Below, piece by piece: positions 1 to 64,000 of a stretch of DNA of 64,000 nt. This stretch comes from Leishmania mexicana MHOM/GT/2001/U1103 (lineage: Eukaryota; Euglenozoa; Kinetoplastea; Trypanosomatida; Trypanosomatidae). The number at the start of each line of letters is the position of its first letter. Position 1 is the stretch's first letter. The DNA lies in the NCBI RefSeq assembly GCF_000234665.1, contig NC_018316.1:1-64000 (forward strand). The letters are read 5' to 3'. The notes under the pieces are model-generated. The model saw only the letters and a program-made list of their open reading frames with translations. It was not told the DNA's origin and made no database searches. The translations under genes were made by a program, and so were the position numbers.

Positions 1-216
1 CCCTAACCCTAACCCTAACCCTAACCCTAACCCTAACCCTAACCCTAACCCTAACCCTAACCCTAACCCTAACCCTAACCCTAACCCTAACCCTAACCCT
101 AACCCTAACCCTAACCCTAACCCTAACCCTAACCCTAACCCTAACCCTAACCCTAACCCTAACCCTAACCCTAACCCTAACCCTAACCCTAACCCTAACC
201 CTAACCCTAACCCTAA
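1..216. repeat. Telomere, (CCCTAA)36
   Basis: Thirty-six perfect tandem copies of CCCTAA, the C-rich strand of the TTAGGG telomere read inwards from a left chromosome end. This fixes the window as the physical end of an assembled chromosome. The array length is a lower limit, because assemblies truncate telomeres. Confidence 0.99.
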
Positions 217-276
217 CCCGTACCCGTACCCGTACCCGTACCCGTACCCGTACCCGTACCCGTACCCGTACCCGTA
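217..276. repeat. Variant telomeric hexamer block, (CCCGTA)10
   Basis: Ten perfect tandem copies of CCCGTA abut the canonical array with no intermixing and keep its hexamer phase. The unit differs from CCCTAA at two positions, T to G and A to T. Clean blocks of one variant next to the subtelomere are usually explained by local expansion of a mutated unit, or by a telomerase template variant used once. A base-calling artefact is possible but does not fit the sharp boundary well. Confidence 0.95.
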
Positions 277-2251
277 CCATAACACACGCACACAACAACC
301 TTTAATAGGCGACGCACACTAAAGGATAACAGCAACACAACCACAACCACAGCCATAACCATAATCATCACCATTACAGTCCTACACCACACACTTCTGC
401 ACATAGCGCAGCAGCAACACAAACAACTAACAATACACACAAATACGGCAGCAGGCTAAACACACACAACACGCAGGCCAGCTAGCGCAGTCGCGCGGCG
501 GGCGTCCTTTTTAAGCACACGCCGCATTACAGAGGCAAGACGCTCAAGCACACCCAAGTCGACGCTAACCAGACCACAGGCGCACGCAATGTATCTCTTT
601 CCTGCGCCTGTATCTCGCACACGTGTCCTCTGAGAGTTTTCGTCGGGAGCCCCATAAAGGCGCCCGCAGGCTCGCCAAAAAAGGCGGCTGAGCAAATGGG
701 CAAAACAGAGCAGGGCACAATAGATGAGCGCATGGAAAGAGTCAGGCGCTTTGCGCCACGTAAATGGATGCCGTGGGTTGCGTGCATTGGCGCTTCCCGT
801 CGGGCGTGGCGGGGGTTGCTTTTGCTTCCTGTCACCGGGTTTTTTTTCGCCGTGCGTTGGCAACGCGAAACGCATCCGCACACATCCCGAGCACCTGCCT
901 GGCACCCAATTTGCGAAGGATTGAAGAACAGGAGTGTTGAGAGGCGGCGTGTTGAGCGAGAGGTCTGGAGAATGCATTACGGTAGTGGGCACCCCAGCGA
1001 TCCCCAGATGAAATCCTCCCCCAATCAGTGCGACGACGCGGCTCCGTCACGATAGCGCTTGCAATCGATGGCGAAGGGTTATGCTGAAGGATGAAGCAAT
1101 CCTGGAACAAGCCGCCGCTGGTGATTTCCTGTTGGGGTGCAATCTCTGGGAAACGCCGCTGAGCAGGCCAAAGGTAGCCCGACAGCCGATGCTCGCTGGG
1201 GTGCACTAGGATTGCCGCAGGGGCCTTCGCGGTAAGCACATATTTTGCCACACACTGAAGCGCACTGGTTCGCTTCGCCAAAGGCTGTGTGCTCGGAATT
1301 GTTTGCTGGGCGTGGCGCCGATCTTTGTAATAAGGTGCCCCGCCTGCTGTGCGAAGGCCCACCCCAACCCCCTGACCTGGGGTCCTTTGCTGGGTAAGTA
1401 GCTTCGCGATAGTTGTGGCAAGCCGCCCCACGAGCAAAGGGGACTTCTGGCGTGGGTCCCAGCCCTTCCCGCCTGGCCACGCGAAAACCGCAGGCAGTTG
1501 CCACACGGGGGGCTCTTACGGTGAGTGCTGCGATGCCAGCGCCGCGGCGGTGACGCTCTCGAGGCTACTGCTGTCCTGGCCTTGCTGCGGAAGACTCTCC
1601 ATTCCCATGGCGGAGTTTAGAGCGGCAGGAAATCCCGACGCTCTGGCGAGGAGCAAAATCGCGCGCGGGGAAAATACTACGGCGCATTGAGAATGCACAT
1701 AGCTTACTTTGTGAAACACGGAGATGCGCCCGGGAGAGATCTCTTAATGCCCCGCTGCTGTGCGCCAAAGGCGCTGAGCCACACTGTTTTTTCCTACCGA
1801 TAGATGCCGCACGTCTGCACTTCTCGTGGCAACTTGTTTCTGAGTATGTCTTTGCCCCTCCCCCTTCCTACGCCATCATTCTGTAGCGGGGAATCTTCCC
1901 TCGTTCGTGTGTACAGTGTTTCCTCCGTGCAATTTTGCGGTGACTGATTGCACTTGGCTGGCATCACTTTCGTCTAAACGTGCGATGTCGCTGCAGCGGG
2001 CACGCCCATGCTTCTTTCAGAAGGATCCTTGTACGCATTTCACTGCGTAGAATAAGGGTGTAGAATGAGCACAAGCATGTGCTGCGAATCACTCGGTGCC
2101 TCTTGTGGTACATTTGTCGGCTTCTGCAAATGCGCATTTCAGCCGCTTGCGTACTCTAGTTGTGTGCCATAGCCCTTCGCTCCTTCTCGGCTTTTTGTTT
2201 CCCCCTCTATACATACGCGAAAGCTGCTTTTAGCGCCCGCAGCGATAGCTC
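277..2251. other. Gene-free subtelomeric region
   Basis: About 2 kb between the telomere repeats and the first gene. The first 200 bases are CA-rich. The longest open frames here (for example the minus-strand frame at 832-1506) lack an ATG start and resemble no family I know. No tandem array is obvious beyond position 276. The 3' end, from about 2170, is pyrimidine-rich leader sequence for the first gene. Leishmania subtelomeres carry conserved telomere-associated boxes, but I could not identify them with confidence. Confidence 0.6.
2191..2233 (+). promoter_or_regulatory. Predicted trans-splice acceptor for the first gene
   Basis: A T/C-rich tract (about 2191-2230) ends in AG at 2232-2233, 19 bases before the ATG at 2252. 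This is the usual trypanosomatid spliced-leader acceptor layout. It is inferred from sequence only. Confidence 0.5.
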
Positions 2252-2965
2252 ATGGATACTCCCTTCATTGTTGTTGACACGCGGACAGGTTTTCACGTAG
2301 CATCGAGGAACCTGCAATCCCTGAGCGCAGACGTAAGGAGCAAAAGTCCCTTGGCTGTGTTGTGCAACACCATCTTTCTTCAATGGGCGTGTATTGACGA
2401 GAATACTGTCGGTATTGTGTCCAAGAGTAGTTCGTCCGCCTTTACTGTTGAGACGCCCTTGAGCAGCAGCACACATGGTGATGTTCAATACTTTCACTTC
2501 AAGGACGGTTTTTTGTGTGTAGTTTTCGCGAAAAGGCGGCACGAACTCTATGAGCGCTTTGCGGAGTGCATCGTGGGGGAAGCCGTGTGCAGCCGCACAA
2601 GTAGACTGTGGGCAGCAGCGCACATCCAGGGGTGTGCCGAGTCAGTTTTCAAAGACAGCATCCGCGCTTTGTTTCGAGGCGCGGGAGTCAAAGACTATGC
2701 AATGGTCACGCAGGGACCGTCTGGCTGCGTGACTCTCGGAGATGGTTTCTTGAGCAGGCGGTGCGACATTCTCAAGAACCTTGTGCGCCGCACGTTCTCT
2801 TCTGGCGTGCACGTTGCCGGCAATCTGGTGTACTCTGTGAATATCGGTTGTGGGGCAGTTTATGCCGTAGCAGCATGGGGTGTATCTGTCGACTGTTTAG
2901 ACGTTTTCGGGGATGAGATTCTCTGCTCGTGGGCATTATCATTAGGTAGTGTGGCTGCGCATTAG
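2252..2965 (+). CDS. Hypothetical protein, 237 aa (telomere-proximal gene)
   Basis: First gene after the telomere and the most end-proximal member of the directional cluster. The ATG at 2252 follows a polypyrimidine-AG signal. The protein is of mixed composition with no evident signal peptide or clear membrane span. It contains a series of hydrophobic beta-like stretches (residues about 3-8, 35-50, 80-92, 185-205) and many cysteines, which could suggest a compact beta-rich or WD-like fold, but I recognise no family. Its codon use is less GC-rich than that of genes beyond 24 kb, in line with its neighbours. It is followed 270 bases later by the eIF2B alpha gene. Coding status is supported by position, strand, ATG context and length; function is unknown. 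Confidence 0.7.
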   Translation: MDTPFIVVDTRTGFHVASRNLQSLSADVRSKSPLAVLCNTIFLQWACIDENTVGIVSKSSSSAFTVETPLSSSTHGDVQYFHFKDGFLCVVFAKRRHELYERFAECIVGEAVCSRTSRLWAAAHIQGCAESVFKDSIRALFRGAGVKDYAMVTQGPSGCVTLGDGFLSRRCDILKNLVRRTFSSGVHVAGNLVYSVNIGCGAVYAVAAWGVSVDCLDVFGDEILCSWALSLGSVAAH

Positions 2966-3190
2966 CGCTGTGAAAAACACAAAAAAAAAAATAAGACTGT
3001 GATGGATCACAGCGCATATCTGATTTGCACATGAGGCCTTTCGACTCATTTTTTTGGGTGGGTATCGCGTTTGAGTCCACTTTTTTGTGTCTCCATGCTA
3101 CCATCCTACGAATAAGCATGAGGCGGCGGATGTGTTCCTGCTTTCTTTTGTTCTTTATCTCACGCTCTCTTTAATTTACGCTCTGCACCA

Positions 3191-3208
3191 TCTTTTCCTT
3201 TTTTTCAG
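3191..3208 (+). promoter_or_regulatory. Predicted trans-splice acceptor for eIF2B alpha
   Basis: An almost pure T/C run ends in CAG at 3206-3208, 29 bases upstream of the ATG at 3237. Its position excludes the open frame upstream of 3237 from the mature mRNA, and so decides the start. Confidence 0.65.
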
Positions 3209-3236
3209 CGATTGTAATATATCTGCAGGCGAAAGG

Positions 3237-4142
3237 ATGGACGTCCCAAGCGAAGATTACGATGTAAGCATTATGATAAAGGCGATTCACGAGGTCCAAG
3301 ATGTTTTGACCTCTCGGCAGTTTGCCACTTTTTCTGAAGTAGACACGGAGATTGGCAAGACCCTAAAACGATACGAGGCGTTCGGTGACGGTTTCGAAAG
3401 ATTTCACGTCAACTTGACCAAAGATGCGCTGCAGTCCAACGATTTGCAGAAGAGCCTTAAGGATATGGATAAGCGGTGTCAGGATCGTCTGAGAGACTGC
3501 GCGTCTAGCCAGAAGGATCAGATTAATGACATTTTGCCTTTTATCCGTAATACATCCTCCATTCTCGTTCATGGGTCGGGTAATTTACTGGCGCTAACGA
3601 TTGCCTGTTCCATCCAGGAGCATGAGGGGGTTCGTTTTTACATTTGCGAAGGGCGGCCCGCGCGCAAGGGATATCCCCATGGCTCGGGCGAGCAGCTCCT
3701 AGAAAAGGTGCTTGCAACACCGGAAGGTGTGCGGCTAAAGGACAAGCTGCATAAGTATTGTACGATCGTGCCCGATAGCGGGGTTAGCTCGGTAATGAAC
3801 AATGTGGACTTTGTCATTATGGGTGCGTACTGTGTGACAGAGCACGGTGGACTCGTTCACTCTACGGGCTCCCTTCAGATTGCCATAGTGGCCGCCTTCC
3901 GTAATGTTCCTTGCTACGTGGTGTGTGAGACGTTCAAGTTTGCGCACATTTTTCCTCTCAGCACCGACGATCTGAAACAGCCGGAGGATGGTGCAGGCGA
4001 AGTGGTTCCTTTGGTGGAGTTTGTGCCGCCGTCCATGATCACGCTAATCTTTTCCGAGCAGGGTATCATGCCGCCTTCTGCGGTCGCTGATGAGATGTTT
4101 CGCTTTCACACAGCGCCTTCGGCTCCAGGAAGGCGGCGATAA
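3237..4142 (+). CDS. EIF2B1: Translation initiation factor eIF2B, alpha subunit
   Basis: A 301-aa protein of the eIF2B alpha/beta/delta family. With the other eIF2B subunits it forms the guanine nucleotide exchange factor that reloads eIF2 with GTP in the cytosol; the alpha subunit helps sense phosphorylated eIF2. Length matches the usual alpha subunit (about 300 aa). The N-terminal half is helical. The C-terminal Rossmann-like half carries family hallmarks: an ILVHGSGN-like stretch, a CEGRPARKGY segment, a serine/glycine-rich VHSTGSLQIA segment and a conserved hydrophobic C-terminus. The frame is open for 50 codons further upstream, but only from a GTG and across the predicted splice acceptor, so 3237 is the start. 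No damage is seen. Confidence 0.93.
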   Translation: MDVPSEDYDVSIMIKAIHEVQDVLTSRQFATFSEVDTEIGKTLKRYEAFGDGFERFHVNLTKDALQSNDLQKSLKDMDKRCQDRLRDCASSQKDQINDILPFIRNTSSILVHGSGNLLALTIACSIQEHEGVRFYICEGRPARKGYPHGSGEQLLEKVLATPEGVRLKDKLHKYCTIVPDSGVSSVMNNVDFVIMGAYCVTEHGGLVHSTGSLQIAIVAAFRNVPCYVVCETFKFAHIFPLSTDDLKQPEDGAGEVVPLVEFVPPSMITLIFSEQGIMPPSAVADEMFRFHTAPSAPGRRR

Positions 4143-4540
4143 AAGGGCGCCTGTTTTAGCGTTGTATGTTAAGGTGTGTTTGCGTGTGTGCATTTTTAGT
4201 GCTACGCGCTGGGCTTGTGTGCTGGACGTGGTAAAGCAATTTTGCCGACGCTCTTACTGCACCTGCAGAGCTCTACTGCTCTTCGGTAAATCCTTCAAAT
4301 CCCTGCAGTTGCTTTATGGCATACCTGCGTGAGGATGTGTGTGTTTCTGTCTGCCTGGAAAAAGAGTGAGTCCGCACCTTTGTGTTGTCTTTTGAGTGTG
4401 TTTCTCCGTCATCGTTTCTCTCTGCTTTTGCTCTCTGCCGCTGTTGCTTGCGCGCAAATCACGCTTTACAGGGAAAGGTTGATGGTGCTCTTGTTCTGAA
4501 GAGAAGGATAAACACACAAGCTTATAATCACGGTTACGTC
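4143..4540. other. Intergenic/UTR spacer with polypyrimidine-AG signal
   Basis: About 400 bases between eIF2B alpha and the PITH gene. T/C-rich from about 4380, with a likely acceptor AG at 4470-4471 and then a 69-base leader to the ATG at 4541. No other gene is seen. Confidence 0.5.
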
Positions 4541-5188
4541 ATGCCTTGTAACTGCCGCCAAGGCACCGCACTGCACAGCCATGTTGGCGACCACCTTGCA
4601 AGCGAGGGGGTCTTTGGCCTCGGTGTTCCTATAAACGATGCTGTGGATCTGAGTGCAATCCAGCTGTGGAATAGCCGAAATACACCCTCGGAGGCTGGGC
4701 GGCTCTTCGATGTGAACAAATCCGCAAACCAGGACCCGATCAGCAGCGATGATGACCAGGAACTGCTGATTAGCGCTCCGCTTTTGTCGGTGTGCCGCAT
4801 AAAGGGTGTCTCGTTCGTGGCGCCAGCCAACGATACCGCACCGTCACGTGTCAAGATCTTTGTCAACCTCGTCAATGTGGCAGGGTTTAGCTCGGTCCAG
4901 CGGCTCGTTCCACAGGAGCAGCTGCAGCTGGCAGACGGTGGTGGAGAGGAGCGCATCGTCTACCGGGTGAATGCAGCCAAGTTCTCTTCAGTTTCCTCGC
5001 TCACCTTCTTTTTCGATGAGAGCTTCAATGGGTCTGAGACGAACGTGCTGCGCATCGAACTGTTCGGAGAAAACACAGGCAAGTCAACGCATCAACAAGT
5101 GGCAACGAATATTGTCTACGAGGGGCGTGGGAATCCAGCAGATCACCAGAGCAGCGAAGAAAAGAAGTCACTGTTTGAGGTTAGATGA
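4541..5188 (+). CDS. PITH-domain protein (PITHD1-like)
   Basis: A 215-aa protein containing a PITH domain, the proteasome-interacting domain found at the C-terminus of thioredoxin-like protein TXNL1 and alone in PITHD1. The N-terminus (MPCNC, then a His-containing segment) and the remainder match stand-alone PITHD1. Recognisable features are the acidic SDDDQELLISAPL motif, the beta-strands KGVSFVAP and VKIFVNL, and the diagnostic NPADH near the C-terminus. No thioredoxin CxxC domain is present. In other eukaryotes PITH proteins bind the 26S proteasome, and the next gene here encodes a proteasome subunit. Neighbouring genes in trypanosomatids are rarely functionally linked, so this is only suggestive. 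The upstream in-frame extension begins at GTG and was discarded. Confidence 0.88.
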   Translation: MPCNCRQGTALHSHVGDHLASEGVFGLGVPINDAVDLSAIQLWNSRNTPSEAGRLFDVNKSANQDPISSDDDQELLISAPLLSVCRIKGVSFVAPANDTAPSRVKIFVNLVNVAGFSSVQRLVPQEQLQLADGGGEERIVYRVNAAKFSSVSSLTFFFDESFNGSETNVLRIELFGENTGKSTHQQVATNIVYEGRGNPADHQSSEEKKSLFEVR

Positions 5189-5585
5189 GAGAGAAGGAGA
5201 CTTGGAGTTATTGCTGGGTGCTTTCGATATTTGTATCCTCACTCTGCTCTGTAGGGATGATGGAATGTGCGGTTTACCAAATCAGCGCAGGATAAAAAAA
5301 GGAAGTTGAGTTTCTCGTGTTTTCTTTTTGCGGGCGACAGGAAGACCTGCTCGTGGTGAATCGTTGTATGGGCGGTTGCTTTCTACAGGCTAGTATCTGT
5401 AAAGGAGTATTTATATTGTATGTGGGTGCCTCTCACAACCGTTGCCTTTTCTTCTCGCTCTCATGTTGTTGCTGCTTGTCAAACGCACACAGGTTTGTCG
5501 TTAGTCGTTCTATCTTTTTTCTCTCGCTGTTCTTAGGTCTTCTTACTGACTGGCGCACCCGACAGGAAAGGAAGAAAGCGAAAAG
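5189..5585. other. Intergenic/UTR spacer
   Basis: Spacer between the PITH gene and the proteasome gene. It is T-rich toward the 3' end and contains the acceptor tract listed separately. No gene is recognised. Confidence 0.5.
5511..5536 (+). promoter_or_regulatory. Predicted trans-splice acceptor for proteasome beta-1
   Basis: A strong T/C tract ends in AG at 5535-5536, 50 bases before the ATG at 5586. A second AG follows at 5563-5564. This is the expected spliced-leader acceptor layout. Confidence 0.55.
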
Positions 5586-6437
5586 ATGCTTCAGCGTCCT
5601 GATCATACTCTTCTGCAAGACCCTTCGTATCCGAAGGATATCGAGCAGAAGCTGACGGAGAATGGTCCAGCACAGGAAGGCAAGCAGTTGTTTAAGCCGG
5701 ATCCCGCCGTGATTGATCCGCAGCTAAGCGAGGCCGTCTCTCTGGGCACAACAATTCTTGCTGTCTCGTACAAAGGTGGTGTTGTTCTTGCCGCTGACTC
5801 GCGCACTTCATCCGGCACATATGTCGTGAATCGTGCCAGCAACAAGCTGACGAAGCTGACGAAGAAGATTTACTGCTGCCGAAGTGGTTCTGCCGCGGAT
5901 ACACAGGCTCTTGCTGAGCGTGTCTCGAACTACCTTGGTAGCTATCAAACCGATATCGGCGCAGACGTGAATGTTGCCACGGCAGCGAATCTGTTTCACA
6001 AGATGTGCTATGTGAACAGGTGGAACATCTCGGCGGGCATTATCGTCGCTGGGTACGACCTGATCAACGGAGGGTCGGTGTACAGCATCCCATCTGGCGG
6101 GTCGTGCGTGAAGCTCGACTACGCACTTGGCGGCAGCGGCTCCATTTTCTTGTATTCGTTCTTTGATGCCAACTATAAACCGGATATGTCAAAGAGCGAG
6201 TGCGTTGCCTTCTGCCAGCGCGCTGTCGCGCACGCGTACAGCCGCGACGGCTCCAGCGGCGGTCTGATTCGTACGATTACCCTCGACGCTGACGAGCCAG
6301 AGGACCAGACAGTCCCGTGGAACCGGTCACCCTACTGCATGGAGAAGGATCCCAAATATCAGGTGCAGGCCGTGCTGAACCCGCCCTTCAGCAGCAGCGC
6401 GAAGATTACTGGAAATCGGATGTCTTCGACAGTGTGA
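5586..6437 (+). CDS. PSMB6: Proteasome subunit beta-1 (caspase-like active site)
   Basis: A 283-aa precursor of a catalytic 20S core subunit. The sequence LGTTIL places the catalytic threonine at residue 55, so residues 1-54 are a propeptide removed on assembly. Beta-1 identity, rather than beta-2 or beta-5, is indicated by the run GGVVLAADSRT, then CCRSGSAADTQALAE, a MCY motif and DGSSGG near the C-terminus, all typical of the caspase-like subunit. The catalytic Asp and Lys equivalents appear intact. It works in the cytosolic and nuclear 20S/26S proteasome for protein turnover. The C-terminal tail (about residues 245-283) is somewhat longer than in the animal subunit. The start is the first ATG after the acceptor. 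Confidence 0.95.
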   Translation: MLQRPDHTLLQDPSYPKDIEQKLTENGPAQEGKQLFKPDPAVIDPQLSEAVSLGTTILAVSYKGGVVLAADSRTSSGTYVVNRASNKLTKLTKKIYCCRSGSAADTQALAERVSNYLGSYQTDIGADVNVATAANLFHKMCYVNRWNISAGIIVAGYDLINGGSVYSIPSGGSCVKLDYALGGSGSIFLYSFFDANYKPDMSKSECVAFCQRAVAHAYSRDGSSGGLIRTITLDADEPEDQTVPWNRSPYCMEKDPKYQVQAVLNPPFSSSAKITGNRMSSTV

Positions 6438-6971
6438 GAGCGAACTTCACTGCACGAGCCGCGTTATTATCTACGTGTTCCTTCGTTTTCATTTTCTTTC
6501 TGTATCTGACGTATGTAGGTGGACGTGCCTCTCTGGCTCTGACTTGTGAAAAGCTCTGCGGATGGAGTATTGAGATCGTGGCCAAGAGCAGCTAGATGAA
6601 TAAAGAAAAAAGTACCGCGGATCGGGCAAGGGGTCGGATAGTGTGTTGTGTCACATCGGTGTCGCGCTCACGCGTCTGACTACTTCACAAGCATCTTTCT
6701 AGGCGAGAGAGCGAAGCAGAACATGGTCTCTTCTGTACTCGTGGCTGTGTGTGTGTGAAAAGTGCGTCGTATTCTGTCCGGTTTTCTGGTCATAAGATGT
6801 TTTGTGTGTTCGAGATCTGGACCTTTGGGAAAGCGAAAACAGTCGTTCCTCCTGACGATGGTTTTTTTCACTCTGCTTCTCGATGACCGCTCCTCTTCCG
6901 ATCTCCGTGTTGAACTCTTATTTTCTTTTGATAGATCCAACCCAGTAACGCGGCAGTCGCGTGCAATAGGG
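6438..6971. other. Intergenic/UTR spacer
   Basis: About 530 bases with no recognised gene. A T-rich tract at 6901-6932 ends in AG at 6933-6934, the likely acceptor for the DAP3 gene. The reading frame of DAP3 is open back to 6762 but begins there with GTG and lies upstream of that acceptor. Confidence 0.5.
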
Positions 6972-8468
6972 ATGAGAGGGCGGCTCGTGCAAAAAGGCGC
7001 GGCGGCCCTCTACGCTGGTCCAAAGATTGCCTCCTACACCGATGCGTGCGAAGCCCCAGTCGAAATGTGGGAAGGAGCGATCCCGCTGAAACATGAGCGC
7101 GTGTTCAACGGGGGCGTTGTCACTCGCGTAGTAAAGAAAACATACTCCCACCCGCCGGAGATTCATCCGACCAACTTGAGCTTCAATGACATTGATTCCA
7201 TGTACTGCTTGGGGAACGACGAGCTGATCAAGTACTTCCCGGAGGGCGTGGGTGGAAAGATGATGCAGCTCATGCCCCCAAGCCACCCACGCGGTTTCTT
7301 GTACCGGAAGCAGAGTCACCTCCTGAATTGCTTCATTGACAAGCTTCCTTTCTGGCAAAGCAAAGAAGGGGCGCTACGCTCTCTCACAAATGGCCGTCCC
7401 GGATTCATCATGGATGGTCCGACAGGGTCCGGCAAGAGCGCGCTGCTCTGCCAAGCAGTGCACTACGCACGCTCTCGCGACATCATTACCCTGTACATCG
7501 CAAACGCGAAGGCGTGGACGCATGGGGAGTGGTGCTGGCCTAGCACGATCTTGCCGGGCTTTTTCGATGCCCCTGATGCGGCACGAGAGTTTCTTCGCAC
7601 GGTGGCAGAAGCGAATCGCTCTCTTTTTCAGGCATGGGAGCTGAGGGTGACGCCGCAGGACTTGCCTCTGGAGCACGGCGAGAAGCAGCCGCGCTCCCTT
7701 TACGACCTTTGCGAGTGGGGCCACCGCGCTGTTGCACCAGCGTCTATTGACCGGCAGAGCGTGTGTATCAAGTTTTTCTTCGACGAGATTAGAGCCGAGA
7801 AAACGAAGCCCATCATCATAGCCGTGGACGGGTGGAATCTGTTTTCCCACGAGACACACTTCCGCTACCCGCACCCTGACTTCTTACGTACTCTGACAAC
7901 GCTGAACGACGGGTCGACGGACGTCGACCTCTACCCACAAGAGCTGCCTCGCATTCCGGCGTCGCGACTGAGCTTTGTGCGCGGCCTTAACAAGCTGATT
8001 CTCTCCAAGCAGGACCCCAACAAGTTTTTTATCACTTGCACTACGCGTGACTTCAAACCCTTCGACGGTGTCAGCGGATTCACCGACGTGGAAAACGACC
8101 GTTTCAAGAACAGCCTCGACGAGTACGCCTCGTATGACCCGGAGAAAGACTCCTTTTTTCACCCTATGCAGGTGGACAACTTTACCGAGTACGAGTACAG
8201 GGCGTTCCTCCGCTTCGCCATCAACTCTGGTGAGCTAGCGGGCCTCGGCTGGGGGCCGATGTGGCACTACTCAAGCGATTTTGAACGGAAGCTGTACAAG
8301 GTCGACTTTATGTCAGACCGCAACCCGCAGCGCGTCATCGATCACTATCATCAAGAGCTGGTGTGGCGCTACGAGTACAAGCGCACGCGGCAGAAGCAGT
8401 ACCTGCTAGCGCGACGCAAGATGTGGCAGGGTGCCGAGGTGTCTAATCCACTGCGCAACGGCAAGTGA
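6972..8468 (+). CDS. DAP3: Mitochondrial small-subunit ribosomal protein mS29 (DAP3)
   Basis: A 498-aa P-loop protein of the DAP3/mS29 family, the GTP-binding protein of the head of the mitochondrial ribosomal small subunit. The N-terminus (MRGRLVQKGAAALYAG) is basic and amphipathic, as expected for mitochondrial import. A Walker A motif GPTGSGKS lies at about residues 148-155, with a hydrophobic Walker B-like PIIIAVDGWN at about 280. Other family-like features are WCWPSTILPGFFD and an acidic DNFTEYEY segment near residue 410. The gene is intact, with typical length for the kinetoplastid form, which is longer than the animal protein. The start at 6972 is the first ATG after the predicted acceptor. 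Confidence 0.88.
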   Translation: MRGRLVQKGAAALYAGPKIASYTDACEAPVEMWEGAIPLKHERVFNGGVVTRVVKKTYSHPPEIHPTNLSFNDIDSMYCLGNDELIKYFPEGVGGKMMQLMPPSHPRGFLYRKQSHLLNCFIDKLPFWQSKEGALRSLTNGRPGFIMDGPTGSGKSALLCQAVHYARSRDIITLYIANAKAWTHGEWCWPSTILPGFFDAPDAAREFLRTVAEANRSLFQAWELRVTPQDLPLEHGEKQPRSLYDLCEWGHRAVAPASIDRQSVCIKFFFDEIRAEKTKPIIIAVDGWNLFSHETHFRYPHPDFLRTLTTLNDGSTDVDLYPQELPRIPASRLSFVRGLNKLILSKQDPNKFFITCTTRDFKPFDGVSGFTDVENDRFKNSLDEYASYDPEKDSFFHPMQVDNFTEYEYRAFLRFAINSGELAGLGWGPMWHYSSDFERKLYKVDFMSDRNPQRVIDHYHQELVWRYEYKRTRQKQYLLARRKMWQGAEVSNPLRNGK

Positions 8469-9067
8469 GAAGCTCGGGCGTCTCCTCAGTGCGTTGGAAG
8501 CAGGTTGGTCTTGTAGTCGGTCTCATGTCTTTTGGTCTTGCGTTTTTCCATTTTGAGCTGTTGCTATGCTAGTGGTTGTGAAGGATAAGTTGTAGCTGCG
8601 GCCGAGGAGTCTGCTGTGGATGGCTACATGATTGAAATAGCTCCGCATTTCCGTTCGTCTCGGACGCAACTCGAGCTATTCGAGACTCGTACTGAGAGTA
8701 GTTGCTGACGTGATCTTCAGGTGTACGCGGCTGTGCCGATGAAACGTTGCGCTTAAGGCATTGGTTCTTGTTCGGTGATGTGAAACCACGCTATCCTTGC
8801 GGTTTTTGCTGCCGGAGCAGAAGCAAAAGGACCGAGGGTTTGCCTATTCGAATGCGTATTAAATGTTCTGTGTTCCTCATCTTCCCAAACGCAACGAGAA
8901 TCGCTCTTTGTTCCCTTTTCTATGTCTCACCGGCAGGCGACTCAAAAAAGAAAAAGAACGGCGCCGTCCGTGTTCGTTGCTCCTTAGCAAAGCGGGCAGA
9001 AAACAGGAAAACGGCCTGTTGCTTGTCCTCGGGCTTGTACTAAGTGGGAGGCGGGCGAGCAGCTACA
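8469..9067. other. Intergenic/UTR spacer
   Basis: About 600 bases with no recognised gene. A pyrimidine-rich stretch at 8908-8936 ending in CAG at 8934-8936 is the probable acceptor for the next gene. Confidence 0.5.
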
Positions 9068-9391
9068 ATGGCAAAGCGTGACAAGAGGCGCACGGCGCTG
9101 GTGCAACAGAACTTTGACAGCCTGAAGAGGTTCTATGCGATTTCGCCCTTCGCCGCCGCGGAGCGAGCAACTCTCCCGCCTGTATACTGTGGTGTCTACA
9201 GTCGGCGCGCCGCTATGAATTCATACCACGTTGTAGGCTCCTCACGAGACCAGATCGTCTTGGAAGCCATGCGCACCTTTACTCCGTCGACGTGCACGAA
9301 GGAGGTGATGGATTTGTATCTAGAGGTGGCGGCGCTGGTGTCGCTCTACTTCGACACGAAGGAGCAGCTGCTGGCGCTGCCAGATGTTTGA
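9068..9391 (+). CDS. Small hypothetical protein, 107 aa
   Basis: A short plus-strand frame with an ATG after a plausible splice acceptor (AG at 8935-8936). The protein starts with a basic cluster (MAKRDKRR), continues with a conserved-looking central part (FYAISPFAAAERATLPPVYCGVY) and ends in a helical segment with acidic residues. There is no signal peptide or membrane span, and no family is recognised. The ATG sits 8 codons inside a frame that opens with GTG. It lies between DAP3 and the phosphatase-like gene with spacers of normal size. I judge it probably a real gene because its GC3 and amino-acid composition look coding, but this is not certain. Confidence 0.6.
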   Translation: MAKRDKRRTALVQQNFDSLKRFYAISPFAAAERATLPPVYCGVYSRRAAMNSYHVVGSSRDQIVLEAMRTFTPSTCTKEVMDLYLEVAALVSLYFDTKEQLLALPDV

Positions 9392-9745
9392 GTGCCGTTC
9401 TCAGGTGAGCAGAGTACCTTTCCGAAAAAAGAAAAAGATGCAAGAAAAAGTCACATGCAACTGGCCAGCGTCGTTCTCGTTTCACACGTGCTTTGCCGCA
9501 CGAAGAGGGGCTTGGACCGTCTCGAAAGCCTCTACCGATATTGGCCGGCGTACGGTATCCCCGGTGACGGCCATATGGAATGCGAACGATCTAACTGCAC
9601 TTAGTAAACCTCTCGCTTTGAAACTCCCTTTTATGCAATGAACTGCTCTCTCATTTTCTACGGCGTTTCTCGTTGGCGTGTCACATGTTTTTCTCTCACT
9701 AATGAGCGCGCCGTATCGCCTCAAAGAGCGTGTTCATGCGAGAGT
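9392..9745. other. Intergenic/UTR spacer
   Basis: About 350 bases with a T/C-rich stretch at about 9640-9700. An in-frame ATG at 9638 precedes the likely acceptor (AG near 9705), so this part is treated as untranslated leader or spacer. Confidence 0.4.
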
Positions 9746-11017
9746 ATGGCGCAGCCACAGGAAAGCGCCAGTATTTCATCCGATGAACTAGTGGTCTGGA
9801 AAGCTGCCGAGCGAGTGAGGCAAGGCGCCTCTTTACACCTCTCACGGGTAGCTCGCTGTATCGCCTCTGCCACGAAATTGCTGAAGGTCGGAACAAAAGC
9901 GATGGAGCGAGTGGGCGGGAACACGATTGTGTTTGGCCCTATTCGTGGCCATGCTGCTGACTTTGCGAACATTCTACTAACGAAGGTGCTTCCGAATCGT
10001 TGCGTCAGAAATATTGTTTTCTTGGGCAACTACATCGATGGAGCACACCAGTCGCTGGGTGTCCTCTTCCTGATCTCGGCGCTTATTGTGTGCTCTCGGT
10101 TCCACATTGTACCTCTCATCGGCAAGCATGAAATGATGTACCCTATCCACCCGGAGACCTTCGGTTCTCTTCGGAACGAGATGCTTCTGTGCTGCACGCG
10201 CCGACGCCAGCCGCTGGAGCAGTACGAGAGTATCATGAAGGAATTCTTTTCTGCTCTCCCCATTGCGTGCGTGGTGGAGAACAAGTTCTTCTGCGTTGCC
10301 GGCGGGCCCTCCTCGAAGTTTCGCACACTGGAGGAGATCGAGTTGATAACGGTGACGCAGGAGGCATCGAAAGAGTTTGTCTTGAATGAACCAATGGACG
10401 AGGATGAGGAGCGCATCGCTGACGGATGCGCTTTTGTTGCATCACAGGGGAACGAGCTCGCCTTCCGCTATACGTTCAATGCTGCCTGCAACTTCCTGAG
10501 CCGCAACAAATTGGCAATGCTCATCGTTGGCATGGAGTACCATATGAGTCTTCCAGACTACGACAGCTTTTCTCGCCCGAACCATTACAAAGAATCAATC
10601 TACTTCCCCGGATACATCCTAGGTCGCTTCCACCCCGAGACGCAGTTGCCGGCAGTACTGTCGATGTTCTCCGCACCGTCGTTCTGCGGTGTGAACCGCA
10701 ACAACGCGTGCATTGCGGAAATTACCGGCAACCGGTTGGTGGTGCAGGAGCTGGGCGTTTATGCGAAGCGCCCTCTTGTGACACCTGGCACGCAAGATCA
10801 TGCCTTCTCGTGGGTGCAGCCGATGCTGGAGCGTGCCGTCGTGGCCATTGCCCGAGATATCATTCTGGGGGTCATCAAGGAGGATGCAGCGAGTGAGGGC
10901 GATGCTCACCGTAAGCGGTTGGAGGAAGTTGCCGTGTCGAAAATGCGGCGCATGTGTATGCTACTGCATACACACAACATCCCTCTCCCTGATGTGCCTA
11001 AGCTGGCGGTGAACTGA
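9746..11017 (+). CDS. PPP-fold Ser/Thr phosphatase-like protein, predicted catalytically dead
   Basis: A 423-aa protein with the full layout of a PP1/PP2A-type phosphatase but with the metal site destroyed. Compared with the family signatures: GDIHGQ reads GPIRGH (residues 64-69), so the metal-binding Asp and His are lost; GDYVDRG reads GNYIDGA (94-100), so Asp becomes Asn and Arg becomes Gly; GNHE reads GKHE (126-129); the metal-binding His of HGG reads Ala in VAGG (184-187); and the RAHQ segment reads GMEY. Structural parts are kept (LPIACVVENKFFC and FSAPSFCG). The open frame of normal length argues for a maintained protein, perhaps a scaffold or substrate-binding pseudophosphatase. An alternative in-frame ATG at 9638 would add 36 residues, but it lies before the probable acceptor. 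Confidence 0.82.
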   Translation: MAQPQESASISSDELVVWKAAERVRQGASLHLSRVARCIASATKLLKVGTKAMERVGGNTIVFGPIRGHAADFANILLTKVLPNRCVRNIVFLGNYIDGAHQSLGVLFLISALIVCSRFHIVPLIGKHEMMYPIHPETFGSLRNEMLLCCTRRRQPLEQYESIMKEFFSALPIACVVENKFFCVAGGPSSKFRTLEEIELITVTQEASKEFVLNEPMDEDEERIADGCAFVASQGNELAFRYTFNAACNFLSRNKLAMLIVGMEYHMSLPDYDSFSRPNHYKESIYFPGYILGRFHPETQLPAVLSMFSAPSFCGVNRNNACIAEITGNRLVVQELGVYAKRPLVTPGTQDHAFSWVQPMLERAVVAIARDIILGVIKEDAASEGDAHRKRLEEVAVSKMRRMCMLLHTHNIPLPDVPKLAVN

Positions 11018-11824
11018 TGCCGCTACAGCGCTTTTTCGAGATATGTGCGCGTGCGTGTGGAAATCGGCTGCTGCGAGTACGGCCATTCTCCTCAAGTGCT
11101 CGACCGCGCTGCTGACTATACGCCTTGAGTGCCGGCGTCTGCGCTCGTGCGTCATGGGAAGTGGCATTATGTCACACCTCCTTTCTCTTTTTGTTGTATG
11201 TGTCTGTGTCCTGTGGTTTGTGAGCACAAGAGCATTTCGTTGCGTAAATGCCCTGCTCACGTCTATTGTTGTTCTGTACATTCGTAGGTTTGGGTGAATG
11301 CCAAGGAGGGGGTCTTCTCGTATGTGCGCGTGCCTCTGTGGGCATGTATGCTCTCGCTTACCGGCTATGCGTGGTTGCGAGACAAGAGACGCAGTCTACG
11401 GTGGATGTCTCACTGAGAAGTTTACGATTGGGTTTTGCAGCAGGCGGGCGCTGCTTGTCGGGAGTGAACGCCCTTGGCTTGGTAGCGGTGCGCCTGTTCT
11501 CTGCACAAGGCGGAAGAACGTCGAGCAGGTCCTATGGTGCCTGCCGTGGAAGAGAAACGGCTTGCGCTCTCTTCTTTCTTGTGACTCACGGAAAGTGCCA
11601 CTCCGCCATTGCTCTCAATCGACATATCCCGAGCTCTCATCCCTACGTTCCCACCTCGTTTGTCGGACGTCACTCACTCTCACACGTTGTATCACAACGA
11701 TGCGGGTTGCTCCCCGTGACACAAGCTTACGTACTCCCTACCCCATGCATCTTGACTTTGTCCTGCAGACGTTTTTTTTCCCGCTACCATTTTATCAGTC
11801 AAAACTACGGAAAAGTTGTGAGCC
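11018..11824. other. Intergenic/UTR spacer
   Basis: About 800 bases with overlapping open frames but no recognisable protein. It ends in the strong T-tract acceptor listed next. Confidence 0.5.
11771..11798 (+). promoter_or_regulatory. Predicted trans-splice acceptor for the MAR1-like gene
   Basis: A T/C-rich tract including eight consecutive T ends in CAG at 11796-11798, 26 bases before the ATG at 11825. Confidence 0.6.
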
Positions 11825-12403
11825 ATGTCCCGCTTGATGCCGCATTACTCCAAGGGCAAGACGGCCTTCCTGTGCGTAGATCTCCAAGAGGCGTTTTGTA
11901 AGCGCATCAAGAATTTTCAGAATTGCGTGTTCGTTGCCAACCGGCTGGCACGCCTGCATGAGGTGGTGCCCGAGAACACCAAGTACATTGTCACAGAGCA
12001 TTATCCGAAGGGTCTCGGCCGCATCGTGCCGGAGATTACCTTGCCCAAAACCGCCCACGTGATCGAGAAGACGCGCTTCTCGTGTATCGTGCTACAAGTG
12101 GAGGAGCTTCTGAAAGACGTGGACAATGTTGTCGTCTTCGGTATTGAGGGGCATGCCTGCATCCTGCAAACAGTGGCTGACCTCCTGGACATGAACAAGC
12201 GTGTGTTCCTTCCAAAAGACGGCCTGGGCAGTCAAAAGAAGACAGACTTTAAGGCCGCGATGAAGTTAATGAGCTCGTGGGGCCCCAACTGCGAGATCAG
12301 CACCTCTGAGTCGATTCTGCTTCAGATGACAAAGGATGCCATGGACCCCAAGTTCAAAGCGATTTCGAAGCTGCTGAAGGAGACACACCCGATGCCGATC
12401 TGA
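11825..12403 (+). CDS. MAR1: Isochorismatase-fold hydrolase (MAR1-like mitochondrial-associated ribonuclease)
   Basis: A 192-aa protein of the isochorismatase (cysteine hydrolase) superfamily, a single alpha/beta domain. The family's Asp-Lys-Cys triad is present: D19 in FLCVDLQ, K82 in IEKTRFS and C112 in GIEGHACILQTV. Length is normal for the family. In trypanosomatids the equivalent small protein has been described as the mitochondrial-associated ribonuclease MAR1. Assignment to that orthologue is from memory and from size and fold, not from a search. No clear cleavable mitochondrial presequence is visible, although the first 12 residues are basic. What substrate the triad acts on cannot be told from the sequence. 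Confidence 0.85.
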   Translation: MSRLMPHYSKGKTAFLCVDLQEAFCKRIKNFQNCVFVANRLARLHEVVPENTKYIVTEHYPKGLGRIVPEITLPKTAHVIEKTRFSCIVLQVEELLKDVDNVVVFGIEGHACILQTVADLLDMNKRVFLPKDGLGSQKKTDFKAAMKLMSSWGPNCEISTSESILLQMTKDAMDPKFKAISKLLKETHPMPI

Positions 12404-13268
12404 GCAAGTGCACGGCAGACAAGGCTGTCGGGCATGCGAGTGCAACAGGGAGGGCTCTGCGGCAGCAGTCCGGTAGCGCTCTCATTGACGGTCGATCTTT
12501 CTTGCCTTCCACCTCTGCGCATAGCTCTGCTTTCACGGCTTCTTGATGGCGTATAAAAAGCGACGTCCGCGTCTTGATGTATTGAAACAAAATATGAAAA
12601 AGCGTGTCGGATGCTCTTGTGAAGGCAGGCGTGCCGACCACAGCTGGCCAATTTCTATGCTAGTGCCAATGCATCTAATGACGTTTTCTCAATGACCGCT
12701 CTCACCCCTTTTTGTGAGTGCAGAGAGATGCTTTTTCGTGTGCTTCATTGCTTTTCCTCGCGTATCGTCTCACGCGCATCTGTTTTTGTTTCGCTTGTTC
12801 ACCACATATTGCAGGATAAAGAACCGCCAGGGGGGAGGGCTCTTCAGTATCAAAGAACAGCGAAGCTTCCGGCTCAGCGTGCAGTCAGGCACGGATAAGT
12901 GGCATGCAGGCGTGAGTTTCAAAGGAAAAGTAGGCTATTTTTCTGTTTTCCGAGGCTAGCTCTACCTCCTTTATGCAGACTGTTCTGAGTGGAGCGTGAA
13001 ACTTGCGTGGCTTGCTATTGCGGCAGATTAACTAAGCAGTTCTCTCGTTCTGCGCACACCTCTTGCGTCTTCGTGTACTCAAATGGACAGAACACGTTGA
13101 AAGATTACACGTTGGCGATCTTCTTTGTACGCTGTTATGCACACGCTTTTCGCTACCTTTCCTTCATTCTCCCCGCCATTTGTTTCTGTTCCTCTTTCTT
13201 TTTTGCCGATTGCGCGTGACATCGTGCACCACTGCGCGGGTCTTCTGCGTCGACCCAAAGTATTAAGA
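12404..13268. other. Intergenic/UTR spacer
   Basis: About 860 bases, T-rich toward the 3' end (13150-13205). The coiled-coil gene's frame is open from 13125, but the likely acceptor lies inside that stretch (AG near 13260). No other gene is recognised. Confidence 0.5.
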
Positions 13269-14999
13269 ATGAGTGGGGAGTTCTCACTGCTGCAGCACCT
13301 CGGCGTCACCGTGGACAGGTGCGATTCCTCCGCCGATCGTGCTCCTCCGACGCATTCAGCGAAGGCGGCTTTTCGGGTGTGGGCACCGACACAGCACCCT
13401 CCATCGAAGTGCGGTACAGCAGAGGAGACGTGCCGGGTACTGGAAAAGAAGCGCAAGGGCGCCCACTCCTCGTATGCCGATCCCACCGGAGAGGTGCTTC
13501 TACGTCGGAAAAATGGAGTGGAGGTTGAGTATGTTGTGTACAACTCCAAGATTCCATCGGTCCATGGTGTCAACAAGCGACTTGCCGAGACGAAGGCTGA
13601 GCGGGAGCGCGAGGAGAACTCCCCCTATGTCATGTGCGGTCTCGCGCTAGGCAAAGGCGAAGCTGGACAGGAGGAGGCGCGACGGTTGCTGCTGCAGGAA
13701 CTGCGCCGGTGCAACCAGGAGCAGGCGCGTATGAAGAAAGAGGAGGGTCTTCGCGAGCGTGCTCGACGCATAGAACACGAGCGCGCTGTTATACAGTACA
13801 ACGCGGGTGAGGCAGCACGTGAAGAGGGGAATGCGACGCAGAAGAAAAAGATGGACGGGGAAGCTGTGAGCGAAGCAGCAGTGAAAGCTCTCGCCCTGCG
13901 AGAAGAGCGGCGAGCGGATGCACCTGTGGAGTCGAGAGTTGTTGCGAGTGGATGGGACGGCAAGGACGAAGATGACCGCCGGCGCCTCGCCGCAGCGGAG
14001 CGCACGCGGCAGCTTGCCGAAGAGAACTTCCGTGCGGCGGAGCAGAGGCGTGCGGAACGCATGGCGCAGGAGCAGGGAGCGCGCGAAAGGGCGCAAGTGG
14101 AGCGCATGGAACTGCAGAGGCAACTCGCACACGAGCATGAGAAGGATCTGGAAAGGCACCGTCGCAACGCTGAGGCGTTGCGAGGTGCACAAGAGGCCGC
14201 GCGCGAGCTCCGGTCGAGGGCGGACGCCGCTGATGCGCACTTAAAAGCGGTGCCGTCGGGGTCGCTTTTCGACGCGGTGGAAAGGCGACAGCGGGATGAG
14301 GCGATGCGGGCACAGCAGAAGCGGATGGAAGACATGGCCGTGAACGTGCGTCTGGCGGCGCAAAAACGAGCAAACGCGCAGGCCGAGAGGGATAGGGAGC
14401 GGCAGTACGCCGCGGAGTATGCGAAGGCGGAACTGGAGAGCTTTCAGCGTGAAGTGGAGCACGCGCGTCAGAGGCGCCAGCAGGCGCGTCTGGAGCTACA
14501 AGACGCAGCAGAGGCGGCTGCAAAGGTTCGACAGGCTCACGCAGACGCCGCGCGACAGCGAGAGCAGTCAATGGAGCCCCTTCTCTTCTGGCCAGCGGCG
14601 CAGTCGCCGGGAGCCGAGAAGGCCAAGATAGCTGAAAGTCGTCGCTTTCGTGAGGACCTTTGCCGACAAGCCGAAAAAAAGCGCAACGAGCGCGCTCAGG
14701 AAGAGGAAGCGGAACGGGCGAGGGAACGCGCACTCATCGAGTACGATACCCGATCAGCGCAGGAGGCTGTAGAGCGTGAGCGCAAGGACACGAGAGAAAA
14801 AGCAGAGCACCTCCGGCGCGTTTTGGAAGCGCAGATTGCACAGAAGCGCAAAGGAACGGTAGGGAGCCGGCAAGCATGTGCCGCTGTGGATGTCTCACAC
14901 GTACCCGCTACAGAGCCGATGATACTGTACCGTTGCCCCGTGACTGGAGAGCTTCTGCCTGCCAGCGCTTACGACTTTGGCGTTCAGCGAGGACGGTAG
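13269..14999 (+). CDS. Coiled-coil protein, 576 aa (possibly axonemal/cytoskeletal)
   Basis: A long alpha-helical protein very rich in Arg, Glu, Ala and Gln. Residues about 1-125 are less repetitive (contains SSYADPTGEVLLRRKNG and a VNKRLAETKAERERE segment). Residues about 135-540 form nearly unbroken charged coiled coil. The last 30 residues break the helix with a compact motif, YRCPVTGELLPASAYDFG. A charged coiled coil capped by a short conserved tail resembles ciliary microtubule-associated proteins, but I cannot name a family. The start is the first ATG after the acceptor; an in-frame ATG at 13125 would add 48 residues of low-quality sequence. Antisense frames of up to 314 codons across this gene are shadows of its biased codons. 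Confidence 0.8.
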   Translation: MSGEFSLLQHLGVTVDRCDSSADRAPPTHSAKAAFRVWAPTQHPPSKCGTAEETCRVLEKKRKGAHSSYADPTGEVLLRRKNGVEVEYVVYNSKIPSVHGVNKRLAETKAEREREENSPYVMCGLALGKGEAGQEEARRLLLQELRRCNQEQARMKKEEGLRERARRIEHERAVIQYNAGEAAREEGNATQKKKMDGEAVSEAAVKALALREERRADAPVESRVVASGWDGKDEDDRRRLAAAERTRQLAEENFRAAEQRRAERMAQEQGARERAQVERMELQRQLAHEHEKDLERHRRNAEALRGAQEAARELRSRADAADAHLKAVPSGSLFDAVERRQRDEAMRAQQKRMEDMAVNVRLAAQKRANAQAERDRERQYAAEYAKAELESFQREVEHARQRRQQARLELQDAAEAAAKVRQAHADAARQREQSMEPLLFWPAAQSPGAEKAKIAESRRFREDLCRQAEKKRNERAQEEEAERARERALIEYDTRSAQEAVERERKDTREKAEHLRRVLEAQIAQKRKGTVGSRQACAAVDVSHVPATEPMILYRCPVTGELLPASAYDFGVQRGR

Positions 15000-15743
15000 G
15001 AACCCTGCGTCTAGCTTGACCGCGACTGACTGTGCTGCGGGGACTTCAGGCTGAGCGTCTCGCTCCCCTTCTCCTTTTCATAGTGAGGGAACGTGCACAT
15101 TTGGAAGCAGTAAAGCCAAGCGTGACCGTACAGTGAGGGAGGAAAGGAGAGGGGCGGGGATGTCGCAGGCTTCCTCATTGTGCCATGCTGGGGCGTGTCG
15201 AATCTTTTAGATTGCGCACATGTACACACGATTACCGTTTCCGTAGACGAAATAGAAGCAACGACACCGAAACTGAGCAGATAGCAGAAGAGGTAGCAGA
15301 AAAGAGGCTCCCCAGGCTTGTGATGTCCATTTGCTGTAGAAGACTCTGCTGGGGATCAACTGGGCGGCAGTGCACCAGGCGCTCTGCAAGCGCAACCTTT
15401 CTTTCTCGTCGGAAGGCTCAGTGAGCCTCTTCGTGTGTTTCCCCTGCGTGCTTTGTGCATTATGCTCTCCACCGCTCACTCTATCAAACATGCGTCTCTT
15501 TTTTCACAGACATCACGGGGTGCTTTACTTTGCAACCACAAAACTGCGCATACACACGAAAGCGGTTGCATACGACGTGGCAGACACTCGAGGGCAGGCG
15601 AGCAGGAAAGCGAATACACGAAGGGGTCATCAAGGAGGCGTCCACGCTAATTGGTTGCGTAGTATATCCCGTCTGCGGACTGGCTCTCTCTCGTTCTGAC
15701 GCGTTCGCTGCCGCGGTTGCCGCTGAGCCTCGATCAACGTCCC
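15000..15743. other. Intergenic/UTR spacer
   Basis: About 740 bases with several overlapping small frames, none with a recognisable product. It probably holds the 3' UTR of the coiled-coil gene and the leader of the small gene that follows. Confidence 0.45.
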
Positions 15744-16016
15744 ATGGATCTGTGCGGCACCGATGTCTTTCCCTTTCAAGGCGGGCGGTTGGGGACTACC
15801 CCAACCGAGGACTTCTACTTGACAACTCTTGAGAAGAAACTGTTGCGGATGTCGGCGATGGAGCAGCTGCACGCGTGCTGTTTTGCTGACCCTCAGCTGC
15901 CTACTGCGCGGGATGGTGGCGAGCGTTCGCTTCTATGGAGCGTGCTGCGCGAATCGACGCGCGTGTTTTTGTCTCTGATGTTGCTCCTCTGCGTCGTGGC
16001 GCACCTCCTGAACTGA
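15744..16016 (+). CDS. Possible small tail-anchored membrane protein, 90 aa
   Basis: A small frame starting at ATG 15744. The first 65 residues are soluble-looking (contains FPFQGGRLGTTPTEDFYLTTLEKKLLRMSAMEQLHACCF). The last 20 or so residues are a hydrophobic segment rich in Leu and Val (VFLSLMLLLCVVAHLLN) ending directly at the stop, the classic layout of a tail-anchored protein. It lies on the coding strand between two real genes with UTR-sized spacers. I recognise no family. It is short enough to be a chance frame, so confidence is moderate. Confidence 0.45.
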   Translation: MDLCGTDVFPFQGGRLGTTPTEDFYLTTLEKKLLRMSAMEQLHACCFADPQLPTARDGGERSLLWSVLRESTRVFLSLMLLLCVVAHLLN

Positions 16017-16462
16017 CGACAGATCTGCTCAGATGATGTCGACACCCTCACTTCTCTTGGCGGGGGTGGCGCAAGTTTCTTTTTGCTGTCATTATCTTGC
16101 TCTGCTCACTGTTTGCTTTCTTTCCTGCTCAGTGCCTTGCTTCTTGGAATTCGGTGTTCGCAGCGTTAGATTCCCTTGTATTGCTTTGGCGGCGCAGTCG
16201 TAGCGTGCGCGCTGGCTGCTGAGACAGCCGGTTTTCTGTCACTCACGTCTGACTTCAGGGCTGCATGTCTGCGACAGGAAAGGACAGCTCGTCAGATGAT
16301 CCTCCGCTGTCTGCTGTATGGTTTCTCTCGTCTACCTCGTTGTTCTCGATCTTCTGCCGTCTCGCTTTTCTTCCCCCCGTTGGTACCACGCGGACCCCAA
16401 TGGGCTTTCCGGGGCGATTCACTGAGCCACGACCCACTCTACACGCTTTCAGTAGCACCAAC
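16017..16462. other. Intergenic/UTR spacer
   Basis: About 450 bases, strongly T/C-rich over 16310-16380, with a CAG at 16450-16452 shortly before the next ATG. An upstream in-frame ATG at 16265 lies before this acceptor. Confidence 0.45.
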
Positions 16463-17080
16463 ATGCAATCCGTGCTTCCCTACACCACGAACCCGGCGCA
16501 GATCGCGTCGATCGAGAAGCTCAAGCTCATAAACCCCTCCTCAGCAGCTGCGACTGGGCCGTATGTGAGTGTAAGGGATCCGAAACTGGTCGTCGGAGGG
16601 CTGCTGCACAACTGGGATGCAGAAGCGGCGCACGCGCTGCTTAACGCTCCAAAATCCGTGCAGACGTGGGACCTGTCTTGGACGGAGGACGAGACGAACT
16701 GGGAAGAGCGGGTGCACCGCTGCACCTACCCAGAGGAGGTAGAGGATCTACTGCCGGCAAAGTGGATCGGCTATCGTGTCCAAAGCGATGTGGATGAGAC
16801 CCTGGCGCGCGTTTGCAAGCTGTGCACGGTGCTGGTGGACAGGTTCGTTTCGCTGTCGCAGGGCAACAACGCGAACGTGTCCACTGCTAAGTGGCGCCAG
16901 CGCCAGGCTCTGTATGACAGGCTCGGCGCCGTGATGGAGCTGCTCGAAGCGTCCGTTGGGGAAGCGATCCCCATTCTGAAACTGAAGGACCCAGAGTTCA
17001 TTCACAACTGCTGGCGCCAGATGCAGGATGATGAACGAGTAGAAATTATGTCTGTCCTGGGGACTAAAGAGTACGATTAG
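16463..17080 (+). CDS. Conserved-looking hypothetical protein, 205 aa
   Basis: A 205-aa soluble protein starting MQSVLPYTTNPAQIASIEKLKLINPS. The middle contains a Trp-rich acidic segment (WDLSWTEDETNWEERV) followed by helical stretches and several short KLKDPEF-like motifs. No signal peptide, membrane span or recognised domain is seen. The frame extends 66 codons upstream to an ATG at 16265, but that part is translated pyrimidine tract and lies before the likely acceptor CAG at 16450-16452, so the shorter start is preferred. The protein looks real from codon use and from its position in the cluster. Function is unknown. Confidence 0.7.
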   Translation: MQSVLPYTTNPAQIASIEKLKLINPSSAAATGPYVSVRDPKLVVGGLLHNWDAEAAHALLNAPKSVQTWDLSWTEDETNWEERVHRCTYPEEVEDLLPAKWIGYRVQSDVDETLARVCKLCTVLVDRFVSLSQGNNANVSTAKWRQRQALYDRLGAVMELLEASVGEAIPILKLKDPEFIHNCWRQMQDDERVEIMSVLGTKEYD

Positions 17081-17678
17081 TCCTGCAATGTTGGGACCAC
17101 GCCCCTCCGGCCTTTCGCTCCGTTTGCCGTTTCCTTTTTTCCCTCGGTTTTCTCATATCTTTTGCATTACAGAAGAGCCGATTGCCTGCTGGTTGGCGGC
17201 TACATGGGGCGGGGGTGAGGTGGTGAGGTGCCTTCATCGCAACGGCGACGGGGACTCTGGAGAGATGAGGAACGCCTCATTTTGGTTTCTTGTTGCACAC
17301 TTCGATCGCTAGAGCGAGCAGCGTGATGCTCGTATTTGATGATTTTGTTTCTTCCCTTTTAGATGTCGATGCCGAGCGCGCCCCGTACTCAAGGAAAGAG
17401 GCAGTATTTGGTAGCCAGATGGTATTCTCGCGTCTGTTTCACGAATCGCTGGGCATAGTTATCATGTCTCCGTCGCGCTCTTCTGCTTCGCCGATCCCTG
17501 GCTATCCCCGATGCCTTTTACTCTTCGATGCGACTGCAAGTCATCCCGACAATGCCATTTGCACAACCATGTTTGCTTCTACTTTCCCGATTCTTCTCCG
17601 TACTGTGCCGCCCTTGCCCTCTTCATGGCCATTTTTACATTTCGCAGGTGTTTTAGTTATATTTCACGACGTTCTGCG
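17081..17678. other. Intergenic/UTR spacer
   Basis: About 600 bases, pyrimidine-rich at several points. A CAG at 17645-17647 after a T-rich stretch is the likely acceptor for the next gene. The upstream in-frame ATG at 17511 encodes unlikely sequence. Confidence 0.45.
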
Positions 17679-19124
17679 ATGCGCCGTTTTACAGCGCGCC
17701 TCCAGCTGCTCACGTTTGAGACACTTGTTTGCGGGACTCATGGCGTGTTGCCGCCTCCGACACGTCTCGCTGCGGCATGTGCGCGCGCCAAGGAGGAGTT
17801 TGCATCGCAGTGCAGCACGAGCGCGCCGCCGCCAACGATGCTGACAACGGCTGTTGTGGCTACCCACCTGCTGAACAACAACCTCAGAGACGCCGCGGCA
17901 GTGCTTGTATCGCATCCCTGTCAGCAGCAGGTTCTGGAGGGAGTACGGGACTATGTGAGGCAACATCCTGGCGTGTTTTCGGTGTCTACGCTGACCGGCA
18001 TGGTAGAGGAGGCACGTTGTGTGAGTGAGGGCGCTGTGGCTACCTTTCTGCGCGCAGCCGTCGATGAGTTTCTTCACGGCTCATCCGCTGCATCTAGAGA
18101 GGGCGACGAGGCGGCTGCGTGGGATGTGCAGCGCGAGAACTTGCGCTCCCTCGTGCTGCGGCACATTCGCTTTTACCCTGTCTGTGTATCCTTTCTTCTG
18201 GGCTCCCTCTGCGCAGTAAGCCGAGGATGCGCAGGGGACCGCGAAGATGTCATCGAGGTAATGCAACTCGCCATGCGCGAGCGCTCGATGAATCCGCGGG
18301 ACTTCGGTGGTGTTCTGGATGTCGTGTGGAAATCAAGAGAGCCGCGGCGCGTCGCGATGATGTGGGGGTGGATGCAGCACACATCTGCCTGCTGGGACGT
18401 TCGCGCGGCCTCGATTGCCATCATGGCGTTTTCGGAGCTTCATCAAATGGACGAGGCGGTAGCGTGCATGCAGAAGCTTGCGGAGGCGGACTGTGACCCG
18501 ACGATCGACGCTCAGGTCGCCTTTGTAAGGTTCCTGGGGGCGCGAACACCATCCCTGCTTCAGTATGCAGCTCAGTTGATGCTTCACTGGCACCCCTCAG
18601 GCGAGCGGCTGTGGCGCGGAGAGGCGCAGGCCGTCGGAATGGAGCTGGTGAAAATCTGCTGCGCGTGCGGCGAGCGTAAATTGGCTGTGGAGATGCTCGA
18701 ACAGATGGTGGCGACGAATGCAGGTGTGCCAGCAGAGCTAGAGGCGTTTATGCTGCGGCCCGGTGCCGCTGCCCTCGGTGAGCATCACAGTGCATCGGTG
18801 GCTACGAGCAAGACGCTGCAGGAATTGTTCATTGACGTTCCGTTGCGCCTGCCCAACCTGGGAGAGCAACCAGGACTTGTCGGGCTTCTGCTTTCACTAG
18901 GCATGGCCACCAACCGCCTTCCAGAAGTGTACGATGCGCTGGAGAAGGCGTCGTTGACACCTGCCAACTTTCAAGGCGCGCTTGGCTGCTTTACGACAGG
19001 AAGTGTTGTGAAGGCGGCGAGTCCTGTCGCCGTGCTCGCCTGCGTGCGCGAGGCTGGTGCGCGAACGGGACATAAAATTCCTGAGGAGATGGAGTCGTGG
19101 CTGCAGCTAGCGACAGAAATGTAG
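17679..19124 (+). CDS. PPR-like helical-repeat protein, predicted mitochondrial
   Basis: A 481-aa protein made almost entirely of paired helices. The N-terminus (MRRFTARLQLLTFETLVCG) is basic, hydroxylated and free of acidic residues, a good mitochondrial presequence. Segments such as WDVRAASIAIMAFSELHQMDEAVACMQKLAEADCDPTI look like a pentatricopeptide repeat, and others (MELVKICCACGERKLAVEMLEQMVATN) are similar. PPR proteins are abundant in trypanosomatid mitochondria, where they bind RNA in ribosomes, editing or polyadenylation complexes. I cannot define the number of repeats or the specific protein. The ATG at 17679 follows the predicted acceptor at 17646-17647. Its 3' neighbour is the ligase relic. 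Confidence 0.7.
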   Translation: MRRFTARLQLLTFETLVCGTHGVLPPPTRLAAACARAKEEFASQCSTSAPPPTMLTTAVVATHLLNNNLRDAAAVLVSHPCQQQVLEGVRDYVRQHPGVFSVSTLTGMVEEARCVSEGAVATFLRAAVDEFLHGSSAASREGDEAAAWDVQRENLRSLVLRHIRFYPVCVSFLLGSLCAVSRGCAGDREDVIEVMQLAMRERSMNPRDFGGVLDVVWKSREPRRVAMMWGWMQHTSACWDVRAASIAIMAFSELHQMDEAVACMQKLAEADCDPTIDAQVAFVRFLGARTPSLLQYAAQLMLHWHPSGERLWRGEAQAVGMELVKICCACGERKLAVEMLEQMVATNAGVPAELEAFMLRPGAAALGEHHSASVATSKTLQELFIDVPLRLPNLGEQPGLVGLLLSLGMATNRLPEVYDALEKASLTPANFQGALGCFTTGSVVKAASPVAVLACVREAGARTGHKIPEEMESWLQLATEM

Positions 19125-19659
19125 GCCGAGAAAGTCGAAGAGAGAATGTGCATCAAGCGATGGTGTCTTACTCTTTGCTGTGACGAAGGTGGGAGGCAAA
19201 GTTGCCTTGAGGGCGACGTTGGCCTCTACCTGCACGAACGTGAGGTGACCAGCGCATTCTTGATGAAGGAATCAGTGGGTGAAGAGGGTGAAATGGAGAG
19301 TGGGCGGCAAGGGTGGATATCCCTATTTGCTGCCAGCTGAGGGAGTGGATGGTGTTGCTCGATCTTCAGCCCTCGACTGTCATGAGCATACAGGGATTGC
19401 TCCGACAGGGTAAGCGTCCCCCACCCCCCTCTTTATGCGACAAACGCGCTCGTCTTTGCTTGCGTGTTTGTGACTTGTTGTCGCCAGCGTGATAGTGCCA
19501 GCTGGGAAGCGAGGTGATGTGATGAATAGTGAGGAACTAGAGAGGGATAGCGGCTCTCTCCGCGCACCCTCACCACCACACATGCGCACAGAAAAAAAAA
19601 ACAGCGAAGCGCCTCATCGATTGAGCGAGAAAGCACACTCGCGAAGCGCAACGTAGGTG
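19125..19659. other. Intergenic/UTR spacer
   Basis: About 530 bases between the PPR-like gene and the start of the ligase relic. It contains a run of nine A near 19591 and no recognised gene. Confidence 0.4.
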
Positions 19660-22600
19660 CGGAGGATGGAGCTCTGCAGTGCGACTACGACTGCCGCCAA
19701 CGCTGGTCTGAGGCGGCTTATGGCACTTATCCGTGTCATTGTGTCGCACTGCTGCCTCTGCATACGTTCACCCTTTGCTCCCTCAGCACGAGTTTGCATA
19801 CGGGAAGACTCACGGCACGTCTTTTTCCTCTCCCTTCGCTGTCGTTTTGAGGCCCACGCCACCACAAGATGAGAGCGCAAGCGGAGTGTATACCACCTCG
19901 CGCACAACGGAAAGGCACTATGGCGTCGGACTCGATGAAGACCTTTGACTTTCCATGCCGCCAATTATCAGAGGTGTAATCACTGACCATCAAGCTAGGA
20001 GTTGTCGGTGAATTTCCTTCTCGCTGCGCCAGCGATGCCGAGGTCCCTCTAAAGTTCTTGCTTCCCAGGTACGGGCAACGGGTGTAATACACGCAGGACA
20101 AGTGGCACGTGCGCGCCCTTTCCATCGTCCTTTCAGTTACTGGAGACGCTATGCTAGACAAGCTCAAGAGCTCAGGGCGCATTACGGAGACAGCATGTGC
20201 CCACTTAAAGGACTCCGCTATCGTCGACGTCGAGGGAGAGGGTTGCGTGAGCATGAGGAAGTCGGACATCTTTCTCGAGGATGTGGCGGCGACTTGTGGC
20301 GAGGCGGAGCACATGGCACCCCTCTGATGTGTCTTTTTGTGGTCGCGGGCGAAAACGTAGTTTTGACCATGAGAGGGAGCTGAAGCAAGACCTGAGGTGG
20401 GGCGCTGGACTGTGTGTTGTGCTTCAAGGACTGCACCTGTGCGCCTATCAAGTGTTTCAGAGCTGTGCCAACGTGCAAGAGGTTGTGCAGCGCATACAGG
20501 CGAATCCTGGCAGTGTTGTAGGTGCAGTGCCTGCGACCGCATCAAGTGGGGGCACCGCCGATGAGAATACCGACGCAGTGGATGACAAGGCCAGCTGCGC
20601 GACTGTGCCCGCCAACGGGGTCGATATGGATATCAGCATTGGCATTCTGTTGACACTGTAGTGACTGCCCTTGCGCAGTCGATGGATCAGATGCTGAGCA
20701 AGTGCCCGGATGGGGCGGTTTCACAAGTGAGGCACGATGGATGGCGCACTCCCATTCACAAGCGCGGAAAGTCGCTCGGCTTCCGTTTTTTTTTCCTCTT
20801 ATAGCCCGCCCGAGGCCACTGCGGCTGTATAAGTACGCAGTAAGTGCTGCGGGCTATCCGCGCTGGCCAGCGCGTTGTCGATAGTGCGATGCGCATGCTG
20901 AATTTTCATCTGTCCCTCTCCCGTTTGGCACTCTCGGTAAGCGCAGGAGCACGCAGCTCAGCACCGCGTGCCGGCGTACGTTTTGGTTTGACGTGCTCTA
21001 CCGGAACGGTCGATCGCTCTTTAAAACGCCGCGGTACCTGCGGCGTAATGGGATGTGAAAGATGGTGCCATTTATTGGCAACCTGGTGACTTCCACGCTC
21101 TGCCCCGTCGAGGGCTGGCACGAGGAGCACGGAGTCGTGCTTTAGCAGCATCGGCGGCGAGCCATCGCCGAGGGCTCAGAAGAGCTTGCCATTAAAGACG
21201 GAAAGGGCGTGTATAAGCCGAATGCGCGCAAATGGTTGAAGAGCGAAAAGGTCGACCTCGGAGTCCTTGCAGGCTCTGCTGATCTGCTGGTGCTCGGGGC
21301 GTGGTACCGTAGCAGAGGCAAGGGCTTGCCAGTTGTCCATCTGTTCGAATGGACTGCCTTGACACCTCCGTTTCCGCCGACGCCCCTGAGCGGTACAAGA
21401 CGCTCTGCAAAGTACGGAATGCCCTCAACGATATCCAGGAGACGGCCATCACCCGTGCCTCTCGTACCCGCATGGTCGCCGCGTCACGTGGCATGGCTAG
21501 AGTGCCAATCGGCTAATCTGTCGGATGTGGGTCTGCGAGGCCGAAGCACAACAGATGTGAGGAAAATCGTCGGAGCAGAGCTGTAGGTCACCCAGACGCA
21601 CCCCTCAGGTATTTCAGCTCGTTTTCCGCGCACGCTTGTGCGTGCATGCCGACGAGGCAGTCTCCACGGCGTCAACCCTGCGCGAGCTGCATCACATTTT
21701 GCGTACCTGAAAAGATAATTTCATCTCTGTCGCGGTGTCTACCCACTTGCGCCTTGTGGACAGGTACGCGATGCTGCTGCAGGGCGAGAAGGACTCTTCT
21801 GCGGTTCCTCCACCATTTTCGACTTCGCGCAGCTATGGCGCAAGCGTGACGAGAAAGTTGCTCGGAGTCTCTCCTGAGACGTGTCGCAGGGCCACTCTAG
21901 TGGCGGTGTTGTAGGTACCGAAGGACGATGCCACCATCCCAAGCGTTCCGGGAACGGAGTTATTTGCCCTATTTCACACACTTTTGTGGTCCAGGGAGGG
22001 TGGCGTGCGCGCGGTTTCATCCCCCGGATCACGGATCTCTATGGCCCAATTTCTGGAAAGGCGGACGGGCAAGCGCCTCCCCGTCACCACTACCAACCAA
22101 CTCCATGGGACAGATTCCCTTTTCCGGGGTCAGGCCTGGTAAACGTATGGGGTGCGTGTTTCTCGAGGTCGTGTCTGCGCAGCGCTCGATGTTACCTGCC
22201 CAAGTGCCCTCAGATCGATCAGCGATCCCTAGAGGAGGTGCTCGCGGAGGCCTCGACGTATGCGCAGTGCAATGCCACCTTACTGCAGGTTGTGCTGCCG
22301 TCTGTGGGCAGGCGGGTGTCCACGTCTCGTGTGCTCCATCTCGTGGTGACCCTTAGCGCGCAGCGCAATGCTGCGAATAGCGTGTATGGTGTCTCACCGC
22401 CTAGCGGTGCGCCGCAGAGGACAGCACAGAAGGCGATCTGTCGTTGGAGCAGCCCTCGGTCTACCGATCCTCGCATACTCCCAAGACAATGACGCTGTCC
22501 TCCTTACTGCAGCGCTGCGGCACCATATCTACGACCAACGTTGGCGCGAGAAGTGGTGGATGATATCGCCTAGGACCTGTCTGATGTAGCGGTGGGGTAG

Positions 22601-23440
22601 ATAGTGCAAGCTAACCTGGCGTACATGCGTGGCCACTGTGTACACCTCGCCACAACGCTTGCTCTTACGGCGCCATGGACCCACCTCGTCCGCGTCGGTG
22701 ACGTCCCGCTGCCTTACCTGAAGGAGTTGAAGCGACACCTGACTGCAACTGCCAGCGCTGAGTGACCGCACGACTGCTTCTTGCGAAGGTGTACGCTGCG
22801 CAGCGAGGGTATTTGCTGGTTGGAGAGCTCGCGCCATACCGCCCGACTCTGGCGGCATGGTGTATCAGGCTGGCCGCTCAACTCGGCGCCGAGGTGCACA
22901 GCTCTTAGCGGGTGGTCGGGAGGCACACCACTACACTAACACTTACCGACGTCTGGGACGGCAGCTGATCAACCACGTACACGCTCAGTGGGGAGCGGGG
23001 TGGAGTCGCTTACTGCCAGTTGAAGATTTGCGCTGTCACGGCGGTAGTGCTGCCTCTGGACGCCTAGGTCTTTAGCCTGCTCGCAGGGGCGCAGACAGCG
23101 TTGATGCACTCGCCAGTGTCTACTGTGATGAACTCGGCGCCGATTTGACGAGCGCCGGGGATTATGCACAGCACGCTCTGCGCGCTCCGGACTCGGCTGT
23201 TGCCCGCAACGTTCCCGATCGATTCCCGGAGTCGATGTCATTGGAAAAAGGGCGTCAATGCGGGGCGGCTGGATCACTGCGCCGTCCCTGGGGCATACGT
23301 CTCGACTTCGTTCTGGTGCGACCTCACTGAGGAAGCTGTGAACGCGTGTTCAGCTGGCGCTTCCGATTCCAGTGAGTGCACTGATACCATGTCCGATGGA
23401 TCCTCGAGCGCTGCCACTTACCGCGACGCGAGCGGCTAGC
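19660..23440 (+). pseudogene. Decayed ATP-dependent DNA ligase, ligase III-like
   Basis: No intact frame survives, but ligase segments appear in the right order across shifting frames. Near 19670 an N-terminal DNA-binding fragment (LRRLMALIR, then YVHPLLPQHEFAYG). At 20109-20327 MLDKLKSSGRITETA. At 20360-20655 KQDLRWGAG, then CAYQVFQSCANVQEVVQRI. At 20661-20775 KCPDG, then motif I as VRHDGWR, with the adenylated Lys read as Arg. Near 20878 motif III as VVDSAM. From 20921 to 21360, in one frame with two stops (TGA 21056, TAG 21143), PFGTLG, motif IIIa FDVLYRNGRSL, motif IV EELAIKDG and motif V KWLKSEK. At 21571-21710 the OB-fold end VGAEL, a stop, then GISARFPR (motif VI). BRCT-like debris follows near 22855 (LAAQLGAEVHSS) and 23265 (RLDHCAVPGAYVS). 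PFGTLG, KCPDG and the VVQRI segment match ligase III best; the outer limits are approximate. Confidence 0.82.
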
Positions 23441-24378
23441 CTGGCGAATGTTTTTTTGCGACGTGGTTATCCTCGCAGCGACAAGAGGCGGCACACATGG
23501 AGACAGAGGAAGAAGAAAGGAGAGGGGTGAGAGGCAGGCGCAGCGGACGGAAAGGATGACATGGGGGACGTGTTTGATGGCGCAGTGCCACGTGGAGGCT
23601 GCACTTGCTCTACTCGTTCGCTCCAGCGCTGCTGTATTGTCTCTCTGCATGCCACCGCACTATTTGCATCGTCTCCTGCACTCAGTGCGACACCTGCGTG
23701 TGTGCACGTCGAGCTGCGCGGTGTGGCCATTTCGCAGCGTTTTGTGTTTGACTGCTCCCGTTTTCCTCCACAGTGATTTTTCACGTACGCACGCACGCAC
23801 GCACGCTTACCGTCCTCTCAGCCTTCGGTGTTCTATGAAGGTGGAGTCTTCCCTCCCCCCTCCCCGAATCTCGCTTCCGTCTCATGCGCGTCCATGCACG
23901 CGCCCGTAGATGGGTTGCACTTCATTTTCCGAGGTAGTGAAACCACGAGCAATCAGCAGCGTCAGCGCTGTTGTGTGCCCCCTCGTTGTACTTGTTCAAC
24001 TGGGTTGCGTTCATGGCTGTCCCCGCTTCTGAGGCTGTATGGACTGATAGGCCTAGGGTGACGTCGTCACCCGTTTGCACCTGCCTGGAAACGGGCTGTG
24101 TGCCGACGCGTCGCACCCGCGGCGGGTCACGTGCGTGTGTATGTGTGTGTGTGCACGAAGCGTCACAAACCACTTGTGTGTGCCCGGTGTAGCCCTGCCA
24201 CTCCGCGCTTCTGCCTTTTCTCCCCTCTCCGCTTTTATTCATCACCCACGCTGAGCACGCTCAAACTTCACAAAACACCCCGCCAGTGCGTCCACCGGTT
24301 CTCTTGGCACACGAAAAGTGTGTCCGTGTGCACTGTGAATTGAACTCAGGGCAGCAGAGCATTCATAGAAGAGCGTCA
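23441..24378. other. Intergenic/UTR spacer with short ACGC repeat
   Basis: About 940 bases with no gene recognised. It includes a short imperfect ACGC tandem run at about 23784-23808, TG-rich stretches near 24133-24155 and a pyrimidine tract at 24212-24242 likely to serve splicing of the next gene. Confidence 0.45.
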
Positions 24379-25260
24379 ATGAGCAGAGAGCGCGCGAAAG
24401 GCGCGACCGCGGCAAACGCGCCGCCACTGGAGATGCTCCAGAGGCTGCAACTTTTTCGGTCCACCCTGGTGAACTTTTTAGAGTGGCGAAACTTCAGCGA
24501 TGTTGTGCACGGCTGCTATGTTCGTGTACTGCTGGAGATGCGCAGCACAGAGGAGAACCGACGCGAGAGTCCTGATAACTACTACATCGCGCTCGTGAAG
24601 GGGGCCCAGCGCGGACCGGTTTACTCCGGCTTCTCCGCGGACGCCGTAACCACAGAGTGGCACATTGTGATCGAGCTGCCACCGTGTTTCCGCTCGACAC
24701 AGAACGGCAACGTTCTGCAGCTGAACTCCATCTCCAACTCCCCGTTCAGACAGGCGGAGTACCAGAATTGGGTGGACATGACGAACGAGACGAGAGAGCT
24801 GTCCTTCCCGAGCCTCCCGCAGCTGCAATTTCGTCTAGGGATGCTGGAGGAGCACAAGCAGCAGGCCCTCGCCCCGGAGCCACGCCGTCATCGTAACGGG
24901 GAGGACGTGCAGGCTGCGGCGCTGCGAGAGCGAGCGGTAGAGGAGAAACGGAAACGCATTACCGAGGAGATCATGGCGACGCACGTGAAGCTGCGCCGGA
25001 TCGACCAACTGAAGGCGCTTTCGTTGGAGGACTTGCAAGAGGTGGAGCGGGAGATACTCGATTTGATCACGGGGGTGCGGATATCCATCAATGAACGTTC
25101 CAAATGCATGCTGTGCCACAACAGAATCTGCACGGAAATCTGCTACCCATGCAAACATCAAGTGCTCTGCAAGGACTGCGCCAAGTCGATCCGTGGACAA
25201 TGCCCCGCTCCAAAGTGCAGGATGCCTGTGCAGTACACGTTTGAAGCGTTTACATCGTAG
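24379..25260 (+). CDS. Plus3-domain protein with C-terminal RING finger
   Basis: A 293-aa protein with two recognisable parts. Residues about 26-137 match a Plus3 domain, the fold found in the Paf1-complex subunit Rtf1: FRSTLVNFLEWRNFSDVV, GCYVRVLLEM, YYIALVKGAQRGPVY, the diagnostic LNSISNSPF and the QAEYQNW ending. Residues about 155-240 are charged helix. Residues 243-280 form a C3HC4 RING: C243, C246, C258, H260, C264, C267, C275 and C280, with a slightly wide last pair (CPAPKC). Plus3 domains bind nucleic acid or phosphorylated Spt5, and RING fingers recruit E2 enzymes, so a chromatin- or transcription-linked ubiquitin ligase is plausible but is inference. The start is the first ATG; the frame is open to a GTG upstream. 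Confidence 0.8.
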   Translation: MSRERAKGATAANAPPLEMLQRLQLFRSTLVNFLEWRNFSDVVHGCYVRVLLEMRSTEENRRESPDNYYIALVKGAQRGPVYSGFSADAVTTEWHIVIELPPCFRSTQNGNVLQLNSISNSPFRQAEYQNWVDMTNETRELSFPSLPQLQFRLGMLEEHKQQALAPEPRRHRNGEDVQAAALRERAVEEKRKRITEEIMATHVKLRRIDQLKALSLEDLQEVEREILDLITGVRISINERSKCMLCHNRICTEICYPCKHQVLCKDCAKSIRGQCPAPKCRMPVQYTFEAFTS

Positions 25261-27023
25261 CGTGTGCGCTTCCCTCGTCGTCTGTGCATCGAACCTCAGC
25301 AGGGTTTGTGTTGCCTGCAAGGCCGCATCGTTTTTTTTTCCTCGGCGTGTGTGTCTCGCCGCCGCTCAGCCACTCCTACTCGTGTTGCAGATGTGCAGTG
25401 GTCTCTCGTTTCTTTGTCGCTGTGGACGCTGCTGTTGCAAGTGAAGTGTATTCTCCATATGCGGCACTCTGGTCGCTCTGCTGGGATGGTCTCAATCTAT
25501 GGCGATACTCTGATGTGTTCACGTTATTCTCGGGTGGCATGGGCACACTCTCCCGCTGTGTTTTGTGCTCTGTTTCGCTGTCCTCTCTCCCTCTCTGGCC
25601 GGGATGCGGTGGAGTACGGGGGAGCGCATGGATGCGTACACGGGCGCCTCTGCTCTCTCCTTTCGGGCCTCTTTGCGTGCGTGTGTTTTTCCCTTTCTGT
25701 TCACCGTCTCGCTTCCCACCATTTCGTTGTGTGGCGGCTGTTCTCGTGTTTTCGTTTGCTCGTCTGCTCGTGTGCTCCTCCGCGTCTTGGTGGCGTCTGC
25801 GCCCTCCCCTCGATGCGTGTGGAGTGGCGTAGTGCTTCGTCGCGTCCCCCCCCCCGCGTCTGAGTCGCTACGGTGGCGATTTGGCTCTCTTTCGTCTCAG
25901 TATGTGTGTATGTAGGCGATGTCTTTGTTGGCTGTCATCAACGGGAGGGGGGCGGAGGTGAGAGGCGCATCGACACACACACACACACACACATATACAC
26001 CCTGTGTGCGCTCGTGATCGCCCTCCCCCTTTCTCAGCGTGGCGCGGGGCTTAGTGCTCTTCGTGTGTCTCCTATTTGCCCTCTCTTCTCACTCCTTCGG
26101 TCTTCAGTAGGCCATGCTGCGGCGCCGCTCGGACAGTACAGCAGGCAGACACGCATGCCGGCAGACAGGCAACTAGATGACCTTAGAGCATGGCCAGTTG
26201 TTTTGTTTCGTTTGCTCAATCGCCACTGCGGCATCCCTTTTCGCTGTTTTTCTTTTTGCGGGTCAATCGCCACTTCTAGTTGCTCGAACACCACAACAGA
26301 CATGCGAGGCGAGGGCTGGCCCAAGTGGACTCTGGCGGGCACCCAGCAAGCGTGCAGACCCGCGAATCGGCGGCACTCCTTCACTGCAGCGGCGTTTCCT
26401 TGCAGCGAAATGGCACACTTTCCATCATGTGCGATGAATGACAGGGGGTGGTATTGGACATGTTCTGTCTAGGGCTGTGCTCTTCAAGGCCGCACTCCAA
26501 CGGTGCTGTGTTTCATGCCGCACTCCCTCTCTCTTACCGCTTTCGGCGACCTCCTCAGCACACTGGTCTCTCCCCTCGACCCCCCCCCCTCAAACAAAAA
26601 TTCTGTCGCCGTCCACGTACTGGCATCCGCCAACTCTCTCCCACTTCACCTCTGGACAGCAATCTCTCGGAAACGATACCATTGCGTGCGCACGAGTGCC
26701 ACGTACTAGAAAATAGATGGACGGGAGGTAGTGCCGGTGCTTGAAGTGTGCATTGCTTGTGTGGTTCTTCTCCCCTGAGCAACGTCGCGCAAAGGGCGTT
26801 CCGACACGACGCGTCGAACCACATCGTGTTGAGGCCGCCCGACCGCGGCTTCTCCTTATTATCCCTGCCTCGATTTTTCGAGGTTTTCGTCACTCCGCTT
26901 CTGCTGTGTCTCTTGCGTCCAGGCACGGTGCTGTACCACTACTGCTTTCATTGCCTCCACCCCCATAGACTCCTCCCTCTGAGACGGGGAGAGCAACGTG
27001 ACATTATCGCACCGCCTTGGAAG
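25261..27023. other. Long intergenic/UTR spacer with microsatellites
   Basis: About 1.76 kb without a recognisable gene, although several plus-strand frames of 100-200 codons are open because the sequence is T/C-rich. It contains a CA dinucleotide run at 25973-25993 and a run of ten C at 26580-26589. It probably holds the 3' UTR of the RING gene and the leader of the FYVE-like gene; the frame of the latter is open back to a GTG at 26748. Confidence 0.45.
25973..25993. repeat. CA dinucleotide microsatellite
   Basis: About ten AC units in an intergenic spacer. Such runs are common in trypanosomatid UTRs and often vary in length between strains. Confidence 0.85.
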
Positions 27024-29723
27024 ATGTTCAGGAGCGCTTCCACGTTTCAGGCGGTGCCGCAAAGCCAGTGGCCCATACCCTCTACCGCGCGCAGCTGCGT
27101 TCAGTGCGGCAAGTCATTTGGCCTCTTTCAAGCTGCAGGCAACTGTCATGGATGCGGGCGCGTGTGCTGTCCCGGCTGTCTCACAGAACATCTTGTGCTA
27201 CCGGGTCAGCCGGGCACCCAGCCGGTGCCCGTGTGCAGTATATGCTCCAAAGCCATCAAACGCACGCTCGAAGAGGCGGAGATGGCCGTGCATCGATGCC
27301 ACCTACTTGAGGAGATGCTGAATGAGCAGGCCAAGCAGGCCGAGAAGCTGCGCAACGAATTGCGCGAGCAGCGGGAAGAGAACAAACTTCTGATACACGA
27401 GAAGGAGAGCCTCAAAGCGACCATTGCGAGGATGGAGATCGAGGCCGAGGTGGTGACGGCCAAGACGGCGGCCGTCGCAGCTGCAGCTGCTACGACAGCC
27501 ACTGCAGTAAGGCCAGTGCACTCTCCCGCGGCGACGTCTTCGAAAGCAGACGCTGAGATGCACGTCGATGCGAACAGGTCGGCCGAATCACTCGCGGCCA
27601 TGGAGGAGACGCTGAACAAAAAGAAGCGGCAACTTGACATGCGCGAGGCAACGCTGAAGGATGCGCTCAAGAAGGTTTCGTCCGACGCGGCGAAGATCGC
27701 GGATCAGCGTGCTGCGTTGCAGGAGCAGGAGAAGGCGATGATGGCACATCTGACGGCTCAGTTTACATCTCTCTTCGAAGAGGAGCGGCAACGTCTGGAG
27801 GATTTCTGCGCAGACGCCGTCACGGATGTCCAGAACAAGTATATGGAGTGGGTAGCGCAGCAGCAGGATGGCGCCATGGCGCGTCGCCGGAGGTACGAGC
27901 AAGTGATGGAGGAGCGTCAGCAGCGCGCGGCTACAGAGCTAGCCGAGGCGAAGGCGGAGCGTGACGCGCTGCAGCGCGCACTGGAGAGTCAGCAGGTCCA
28001 GCTGGCAGCGTTGCAGGAGATGGCGTTGAAGGTAGGGACGGAGAGTCGGAGTGAGGGAGCGGGCAACGTCCTTTCGTCACAGTGCGCACGAGAAGAGAAG
28101 GAATCACTCGAGGAAGCCGTTGCCGGGGCTGCAGCGCTTGCGGCGGCGGCGAAGGGCCAGCTTCATGTGGGCCAAACTGAGCCGGTCTCTACCAAACCCT
28201 TGTTCGAGGAAGAGCGGCAGGCGAGTAATGACGCGGCTGCTGCGTACGCGGCGCTGGAACAGAAAGCGCAAGACAGCATGGAGGCCCTCGCGCGTGACAT
28301 GCGCGCCAAGGAGGAGGAGTGGGAGAGGGCGAAGGCTGCTGCGGTGGCTACTGCTGAGGCGGCTGCACGCCTCTCGGAGCGCGAGCGGCTGCTGCAGGAG
28401 GTCGAGGAGGCTCGACAGCAAAGCCGGCGTGACGTCGAAGAAGCGGTGCGGGTTGCGACGCAGCAGCGCGACTCCGCCATGGACGCACTCCGTAAGCAGC
28501 ACGAGCATGACAAGGAGGAGTGGCTCTCCAAGATGCGGCAACTGGAGGCGAGCCGTAGGCGAAAAGAGGAATGCCCGCAAAGCCAAGAAAAGTCCTGGCG
28601 TGAGGAGAAGGTGGCGCTGCAGAAGAAGTGCAGTGGACTCGAGGCGCGCCTCGAGACACGAAAAACAGCAGCGTGGCAGCTGCAGCAGCAACTACGCGAC
28701 GCCAAGCAGGAGCTGTCAGATTTGAAGGCGAATACGCGCGGCAAAGAGGACGCCGAAGCAGAGGAAAGGCGAAGGCGAGCGGATGCCGAGGCGACGACTG
28801 TGCAGCATTCGGCATCCGCTTTCCTCAGGGAAGCTCAACAGGGGCAGCAGCGGATGCTCGAAGAACAGGCACGCGCCCTTGCACTTCTGCAGGACAAAAT
28901 GCAGGAGCTGGCGCTGGCCAACGGTGCAGCTGCCAATGCCAGAGACGAGAGGCAACGGGAGGCAACTCAACGGCTGCACACGGAGCTGGAAAGCGCTCGG
29001 CAGGAACGGGTCACGGCACTGGAGCAGTTGGGTCGCATGCGAGAGACTGCAGCGGACATGACGGCGAGAACGAGGGAGGAGAGTGCGCAGCTCGGGATGC
29101 TGCGTGACGCAATGCAGAGGCAGCAGCGAGCTCTAGCCGACTTGCAGGAGGAGCATCAGCGCACTGTTGACGAACTCCATGCAGCACGAGCTGCAGTGGC
29201 GGCGGCAGCCACTGCCGCTGATGCAGCTGCCCCGTTGGTGGAGTCCCCAGATCCCGTGATGCCTGCCGTGGACGACATCTGCTATCATGCGTTGCTCCGC
29301 CTGGAGCAGCGCTGGCTGCAGCAGCAGGCGCATCTACAGAGCTTCTACTCGGTGACGCTGTATGCAGTGGTGCAGCAGGAATGGACACAAGTGTTTGAAA
29401 GGATGGCGTCGTCGTTGGCGGCGGAGGCAGAGCGGCAGCGGAGTTTGCGCATCCGAAACGCGGAGGCGCTGGAGAAAACGACAAGTACCATCAAGGAGGT
29501 GCAGGATGACTTGCGCCTGCGCACGCAGGAGCTGCTGCAACGTCAAGTCGACGTTGAAGAACGCGAAAGGCGTGTGGAGGACAAGAAGAAGCGGGTGGAT
29601 GTGGTGTGCCGCAGCCTGTACAGTGTAGCTCAAGAGCTGCGCAAGAGACATCTCGACGCCGCAGAGAGTTCGGCGTTGGACGAGGTAATGCATTCGGCCC
29701 GTGTGATGAGTGACTCCCCATAG
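27024..29723 (+). CDS. FYVE-like zinc finger protein with long coiled coil
   Basis: An 899-aa protein. Residues 25-74 form a double zinc finger with FYVE spacing: C25, C28, C41, C44, C49, C52, C71 and C74. The core reads CHGCGRVCCPGC, which fits the FYVE CxxCG-CxxC pattern. The basic RRHHCR patch that binds phosphatidylinositol 3-phosphate is missing (GNCHGC instead), so membrane binding through that lipid is doubtful. Residues about 85-790 are almost continuous Ala/Glu/Gln/Arg coiled coil, broken by an Ala/Thr-rich stretch near 150-180. A short region near 750 (DDICYHALLRLEQRWLQQQ) looks more globular. Proteins with this layout often act as endosomal tethers or cytoskeletal linkers; neither is shown here. 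The start is the first ATG downstream of the pyrimidine-rich leader. Confidence 0.78.
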   Translation: MFRSASTFQAVPQSQWPIPSTARSCVQCGKSFGLFQAAGNCHGCGRVCCPGCLTEHLVLPGQPGTQPVPVCSICSKAIKRTLEEAEMAVHRCHLLEEMLNEQAKQAEKLRNELREQREENKLLIHEKESLKATIARMEIEAEVVTAKTAAVAAAAATTATAVRPVHSPAATSSKADAEMHVDANRSAESLAAMEETLNKKKRQLDMREATLKDALKKVSSDAAKIADQRAALQEQEKAMMAHLTAQFTSLFEEERQRLEDFCADAVTDVQNKYMEWVAQQQDGAMARRRRYEQVMEERQQRAATELAEAKAERDALQRALESQQVQLAALQEMALKVGTESRSEGAGNVLSSQCAREEKESLEEAVAGAAALAAAAKGQLHVGQTEPVSTKPLFEEERQASNDAAAAYAALEQKAQDSMEALARDMRAKEEEWERAKAAAVATAEAAARLSERERLLQEVEEARQQSRRDVEEAVRVATQQRDSAMDALRKQHEHDKEEWLSKMRQLEASRRRKEECPQSQEKSWREEKVALQKKCSGLEARLETRKTAAWQLQQQLRDAKQELSDLKANTRGKEDAEAEERRRRADAEATTVQHSASAFLREAQQGQQRMLEEQARALALLQDKMQELALANGAAANARDERQREATQRLHTELESARQERVTALEQLGRMRETAADMTARTREESAQLGMLRDAMQRQQRALADLQEEHQRTVDELHAARAAVAAAATAADAAAPLVESPDPVMPAVDDICYHALLRLEQRWLQQQAHLQSFYSVTLYAVVQQEWTQVFERMASSLAAEAERQRSLRIRNAEALEKTTSTIKEVQDDLRLRTQELLQRQVDVEERERRVEDKKKRVDVVCRSLYSVAQELRKRHLDAAESSALDEVMHSARVMSDSP

Positions 29724-30880
29724 CTACCTTGAAGGAACTGCATGCGCGGGGTGGCCGGTGACGCATGTGCGGCGCCGGCGCTCCTGCTGGAGATGGGCAA
29801 GGTAGGGCGGCGTTGAAGACGAGGGCTCGTCGGCCAGCCCACTCTTGGCAAGCGCACCTCTGTGGCGTATTCTGTGTTGCTGTTTTCTGCGTCGTGTCTT
29901 CGATGCGTTTGTGTTTTGGTGGTGCGTTGGGTGCCGCTGCACCTCGCCCACCCACCCACCCCTCCTACGTCTCCTCAGGCACGCCCCGGCTCTCTGCTCA
30001 AGGGCAAAAATACGCGGACGAGCGTGTTTGGTGCGCCCCCCCCCCCCTTCCATCACTGTGTGTGCCTCTGTGAGATTCTTCTTTGGGCCCCCGTCTCAGC
30101 GTCACGTGTGGGTGGTCGCACCACTCTCCGCAGCAGCTTCGTCCCTCGGTCGCGCTTCATCCTAAGTGTGGGCACTCTGTGCACACGGGTGACAGCAGAC
30201 ATCTCTGCGTGCCTCACTCTTGCCTTCATCCCGGTCACCGATCACGCCATTCACCCGCTTTGCGTGGATGCTGCGCGGTAGCCGACGCCCCCCCCCCGTC
30301 TTCGCTACGTCGCCAACTGCTTTTCCGCACGTCCGCGTAGCAAGGAAAACCCCCGCCTGAAGGGAACACTGCAGCAGACGGTGCGCATGTCTCGAGCCTC
30401 GCACCCGTGGCGGAGTGAACCGCCCACTGCACCCACTTCCTCCAACCGCTGACTTCTACAGCGGAGAAAGACGCATGCCCCTTTCCTTTTCGGCAGCCTT
30501 GTGTAGTGCCCCTCCGTCTCTCTTCACCGAACGCTGTCTGCGCTCGCGGCCGTCTGACACGTGTTGCTCGACTTCTCAACGTCCGCCTGCATTTGCCCAA
30601 CGTCCATGACGGTCCCGACTCAGGCAGCCCCAACGCGCACGCCATCACGCCGAGCACATACTTGATCACTGATCTGCGCACTTGCTGCACGAACAACTGC
30701 ACACATACACGCGTACACATACGCACGCAAGGCACTATAAACCCTCTTGTGTTGTGCCAGCCTTAGAGAGCGTAAATAGACGCACGCTGTGCCTCCACCG
30801 ATAGACCTGCCGCACTTGCAGCGGGACCTCCCATTCGTGCCTACACACACACGCACACACGAGGGGCAAGCAGCACGGCA
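29724..30880. other. Intergenic/UTR spacer with C-run
   Basis: About 1.16 kb with no recognised gene. It contains a run of twelve C at 30036-30047, and CA-rich sequence near 30700-30730 and 30840-30862 just before the next ATG. Assembly or base-calling errors are likely in the C-run. Confidence 0.45.
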
Positions 30881-33800
30881 ATGTCCTCCTTCTCTAGATC
30901 TGCCCTGGACATGCTTCAGGCAGCCGAGTGTGCCCTCACACAACGGCGCTGCTACGGCAGCGGTGTACCGGGAGGGGCAAACTCCTTCGCTTACAAGGCC
31001 ATCAACACGGGAAGTGACGAGTACGCTACTGGTCAATGGCACAGAGACCCAAACAGCAGCACTCTGTCGCCTGTGGAAAACGTGGAAGAGCTCCAGCAAC
31101 AACTCGGTCGTGTCATGCGTGAGCTGATCGAGTTGCGCGCTGAGCTGGCTGCTGAGCGAGATCGCCGGCACGAGACGCTAATCGCGATGGGGCGGCAGTG
31201 GAAAGAAGATGTTTTGGTCGAAGTCCATCGACGTGGCGCGGCCCTTCAATCGGATGTGTCCGCCGTAGAGGAGAAAATGACGGCGCAGTGGAAGGAGAGC
31301 AATGAAGGCCGTCTTGTGATGCGCCGCCAATTAGAGGAAGCCATGCGCGCCGGTAAGATTCGCGACACCAGCCAATTTCAGCTGCGGGAAGAGGTCCAGG
31401 AGACGGCTCGGCAGCTAGAGGAGCGGGTGGACATGGCCCTAGCGCAGAGCAGCGCCGCCCGCGCGGATTGCAGCCGCCAGCTCGAGCAAGAGCGGGCCAC
31501 CCTTTCTCAGCGCCTGGACGCTGAGCTGCTGCGGCTAGTGGAGATGCGGCGCGACGATCAGCGTGCGCTGCAGCAGGCAAGGGAGCTGATGCGTGACGAG
31601 AGCCTGAGGGTGAGGGATGACATACGCAGGGTGGTGCAGGAGGTGTGGGAGACGTCGTCATCCGCGCTTCTGAAAACCGCCACGGAGCCCATCGAGCAAC
31701 TCCGCTCGGAGTTGCGACAAACCAAAGCAGCCACGCAAGCAATGGAGGAGAGGGTGGCGGACTGTGTGCGAGCGTGCCAGGCGGAGTGCCGAATGGTCAC
31801 GACGACTACGACGGAACGACTCCATGCTCTGGAGTCGAAGGAGGCCGTTGCGATTTCGTCTATCGACCGCGCCGAGCGCAAGGCAGACTCCGCGTACGAG
31901 ACTGTGCGCCACATGGAGGCCACGATAGCGGCGGCGAAGGAGGCAACAGAGCGAGCGCTCGTGCAGGTGGCCGGTGCTGCGGAGCGGACACTGAAGGTAG
32001 AGCACGCGCTCACAGATCGCGACAGTCGCCTCGTTGCAGTCGAAGCGCAGTTGCATGCTATCGCCACTGCAGAGGGTCTGAGAGCGGAGGTGGAAGCCTG
32101 CAAGCGGCAGGCTGGTCGCCTGGAGAGCCGTGTGGAGGCTGCGGGGGCAATGTGCACGCGAGTGGAGCAGCTGGCAGACCGCACTGCACAGCAGGTGGCG
32201 TCGTTTGCCGATCGTATTGAAAGCTGCGAGAGGTCGACACAGCGAAGTGTTGACGCAGTGCAGAGAGTACAGGACGGTCTGGAAGCCTGCGAGTCAGCGG
32301 GCCAGCAGACGCGCACCCGCTTTGACACCAGCGAGGCGGTACTCCAGCGCCACACCCACCTCCTTGCGCAGCTGGAACAGCAGATTTCCGGGCAGGAAAA
32401 TCGCCTGGGACTTTGGCGTCAGCAGCAGGAGCAGCAAGTGAAGGATCAGATGACGGTGCAGCGTGAGCTGGCAGAGCGCGCGGAGGTGACGCACACCGTT
32501 GCATCTCGAGCCCAGCAAGTCAGCAGTGATGCGCGTGCAGAGGTGCACCGCCTGGAGCGGCGCATTGACGACGTTGATCGCCGCCTCACCTCTACTTGCG
32601 CCGAAACGACTACCCTACGCGGCTGTATTGATAGCCAACACACGCAGGCTCTTGAGGCACAGCGACAGCAGCAGCAGGTAGCAGACGAGTTACGGTCGCT
32701 GGCATCCGGGATGGATGAGCGGGTAGACCCGGTAAAGAACCTCGTGCGGAACTCGGCGGAGCGGATGGAGCGGGCGGAAGCTCAGGCACAGGGCCTTGGG
32801 AAAAAGTTGGCGGAGTGTGAGGAGCGCCTGCACGAAATGGGCGCACGTGTGCAGGACTACTTGAAGGATGCAGTGCGGCACCATGCCGGTGAGGTCCAGA
32901 AACGCCTCTTCACCGCGATGAACGAGGGCATTTCGCGGGTGACGGAGCGAGTGGCGGCGGTGGAAGAGGCTGCAGATCTGTCGCAACAACGCGTGGCGGA
33001 CATGCCACAGCAGTTGGCCGCCATGCAGCAAGCGTCCGCGAAGCTGCAACGCCACGTTCAGTCCCTCGAGGCCAGTCTTCAGTCCTTAAGCGGACAGACA
33101 GAGAAACTCGCGGTTCATGCAGACACGCAGGCAGACGACCGTCAGCGCTTGGGCACGGTGCAGCAGGAGCTGATGTGCCTCACTGCCGTGCAGCAGCGCA
33201 CGCTGCAAGACGTGAGGCTTCTCCAGGAAGCAATACGGGTGCTGCAAGCCATGGCAACGGTCGGTTCAAAGAGGGACTTCTCGCTCAGCGAGCTGGGCAC
33301 GTCACAGGCTCGTACGGCAAGCACGGAGATGGCTGCTGCGGCGGATGCGATCTCGTCGTCCCCGTCGGCACACCAACCTCCCGGCTCCGGCGTGCGCACA
33401 TTGTCGCACGCATTGGTGACCGGTGAACAGTCTCAGCCGCCAGCGCAGCGGGCAGCCGCGGTTGCAGCACCGCCGCTGGCGAACATCTCTGGAGCTTCTT
33501 TGCAGGAGCTGCAGGATCGCCAGCGCACGCCTTCAGGCAGCAGGAGCGGCAGCAGCAAAGAGGGAAGCGAAGGGCGACCAGCGCTGCATCTCAGCGGCGT
33601 GTCCTCTGTGCGGCCGTCGAATGAGCAGGAGGAGCGCTTGAACTCCCTTGTCGAGGCGGTAGACGCCAGCATCGCGTCAGCGGACGGAGACAACACTGTG
33701 GAAGCCTTCCCGGCGAGGCCTGGAGCGGTGGCGAGGCTGCCATGCACCTCCGCCGGGACCAACGGCTCGGCGTCGGTGCTACCGTGTGCCACGACAAGGA

Positions 33801-35005
33801 CCGAAACGGTAGAGCAGCTGTCCGCGCCGGCACACGACTCCACACAGGCCTCGGCGGTCGGCGATGCCAGCCACTGCACGGCGATTCGCGAATTCCCCAC
33901 CATCATGTCGTCCTCCTCGCTATCTGACAGCGACTCGAGCGAAGAGGGTAGGAGGGGGGTGCAGGAGCGTGTGGCACCCACGCGGCGTGGGGCGCCTTCC
34001 GAGGAGCGCACCGACGACGTCTTATCTGAGCTGACCACCGCCATCATGCTGACGAGCGAGGCGTCGACAAAGCAGAGCAGTCAACGGGGCAGTCGCCCAC
34101 CACCGTCGTCCGGGCAACAACGGGGGGTGAAGATGTCCACCGCCTGGGGGCAGTGCTCCTCTGGGTCATCAGAAGAGGGAGTGCCAGTGGCGCGCCGAGC
34201 AACATTGGGGAGCGCGCCTCCGCCGCAGTCACAGCATCCGACAGGTGTCAGTAAGAGCGAGTCGGAGAGCGCGTCGCAAGGGGCCGGGGCGCTGGACGAC
34301 AGCGACGATCGCGTGCAGGCCATGTCGCGGCACGATTCTGACACAGAGGAGGTCGAGAGAGCGGTCACAGCTGAGAAGGCGATGGCCGGCGTGGCACACC
34401 CGCAGCCCACATGCACAACCCAGGCAGCCGCCGCTGCTGTTGAGCGCTCTCCTGGCAACCCAAACTGGAATGACTGGGACAAAGACGGCGAAGAGGACGA
34501 CGTCGAAGAACGGCGGGGGAACAGCGAGGAAGAAGACAAGGCGTTCGAGCCGCAGCCCGTCAGGCCCCACGCAGCGCGACACACAGCGTCTGCCGCAAGC
34601 GAAGACGACACAGACGATGCCGCCATGCACGTTAAGGACGCAGAGTCGTCGAGCAGCACACCAGGGCCGCGAGAAACTGACGCCACCACACCCGCTGCGG
34701 GGCTTACCGCGACGGTGATGCATCGCCGGCAAGACGCGGAGGATGATTTGCGCGCGACGCCGCGCCGAATGTTCGTGAGGACCTCCGACGATGGCCGAGG
34801 GGTGGGCACGCAGCAGCAAGCAGCTCAGTTGTCTGATTCAGTTCCTCGGCATGGGAGAGGCACGACTTCTTCGTCCTCATCGTCAGCGGAGAGAGCGGAG
34901 GCGCTGGGTCTGCGAGGTGCTCGGCAAAGCCTGCCGCAGCGTGCAGCCACGCAGATGCGCCAATATACCAACTTCGACGACTCCTCCAGCAGTGACGGCG
35001 ACTAG
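30881..35005 (+). CDS. Large coiled-coil protein with acidic serine-rich tail, 1374 aa
   Basis: The ATG at 30881 opens a 1374-codon frame. Residues 1-65 are unstructured. Residues about 65-790 are a very long coiled coil in which short segments such as LVRNSAERMERAEAQA and related heptads recur. Residues about 800-1374 are low complexity, rich in Ser, Asp, Glu, Gln and Pro, with repeated SSSSDSDSSEE-like acidic patches and a final FDDSSSSDGD. The acidic Ser patches look like casein kinase 2 sites. I recognise no catalytic domain. The layout fits a structural or scaffold protein of the flagellum, basal body or cytoskeleton, but the sequence does not say which. Antisense frames of 200-265 codons over it are codon-bias shadows. 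Confidence 0.82.
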   Translation: MSSFSRSALDMLQAAECALTQRRCYGSGVPGGANSFAYKAINTGSDEYATGQWHRDPNSSTLSPVENVEELQQQLGRVMRELIELRAELAAERDRRHETLIAMGRQWKEDVLVEVHRRGAALQSDVSAVEEKMTAQWKESNEGRLVMRRQLEEAMRAGKIRDTSQFQLREEVQETARQLEERVDMALAQSSAARADCSRQLEQERATLSQRLDAELLRLVEMRRDDQRALQQARELMRDESLRVRDDIRRVVQEVWETSSSALLKTATEPIEQLRSELRQTKAATQAMEERVADCVRACQAECRMVTTTTTERLHALESKEAVAISSIDRAERKADSAYETVRHMEATIAAAKEATERALVQVAGAAERTLKVEHALTDRDSRLVAVEAQLHAIATAEGLRAEVEACKRQAGRLESRVEAAGAMCTRVEQLADRTAQQVASFADRIESCERSTQRSVDAVQRVQDGLEACESAGQQTRTRFDTSEAVLQRHTHLLAQLEQQISGQENRLGLWRQQQEQQVKDQMTVQRELAERAEVTHTVASRAQQVSSDARAEVHRLERRIDDVDRRLTSTCAETTTLRGCIDSQHTQALEAQRQQQQVADELRSLASGMDERVDPVKNLVRNSAERMERAEAQAQGLGKKLAECEERLHEMGARVQDYLKDAVRHHAGEVQKRLFTAMNEGISRVTERVAAVEEAADLSQQRVADMPQQLAAMQQASAKLQRHVQSLEASLQSLSGQTEKLAVHADTQADDRQRLGTVQQELMCLTAVQQRTLQDVRLLQEAIRVLQAMATVGSKRDFSLSELGTSQARTASTEMAAAADAISSSPSAHQPPGSGVRTLSHALVTGEQSQPPAQRAAAVAAPPLANISGASLQELQDRQRTPSGSRSGSSKEGSEGRPALHLSGVSSVRPSNEQEERLNSLVEAVDASIASADGDNTVEAFPARPGAVARLPCTSAGTNGSASVLPCATTRTETVEQLSAPAHDSTQASAVGDASHCTAIREFPTIMSSSSLSDSDSSEEGRRGVQERVAPTRRGAPSEERTDDVLSELTTAIMLTSEASTKQSSQRGSRPPPSSGQQRGVKMSTAWGQCSSGSSEEGVPVARRATLGSAPPPQSQHPTGVSKSESESASQGAGALDDSDDRVQAMSRHDSDTEEVERAVTAEKAMAGVAHPQPTCTTQAAAAAVERSPGNPNWNDWDKDGEEDDVEERRGNSEEEDKAFEPQPVRPHAARHTASAASEDDTDDAAMHVKDAESSSSTPGPRETDATTPAAGLTATVMHRRQDAEDDLRATPRRMFVRTSDDGRGVGTQQQAAQLSDSVPRHGRGTTSSSSSSAERAEALGLRGARQSLPQRAATQMRQYTNFDDSSSSDGD

Positions 35006-37733
35006 GCCTGTGGCACGATTGCGGAGTGATGAGTCGCCACCGTTGTTTGCCGCTCTCCCCCCTCCCCGCTTCCCCGCGCCTCGGTGAACTTTTTCTCCTT
35101 TGTGTTGCTCGCGCTGTGGTGCGGGGGGAGGGCGAGACAGGCACCTGCCTCGCAGCGCGCACGAGTGTGTGTGCACACTTCTGCCGAGCCCACCCGGCCT
35201 GCTTCTTAGTTGTGTCCGCATGTTATAGAGACCTCATTGCTTTCTGTGTTGTTGTGCGTGCATGTGTGTGTACTTGATTGATGGGAATGTCGAGTCGTTG
35301 ACATGTCTTTCCTCGCACCGGTGCCTCGGCGACCAGGACGACTCTCCGAGCTGCCCTCATGGACATGTGGGTGCATGTATACGCGTGCGGTGAGCCGGCG
35401 TCGTGTGTGCGTGTGCGTCGGTGCTGCTCGCATTTTTCCGCTTTTGCTTCTCCACTTTCTCTCCTCTTGGTGTGCCTCGTTTTCCCCAGCCGTGTCCACA
35501 CATGCGTGCAGTCCCGCGCGCTTCTCTACGTGTGTGTGCTGCAGGTGAGATCAAGCAAAACGTACTCGCACCGCAGCACCTCTCCTCAGCTCGAGGGACT
35601 CCGACATGGTGGCGTAGGCGGAAAGGGGCGCTGCTAGTGCTCCAGAGTCTGTTTCGAGTGCGGAGGCGCCAAAAACGTACGCTTGAAATTTCTGCGGTGT
35701 TTGCACTCCGAGGAGAGAGCACAAGGCATGCGGAAGGTCCATGACGGAAGTGTGTGTGTGTACGCGCAAAGCGGTCTTTCACGGCAGGTCCCATGGTCTC
35801 CGGCCTCTTGCACCCTCGTTGTCACGGTGAATGCTTCCTCGAGGCGCTTTTACGTCACTGCACACGTGCAAGGAGCAGTGACGCGTGCGTTCTGCGGTGG
35901 CACTCGTGTGGCCCCGTTCGCCGAGGCGGCGCGAATCGTGCAGGCGTGTGAGTGTGTTTGCGCTCGTGGACTCTGGCGCCATCGCACGCGGCATTCTCCC
36001 GCTCCGCTTTCGCTGTTGTGTATCCGTCTCCTCCACCCTCTTCGCCCTTTCACGTTTTCTTCGTCTGTTGCGCTCTTTTGTTGTTCGCTCGGCGTGTTGC
36101 AAAGGTCGTCTCGACATTGATTGACGTGACGGCACCTGTCCGATCTCTCTGAAGTCCGTGCCGTCACAGCCCTGCCCCCCCTTAACCGCCTGCAAAACGC
36201 ATACCTATCGTTGACTGCGCTCCGCTTCTCCACCCTTGCTTCTGCTGTCGGTGCCCTGTCCCCGTCGCTTTCACACAAGCAGTGGTCCACAGAGGGAGCA
36301 ACGCTGTCCCCCCCCCATCCCCTTCCCCACAAACACGCCCCGACAGCGCTTCTATAGACGAGCGCGCGCACTCTTCTCACCTGCCCCCTCAGCCACGTGT
36401 GTTCACGACTTGCACAAGAGCGCCACTACGAAAGGCACATCAGTGAACCATTCGACACCCAGCACCTGATCGCAGCTCGCCCTTGCCCAAGAAGAGGCGG
36501 TGGCGTCGCCTTCGTACCGCACCTTCCGTCCCTTCTTCTCTTTCTCGGTTCGCCATATCGGATGAGGAGCTGCTGCCGCTGTGCATAACCGCATACGCCG
36601 CCGCCCTCTCGTCGTGCCTTGGAAAAGTGCGCTAAAACTTTCAGCTTGTGGTGCCGGTGGCTGTTTTCCTGTTGTTGTCGTCGACTCCATCCCCACACCT
36701 CTCCCTCCCTCTCTGTGTGCTTCCACACTGTACGCGTTCTCCTGCAAGGTGAGCGGTGTAGGGCCTTGTGCACACACTCGTGCTCGTCTAGGGCGCAAGT
36801 GCGAATGCATCCACTGCCTCTCACCGGCGCAGTCTTGCTTTCCGTGTGTAATCTGCTCTCCCTTTCTTCTCTCTCTTCGCGCTCTCCTACTTGTCGCGGG
36901 GTGCAGCGGCCATTTTCGGTTGTGGCGGCGGTCGCTCAACTGACGTGTGCATCAAGACCCTTCTAGTGCGTGATTTCGGTGTGTCACTGCGCCGTCTCAC
37001 TTTCCGTTCTTGTTTTGCTTTTCACTATCGGTCGTGTCGTTGCGTTGTATCGGCGGCGCCGTCACGTGTGTGTGGTGCACACGGTGCTGCACGAGGCAGA
37101 GCGGCGCACCGCTTGTCTCCCGCCTCCACCTACAACGGAAAAGGTCGTGTCTTTGCTCATCATTTCTGTATTGTCTTGTCTTCCTGTACGTTGTGCTGTT
37201 CCACACCGGCGTGTGTGTGTGCGCGTGTCTCGCGGGGTCTCTTCGACGCTGGCGGTGCACGAGGAAACGTATTGGTGTTCTGCCCCGGCCCTCTCCCATC
37301 TCGTCGTCCGGGAGGGATCACGAGACTGGGCTGGGCGATTTATACACACGCGCACACACATACGTGTATATATATATACATATATACATCCATCCGCTCA
37401 CGTACACACACGAGAAGAGTTGGCCAAGTGAGAAGGACGTCGGCGTGTGCTTGCTCACTTGTGTCGTCCCTTTCACGCTGGGCGTGGGGCAGAAGTCGCT
37501 AGCACGTTTGCCTGGCACATGCTTCATGCGGCGAACGGTAGCGACCTTCAACTGCCTCTCACACTTTTTTGCAGTGGCAGCCTCGCCTTCCCGCACTACT
37601 GCAGTAGCCGGTGTCCCAGGGAAAGTGCTTCTCAGGGAAACGAAAAAGGGCCTTCGCGCAAGCTGCTGCGTACGTACCCTGGCGTCGTGTTAGTTGTGAG
37701 AGACCGCGTGTAGTGTAATACCGAAGTCACGCC
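35006..37733. other. Long intergenic/UTR spacer
   Basis: About 2.7 kb with no gene recognised despite many open frames in all six phases; none has a recognisable domain, and the longest plus-strand ones read as translated T/C/G-rich simple sequence. It contains a TA/CA-rich patch at about 37348-37392 and several short TG runs. It probably comprises the long 3' UTR of the 1374-aa gene plus the kinase leader. Leishmania UTRs of this size often carry degenerate SIDER retroposons; I could not identify one by eye. Confidence 0.45.
37348..37392. repeat. CA/TA simple-sequence patch
   Basis: A mixed CA then TATATA stretch with alternating purine-pyrimidine, unusually AT-rich for this GC-rich neighbourhood. 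It may form non-B DNA; no function can be assigned. Confidence 0.6.
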
Positions 37734-39485
37734 ATGGGCGATCACCTCGGTTCGCGCTTCACCGTCATTGAGCAGATCGGCAGCGGCAACTATGGCTCTC
37801 TCTACCGTGTCATCGATGGTGAAGCGGCGACGCTAGCCGACCGAATTATCGCCACAAAGAAGTTGCAGGACACAATAAACCACCCACACGTGCTGCGTGA
37901 GGTGAGCGTGCAGCGTCATGCTCAGAAGTGCTCGCCGCACATTGTCAAGCTACTCCACGTCGTGCCACGCGATCGTGTTCGGGCAGCGCTGGTGCTGGAG
38001 TACGTGCCGCTTGACCTGCGCACCTTTCTGAACGCCTTCTACTGCGACCAAGCGAAATCATCCGCACCGACGTGGTGTGCAACTTCTGGGACCGGTGAGC
38101 TCAAATCGGCTGCGGCGCCACCGTGCCATATACCTTTGATTTATGTGCGGCGAATGCTGCGTGGTCTCGTTGAGGCGCTTCACTGCCTGCACGCCCGCGG
38201 AATCGCTCATCGTGATGTGAAACCAGAGAATATTCTCGTGGAGCCGCTCGGATTGGGGCACCCGCTTCGGTGTGTTTGCCCGCCTATGGGCTCTTTCGGG
38301 CTCACGGGTAAGGCTGCAGGATGTTGGGTGCACGCTCCTCACTGCCCCCACCCACGACAAGAGGAGAAGGGCGTGACTCGGCCGATGCACCCACGAGGAA
38401 CACTGGAGCCGTGCCAATTCTTCTGCAGAAACTCCGTCGCGCTGCACCATGATCTCACCAGTGACGAACTTGCATCCGCTATTCATCGGCTGCACTGCGA
38501 GACGTGTCGGCCCTGCCCACGCGCGCGGGCTGGACTGGGGAAGCACGCGCTTCAGCAACATCGAGAAAGCAGCGAGATGGAAACAGGCACCTCCTGCTCA
38601 CAGGAGCGGCAGGCAGACGGCGTGGACGAGGAGGGTCCAGCGAACGTGGACGACAACGAAGAGGACAAGCTCACCGCGCCTACGTCACCACCGCTCATGC
38701 CAGATGTTAAGCTGTGCGACTTTGGCTCAGCACGGCACATTGGGACGCTGCGCTTGCGCAGTGCAGAGGAGCAAAGGGAGGAGCTCACCCCGGGGCCTAC
38801 AACTCCGGTGTACTGCGCTCCCGAAATGATGCTGCTGCAGCGTTATGGCACATCAGTGGACATGTGGGCTGTGGGCGCCATCCTCTTTGAGATGCTCACA
38901 GGCGAATTCTTCCTTGGTGTTGGCACGCTGCGCTCCTTCTCCGGCGATGTCGTCATTCAGGACGACTACTGTGTGATGCACCGGCTGAATCGCATGTTCC
39001 GCCAGCTTGGCACGCCGTCCGTTGAGGAGTGGCGGTGCATTGCGCACCCCCTCTACTACCCTGACGAGATGCTGGCCCACCTGCCGCAGGTGCGCGATGC
39101 AGCACTCTTCCGCTGCGTTGCCCAGCCCATCGCCACTGACGGGTGCCTTCTGCAGGACAGCGGGGACATCAAGCCGAACGGTGACGCTCAAACGGCTGAT
39201 GAGCAGACAGACCTCAACGTGCGACCATCTGCGGGGACGTGCCTATCTGCCCAAGCGCCGGGGAATGGGACAACGGATTCGCATGCCGCAAGAGCATCGG
39301 CGCCGCCCCGTGATACGGCCGCCACGAGGCATCCGTTGAATTTGTCTGACTTCCTGTATCAGCATATTGGTAAAAGCGGCGTGGACTTCCTGCGCTCGTT
39401 GCTACGGTACGACCCGGCGAAGCGCATGACGTCGGCGGAGGCGCTGCGCCACCCCTTCTTGAGTCCTGAGGTAGCGAATATGTAA
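37734..39485 (+). CDS. Ser/Thr protein kinase, CMGC-like, with large insert in the catalytic core
   Basis: A 583-aa kinase with all catalytic motifs: glycine loop IGSGNYGSLY (15-24), ATP-binding lysine in IIATKK (K42), helix-C glutamate in LREVSVQ (E56), HRDVKPEN (159-166), DFG (329-331) and CAPEMM (361-366) followed by DMWAVGAILFEMLTG. The order and spacing of the C-lobe, including a LNRMFRQLGTPSVEEW segment, place it in the CMGC group near CDK/MAPK-like kinases. Two insertions stand out: about 145 residues between HRDxKxxN and DFG, and about 75 residues in the C-lobe before SDFLYQHIGKSGVDFL. The first is rich in Cys, His and charged residues. The C-terminus ends with the usual LRHPFLS. It is predicted to be active. 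The start is an ATG with a clear Kozak-like context. Confidence 0.9.
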   Translation: MGDHLGSRFTVIEQIGSGNYGSLYRVIDGEAATLADRIIATKKLQDTINHPHVLREVSVQRHAQKCSPHIVKLLHVVPRDRVRAALVLEYVPLDLRTFLNAFYCDQAKSSAPTWCATSGTGELKSAAAPPCHIPLIYVRRMLRGLVEALHCLHARGIAHRDVKPENILVEPLGLGHPLRCVCPPMGSFGLTGKAAGCWVHAPHCPHPRQEEKGVTRPMHPRGTLEPCQFFCRNSVALHHDLTSDELASAIHRLHCETCRPCPRARAGLGKHALQQHRESSEMETGTSCSQERQADGVDEEGPANVDDNEEDKLTAPTSPPLMPDVKLCDFGSARHIGTLRLRSAEEQREELTPGPTTPVYCAPEMMLLQRYGTSVDMWAVGAILFEMLTGEFFLGVGTLRSFSGDVVIQDDYCVMHRLNRMFRQLGTPSVEEWRCIAHPLYYPDEMLAHLPQVRDAALFRCVAQPIATDGCLLQDSGDIKPNGDAQTADEQTDLNVRPSAGTCLSAQAPGNGTTDSHAARASAPPRDTAATRHPLNLSDFLYQHIGKSGVDFLRSLLRYDPAKRMTSAEALRHPFLSPEVANM

Positions 39486-42381
39486 GGGCAGCAGGGCAGT
39501 GATGCCGGTGTACACAAATTGTGCGTGACAGCAGCTGAAGTGGTTGGCGTGCACCTGCGGTGGTGGACGGGCGGTGCGTACGAGGTAGGGAGTTGTGGGC
39601 GTGACGTTGACGGCTTCTGTCGTCGCATCCTCGTCTTCGCTTTGGCGGCTTGTTCTGCTGTGGGGCGCGTGTCGGTGTCGCTTGCTTCACTTCATTTTCC
39701 TCGTTTCGCGGCCAGTGAACTCGGAGCCCCGCCAGGTGTAAGTGCCACCGATACATTGATGCCGGGGTTCAGAGTGCTCTGGGCTGTCTCTCTCACCGCT
39801 CGCCCTTCTCCCTCTCTGTCTGCATGCACCCTTCTTGTCGGCCCTCAAGTGTCCCACGCGCCACTCGCGTGTGTGAGGCGGAGGAAGGTGGCGGCGTGAG
39901 AGGGACAGGGAGAAGGAGAGAGAGAGAGAGGCATCTGTCTGCATCTCCTCGTAATCATCGAGTGTCCATCACCCTCTGCCACACACAGCGTGCGCTCCAT
40001 TTTCACGCGACAGCCCCCACCCCCCCACTCCCTCCCCCTCTGGGCCGAGCCGCAGGTCCCTGTCGCGTCGTGCGAAGCAGCCGCAGACGCGCGCGTTACA
40101 GCAATGCGCCGACACCGTCAGCTGAGAGCGCGGCCTCTGCCTGCAACATTGCCCACACCAACAGGCAGTGTGAGGACCGGGTGTGAAATGCCTCCAAGTC
40201 GTGCTGATGCTCTCCCCATCACATGGATGGCACAAGCCTGTGCACTGTCGCAGGTAGCTCCGACGCCACGCCATCCAGTGCCTTGCCGCCGATATCCGCA
40301 GCGCTAAACTGCACTGGCTTCCTCACGCCGCGGGTGCCGGACCCTGTCACCGCCAGGGGCGCTTCGGCATTGGCAGGGATGGGGGGAGGGGCGGCCTGTC
40401 TCTCACCTCCACACCGAGTGGGGGTGCTGGACCCTGAGATGCCGCTCACTGAGGTGCGCCCACGCCCTCCTCTGCCGTGAAGGTACTTGACCGTTTCGAT
40501 TCCCCCTCCCAAAAAAAAAATGGAGCAGTCGTCGGGGCGGTGACAGGACCTCGCGGAACTCGCGTCCAACTGCGCTGCACTCTCGCTCCCTTCCCCCTCC
40601 ACTGTGATCCTTTACGTCTTTCGTTTCTTTGCTGCCGCTCGAGCCTGTGTGCGCATGGTGATGCAGGGTGCATGCCCACACGTGCCGGTTTACGTGTGAT
40701 GTGGTGCCGTTATCTGAGTGTTTTGCCACGGGCGTGACGGAGGCACTGCCACCACCACCACCACGGCTTCCCTTTCCTTTCCCGTACGCCCTCTAACGAA
40801 GTATGCGCCTCGCCCTCCCCTCGCACGCACTCACCAACTCACATCCGAGAGCAAGAGCGAAAAGCGTGAGCGTCCCCCGCCGTTTGCACGCCAGCCCCTA
40901 TTCACGTGTTGCCTAACGAACATGTGCAGCGTCACATACCGGCAGGCAGACACCCCTTCCCAGCAGAACGGAATTGCCGTCGCCTCTCCCCGCCGTTGTG
41001 TGTGTGTGTGCGTGTGCTCTCTACTCGCCGTAATTTTTTCTATTGCCTCTCTCTATATAGTTAGCTGTGTGCTTCGTCTGTCCGTTCGTTCGTTGCGTCG
41101 TCTTCTCGCCGCGTCGCGGTTTCTCTGTGGACGTGCGCGTGCGTTCTTCCTTTACCTTTCGTTCTTGGTTTGCTCTCTCATGCTCAGCGGCGCTACGAGG
41201 TTATTCAATGCTCACTGCTGAGGCGCGTCATGGCGCGTCTCTCTAGCGGTGCGTGCGGGCATGCGTGTGGTCGAAAGAGTGCGCCTAGTTGTGTCGATGA
41301 TGTGTTCACGCTGGGGCTCTGGAAGGCGCAAGGCGGCTCTGACTCTACTTCGCGTCTTCGTCGCTGTTCCTCCCAGACTCGCTCCTCCTCCTGAAGTGGC
41401 GTCCGTTCCATTTGTGTGTTGTATAGACGCATCCTTGCCGCCCCCGCCGCTGCTGCTGCTGGGGCTTGCGAGGTCGTATGCATGCGTCTGTTGGCTGCAG
41501 GTGTTTGGGTGCACGCTTGCTTCCATGCCTGTGTCTGTCTGTCGGAGTGGCGCTCCCCAGGGCGGCAGAAGTTAATGCCTTAACTAACCTACGCTAGAGG
41601 ATGTGGTAAACCGGAAAACAGGACAGCGAGTGCAGACAACGAAGGGCCGGGGGGAGGGACGTGCGAGGGACGTGTTGTAGGCCGCGTTCTCCTCCTGTGT
41701 GTGTGTATGTGTGTGCTTCGCCTTCCGCCACTGTGCTCGATGTGCAGCTGCACAAGTTTCCTCGCTGAGTTCCTACATGACCCATACGCCCTCACCCACA
41801 CGAGAGGAGGCCAGCGACGGCGTACAGGCTTGAGCCGTGAATGAGGCTCTTGCATCAGTGGCGCAGGCGGCGAGTGTCGTGTGACAACTTATGCTACGGC
41901 GATCTGTGTGTGACACTCTGTCAGCAGCGCGACCAAACGCTCCCCGTGTGGGTGCATGCTTGCGTGTTAACCTTAGTCTTGCGGGCACGCCGGTGTGTGT
42001 CTGCCGTGGTCGCCGCCCCGTTCGTGTTGATTCTTTCACCACGCTTTCGCCCTTCCCCACAGACACACGTATGTGGCGACAGTGATGCGACATGCGTGCG
42101 CAGGCATTTGCCCTTATTTTCCGATGTCTCGACTCTAACGATGCTGCGCGTTGTGCTTGTCTCTCCTCCTCGCCCGACGTTCTCTGTCTCCGTGTTTGGG
42201 GTCGGCACACACAAACACACACACAGGGGCATATTAGCACCGACACTTACTTGAAATCGGGGTGACGGTCGGGGTCCGACTTGTCTGCAGGTGCTCGCTG
42301 GCTGTCCCTCTGGGCACCGAGGCAGTGCATCCCTTCTCTCCCTCTCGCACACACACACACACACATACACACGCAACGAAT
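39486..42381. other. Long intergenic/UTR spacer
   Basis: About 2.9 kb without a gene I can support. A plus-strand frame of 85 codons at 40223-40480 begins with ATG and has coding-like composition (SDATPSSALPPISAALNCTG), but no domain or acceptor strong enough to call it. The stretch includes a CCA triplet run near 40750 and a CA run at 42348-42365 just before the next ATG. It probably holds long UTRs, and possibly an unannotated short transcript. Confidence 0.45.
42348..42365. repeat. CA dinucleotide microsatellite
   Basis: Nine CA units in the 5' leader of the seven-span membrane protein gene, ending 17 bases before its ATG. Confidence 0.8.
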
Positions 42382-43731
42382 ATGAGCTACGGCACCTTGG
42401 CGCTGTGCGCATGCGTCCTCTACGCCCCCCACGCCGTCCTGTGCGGGCTGGCGCTCCTCTGGCAACCCATGCTGATGGTAACGAGCATCCTCGTTTCCTT
42501 TATTGCCTTTCTGCCACTTGTGATGACGGGACTGATATTTGAGGCGCTGCGCTGGGCAGGTGTTGCGGACGTGACCACGGCCGCGTGGGTGGTGGTAGTT
42601 CACTTCATAGCGCAGAATGCCTCGCGAGTTGGCACGCTGCACGCGTGCTTGCGTCTGCAGCGACTTGGGTGGCAGCACGGCTTGCTGCTGGTGCGTAGCC
42701 GGTTTCCTTTAGTGCCCCTGAGCATTGCCGTCGGCGCCGGCTTTGCTGCAGCGTCGCTTCTTGTGGGTGGCGGCGCCCTTCTTGCGGAGGCGTTGGAGGT
42801 GGGAAGGGGTTTGACTGGCAATGGGAGAACCTCATCCAACTCAACTGCGGCTGCGCAAGAGATTGGCTTTCTCGCCTTCAGTGACAACTGCGCGCGGCTT
42901 TCTCGGCTTCTGCAGTCGTGCTTTCAGCAGACATTCTTTAGCTGCGGCCAGGTAGCGTGGACGGTGATGATGGGGCAGGCGTACGCCGCCCTGCGGCCTC
43001 AGGATGTGGCGGAGGACATGTGGAGATACACAGCGCGCGCGAATGGTGCCGACGAAACCGCAACTCTCGGCGTTGTGACAACAACATGGGCCGAGGAGGG
43101 CGGCAGTGCACCTATGCCCCGGGCACTGAGGGCAGAGGAGTCCGTACGGGAGGACGCCTCTGAGCTCCTGCTGCTGGATGAGGAATGCGTGCCGGTTGCC
43201 GGAGACGGCGAGCCGGAAACTGCGGTCTACAGCGTGAGACGTGGACACGCATCTGCCGCTGCTCGGCCGGTGCCGCGCGAGGAGGTGGAGGCAGGCCAGC
43301 GCGCGGCCTGCAGTGCTGGTGCGGTGACTGGCATAGCCCCGTCAGCGGGGCCACCCATAAGTGAAGCAACGAGATCGTCCACCGCAGCGGAGCGTCAGGA
43401 CATGCCATCGTCGTCAGCCGACGTGGCTGGGTGGCTTGTGGCGGACTCCGTATTTGCGCAGCGGCTGCCTGCTGCTGTCCTCACTGGCGCTGCAGCACTG
43501 GTCCTCCATCTGATGTTTGTACTGCTGCCTGTGGCAGCAATGGCGGCTGATTCGGCGCCTGGGCAGAGCAAGGCAACTCCCTCACCAGCCAGTCGCTCGG
43601 AAGGGTGCCTCGCTAAAGTATCTCTGCAGTGCGTCGTGACGATGGTGTCGGTGTTGTGGGGACTGTGCATTGTGGAGCTGGAACGCCACCCTTTCACCTA
43701 CGCGATTCTCTCATCATCGCCAGGCTCGTGA
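42382..43731 (+). CDS. Seven-span membrane protein, candidate APH-1 (gamma-secretase subunit)
   Basis: A 449-aa protein with about seven hydrophobic spans (near residues 2-26, 31-55, 66-80, 110-136, 163-200, 365-390 and 412-430) and a long hydrophilic loop of about 150 residues between spans five and six. The N-terminus (ALCACVLYAPHAVLC) and following strands recall APH-1. So does span four (IAVGAGFAAASLLVGGGALLAEAL), which sits where APH-1 has its glycine-rich GxxxG-type segment, and the sixth span carries a histidine (LVLHLMFVLLP) as APH-1 does. The second APH-1 histidine seems replaced by Gln (LLQSCF). APH-1 is the scaffold subunit of gamma-secretase. The long loop is unusual for the family. 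I judge APH-1 possible, not proven; the alternative is an unrelated trypanosomatid membrane protein. Confidence 0.7.
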   Translation: MSYGTLALCACVLYAPHAVLCGLALLWQPMLMVTSILVSFIAFLPLVMTGLIFEALRWAGVADVTTAAWVVVVHFIAQNASRVGTLHACLRLQRLGWQHGLLLVRSRFPLVPLSIAVGAGFAAASLLVGGGALLAEALEVGRGLTGNGRTSSNSTAAAQEIGFLAFSDNCARLSRLLQSCFQQTFFSCGQVAWTVMMGQAYAALRPQDVAEDMWRYTARANGADETATLGVVTTTWAEEGGSAPMPRALRAEESVREDASELLLLDEECVPVAGDGEPETAVYSVRRGHASAAARPVPREEVEAGQRAACSAGAVTGIAPSAGPPISEATRSSTAAERQDMPSSSADVAGWLVADSVFAQRLPAAVLTGAAALVLHLMFVLLPVAAMAADSAPGQSKATPSPASRSEGCLAKVSLQCVVTMVSVLWGLCIVELERHPFTYAILSSSPGS

Positions 43732-45268
43732 GTGTGTCGACGCGGGTTACGGTTTTCAGGGTTGGTGACGTGCACACGCCTGCCGCTCTTTGCATGTGGC
43801 GTTGCCGAGTGGGTTTGGATTAGTATGGGTGCTGCTGTTTGTTCTCGTCTCCCCACCGACCCCCACGCCCCCCCCCGCATCAGCATGCTTGCCTTTCGCT
43901 GCACTGCTTCGATACTGTTGGGTGTGCGCCTGCTGAAGGTCGTTCTTTACGCCGTTGTGCACAGATCATGTTTCTTGATAGCTCTGTGTTGTGTATGGGT
44001 TTTGAAAAATCGAAGACAGCGCGCCGCTACTCTGACCTCGTGGCAGGCGATGCTTTCACTGCCTTGTGCAGGGTGCATATTCCGATGACTCGTAGCGCGA
44101 GGGGGAGATGTGTGCAGATGCTTCTGGCCGACGTTGGGTAAAGCGCCTAACCGACCCTCTGCCCATGTGCACATCCCTTCGCCCGTTGCCCTATTATGCG
44201 ACGTGTCACTCCTGTGTGTGAGGAGGGGGGATGGGGGCATCGCCGCCTACCTCCATCTTCCACCTTCGCAAACTTCTTGCTGCTGTTCTCCCGGTCTCTC
44301 ATCCTTTTGTGCCGGCGCTCGCATCACCTGCGCTTGAGCAGCAGACCGCAGAGCTGGATACCGCGTTGGCGGCGTAGACGACCCCGAAAAGGCTGGGCGT
44401 GCATTGTGTGAAACGGTTCACAAGAGGCTTTACGGCGTGCGCACACACACGACGCTGGTGGAGCGGACGACACAGTCACACGCGAACGCACGCGGACAAC
44501 CCCCATCATCATTGTTTCCTAAGTCGGAGGCGAGGACCGCGCCACCTCTGCCCCCCTCCCCCAAATTTCCTCACCCACCTCCTGCCCGTGTATGTTTATG
44601 CAGAATATAGCGGTCCCCTGTCCCTCTCACACGCAGACGTAGGCAAGCTGGCCTTCGTACGCGTCCCTTCCCTTCACAGCTTCGACAGCGCTCCCTCCGC
44701 TCTCTGCCCACCCCCGCCTCGCATCGCGTTGCCCGTGTTGCTATATTGCTCGACCTCGCTGGCGGAAGGTGTAACTGTGCGGCGGCGGCTGTGGGTTGAG
44801 CACGAGCGCACGAGAGCGGAAGACGTCATTGAGCAGCGGCAGCAACGGGCGACGACGTCAGGCACAAAAAGGAGCGCTGCCACCCACCCGCACGGTTGTC
44901 GGTCGGCTGCGTCTCCCGCTGTTGCACGTGTCCACAACGACTGGCCGCAGCGCTGGCCTGCTGCGTAGATTTTCTGCTACTACTCTGTGCGATCGCGTTG
45001 GCATCGCCAGAGAGCGAGCCCTCAGCTCTAGAAGAAATCGAGCTGTATACTCACGTAGTCTACTGCGGGTCTCTGAAAGAAAATTGTGGGCGCACGCTGA
45101 GGCACGGGCCCAGAGGAGAGTCCTCGTCGTGACTTTGCTGAGCGCGAAGTGTGAGAGACGGCCTACAGACGCACTCCGCGGGTCGCCGCCCGCTGCGTAG
45201 AAGTGGCTGCGGCGTTTCTCAAGGCCTCCCTTTCGCCCGAGACGCAGGGTGAGCGTAGGGGTGCCGCA
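43732..45268. other. Intergenic/UTR spacer
   Basis: About 1.5 kb with no recognisable product. Open frames here lack an ATG or consist of simple sequence. The downstream gene's frame is open back to 45203 but starts there with GTG. Confidence 0.45.
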
Positions 45269-48200
45269 ATGAAACGCAAAGTGGCCGCGGGCCCTGTGCC
45301 CAAGGCGCAGGAGGAGGCTGTGGCTGTCTCTGCCGCCGTGCCATCAGCGCCGCGGTCGTCGATCGACAAGCAGGGCACCTCAACTCGCAACAGCAGCGTT
45401 GGCAATGCCCTCACAGGTGAGCGGAAGGTCACTGCATCACCGCTGTCGCCAGCTTCGGTGTCAGCGAGGCTCTACAAAGACCCCTGCGTAGAAGCACTCG
45501 GCCGGCGCAACAGTTCGACGGCGTCGTTCCACGCACGGACGTCGAACGCGTCGCATGCGCGTCCTGCCGGCTCCGTGCCGCGGGGGCGGAAGACCGCTCC
45601 TGCAGCGATGAAGCAGCCACCCACGGGCCCGTCTGCGGTCGGTTGTGCTGCGTTCAGCGAAGCAATCCACCGTCGCATGAGCACCACCTGCCCTGCCGTA
45701 CTACTCCCCAGCGCCGGTGTTTCCACAGAGTCTCCAGCGGCGACACCAGCGCCAGTGAAACATGCTGAGGTGTTGTGTGTCGCGCTGCCGGAAATGCCCC
45801 TCCCGCAAACACCGCAAACGGTCTCTGGTACCGGTGGTGGACGGCTGGAGCTGCGCATGCGAGGGCTGGTGGCGCTTCCCTGCCTGCACGTGTCCACAGC
45901 ATCTAAACCGTCGTCGCCGAATGCGAGGCACGAGTCGACTACATCGTCGTCCGTTCACGGAAGCGGCGATGTCGCGGCAGGGCGTCTGCACGCCGTCAGC
46001 TTTCGGCAGAACGCCATCAGCAGCCTCTTCGCCCCGTCTGCTGGCACCATGTCGACCTCACAGGCCTCACTAGTCGCGCCTCGCAGCTCTCCTCTGCAGT
46101 GCTACGCGCATGTGTCCTCGCTTGACCTCACGCACAATGCGCTTACATCGATTGCCGGCATCGATGCCCTACGGTGCCTGCGCTCGCTGCGACTCGCGTT
46201 CAACAAGCTGACTTCGCTGGCGCCGCTCTGGGCGTCGCCGTACGTAGCGCAGCTCGACGTGCTCGATGTGAGCTCGAATGAGTTAACGGAGTTGCTCTCC
46301 ACAGAGGATGTGCACGCCTTGAAAGGGCACCAGATTCGCATCGTCACGCACCCCACGCAGGCGCGCAGCGCTGCCCATGGGTGCCCCAACGGCAAGTGGA
46401 GCGTGTACAAAACGATGCGGCTGCGGGTTCTGTACGCGTCCGACAACCGATTCTGCGAGGTGCCGAGTGCGATCTACACCTTCACGCAGCTGACAGATCT
46501 GCGGCTGAGCAGGAACGCGATCGAGAGTGTGCCGGACGGCTTTCCGGTGCGGGCATGTCTGCCGCAGTTGACGCGTTTAGATTTGAGCATGAACAAGCTC
46601 CCTGCTGCCAGGGTCGAGTCCGTGACAGCGCGCACCGAAGAGGTGGCAGAGTCTCCGCACCATCGTCATCGCACATTAGCCGCATCGCCGTCATTCACAC
46701 AAGTAAAAGGCGCCCGCCGGGCTTCGGCGCACCGTTCTCACGGGAGCACGGACCCCTCGGTGGGTGGACATACTGCCGCCCTTTCTTCTGCACCCTCGAG
46801 TGCATTGAAGACTGGGGACGGCGCCTCATCGGAGGAGGCGGGGAGTGGCGCTATGCACGGCGCCGAGTGCAGTCGTGACATCCAGTCGCGTCTGCCAGGC
46901 GGAGTCAAAGAAAACGGTAGAGCGGCGACGGAGGAGGATGAGGGCGTTTCACTGATCAATGGCTCCGGGCAGCGCCGCTCATCGGCCTCTGCGGCCAAGG
47001 TGGCCGATAACGCGGAGCCGGACGAAAGCCGAGGCACTCTGCTCCAGGTGAAGGCAGATGCCGCGGTTTCACCTCAGCCGCCGACCAAAACGCGTCATGA
47101 GAGTGCCTCAGTCATAGCGTTCAGCCCGTCCACGCGGAAGGCGACCGCCTCTCTGCCCCCCACGACGCCCGCCATCTCTACCATATCGGCTCGGAAGGCG
47201 CAGCAGCAAGACGCCGTCCAATGCGTAGCCGAGAATGTCTACAGTATAGATCTCAGCCGGTGGGCTGCGGTGGTGCGTCGACGGCTTGAGGAGGCGGTGC
47301 GGAGATCGCCTGACAGCAACGCGAGTGGCGCACCGGGAGCCACGTCAACGTGCTCCATGCACGAGCTTCTGGTGTCGCTCTCCGACACTCTCGGCGGAAA
47401 CAGCAGCGGCGTTGGTGCAGCTGCGCTGACGCGCCATCGACGCCGTTCGGTGGCCACAGCCCGCACGATTGCAGCCCTTCTGCAGTGTCTGCCATCGCAC
47501 TCCCTGTTCTACAGCGAAGAGGCCCAAGTGCGTTGCCCGCCTCTTCTGCTGCTCACGGGAATATCCGCTGCCGTGGCGGCCGACGAAAGCGAACTGCTCC
47601 TCTACGAGGTGTTGGCCCTTCACATTGTGCACAACTGCCTGTGCACTGCAAAGAGTGCCCCCGGTGGGGTGAGCCCGCCGTACGCGGCATCCACGGCCTC
47701 CTCTCTGACCGTGAATTCGTCTGACGTGATGTCGCAGCAAGCGAGCACGTACGAGAGCAGCAGCGAGCCACTCCTCCGCGCCGAAGCGCCGGCGGCCGAT
47801 CGCGCGATCAGCGGTGAACTGCCTCCCCTACGCCCAGGTAGCCCCGGAAGCGGTCGAGGTGGCGGCACGGCGCGGCAGCTGAATTTCGCTGTGCCACTGC
47901 AAGCTGTTCACGTGATTGCTTGCACAGACGCTGCAGCCACCCCTCACAGCTCCGCGTCGGCCTTGTGGGCCTATCTCACCTGGCGGCAGCGCTGGGAGGC
48001 CGCCGTGTCTCGCCGCCGGTTCCCGAACAAGAGCGACTACGTCTGTGAGCTTGGGAAGCAGTCCGCGGATGAGTCTGCGCCGCACCCGCTGCCGTCTAAC
48101 ACTCCGTCGGTGACGGCGGAAGCGAACGGCCGCGGCACTCCCGCGGCACCGCATTGTGCGACAGCGATGCCCCTTTATCCCTTCACTGCGAACCCTCTCG

Positions 48201-49234
48201 TTCCACGTGCATGGGAGGGGCGCGCGTTGCACGAGTACAGACCCGGGTCGTACTGCGCAGTGCCGCCTGCGTGGGAACTCCTCTACGATCTTCTTCTCCG
48301 CCCATCCACGCCGGAAAAGACAGCGCTGAAGCGACTGCACGTACCTGCCGTGCCGCCACTGTTGGCCGGGGTGGGCAGTCGTATGCAACACGTGCGCGGC
48401 ATACCCGTCTCTCTCGCGTGCGTGCTACTCTGCGCCGTCGATTCTTCGGGCTATTCTGGGGCATCGACGATGTGCGCATCTCCGACATCGCCGGTGCTGC
48501 GCTGGCCTACGCAGGGCACTGGAGACCCTGCCGCTAGCGGCGCTGGCAACGGCACTTCCGCGATCACCGCGTCCCACGCCCCGTGTGAGAGCGTCATTCA
48601 CCGCGCTCTCCAGTGGCGCCAACACAGCCAGCAGCTGTGGAGTCATGTGGAGAGAGAAGTAAGCATTGTCGCCGCGGAGCAGGTTACGTCGTGCAGCATG
48701 CCGCTGTACAGCGCTGAGGAAGTACTTCAGAGCCAGCAGGCGGCCGTTGCCGCACTGAGCTCTCCGGACGCGTATGATACTTGCCTGCAGTGCGAGCTGT
48801 TCACGCAGAACGGCGTCTCAGAGGGGGCGCCTCAGACACAGTTTGGCAGTCTTGCTTCGGTGAAGCCGCTATCGCAACCGCGTCGCTCTGCCTCGAGCGC
48901 TGCGGAATCCTGCTCCACAGAGACATGTGAAAGCGAGGCGGCAACCGTCACAGACAGGATCATGTGGTGCCGCGAAAGTGGAGGGAGCAGCAGACCCTCA
49001 GTGGTGGTTGGCGCCGATGGCGGGAGCTCGCCAGCTGTTGCAGAGGATGCGGTGAGCGGCGAGTCAGATGAGCTAAGCAGCGTTGAAGCACAAGACGCTG
49101 CTGACGCAGCCGTGAGATTCAACACGGCGTCCCGATGGCAATGCAGCGACGGCAACGGCAGCGCAGAGCCTTTGATGGCCCGCAGAGAGTGTCCCGGCGG
49201 CTCTGTGAGAGCTGACGAGTGTGCGCCAGTGTAA
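45269..49234 (+). CDS. Large leucine-rich-repeat protein, 1321 aa
   Basis: A 1321-aa protein. Residues 1-270 are Ser/Ala/Pro-rich and basic (starts MKRKVAAG). Residues about 280-450 hold five or six leucine-rich repeats of the LxxLxLxxNxL type: VSSLDLTHNALTSI, LRSLRLAFNKLTSL, LDVLDVSSNELTEL, LRVLYASDNRFCEV, LTDLRLSRNAIESV and LTRLDLSMNKL. Residues 450-700 are disordered, Ser-rich. Residues about 690-1130 contain helical, better-conserved-looking blocks (for example VVRRRLEEAVRRS, LLLLTGISAAVAADESELLLYEVLALHIV and WAYLTWRQRWEAAVSRRRFP) that I cannot assign to a family. The C-terminus is low complexity. LRR proteins of this type are abundant in trypanosomatids, often in the flagellum. The frame begins 22 codons upstream only with GTG. 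Confidence 0.82.
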   Translation: MKRKVAAGPVPKAQEEAVAVSAAVPSAPRSSIDKQGTSTRNSSVGNALTGERKVTASPLSPASVSARLYKDPCVEALGRRNSSTASFHARTSNASHARPAGSVPRGRKTAPAAMKQPPTGPSAVGCAAFSEAIHRRMSTTCPAVLLPSAGVSTESPAATPAPVKHAEVLCVALPEMPLPQTPQTVSGTGGGRLELRMRGLVALPCLHVSTASKPSSPNARHESTTSSSVHGSGDVAAGRLHAVSFRQNAISSLFAPSAGTMSTSQASLVAPRSSPLQCYAHVSSLDLTHNALTSIAGIDALRCLRSLRLAFNKLTSLAPLWASPYVAQLDVLDVSSNELTELLSTEDVHALKGHQIRIVTHPTQARSAAHGCPNGKWSVYKTMRLRVLYASDNRFCEVPSAIYTFTQLTDLRLSRNAIESVPDGFPVRACLPQLTRLDLSMNKLPAARVESVTARTEEVAESPHHRHRTLAASPSFTQVKGARRASAHRSHGSTDPSVGGHTAALSSAPSSALKTGDGASSEEAGSGAMHGAECSRDIQSRLPGGVKENGRAATEEDEGVSLINGSGQRRSSASAAKVADNAEPDESRGTLLQVKADAAVSPQPPTKTRHESASVIAFSPSTRKATASLPPTTPAISTISARKAQQQDAVQCVAENVYSIDLSRWAAVVRRRLEEAVRRSPDSNASGAPGATSTCSMHELLVSLSDTLGGNSSGVGAAALTRHRRRSVATARTIAALLQCLPSHSLFYSEEAQVRCPPLLLLTGISAAVAADESELLLYEVLALHIVHNCLCTAKSAPGGVSPPYAASTASSLTVNSSDVMSQQASTYESSSEPLLRAEAPAADRAISGELPPLRPGSPGSGRGGGTARQLNFAVPLQAVHVIACTDAAATPHSSASALWAYLTWRQRWEAAVSRRRFPNKSDYVCELGKQSADESAPHPLPSNTPSVTAEANGRGTPAAPHCATAMPLYPFTANPLVPRAWEGRALHEYRPGSYCAVPPAWELLYDLLLRPSTPEKTALKRLHVPAVPPLLAGVGSRMQHVRGIPVSLACVLLCAVDSSGYSGASTMCASPTSPVLRWPTQGTGDPAASGAGNGTSAITASHAPCESVIHRALQWRQHSQQLWSHVEREVSIVAAEQVTSCSMPLYSAEEVLQSQQAAVAALSSPDAYDTCLQCELFTQNGVSEGAPQTQFGSLASVKPLSQPRRSASSAAESCSTETCESEAATVTDRIMWCRESGGSSRPSVVVGADGGSSPAVAEDAVSGESDELSSVEAQDAADAAVRFNTASRWQCSDGNGSAEPLMARRECPGGSVRADECAPV

Positions 49235-50119
49235 GTTAGTTATTATCAGTAACCTAAGCGCGAACGCATGGGTGTCTGTGTCTTTCATCCATAGTCGAAG
49301 TCAGCGCGAGCATCGGGGCTTGTGTGTGTGTGTGGATGTGCATGTAGGTGTGTGGGGGTGGGTGGGTGGATGTCGCTGGCGTGGCTTATCGTGACCCGCC
49401 GTCTGCATGCCACCGGCGCCTCAGCTGTCTGAGTTCATGGACGGTGAGCCGCTCACATTGATTGCAAGAAGAAAACCTTCCTGCAGGTGGTGCGCTGAGA
49501 TGACTTGATGTATCGTCGCGCTCGTCCGTGCACTTCAAATCGCGAGCGGGTTTCGTCTTCTGGTACGGTATCCCGGAAATCTGTGTGTCGGCGATGTGTC
49601 TCGCGCGCGCGCCTGGGTGGACAGGCACGCAGAACTGCCCGGGCACCCGAACCGTGCGGCGTCGCCGCCAGTGCGTGTCGCTTGCGTGTCATCCCCCTCT
49701 CTCTCCTCCCCTCTCCTCTCCTCGCCACCTCGACATGCTTACCTCTCTCGCGTGACAGACGAGGCAGCAGCTGATCTGGTGTTGATGCCCACACCCCACA
49801 GCGCCCGGTGAGGGGCACGTGGCAAGCGCGGTACACGACGTTTATCGTCCTTCTCAAGCCCTTACACTCGCACTTCTCCTGCCTTTTGTGTTCCTGCGGC
49901 GTCATCGGCGACGGCGTGGGTGTGTGAGTGCGAGGCCGCGCCCATTCCAGAGAACGATCGCGGGACAAAGTCAGAGAAGGTTGAAGGGTTGAGGGGCGCT
50001 TATCGCCTGCACCACCACCATCCCCCCCCCCCGTGCATGAGCACGCACGCACACGCACATACACACACACATTGCTTCTTCCCTTCCCGCGGTGTCAAGC
50101 GCCCGCGACTAGCTGCGCC
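49235..50119. other. Intergenic/UTR spacer with TG- and C-rich runs
   Basis: About 890 bases. TG-rich stretch near 49320-49370, a CTCTCC-type pyrimidine stretch at about 49690-49725, and a run of eleven C at 50022-50032 followed by CA-rich leader. No gene is recognised. Confidence 0.45.
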
Positions 50120-52513
50120 ATGCCTCAGCGGATCACGTGCCATCTAAAGATGGCGGCGGCGTTCCTGCTGCTGTCTCTGACGCACTATTTCGCGGTCAGC
50201 TTCCTGCCCATCTCAGACTGCGACGAGACGTTCAACTTCGTTGAGCCCATCCACTACCTCCTCTACGGCTCTGGCAAACAGACTTGGGAGATGTGCTCGT
50301 GGTTCGCGCTGCGCTCGTGGCTTTTTCTGTGGATTTACGCGTGGCCAGCAGTGCTCATCCGCAGCGCCGCCAGCCTTTCCAGCGTGCACGTGTACTTCTA
50401 CCTTCGTACCCTGAACGGCTGTGCCGCCGCCACGGCAGAGCTCTTCTTCGTGTGCAGCGTGTGGTTCACTTTCTCTGGCAAGGCGGCGATGGTGGCGCTG
50501 CTGCTGCTGCTGGCGAACTACCCCATCCAACACGCAGCAGTGAGCGTCTTGCCAACGAGCTTTGCGATGATATGCAACTTTGTAGTGCTCGGGTGCTGGC
50601 TGCGCACGCAGTCGTGGACGTCTTCGTCCGCCTCGCTGTCGTGCTTTGGAGGCCGACCAACGAGGAATACCAAGCCGGCAGCCGCGGCGTGCACTGTCCA
50701 GCTGTCGACGATGATGCTGCCATCACCGCCGTTTGCCCCACCACGGCACCTCCGCTGGTTCATCGGCGCTGCCCTCTTCTTCAGCGTGCTGGCGGTGGTG
50801 GCGGGGTGGCCGTTTGCCGCCCTCATCTCCGCTCTCGTGGGCCTCGATCTGCTGCTGCGCTTCCCTGCACACACCCTCGCTTGCACGCTCGGCTCTCTTC
50901 TCGTCGTGTGCGCGGCTACGTTCGTGGCGGATGCGCGGCACTACTGTCGCCGGACACTGAGCAGCTGGAACGTTGTCAGGTACAACGTCTTCAGCAGCTC
51001 GGGACGCGGCCCGGAGCTGTTCGGCGTCGAGCCCATCTCTTTCCTTTGGAAGAACCTGATGCTGAACTTCCACCTCATGTTCGTGGCGGTCATGCTGGCC
51101 CCCCTGGTCCTCCTGTGCGCACCGCGGCGAGAGCTAACCGCAACGGCGGCGCGCTCCGTCGCGGTGGGCTCGGGAAGGCCACCCAGCGACGGCACTGCAC
51201 ACGGACCGAACGACAGCGCCGTATCCCCCACGAACTCACTCGTCCACTCGCGGCTGTGGACGTCGGACACGCACGGCAATGCAGCAGAGCCTCACTCCTC
51301 GCTACCCGCCAATCGGCACCCTCGTGGGCAGTTGCCTGCGGCAACAGCAGGGGCGGTTGCGTCACGCCTCTCTCGTGAGCGGGAGTGGCTCCACATGATG
51401 CCGTTCTTCGTGTGGCTTCTGTTCTGGATGAGCATCACGCACAAGGAGGAGCGCTTCATGTCGCCCGCCTACCCGTTCATGGTGCTGGCGGCGACAAGGA
51501 CTTTGTGCCTCCTGTTCTTCCCTGACGCAGCCGACGTTCAACTGACCTCGGCGGCGAACGCACAGGGCACCGCCTTCACTTGCCAGCTGCCGCGCCGTCC
51601 TTCTCGGTCACCACAAGGGTGCCCCTTACCCGCCATCCTGGGGTGGCGTCACCTTGCTGGACTAATCTTCTTCTTGGCCTTCTTCCTCCTCTCGTACTCG
51701 CGGGCGATGGCGGTCTACGTCTTCTACAGCGGGCCGGAGCGCATGTTGTACGACTGGCACCCTGTGCTGCAGGCGGAGGCGCAGCGGACGTGGGAGGCGA
51801 AGCGTCAGGCAGTACGGCGAGACGCTGCGGTGCGTGGGGGAGCGTCACCGTCATCGCTGCCGCCGGGCACGACGGCACAGCAGACGCAAGAGCTGCACGC
51901 CTACTACACGGTGTGCCTCGGGCGAGAGTGGTATCGCTTCCCCTCGTCCTTCTTCATCGACTATCGCTATGCTCGCTACCAGTTTCTGCATACGCCCTAC
52001 TTCCATGGCATGCTGCCCATGTCCTTTGTGACCCCGCCGGCTGGTCAGGAAGGTGGGCTCTTGCGAGCGCCATCGAGCGAGGCTGCGGCTGCGACGGGGA
52101 AGTCACCGTCAAGGTCATCGTCCACGGTCGCCCGCGGCTCGTGCGCCTGCGGTGCCCCCGGTGTTAATGACCTAAACGAGGAGATCCCAGAGCAGTATGT
52201 CCGCTACCCTTCAGAGCAGTGCGATGCGATCTTTGATAGTCTGCCGCCCCCCAGGCATGTAAGCGCGGCGCATCACGCAAAGGAATTGAGGCGTCTCCAG
52301 CTTGATACCGTGTTCACTCGCTCGCTGCTGAACCTCAGCTCCTTGCAGGCGGTGCTGAGAGCCGACGGAAAGACGTACCGTACGGTGAAGGATGCGTACG
52401 CCGTCCTGGACGTCGACGTGACGCCGCTCTGGTGCCGTGTCTTGTACTACCCGTTTGGTGTATCAAGACGCTGCGCGGTGTGGCGGCCACTTGTAATGAA
52501 CGCCAAACCGTGA
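50120..52513 (+). CDS. ALG9: Alpha-1,2-mannosyltransferase ALG9 (GT22)
   Basis: A 797-aa multi-span enzyme of glycosyltransferase family 22, which adds mannose from dolichol-phosphate-mannose to the lumenal lipid-linked oligosaccharide in the ER during N-glycan precursor assembly. The N-terminal loop after the first span carries the acidic GT22 motif, DCDETFNF (33-40), followed by EPIHYLLYGSGKQTWE and the ALRSWLFL segment, which match ALG9 rather than ALG12 or the GPI-mannosyltransferases PIGB and PIGZ. At least eight further hydrophobic spans follow, then the conserved FFVWLLFWMSITHKEERFMSPAYPF block (HKEERF is diagnostic). It is longer than the usual ALG9 (about 600 aa) because of two hydrophilic insertions near residues 340-420 and 640-700. 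The frame upstream of 50120 begins with GTG. Confidence 0.93.
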   Translation: MPQRITCHLKMAAAFLLLSLTHYFAVSFLPISDCDETFNFVEPIHYLLYGSGKQTWEMCSWFALRSWLFLWIYAWPAVLIRSAASLSSVHVYFYLRTLNGCAAATAELFFVCSVWFTFSGKAAMVALLLLLANYPIQHAAVSVLPTSFAMICNFVVLGCWLRTQSWTSSSASLSCFGGRPTRNTKPAAAACTVQLSTMMLPSPPFAPPRHLRWFIGAALFFSVLAVVAGWPFAALISALVGLDLLLRFPAHTLACTLGSLLVVCAATFVADARHYCRRTLSSWNVVRYNVFSSSGRGPELFGVEPISFLWKNLMLNFHLMFVAVMLAPLVLLCAPRRELTATAARSVAVGSGRPPSDGTAHGPNDSAVSPTNSLVHSRLWTSDTHGNAAEPHSSLPANRHPRGQLPAATAGAVASRLSREREWLHMMPFFVWLLFWMSITHKEERFMSPAYPFMVLAATRTLCLLFFPDAADVQLTSAANAQGTAFTCQLPRRPSRSPQGCPLPAILGWRHLAGLIFFLAFFLLSYSRAMAVYVFYSGPERMLYDWHPVLQAEAQRTWEAKRQAVRRDAAVRGGASPSSLPPGTTAQQTQELHAYYTVCLGREWYRFPSSFFIDYRYARYQFLHTPYFHGMLPMSFVTPPAGQEGGLLRAPSSEAAAATGKSPSRSSSTVARGSCACGAPGVNDLNEEIPEQYVRYPSEQCDAIFDSLPPPRHVSAAHHAKELRRLQLDTVFTRSLLNLSSLQAVLRADGKTYRTVKDAYAVLDVDVTPLWCRVLYYPFGVSRRCAVWRPLVMNAKP

Positions 52514-54044
52514 GCCCCCTCCCTCTTCTCCTGTGGCGCTGCGCCCATACGTGAGCGTGCGTGTGTGTGTGTGTTGCTCTGCGGCACATGAAGCTTAAGT
52601 CATGTACGGGCTCTGGTGGTATGCCCCCCCCCCTCCCTCTCCCTCAACGCGTGACTGCCGTCACAACGCGCAGCCCACGTCCATAAGCCCCCACAGACAT
52701 ATGGAAGGAGGCCCTCCCACAGACAGTGTGTGTGTGTTGGAGGCGGAGTGGGCGCAACGCAGACGGCGCACACGGTCATCAGCCGGCAACGCGCGTGTGC
52801 GTGCCTGCGTGCGTGCCGAGCCGAGCCACCGCAGCACAGCAGGACACACAGAGAGAGGTAAGGGCGAGCGGATTTTTCTGTGGCTCACGCAGTGTGTGTG
52901 TGTGTGTGTGTGTGTTCTACCACGGAATAAGCCAATGACTGTGCGCATGCACACCCACCGCCCACCACCGCCGACGTCTGTCGCCATGCGGCGCACTCCT
53001 GGGCCGTCGAGGGCGGAAGCGGTGATGTCTGTCGCGCGGGTGGTAGGGAAGTGCCGGTCTGGCGTCGGGGCCGCTGTCCATTGCCGCCGACTCGGCAAGC
53101 CTGTCAACTGTATCCTGGTGCTCCCATCCGCAATGGCCAGCGACAGGCTGACGTGAGAAGCACACGCGATGGGCCAGTATCGCCAGCTGCATGTGCCCCA
53201 ATGCGTCGGCACGATGCCAACCTCCACCGCTGTAGCGCCCGCGCTGTGCGACATGCAAAGGGAGAGCGGGTCCGTCAGAACAGCGACGCTTGCTCGCGTG
53301 TGTCTTCGTTGGCCCAGTTGTCTCCGTAGCAGGTCCAGCCTCTTCTTCGTACGCCCATGAGTATGCCGTAGAGCATCGCGGCCGCTTCTGATTGGATGGT
53401 TGTTTATCCTCTACTCCCTGCCCGCAACCCGAGAGGGAAGTGTGTGCGCACGGATCTCCGAAGGGTGCTGGTGCCTGCACACACGCGTGAGAGCCGCCGA
53501 GGCGTCGTGGCAGCTCTGTGGTACGGCGTGCACGCCTCCCGCGCGAAATGCGCAGGGTCACCTCCTCGCGTGAGTGTGGAGGGATGCAGGCGAGTATCTT
53601 GGTTGTGCTCGATGAAAAAAATCGACTCGGCCTGTGCAAGCGCGCGGTGGGCTCCTACGAAGGGCACACACCAACTCGGCAATGCTGGCGGTCAACGGGT
53701 GCCACTCCTGTGCTATATTTCTGAACACGCGAATTCCCCTCATCACATGCACTGCTTCCCCACAGCTATGTCGTGACACGTGTGGGCTGTCATGTGTGCC
53801 GGTGGATCAGGAGCGCTGGCGGCGTGTGCAGCAACCGCACGCCGGTCCACCCCATCGTTGGCTCCCACCCCTCTCCTTTCTCACCTTGTGCGCTGTGGCA
53901 TCCCTAACCACGGATGCTATCCATCTCCCCATCTGGTCTCCTCTCGCGGCCATCACCTCCGCCCGTCCCCATCCCGCGCATCTGCGCTCCCAGGGCCACT
54001 GTCGCCTAAGAGTCTTTGGGCATACACACTCGTTACCGCATTTT
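52514..54044. other. Intergenic/UTR spacer with TG repeat
   Basis: About 1.5 kb with no recognised gene. It contains a TG run at 52892-52915. The next gene's frame is open from 53634, but the added sequence is compositionally unlike protein, so the start is placed at 54045. Confidence 0.45.
52892..52915. repeat. TG dinucleotide microsatellite
   Basis: About twelve GT units in an intergenic spacer on the plus strand. Confidence 0.85.
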
Positions 54045-55379
54045 ATGATGCCAGCGCCGTCGCCAACCTTCGCGCCGTCGGCCTTCGACGAGCCCAGTAG
54101 CAGTCACCGCAGTGCCTTCACGCCCTCTCGTGCGGCGGCAGCACGTATCATACAGGCGTGGGTGCGCAGACGGCGAGAGCAGCAATACGCGCATCGCCTG
54201 CTCATGTGCCTCCACGTGATGAAGGTTGCCCGCACCCCTGAAGCGCCACACCGCGAGGAGAGCACGAACCCGTCCGCCTCCACGGCCTTGCCGTCAGCGA
54301 CGGCCTCGTCGTCTTGCCCCGTCGAGCATGGCGTGCCAGATGATGAAAGCCGCCTCACAAGACTGTACGAGGCTGCTGTGGAGTACGAGTCTGCACTACG
54401 AGTTGAGAACTACACGCGGCGACTCCGTTCAGACGAGTCCTGTGGCACTAGCGATGCGACTCGACTGGCTTCGCAAAGAGCGTGTCGCATGCTGCAACGG
54501 CGACACCCAGCTCTGCGCTCGTTGTCGCTGAGCGTCGAAGGCATGCACTCCGCCGAGGCCGATCGTACTTCGGAGACTCAGCTCCCCGCGGACTCGACAA
54601 TGTCCGCAGCAAATAGGCTACAGGCCTATCTCAGCCCGGCGTTCTTCGCGTGGTGGTGTGCGTCACAGGAGCCTTCCACTTCCAGTGCGCAGGTAGCAGC
54701 AGCGGCACCCCTACACACCAGTACCGTGGAGAGCAATGTGAGACCGCGACCCCCGCTTCCCCTGCACACAGCTGAGAGCGACGCACAAGTAGATGAGGGT
54801 GCGCATGGCGAAGGGCTGGTGGCGCTGTACATGGACTTGGTTGACCAGGAAGGGTCGGCGAATTATCACGAGGCCGCTGTGAACGCCGCGTACACCAGAG
54901 AAAGGGAGGCTGCGGACAGGGCTGCACTTCTCAGTGCGCAGCAGACCACCATGGCAGGATGCCCCTGCGGTTTCGCGGCGCGTGGCGGCGCTCCATCAGC
55001 AGATGCGCCACTGGGCAACACGTCTTCGTTGCTGCCGGGGGAAGATGACATCAGACTTGTGCTGCAGCCTGTCCTCGGCGGTGTCGCACAGAGGCGATGT
55101 CGCAGCGTTCAGGAGCACCCGGAGTCGGGGCCGTCGGTGACGTCGACTTCCGCCATGGCCGATGGGTCATGTCTGCCGGCTGGAAAGGAGACGACAGCAC
55201 GCATGTGTGCCGTGTGCGAGCTGAGCGGCGTCGTCGCGGTGGTGCTGCAGGAAGAGGACGAACTGCACCCCTGTCGCACATGCGGCGCACTGGTGCACAG
55301 CTACTGCGCCTGCTCAGGCACCACTGCCGACGCCTACTACTGCTGCAGCCACTGCTGCCCGGACGATGACACGGCGTGA
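54045..55379 (+). CDS. Protein with IQ-like motif and C-terminal PHD-type zinc finger
   Basis: A 444-aa protein. Residues 33-47 read AARIIQAWVRRRREQ, close to an IQ calmodulin-binding motif. The middle is hydrophilic and probably disordered. Residues about 388-440 form a PHD-like finger: CAVC, then a loop (ELSGVVAVVLQEEDELHP), CRTCGALVHSYC and finally CCSHC. The Cys4-His-Cys3 spacing fits PHD fingers, which read histone tails or act as protein-binding modules. An IQ motif and a PHD finger in one short protein is uncommon. Two adjacent ATGs, 54045 and 54048, give the start; upstream frame to 53634 is not used. The function is not evident, and a chromatin role is only inferred from the finger. 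Confidence 0.75.
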   Translation: MMPAPSPTFAPSAFDEPSSSHRSAFTPSRAAAARIIQAWVRRRREQQYAHRLLMCLHVMKVARTPEAPHREESTNPSASTALPSATASSSCPVEHGVPDDESRLTRLYEAAVEYESALRVENYTRRLRSDESCGTSDATRLASQRACRMLQRRHPALRSLSLSVEGMHSAEADRTSETQLPADSTMSAANRLQAYLSPAFFAWWCASQEPSTSSAQVAAAAPLHTSTVESNVRPRPPLPLHTAESDAQVDEGAHGEGLVALYMDLVDQEGSANYHEAAVNAAYTREREAADRAALLSAQQTTMAGCPCGFAARGGAPSADAPLGNTSSLLPGEDDIRLVLQPVLGGVAQRRCRSVQEHPESGPSVTSTSAMADGSCLPAGKETTARMCAVCELSGVVAVVLQEEDELHPCRTCGALVHSYCACSGTTADAYYCCSHCCPDDDTA

Positions 55380-56164
55380 GCATCCGCCCATTGCCACGTG
55401 GGAGCAAACAGCGCGCGAAGAGGCGCAGTGCGACACGGGTGTTGACCCTCCGCTGCGTGAGCGGCTACCATGTTGCTCCCCCCCCTCCTCCGCCCACTCA
55501 CAGTCGTGGGAGGTTCGATGTACACTACAAAGCTCTGGACGGATGGAGGTGGAGATAAGGGAAGGTGCCATGTGAGGAGATGCGATGCACAGCGCGACGC
55601 ACCGCGTGCAACCGCTCCTCGGTACACTGAAAGAGAACGAAACGACGAAGATGACGGGCTGCACGTCTCTGCACGCGTGTGCGGCACGACTCTCTCCGCA
55701 CCTCCCCCCCCCTCGCCCTCTCTCTTCTTGCGCGCCTTCTATCCACCCATGTGTGTGAAGTGGAAGACGGTGCGAGGAGGGGAGGAACGGGTTGTGGCGG
55801 CGTCGTGCGACGTGCCTCACACTCAACCCCAACCCCCTCTGTTGCTTGCCGTCGACTGAGCCGCTGCCGCTGATGTGCACGGCACCATGCCCCTCTCATA
55901 TCCATCACTCTCCTCTGCATGCTTTTTCCTTCCCCATTCGGCTCACACACGATGCCTCAGCCGACACGTAACGTGTGCGTCGCGTGCGCTCGATGCATAG
56001 GCGCTGCGCGTTGAGTGGTTTAGACAGAGAACGGCGCCTTTGGCGGACATAGATACGCCGCGTGCCCACGCACACGCACAGGGACCGCCATCATCGGACA
56101 TGGAAACCTACCCATTCTCTGTTGTCTCTCCTGTTTCAGATTAGTGGCCACGGTGTAACAACGA
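55380..56164. other. Intergenic/UTR spacer
   Basis: About 780 bases, no recognised gene. A pyrimidine-rich stretch with CAG at 56138-56140 lies just upstream of the next ATG. Confidence 0.45.
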
Positions 56165-58894
56165 ATGTCCGACGTACTCGGGTACCTCAACGGGGTGCTG
56201 CACCGAGTTTCGGCGACGTTCATGCCGACTGAGATGGACGACATCGCCTCGTTCTTGCGCGGGGATGCGTGGGTGGTCGCAACGGCGGCCCCCGCGTCGG
56301 CTCAGCAGACAGCACAGACATCCTCCACAGCAGCGACCGACTTGTCGCGTGGGGTCACAAGGCGGACTAGGGTTAGTTACCCTCTTGGCGCTACACACTG
56401 GGGTCACTTCATCCCGCTCGGTGTTGCAGGCACGACGCTCGTCTCCGCCGCCACTTCCGGAAGCCGAGCGGTGCTGCTCAATTTCTTCGAGAGCAACGGA
56501 TTCGAGCAGGTGTTTACCGTGAGTCTCGTGCCGACCGAGCAGCAGCAGGAGCAGCCGCACGTGCATCTGGCGGCACCAGGGACAATGGAGGGTGCGGGTA
56601 CCGCTGGGGACGCCGCTCTCTCTCGCGATGGTCACCGTCACGCGGACCTCTGGCGCACCCAACGGGTTTCGTCCTTCTCGCCCAACGACACTGGCAATAC
56701 GACCGCCTTTCGTAAGCGGGCTCGGTCCAATGCACCGTCGTCTGCGGTCATCGACGTGTCGCTGGACACTCGCTATAGCACTACTGCGGAGGCAGCGCGA
56801 CACGCGTGCATGGCTGCTGCGCGTCGCTGGTTCGAGGGGGTCGAGGAGAAGGCTCTGCTGGCCGCCGATGAGCTGAGCGAGGGCGGAGATGGAGGTGCGC
56901 GGCGTAGCCACAAAACGCACCTTCGGCGTCTGCTCATTATAGTGCGGTGCTGCACAGACAACCGTGTCGCGTTCTCCACCCGTGGCGGCGCCACAAGCGC
57001 TGCGCAGGCGTCATCGTCGGGCACAGGCCGCCGTCACCGCCGCGGCGAAGACCCTTTATACCTGCTGCTCCATGACCTCGCAGCTCTCACGACGTTATAC
57101 GAGGTGCGGCTGGCTCCCACGTGCTGCGCGGCGCGGCCTGCGGTGCTCCTGCTGCCAGAAGACGACAGCTATGGCGGCTCCATGTTGAGGCAGCAGCTCC
57201 GGGAGGAAGTGGGACACCGGTATTGGGTTGAGCTTTTCCTGCAGTCGGATGGCGCATCGAGCGGCGTCTCCGCGCACCATGGTGAAGCTGGCGCGGCGGA
57301 CGCCAGCCGAGGAGCACGGAAAGGTGACGGGTGGAGAACAAGGCTGATCGGCTGCAGCAGCGGTGCGAGTGGCGCGCCTGGTGGGTTGGGTGGCATCTTG
57401 CGACAACGGCAGCACGAGCAGGCCGAGACGCCGCTCGAACGGGGCTGCCGCCTGGCGGCACAGTGGGGTGTTCTGGACCTGCCAGCGGCAATGCGAAGCG
57501 AGCAGCTACGCGCTGGAGGTGAGGCGGTCAGGTCCTCTGTGGCGAGCTCATCTCCTTCTGATGGCGTTCCTGGTGGTGGTAGCGCTCCTGAGCAGCTGCC
57601 GTCATCCATTGCAGGCGGCCCTCGACCTACGGAGCGCGTGTCTGCTCAGCAACGGGAGGAGGGACTGCGCCGCCACGCATCATGCTTTTTCCTGCGCCCC
57701 AGCAACGCACCGCTGTGTGTCTTCTTGATGGAGGCACTGCGCCGCTTTCCGGTGCTTGTTCGGCCAGCTGTGCTGCAGCACTGGCAGTCCACCTGGACCG
57801 CACGTCACTCCTTGATGGATGTGCTGCTTGCCTTCCACACCGCCCTCTGCCCCTTCGTGTTGTCCTCTTCCTCTGCTGGGGTTACCGCCGCTTGTCAAGC
57901 GCCGCCTTCGCCATCGTGGACAAAAGATGGATCGCCTTTTCCAGGTTCCACGATGCTGCAGGATACCACGGACCTCTTGGATGCCTTGCTGTGCGCCGCA
58001 TTCGCCCTCGCTGAGGAGCGCGATGCCGCGCAGCCGCTGTCTGTCAACGACTTTGTAATCGAGCAAGCAACCCTGTTCCTTCTTCTCTATGAGGCGCTCG
58101 TGCATCAGCGCGAGGGTCGACTGCGCCGTATCCCCGGTGTGGTGCGCGTCCTCCTCGGACTCTCGGACCGGTGTGCTAGTGCCGCTGCGGAGAACTGCCC
58201 CGCTGACGAGGCTACCGCATGTTTGCCGCGTGGTGGGGCCACAACGGACGAGAAGGCTCATCATGCGGTGCGCCATCTTCTTCCTTTTGCGCCGCTGAAC
58301 CTCTTCTACGAGCGAGTCGCTCAGCTGGCGGCCCCCTCACGCAAGGGGCATAACAGCCGACGTGAAGTGCAGCCGTACCCGATGAACTCGATCGCGCTAC
58401 CCATCCGCCGCGTGTCCCTTGCGCCGCAACTGCAGCACAGCACGTTGCTTGCGTTGTTGCCGCCTGGGGAGTCGCTGCTGGAACTGCAGGGGGTGGCGGA
58501 GCGCGTGTGGCGGGAGGAGCTCCCCTCGTGCTGGCAGCGTGCCGTCGCAGCCGTGGCGGGCACGCGTGATGGCCACACAAGCACACGCCTCTCCCCTGCC
58601 GCGCTGCGGGGGACCAGTGACGACGCCGGCGCCTCTGCACCCACTCAACTTAGTGCAGAGAACTTCTACAATCCTCTGGTACCACACGCCGTGCGAGTGC
58701 TGTACCTCCTCACCGCACACGCCCTGCGCGCGCCGACCGAAGCGGCGAAGCAAGTGCCGATTGTGCAGCTACAGATGATCTGCCAGCTGTCTGACGAGCA
58801 GCTGCTCCTCGTGCTCAAGGAGCTGCAGGTTGCGGGGCTCGCGAGTACAAATCTCAAGACGAAGTCAGCGCGGACGCTGCTTGACACAATGTGA
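56165..58894 (+). CDS. Hypothetical protein, 909 aa, possible winged-helix C-terminus
   Basis: The ATG at 56165 opens a 909-codon frame. The N-terminal part contains a glycine/threonine segment, PLGVAGTTLVSAATSG (about residues 82-97), which resembles a degenerate P-loop, and a hydrophobic strand, RRLLIIVRCCTDN (about 257-269), in the place of a Walker B strand. Residues 310-700 are mixed, with Gly/Ser-rich insertions. The C-terminal 90 residues (VPHAVRVLYLLTAHALRA, then VQLQMICQLSDEQLLLVLKELQVAGLAS) read like a winged-helix domain. An AAA-like core followed by a winged helix would be reminiscent of origin-recognition complex subunits, but the motifs are weak and I do not assign it. No signal peptide or membrane span is seen. 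Length and codon use support a real gene. Confidence 0.75.
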   Translation: MSDVLGYLNGVLHRVSATFMPTEMDDIASFLRGDAWVVATAAPASAQQTAQTSSTAATDLSRGVTRRTRVSYPLGATHWGHFIPLGVAGTTLVSAATSGSRAVLLNFFESNGFEQVFTVSLVPTEQQQEQPHVHLAAPGTMEGAGTAGDAALSRDGHRHADLWRTQRVSSFSPNDTGNTTAFRKRARSNAPSSAVIDVSLDTRYSTTAEAARHACMAAARRWFEGVEEKALLAADELSEGGDGGARRSHKTHLRRLLIIVRCCTDNRVAFSTRGGATSAAQASSSGTGRRHRRGEDPLYLLLHDLAALTTLYEVRLAPTCCAARPAVLLLPEDDSYGGSMLRQQLREEVGHRYWVELFLQSDGASSGVSAHHGEAGAADASRGARKGDGWRTRLIGCSSGASGAPGGLGGILRQRQHEQAETPLERGCRLAAQWGVLDLPAAMRSEQLRAGGEAVRSSVASSSPSDGVPGGGSAPEQLPSSIAGGPRPTERVSAQQREEGLRRHASCFFLRPSNAPLCVFLMEALRRFPVLVRPAVLQHWQSTWTARHSLMDVLLAFHTALCPFVLSSSSAGVTAACQAPPSPSWTKDGSPFPGSTMLQDTTDLLDALLCAAFALAEERDAAQPLSVNDFVIEQATLFLLLYEALVHQREGRLRRIPGVVRVLLGLSDRCASAAAENCPADEATACLPRGGATTDEKAHHAVRHLLPFAPLNLFYERVAQLAAPSRKGHNSRREVQPYPMNSIALPIRRVSLAPQLQHSTLLALLPPGESLLELQGVAERVWREELPSCWQRAVAAVAGTRDGHTSTRLSPAALRGTSDDAGASAPTQLSAENFYNPLVPHAVRVLYLLTAHALRAPTEAAKQVPIVQLQMICQLSDEQLLLVLKELQVAGLASTNLKTKSARTLLDTM

Positions 58895-59838
58895 CCGGGT
58901 AGCGAAAAAGCGGAGCGCGAGAGAGCGGGGCGCGGCGGTGCTGCGTTGGACGCAGGCGAGGACCGTTACACGTGAGCTCGCACCCCCTCCTCCCGCCAGC
59001 TCCGCCGTCGTCTGTGCCTCTACCGCAGAGTTTTCGGTGTGCACTACGGCGCCCCTCTGCGGACATGGACCCACAACCACAAAGTGAGCGGCGCAGCGGA
59101 ACGACAGGCGGAGTGGGGGAGGGGGCGGTGTTGGAGTGCTGTGGGTGATGACTTAACACCGCTCACCTATAGCACCAGTCCACGCAGGCGCCGCATGGCA
59201 CCTCTGTTGACCAACGGCGCAGCATACGGACGCCTGTGTGTGTGTGTGTGTGTGTGTCTTTGCAGCGGCATCACTGCTAAGACTGTCACTGTCGTTCCTC
59301 CCCGCTCAGTATCTTCTCTCTCCCTCTACGCACGTGTTCTGAAATAAAAGACAAGCCCAGTTGGGATCGTGCTGTCTGATGCGCAGCTGTCGACGGCTGT
59401 AGCTGCTCTCGTCTCTGGCGCTACGTGAGCATTGTTGGAAGGCACGCCTGCGGCAGTGCACCCCACCCTCCCCGCCTCCTACGACTCCCTCTCCCTTCCT
59501 CCTCGTTCCATGGGCTACTCATAACGGTCTGCTCACGCCCACGGCTTCGCCTCGCCATCCGCTCCACTCATGTTTCCATACTTTTCCGTTGCTGCTGCAC
59601 GCGCCCATGACCCTGGGTGGCTGCTGTGGGGACTGTGTTAGGGTTGCCTTCTTGTCCGTCTTGTGACTCCTCCCCCCGCACACCAGCCGCTCTTCGCGGA
59701 GGGTGACGGTGTTTGGAGGCACACGCGCACTCAGAGAGAAGGTGTGCGAAGCAGAGCAGGTCGTAGGGACAACACACGGAATTTGGTACACACACACGCA
59801 GGGGCACGGACGCCTCGTGAACAGGGGTGACCGAGGAC
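58895..59838. other. Intergenic/UTR spacer with TG repeat
   Basis: About 940 bases with a TG run at 59235-59257 and pyrimidine-rich stretches at 59292-59330 and 59459-59510. No gene is recognised. An in-frame TGA at 59818 bounds the ubiquitin protease start. Confidence 0.45.
59235..59257. repeat. TG dinucleotide microsatellite
   Basis: About eleven TG units in the spacer before the ubiquitin protease gene. Confidence 0.85.
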
Positions 59839-62800
59839 ATGGTCCAGCTAGAGCAGAAGCACGCGTCTGCTGTAGCGGCAGACGCGCAGGCGGAGAGCGA
59901 CACCACCGTGATGCATCAGGGCCCGGTGCCGCCGCCGCCGCCTCCCGAGGAATTGGTCACTGACGCAGGCCCCAGTGCCGCTGAGGTGCCGCTGGGCGAT
60001 CCGGTCGAGTTTATACTTGACCGCGTCGACTCCATCGAGCGATGGCGCTCGACAGTCGCGCGTCTGAACCTGACGCAGCTGGGCGTCTCGCTGGTGCGCG
60101 GTGTACTGCGACGCGGTCGCTGGTCGACGCCGCCGATGCGTGTTTTCGATGCCGCAGAGAAAACAGCTCTGGGAACGGATGCGGCAGAAGCGGAGGAGTC
60201 CGTCCAGCCGTTTTGCCCATCGCAGCCGGTGCCACCGTGGCTTCGTCCCCATACGTCGTTCGAGGCCAGGCAGATGATTACGCAGGCGAACGAGCAAGAT
60301 GAAGCTGCAAGGATTCTCGCGAGGGGCGTTGCCTCTCCAGCACCGGGGCAGGCAGCACATCACCCGCCCAATGACCACCGTCGTGCACATCCCTCCATGC
60401 AGTCCAGTGTTGCTCGGCGCGCGCTCGCGCAGACGGCCAGCCGCGCCTCTGTGCCGCTTTACATGGGTATGCTGATCGCCTTTATTGGACACGGTGTGGC
60501 GTCCATGTACAACGCAGACACAGAGACCGGCCCGCTCGATGCGAGTGGTGCAGCGGCAGGGCAATCCGTCCAGACACCGGCGCCGACATCTGGTTCCGTC
60601 GCCGGCGGCTTGCCCACGTCTAGCCGCCATCTGCACTTCACCACCGAGATGAACAGCGCACTCCACGAGGTTCACCGTGCAACGGCTGAGGTGATCTGCA
60701 TGGTCGATGACGGGTCGAAGGCGATGCACGCGCTCGCAGCGGCCGCACTCCAGTCGGCTGACAAAGCGGCAACGTATCTGTCGGACGAGGATGAGCGGGT
60801 GCAGAAGATGCGCCACGCGCAGCTCGGCCGATCCTGTCGTCACCTTAGCCGCATCGTGGCAAATCTCTACTCTCTCGTGTCCCTCCTGGACTTCTTTGCC
60901 GTGGAGAGTGCGTCCTTGCCGACGCCGACGCCAAGCACCGCGGCAGCCAGTGGCGCAGGCCACCCGAACATGAACAGCACCAACGCCGGCTTCCTGTCGA
61001 CATCCTCTGCTTCGGCGGTCGCAGCAGTGGCGATGGAGGAGCACGGCGCTCAGACGACTACTGTGGCCCCGTACGCAGACAGCGGTGCTCCCAGTGCCAC
61101 ATCCACGCCCTCCGCCAGTAAGAAACATGTCGCCAGCGCGACCGCGTTGACCGCGCACCCCTATACGACGGAGCGCTTCCGTGAGCTTTTTGATGCATCT
61201 GGCCACTTGCCGCAGAGCGTGTGGAAGGTGTTCTCCGCCGTCGCCACCACATTAGCCCAGTTTGCAGTGTCCTGGTCCCTCACAACGGGTGATGTGCAGA
61301 GTCGGCAAGCATTCAACGCCGCAGCATGCGTGATACTCGGCGAGGATCAGCGCTGCCTGCTGTTGCAGCTGCATCGGCTGTGTGCGCGGTTTATCGTGCT
61401 GCGTCACCGAGTGTACGCACTGCACCCTGTCAACTCTCTGCACTTCAAGGTGAAGCAGATGTTGGAGTGGAACGGCTTCCTCAACGCCGACGTGCCGGAT
61501 GCGTGGTCGTACAACAACGGTGACATTGACCGATGCGACTTCCACTCTGATCGACTGCACAACACCTACGCGCGCGGCCTTCAGTGGAGCGTTAACTCAA
61601 GCAACAAGATGGCGCTTCAAGGGGTGGTTGCGTGCCCGTACACCACCGCTGCGCGCGGCTCAGCGCTGCGTCGGATGAAGGAGTCGAGCGCGTTTTCTCC
61701 AGGCGGCAGCGCCGTCAGTGGCGGGGGGCTCGTTAACACTGCGAGCGATGGCGGTGCATCAGCCCCGCTCTCTCTGCTCGCCTCATTCGCCTCTGCCGGG
61801 GCGAACGGCGGCTTCAACACCGCCTTCGCCGGGCTTCTGGCAGCGCCACTGTCGTCGACATCTGTGGCGCCGACGCAGAGCTTCAGCGTGGCCGCACTAT
61901 CCCAGCTCTCCGTCGTGCCGGGCTACGTTGGACTGCGGAACAACGGTAACATGTGCTTCCTCAACAGCGTTGTGCAGCTTCTCGGCAGCGCTGCGCTGTT
62001 CCGCGACGATCTCGTGGCACGATTGCAGGACGCCGTCTTCTGCAACTCGATGCACGCCGATCACCAGCCTCCTGCAGCCGCTTGCGCGGCTGATGCCCAT
62101 GCGATGGCGGCTCTCTTTACCAAGTATGGATGTCGCCTCGCCATGGCGCTTCTGCTCAGTGAGATGCAGTGGCGCGGGTCGCATCAACACAGACGCCTCC
62201 CGGTATTGCCGGACTACCTCACCCCACACCTGCCGCCGGCGTTCGATGACCGTCGACAGCATGACGCCTCGGAGTTCTGGCACGCCCTGATGGACAAGCT
62301 GGATGCGCCGAACCAGCCCGGGGGGCCGGTGGTGGCGCGATGGTTTAGTGGCCGAACGGCGACGACGATGACGTGTGTCACCTGCCACCACACACGCTTG
62401 CACACCAACACCTTCTGGGATCTCTCGATCCCACTTCTGCGCGTTACCTCGACTCCCTCCGTACCAGCGCCGGTGGGAGGCGGCGCGCCGACGCCACCTG
62501 GAGCAATGGTGACCACGGCTGGCCGGCTGGTGAGCCAGGTAGAGGTGCAGCACTTTGCCCGCGCCACCGCCGTGACCACCACCTACGCGAGCTCGCCAGC
62601 ATCCGACTTTCCAGCCAGCACATTGGTCACGACAGATGCATCTGCGGAGCTGGAAGCGGTGGAGCGCGCAGAAGAGGAGGCAGGAGAGAGAGTCAACAGC
62701 AAAACAGCGCTGACCCGGCGCCCCATCGTGCCCAGCAGTGTAGCCGAGCCGTACTCACGCACGCCGCTGCCGTCCTCGATAGTGGCGGCCAACGAAGCAC

Positions 62801-64000
62801 CCAAAACGCTTCAGCACCTGCTGCTCTATGTGCTACACCCGACTCTCAACAAGGAGCTCTTGCACGGCAGCAACGCCCTCGACTGCGAGCACTGCGGCCG
62901 ACGCACCGACACAGAGCTCACAACACGCCTTGTCGCCGAGGTCGACAGGGAGATCGAGCCAGGGGTCGACCCAGTGGCGGCAGGTGCGCCGGAAGAAAGT
63001 GGTGTAGGCGTCGGGCAAGAAGCGCGCGTCTCTTCCGGCGGCAGCGGCGCTGCCGCCGCGTGGAAACGTCACGTTGAAGGCGAGTCGCCCACACCCCGCA
63101 CAGGGGATGCGCGAGTGTCACCACAGAATGGGTCAGCCTGCGTGGAGCAGGACTTGGCACTGCCGCACTCTCTCACCGACACGGCGGCCGGAGGTGGTCT
63201 CCCATACTACCTCGTTGTTCAGCTGAACCGCTTTGCGTACCGGCGCGTCACGCAGTCCTACGAAAAGCTCGCCGATGGCGTGCCTCTGAATGAGGTCATC
63301 GTCGTCCCGGTGTACCCCGAGGCCACTGAGCCGAAAGACGGAGCGGCATCCCCGGTCGATTCGCAAGGGCTCAACGCACAGACTGCAATGTCCAACGAGG
63401 AGGAAGGCAACGCCAACACGCAGCGTGGAGACGACGGCCGCCACGGCGCCCCTGCCGATCGAACTCCGACAGCACTGCGCTCTGCAGCACCAGCGCTTCC
63501 GGTGTGGGTCGCGTACCGTCTGCAGTCAATCATCATCCACAGGGGCTCCACGCCTAACAGCGGCCACTACTTCGCCCTCACGCGCCGCCTCCCAGCGGTG
63601 CCGGCGCCGGTGAACGTCAGTGAAAGCAGCCACGACGAAGACGGCGAAGACAATGCCAGTTCTGCTTCTGACCTGTCGTCCATGCGCGCGTACGTGAAGG
63701 ATCTGGGGGCTGCCCTAACGGATTGCCTGCACACCGAGCGTTACTTCTCCTACGCGGAAATTGTGCAGCCAACAGCGGGCGCAGAAGGCGAGGGTTCGTC
63801 GGTGTGTGCCGATGTGGAGGGTGCAGAGCCACCGTCGCAGGACAGGCCCGCTACGGCTTCTCTGTCGAGAGGCACGGCGGAGACGATGCCGTCGCCGGCG
63901 CTTTCTCCGCCACCAGTTCTTCCAGCCGCCGCTGTTTCGGTGAGCGGCGACGGCCTGTACGAGAACTGGGTGATGCTGAACGACTCCAACGTGCAGCCCG
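59839..64000 (+). CDS. Ubiquitin-specific protease (C19), 3' end outside the window
   Basis: One open frame from ATG 59839 to the window edge, 1387 codons without a stop. Residues 1-650 are a low-complexity N-terminal extension with helical parts. The catalytic domain starts with the Cys box GLRNNGNMCFLNSVVQ (catalytic C706), continues with a QHDASEFW box, two CxxC zinc-ribbon pairs (CVTC and CEHC) separated by a long insert, and the His box STPNSGHYFALTR (H1243), and nearly ends with LYENWVMLNDSNVQP, where D1382 is the expected third catalytic residue. It is therefore close to complete. It cleaves ubiquitin from proteins; the target is unknown. The Cys box has Met for the usual Thr and Phe for Tyr, both tolerable changes. 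Start chosen from the ATG 21 bases after an in-frame stop. Confidence 0.92.
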   Translation, partial: MVQLEQKHASAVAADAQAESDTTVMHQGPVPPPPPPEELVTDAGPSAAEVPLGDPVEFILDRVDSIERWRSTVARLNLTQLGVSLVRGVLRRGRWSTPPMRVFDAAEKTALGTDAAEAEESVQPFCPSQPVPPWLRPHTSFEARQMITQANEQDEAARILARGVASPAPGQAAHHPPNDHRRAHPSMQSSVARRALAQTASRASVPLYMGMLIAFIGHGVASMYNADTETGPLDASGAAAGQSVQTPAPTSGSVAGGLPTSSRHLHFTTEMNSALHEVHRATAEVICMVDDGSKAMHALAAAALQSADKAATYLSDEDERVQKMRHAQLGRSCRHLSRIVANLYSLVSLLDFFAVESASLPTPTPSTAAASGAGHPNMNSTNAGFLSTSSASAVAAVAMEEHGAQTTTVAPYADSGAPSATSTPSASKKHVASATALTAHPYTTERFRELFDASGHLPQSVWKVFSAVATTLAQFAVSWSLTTGDVQSRQAFNAAACVILGEDQRCLLLQLHRLCARFIVLRHRVYALHPVNSLHFKVKQMLEWNGFLNADVPDAWSYNNGDIDRCDFHSDRLHNTYARGLQWSVNSSNKMALQGVVACPYTTAARGSALRRMKESSAFSPGGSAVSGGGLVNTASDGGASAPLSLLASFASAGANGGFNTAFAGLLAAPLSSTSVAPTQSFSVAALSQLSVVPGYVGLRNNGNMCFLNSVVQLLGSAALFRDDLVARLQDAVFCNSMHADHQPPAAACAADAHAMAALFTKYGCRLAMALLLSEMQWRGSHQHRRLPVLPDYLTPHLPPAFDDRRQHDASEFWHALMDKLDAPNQPGGPVVARWFSGRTATTMTCVTCHHTRLHTNTFWDLSIPLLRVTSTPSVPAPVGGGAPTPPGAMVTTAGRLVSQVEVQHFARATAVTTTYASSPASDFPASTLVTTDASAELEAVERAEEEAGERVNSKTALTRRPIVPSSVAEPYSRTPLPSSIVAANEAPKTLQHLLLYVLHPTLNKELLHGSNALDCEHCGRRTDTELTTRLVAEVDREIEPGVDPVAAGAPEESGVGVGQEARVSSGGSGAAAAWKRHVEGESPTPRTGDARVSPQNGSACVEQDLALPHSLTDTAAGGGLPYYLVVQLNRFAYRRVTQSYEKLADGVPLNEVIVVPVYPEATEPKDGAASPVDSQGLNAQTAMSNEEEGNANTQRGDDGRHGAPADRTPTALRSAAPALPVWVAYRLQSIIIHRGSTPNSGHYFALTRRLPAVPAPVNVSESSHDEDGEDNASSASDLSSMRAYVKDLGAALTDCLHTERYFSYAEIVQPTAGAEGEGSSVCADVEGAEPPSQDRPATASLSRGTAETMPSPALSPPPVLPAAAVSVSGDGLYENWVMLNDSNVQP

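Follow-up and report, generated by a model that had tools for sequence, protein, structure and literature searches.

Human DNA ligase III (LIG3) has one BRCT domain and works in partnership with XRCC1. In one report LIG3 is given as missing in Trypanosoma rangeli (PMC4169256), and a second describes LIG4 as absent in trypanosomatids with Ku retained, a state termed an anomaly (PMC6635534). No published account of a trypanosomatid LIG3 was found in the literature. The window studied here, the whole stretch of 64,000 nucleotides of Leishmania mexicana DNA that was analysed, contains the remains of such a gene (Table 1). The locus is best explained as a unitary pseudogene, the only LIG3 copy found, which descended vertically from an ancestor shared with Leptomonas, was released from selection and decayed by substitutions, stops and indels. 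The probability of this explanation as a whole, which includes the claim that the relic makes no ligase, is placed at ∼0.94.

Table 1. Features of the LIG3 relic, its neighbours and a second ligase relic (positions refer to the window unless a contig is named)
Feature	Position	Strand	Remarks
DNA ligase III (LIG3) unitary pseudogene, full length	19920..23439	+	ATG 19920 to stop 23437-23439
Relic of N-terminal DNA-binding domain (DBD)	19920..20526	+	P0121 residues 1-200; 103/200 aligned identical
Relic of nucleotidyltransferase domain, motifs I-V	20635..21247	+	P0121 residues 240-445; 96/204 aligned identical; PF01068 match
Motif I, catalytic lysine codon = Arg	20730..20732	+	Position 272 of P0121
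Relic of OB-fold domain with motif VI (GISARFPR)	21248..21689	+	P0121 residues 446-600; 79/146 aligned identical
Relic of ALC1-like macrodomain	21945..22384	+	P0121 residues 690-830; 59/141 aligned identical
Poorly kept BRCT-like segment	22520..22831	+	P0121 residues 880-990; 27/102 aligned identical
Relic of BRCT domain	22832..23078	+	P0121 residues 991-1085; 45/79 aligned identical; Pfam BRCT 997-1070 in P0121
Upstream neighbour, 537-aa open frame	17511..19124	+	Without Pfam match at E 0.01
Downstream neighbour, 293 aa, Plus-3 domain and RING finger	24379..25260	+	Pfam
Second ligase relic, candidate LIG4	C8:335992-337257		

The closest relative found was an intact 'putative DNA ligase' of Leptomonas seymouri (P0121, 1231 aa, E 1.6e-46). 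In a frame-tolerant alignment its residues 1-1227 corresponded to 19920-23403 of the relic, with 493 of 1143 residues identical and a score of 1559, against a shuffle maximum of 61 (n=25). A six-frame HMMER search of the whole genome with this protein, in which matches were not joined, returned 11 matches at E<=1, of which eight were collinear at C12:19920-23079 (best E 3.0e-52, 49% identity). The order of the DBD, nucleotidyltransferase and OB core is kept. A single Pfam model of this core, PF01068, matched the relic (20912-21241, E 2.2e-7, above the Pfam cut-off, with stops inside the match); the models of the N-terminal domain (PF04675) and the OB domain (PF04679) gave no match on the relic at E<=1 and matched at LIG1 only.

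An earlier sequence-only reading had described ligase motifs in order on the forward strand, spread over three frames with stops, which the frame-tolerant alignments upheld; the KCPDG, PLPFGTLG, AYQVFQ...VVQRI and GISARFPR blocks that it singled out align with both human and L. seymouri LIG3. Its proposed extent, 19660..23440, was accurate at the end and too early at the start, homology beginning only at the ATG. Its domain list overlooked the decayed ALC1-like macrodomain that separates the OB fold from the BRCT region. A profile of the macrodomain region built from eight intact LIG3s matched macrodomain structures including CHD1L (E 6.6e-20). A C-terminal BRCT, as in LIG3, is recognisable in the relic (Table 1). 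The segment that precedes it is the weakest stretch of the alignment with P0121; it is BRCT-like by eye and by the position of the Pfam BRCT in P0122 (879-950, with BRCT_2 at 975-1051), and a Pfam scan found no BRCT in the equivalent residues of P0121. More than one BRCT-like segment, as had been claimed, is no oddity because P0122 and the Acrasis LIG3, both intact, also have more than one.

One alternative, that the locus arose by duplication and decay of a gene for ligase I, ligase IV or a kinetoplast ligase (LIGk), draws on the PF01068 core, which is common to all of these enzymes and matches the relic too. In frame-tolerant alignments human LIG3 scored 309 (maximum of LIG3 shuffles 49, n=60), while the genome's own LIG1 scored 98 and human LIG4 95; the latter two also exceed shuffles, as expected from the common core. 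In PDB the motif III-V piece matched DNA ligase 3 best (E 8.3e-11; LIG1 0.014, LIG4 0.091), and the 20341-20649 piece matched LIG3 weakly (E 0.028). With scores of 309 against 98, 95 and 43, a place in the LIG3 clade of the tree, and macrodomain and BRCT remains collinear with L. seymouri LIG3, a duplicate of another ligase is refuted at the present resolution and retains almost no likelihood; an origin from ligase I, IV or LIGk was rejected on scores and tree. Descent from ligase III, not ligase I or IV, is near certain, and on this point the sequence-only reading was correct, the best match in frameshift-aware alignment being LIG3 and, above all, the L. seymouri ligase. The relic begins at Met1 of P0121, and no zf-PARP finger was detected by Pfam (E 0.1) in P0121, P0122, P0123, P0129, P0125 or P0144, of which P0123 and P0125 are partial. 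The N-terminal finger appears to be a feature of animal LIG3s, therefore its absence was not used to exclude LIG3.

In the tree the relic and L. seymouri were joined within LIG3 (support 100/100; LIG3 clade 99/99), and together with P0122 and P0123 they formed one clade (100/100) separate from the animal clade (99/99). The branch of the relic measured 1.6, against 0.18 for L. seymouri; the tree, which was midpoint rooted, is to be read with the program's flags for the long branch and unusual composition of the relic, the latter flag also applying to L. seymouri and others. The search that gave P0121 covered 2175 candidates and returned 33 proteins at E<=1, under a length limit of ∼1231 aa that hides longer LIG3s, so the absence of other species among the 33 is no evidence of loss. 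A read-through protein search gave no match at E 0.001 among 8000 scored candidates, under a limit of 1092 aa (1.75 times the query) that excluded the two longest relatives; P0123 (574 aa), within this limit, was also missed. A profile search with human LIG3 returned 1751 proteins, and no kinetoplastid was named among the best 120 of the 1751 matches listed.

A LIG3 gene that the Leishmania-Leptomonas line had acquired horizontally, whether from an animal host or from a virus, and later lost would agree with the finding of only P0122 and P0123 as further close relatives among the 33 proteins, and with LIG3 being called missing in T. rangeli in a published survey (PMC4169256). The clade described above stands apart from animals, and macrodomains also occur in Acrasis LIG3 and in protist-like LIG3s; a viral origin was rejected on score (canarypox ligase 292, L. 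seymouri 1559). Transfer is improbable on this evidence. Vertical descent followed by loss accords with the earlier proposal of an ancestral enzyme lost in this lineage, since a trypanosomatid relative keeps an intact copy; the same copy contradicts the supposition that all trypanosomatids lack LIG3. Taken together, the relic and the intact L. seymouri gene mean that the ancestor had LIG3 and that the loss occurred inside the family.

Compared with P0121, the relic contains 15 frame changes and 16 stops in the single assembly used, leaving no continuous reading frame, and the catalytic lysine of motif I has been lost, the arginine noted in the sequence-only reading being found at 20730. Among 86 aligned residues that are invariant in nine intact LIG3s, 55 were kept and 31 changed. 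This retention fits a divergence of 0.20-0.25 substitutions per site, which predicts 17.5 to 22.4 stops; 16 were observed. Release from constraint is thereby computed at ∼0.2-0.25 substitutions per site, in keeping with the impression that decay was recent enough to be read by eye. Codon-position G+C did not distinguish the relic (0.61/0.50/0.65) from the genes around it, the values overlapping, and is no independent indication of decay. Homopolymer indels are frequent assembly errors, and one might suspect that LIG3 is in fact intact and that all its breaks are errors of sequencing or assembly; however, the stops, the lost lysine and the 31 changed invariant residues mostly reflect substitutions, a kind of change that does not result from indel errors, and the stop count lies close to the neutral expectation. 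Assembly error was rejected as the cause on the substitutions at invariant sites and is exceedingly improbable. PF01068 and six-frame L. seymouri LIG3 searches detected no intact LIG3 copy elsewhere in the assembly; the former recovered LIG1 and a LIGk-like gene, both with open frames (C29, C26).

Both neighbouring genes lie on the forward strand, so the relic is probably still transcribed, which would allow the remnant to act as a non-coding RNA or through a short peptide translated from a part that is free of stops. Decay over the whole length with near-neutral stop numbers argues against this, and continued activity is very unlikely. Of the neighbours named in the sequence-only reading, the downstream Plus-3/RING gene was confirmed, while the supposed PPR-like gene upstream matched no Pfam family at the threshold in Table 1.

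Relics of other repair genes were sought in the same genome, in which the Ku and LIG1 frames are open. The case for a PARP relic is strong, that for a PARG relic moderate and that for a LIG4 relic fair. A candidate PARG-like match on C34 had an E of 2.7e-4 and a score of 60 (shuffle maximum 54, n=30). The core of the candidate LIG4 relic on C8 matched LIG4 (E 2.1e-5) and LIG1 (8.8e-5) in PDB, with LIG3 not listed. Frame-tolerant scores were 111 for LIG4, 95 for LIG1 and 73 for human LIG3, with other LIG3s at 109, 112 and 124, and in genome searches a LIG4 query gave E 9.6e-5 and a LIG3 query E 3.2e-5. One piece matched PF01068 only third (E 0.16), and another gave no ligase in PDB. A LIG4-type BRCT follows the core (human LIG4 score 69, shuffle maximum 44, n=100 and n=40); five LIG3 C-termini all scored under their own shuffle maxima, and all four PDB matches of this region at E<=10 were LIG4, the best at only 0.031. 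The N-terminal half gave no signal (41, shuffle maximum 43, n=40). The XRCC1 model PF01834 matched nothing in the genome and none of 14 controls, and is uninformative.

In the living orthologue the DBD, nucleotidyltransferase and OB-fold core would seal nicks, followed by the ALC1-like macrodomain and BRCT domain(s). The ancestral enzyme most likely took part in PARP-driven repair of single-strand breaks and in back-up end joining, and the macrodomain, judging from the domain match, would bind poly(ADP-ribose) (PAR) at the break. Since the intact LIG3 carries this macrodomain, the PAR writer, the PAR eraser and the ligase may have been lost together; if the PAR system went first, LIG3 would have been left without its recruitment signal, ligation probably passing to LIG1 in the nucleus and LIGk in the kinetoplast. 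A tentative extension, which we rate slightly below even odds, is that a PAR-dependent module (PARP, PARG and a macrodomain LIG3 reading PAR directly) and ligase IV broke down in the Leishmania line once it had separated from Leptomonas. If so, Leishmania came to possess Ku without LIG4 only recently, its microhomology end joining works without PARP and LIG3, and a date and a place in the sequence of losses can be assigned to each gene because the wrecks are still readable. The four relics change 'absent' to 'lost, and still readable', with order, date and cause testable by genome comparison, and may bear on which ligase completes end joining in Leishmania.

Among known systems, human LIG3 (PDB 3l2p) resembles the relic in its catalytic core (155/521 aligned residues identical over 19935-21631), whereas L. 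seymouri LIG3 and, in decayed form, the relic differ from the human enzyme in having a macrodomain. Most animal LIG3s among the matches listed have the zf-PARP finger, while none was found by Pfam in L. seymouri LIG3. Within the same genome, LIG1 and the LIGk-like gene share the PF01068 core with the relic, but have open frames and far lower scores to it. The Acrasis kona LIG3 (P0129) and the protist-like P0143 and P0144 combine a LIG3 core with an ALC1-like macrodomain region as the relic does, and P0129 and P0144 have C-terminal BRCTs, with several BRCT matches in Acrasis LIG3; these proteins are, however, intact and distant (P0121 and P0129 identical at 301/1014). The closest system is P0121 of L. 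seymouri, in which DBD, nucleotidyltransferase, OB, macrodomain-like and BRCT regions stand in the same order, but with the frame and the catalytic lysine intact where the relic has its stops, frame changes and arginine.

Translation of the window placed ATP-dependent DNA ligase motifs along the plus strand, spread over all three frames, as the sequence-only reading had claimed. The genome searched comprised 32.03 Mb in 545 contigs (with the window at the start of contig C12, spanning 64 kb), and the Pfam model PF01068 matched at four places: LIG1 (on C29) and a gene resembling the kinetoplast ligases (LIGk, on C26), both open frames, and the window locus and a second ligase place on C8, both broken. 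In genome-wide profile searches the Pfam models of the N-terminal and OB-fold domains gave no match to the window relic, matching LIG1 only. A purpose-written frame-tolerant Smith-Waterman comparison was used as an unbiased test of ligase identity. Positions 19900-22000 scored 309 against human LIG3; the scores were 98 for the organism's LIG1, 95 for human LIG4 and 43 for the LIGk-like protein of the same genome, which bears out the earlier preference for LIG3 over LIG1 or LIG4. For LIG3, dinucleotide shuffles (60) averaged 38 and peaked at 49, and for LIG1 they averaged 40.5 and peaked at 53; the LIG1 score is also above chance, as the shared ligase core predicts. The human LIG3 alignment spans 19935-21631, with identity at 155/521 residues. 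The motif III-V piece alone, with X at stops, retrieved DNA ligase 3 as its top PDB match (E 8.3e-11; LIG1 0.014, LIG4 0.091), and LIG3 was the only ligase matched in PDB, weakly (E 0.028), by the piece 20341-20649. The assignment as a LIG3 relic is secure.

Of 2175 candidates scored in a protein search, 33 reached E 1 or better, headed by a Leptomonas seymouri 'putative DNA ligase' of 1231 aa (E 1.6e-46) and followed by the proteins P0122 and P0123. Against this intact LIG3 the window scored 1559 over 19920-23403 (residues 1-1227; identity 493/1143), the maximum of 25 shuffles being 61. When the whole genome was searched in six frames by HMMER with the L. seymouri protein, without joining of fragments, 8 of the 11 matches at E<=1 were collinear at the window locus, and the other three were LIG1, the C8 ligase place and one weak match (E 0.115); no intact LIG3 copy turned up at any other place in the assembly. 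The relic is thus full length, from the ATG at 19920 to 23437-23439. In a careful IQ-TREE run (22 rows, midpoint root) the relic was sister to L. seymouri LIG3 (100/100; branch 1.6 versus 0.18), and the two formed one clade with P0122 and P0123 (100/100) inside the LIG3 group (99/99), separate from the animal LIG3 clade (99/99); IQ-TREE flags the long relic branch, and odd composition in nine rows including the relic and L. seymouri. The simplest reading is vertical inheritance of LIG3 in kinetoplastids.

The window LIG3 gene is dead. Relative to L. seymouri LIG3 it carries 15 frame changes and 16 stops, and the codon for the catalytic lysine indeed reads Arg, as first noticed by eye. Nine intact LIG3s share 87 invariant positions, of which the relic aligns at 86 and retains 55; the three LIG3s closest to it share 251, of which 250 align and 150 are retained. 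A mutation simulation on the codons of seven neighbouring open frames, which is rough in using a single transition bias and an alignment choice that favours matches, converted the relic's retention of 55 out of 86 (64%, interval 53-74%) to roughly 0.2-0.25 substitutions per site (about 0.14-0.31). Distances of 0.20 and 0.25 would give 17.5 and 22.4 stops, compared with the 16 in the relic.

The second broken ligase gave closer scores. Its core reached 111 against human LIG4, 95 against LIG1 and 73 against human LIG3, with 109, 112 and 124 against other LIG3s, and in the genome searches it was matched by both the LIG3 query (E 3.2e-5) and the LIG4 query (E 9.6e-5). One piece had LIG4 as its top PDB match (2.1e-5; LIG1 8.8e-5) and met PF01068 at E 0.16 only, ranked after two unrelated families; another piece had no ligase match in PDB, and no signal was detected for the N-terminal half. 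The BRCT remnant (BRCT1 end) was LIG4-like only. We consider this place, with fair confidence, a LIG4 relic, less clear than the LIG3 relic of the window. It sits between a 1935-aa open frame and a gene that by eye resembles a fumarase, at which, about C8 position 339300, ~100 bases are N, masked or withheld. Ku domains were found on C29 and C8, in open frames of 811 and 1018 aa, with no stops within the match.

Relics and probable relics outside the window, with the evidence for each
Feature	Location	Evidence
Second ligase relic	C8:335992-337257	Ligase core and BRCT remnant
PARP relic, PARP1-3 type (WGR, regulatory, catalytic)	C8:1641133-1642619	Domain models and human PARP1 alignment
Probable PARG relic	C23:56773-57329	Two weak collinear PARG matches

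Each PARP model had a single match at E<=1 genome-wide: the catalytic model at C8:1642029-1642610 (E 2.2e-13, six stops) and the regulatory model at C8:1641639-1641959 (E 6.9e-15, one stop). From WGR to catalytic domain the place scored 392 against human PARP1 (identity 155/480; 7 frame changes, 8 stops), the maximum of 60 shuffles being 48. The WGR, regulatory and catalytic domains are common to PARP2 and PARP3 also, and the comparison was with PARP1 alone, so the relic is typed only as of the PARP1-3 kind. The two PARG pieces, collinear at C23:56797-57335, gave E 0.13 and 0.07 in the genome and 0.003 and 0.0025 against Pfam; their joint score is 67, the maximum of 60 shuffles being 59, so the PARG assignment is put forward with moderate confidence. 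Open frames with a weak PARG-like match (C34:1103087-1103359, minus strand, E 2.7e-4) and a weak Macro-like match (C20:1289414-1289605, minus strand, E 0.01) were also observed. C8 and C20 we take to be the chromosome fusions 8+29 and 20+36.

L. mexicana is described as having 34 chromosomes and 32 Mb (PMC9279504), and its Ku genes are given as LmxM.29.0340 and LmxM.08_29.1050 (PMC8716037). Passages on trypanosomatids state that LIG4 is absent and Ku retained (PMC6635534, PMC8716037), and Leishmania is likewise reported without LIG4 (PMC4912120, PMC12578213). For Trypanosoma rangeli, LIG3, XRCC1 and PARP are described as missing (PMC4169256), and L. major is noted to be without PARG and PARP, PARG being present in T. 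cruzi and T. brucei (PMC3680488). Among the matches listed in the open-licence literature, no paper dealt with a trypanosomatid LIG3 or with trypanosomatid relics of these genes; in the main text of the L. seymouri genome paper 'ligase' occurs once, as a ubiquitin ligase (PMC4552786). LIG3 is a known family; what appears to be new is that this lineage possessed it and then lost it. The boldest reading compatible with the evidence, held at slightly below even odds (about 0.45), is a joint collapse of a repair module dependent on poly(ADP-ribose).

In the living L. seymouri enzyme Pfam recognizes the DNA-binding, nucleotidyltransferase, OB and BRCT domains; the zf-PARP finger was absent from the Pfam scan at E 0.1. 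For the stretch that separates OB from BRCT, a profile built from eight intact LIG3s (P0121, the L. seymouri protein; P0122; P0125; P0129, of Acrasis kona; P0138; P0143; P0144; P0149) matched macrodomain structures including CHD1L/ALC1 (E 6.6e-20), and Pfam listed no macrodomain for these eight proteins. The relic keeps 59/141 aligned residues of this region. The likeness to the ALC1 macrodomain suggests that such a LIG3 may be recruited directly by poly(ADP-ribose).
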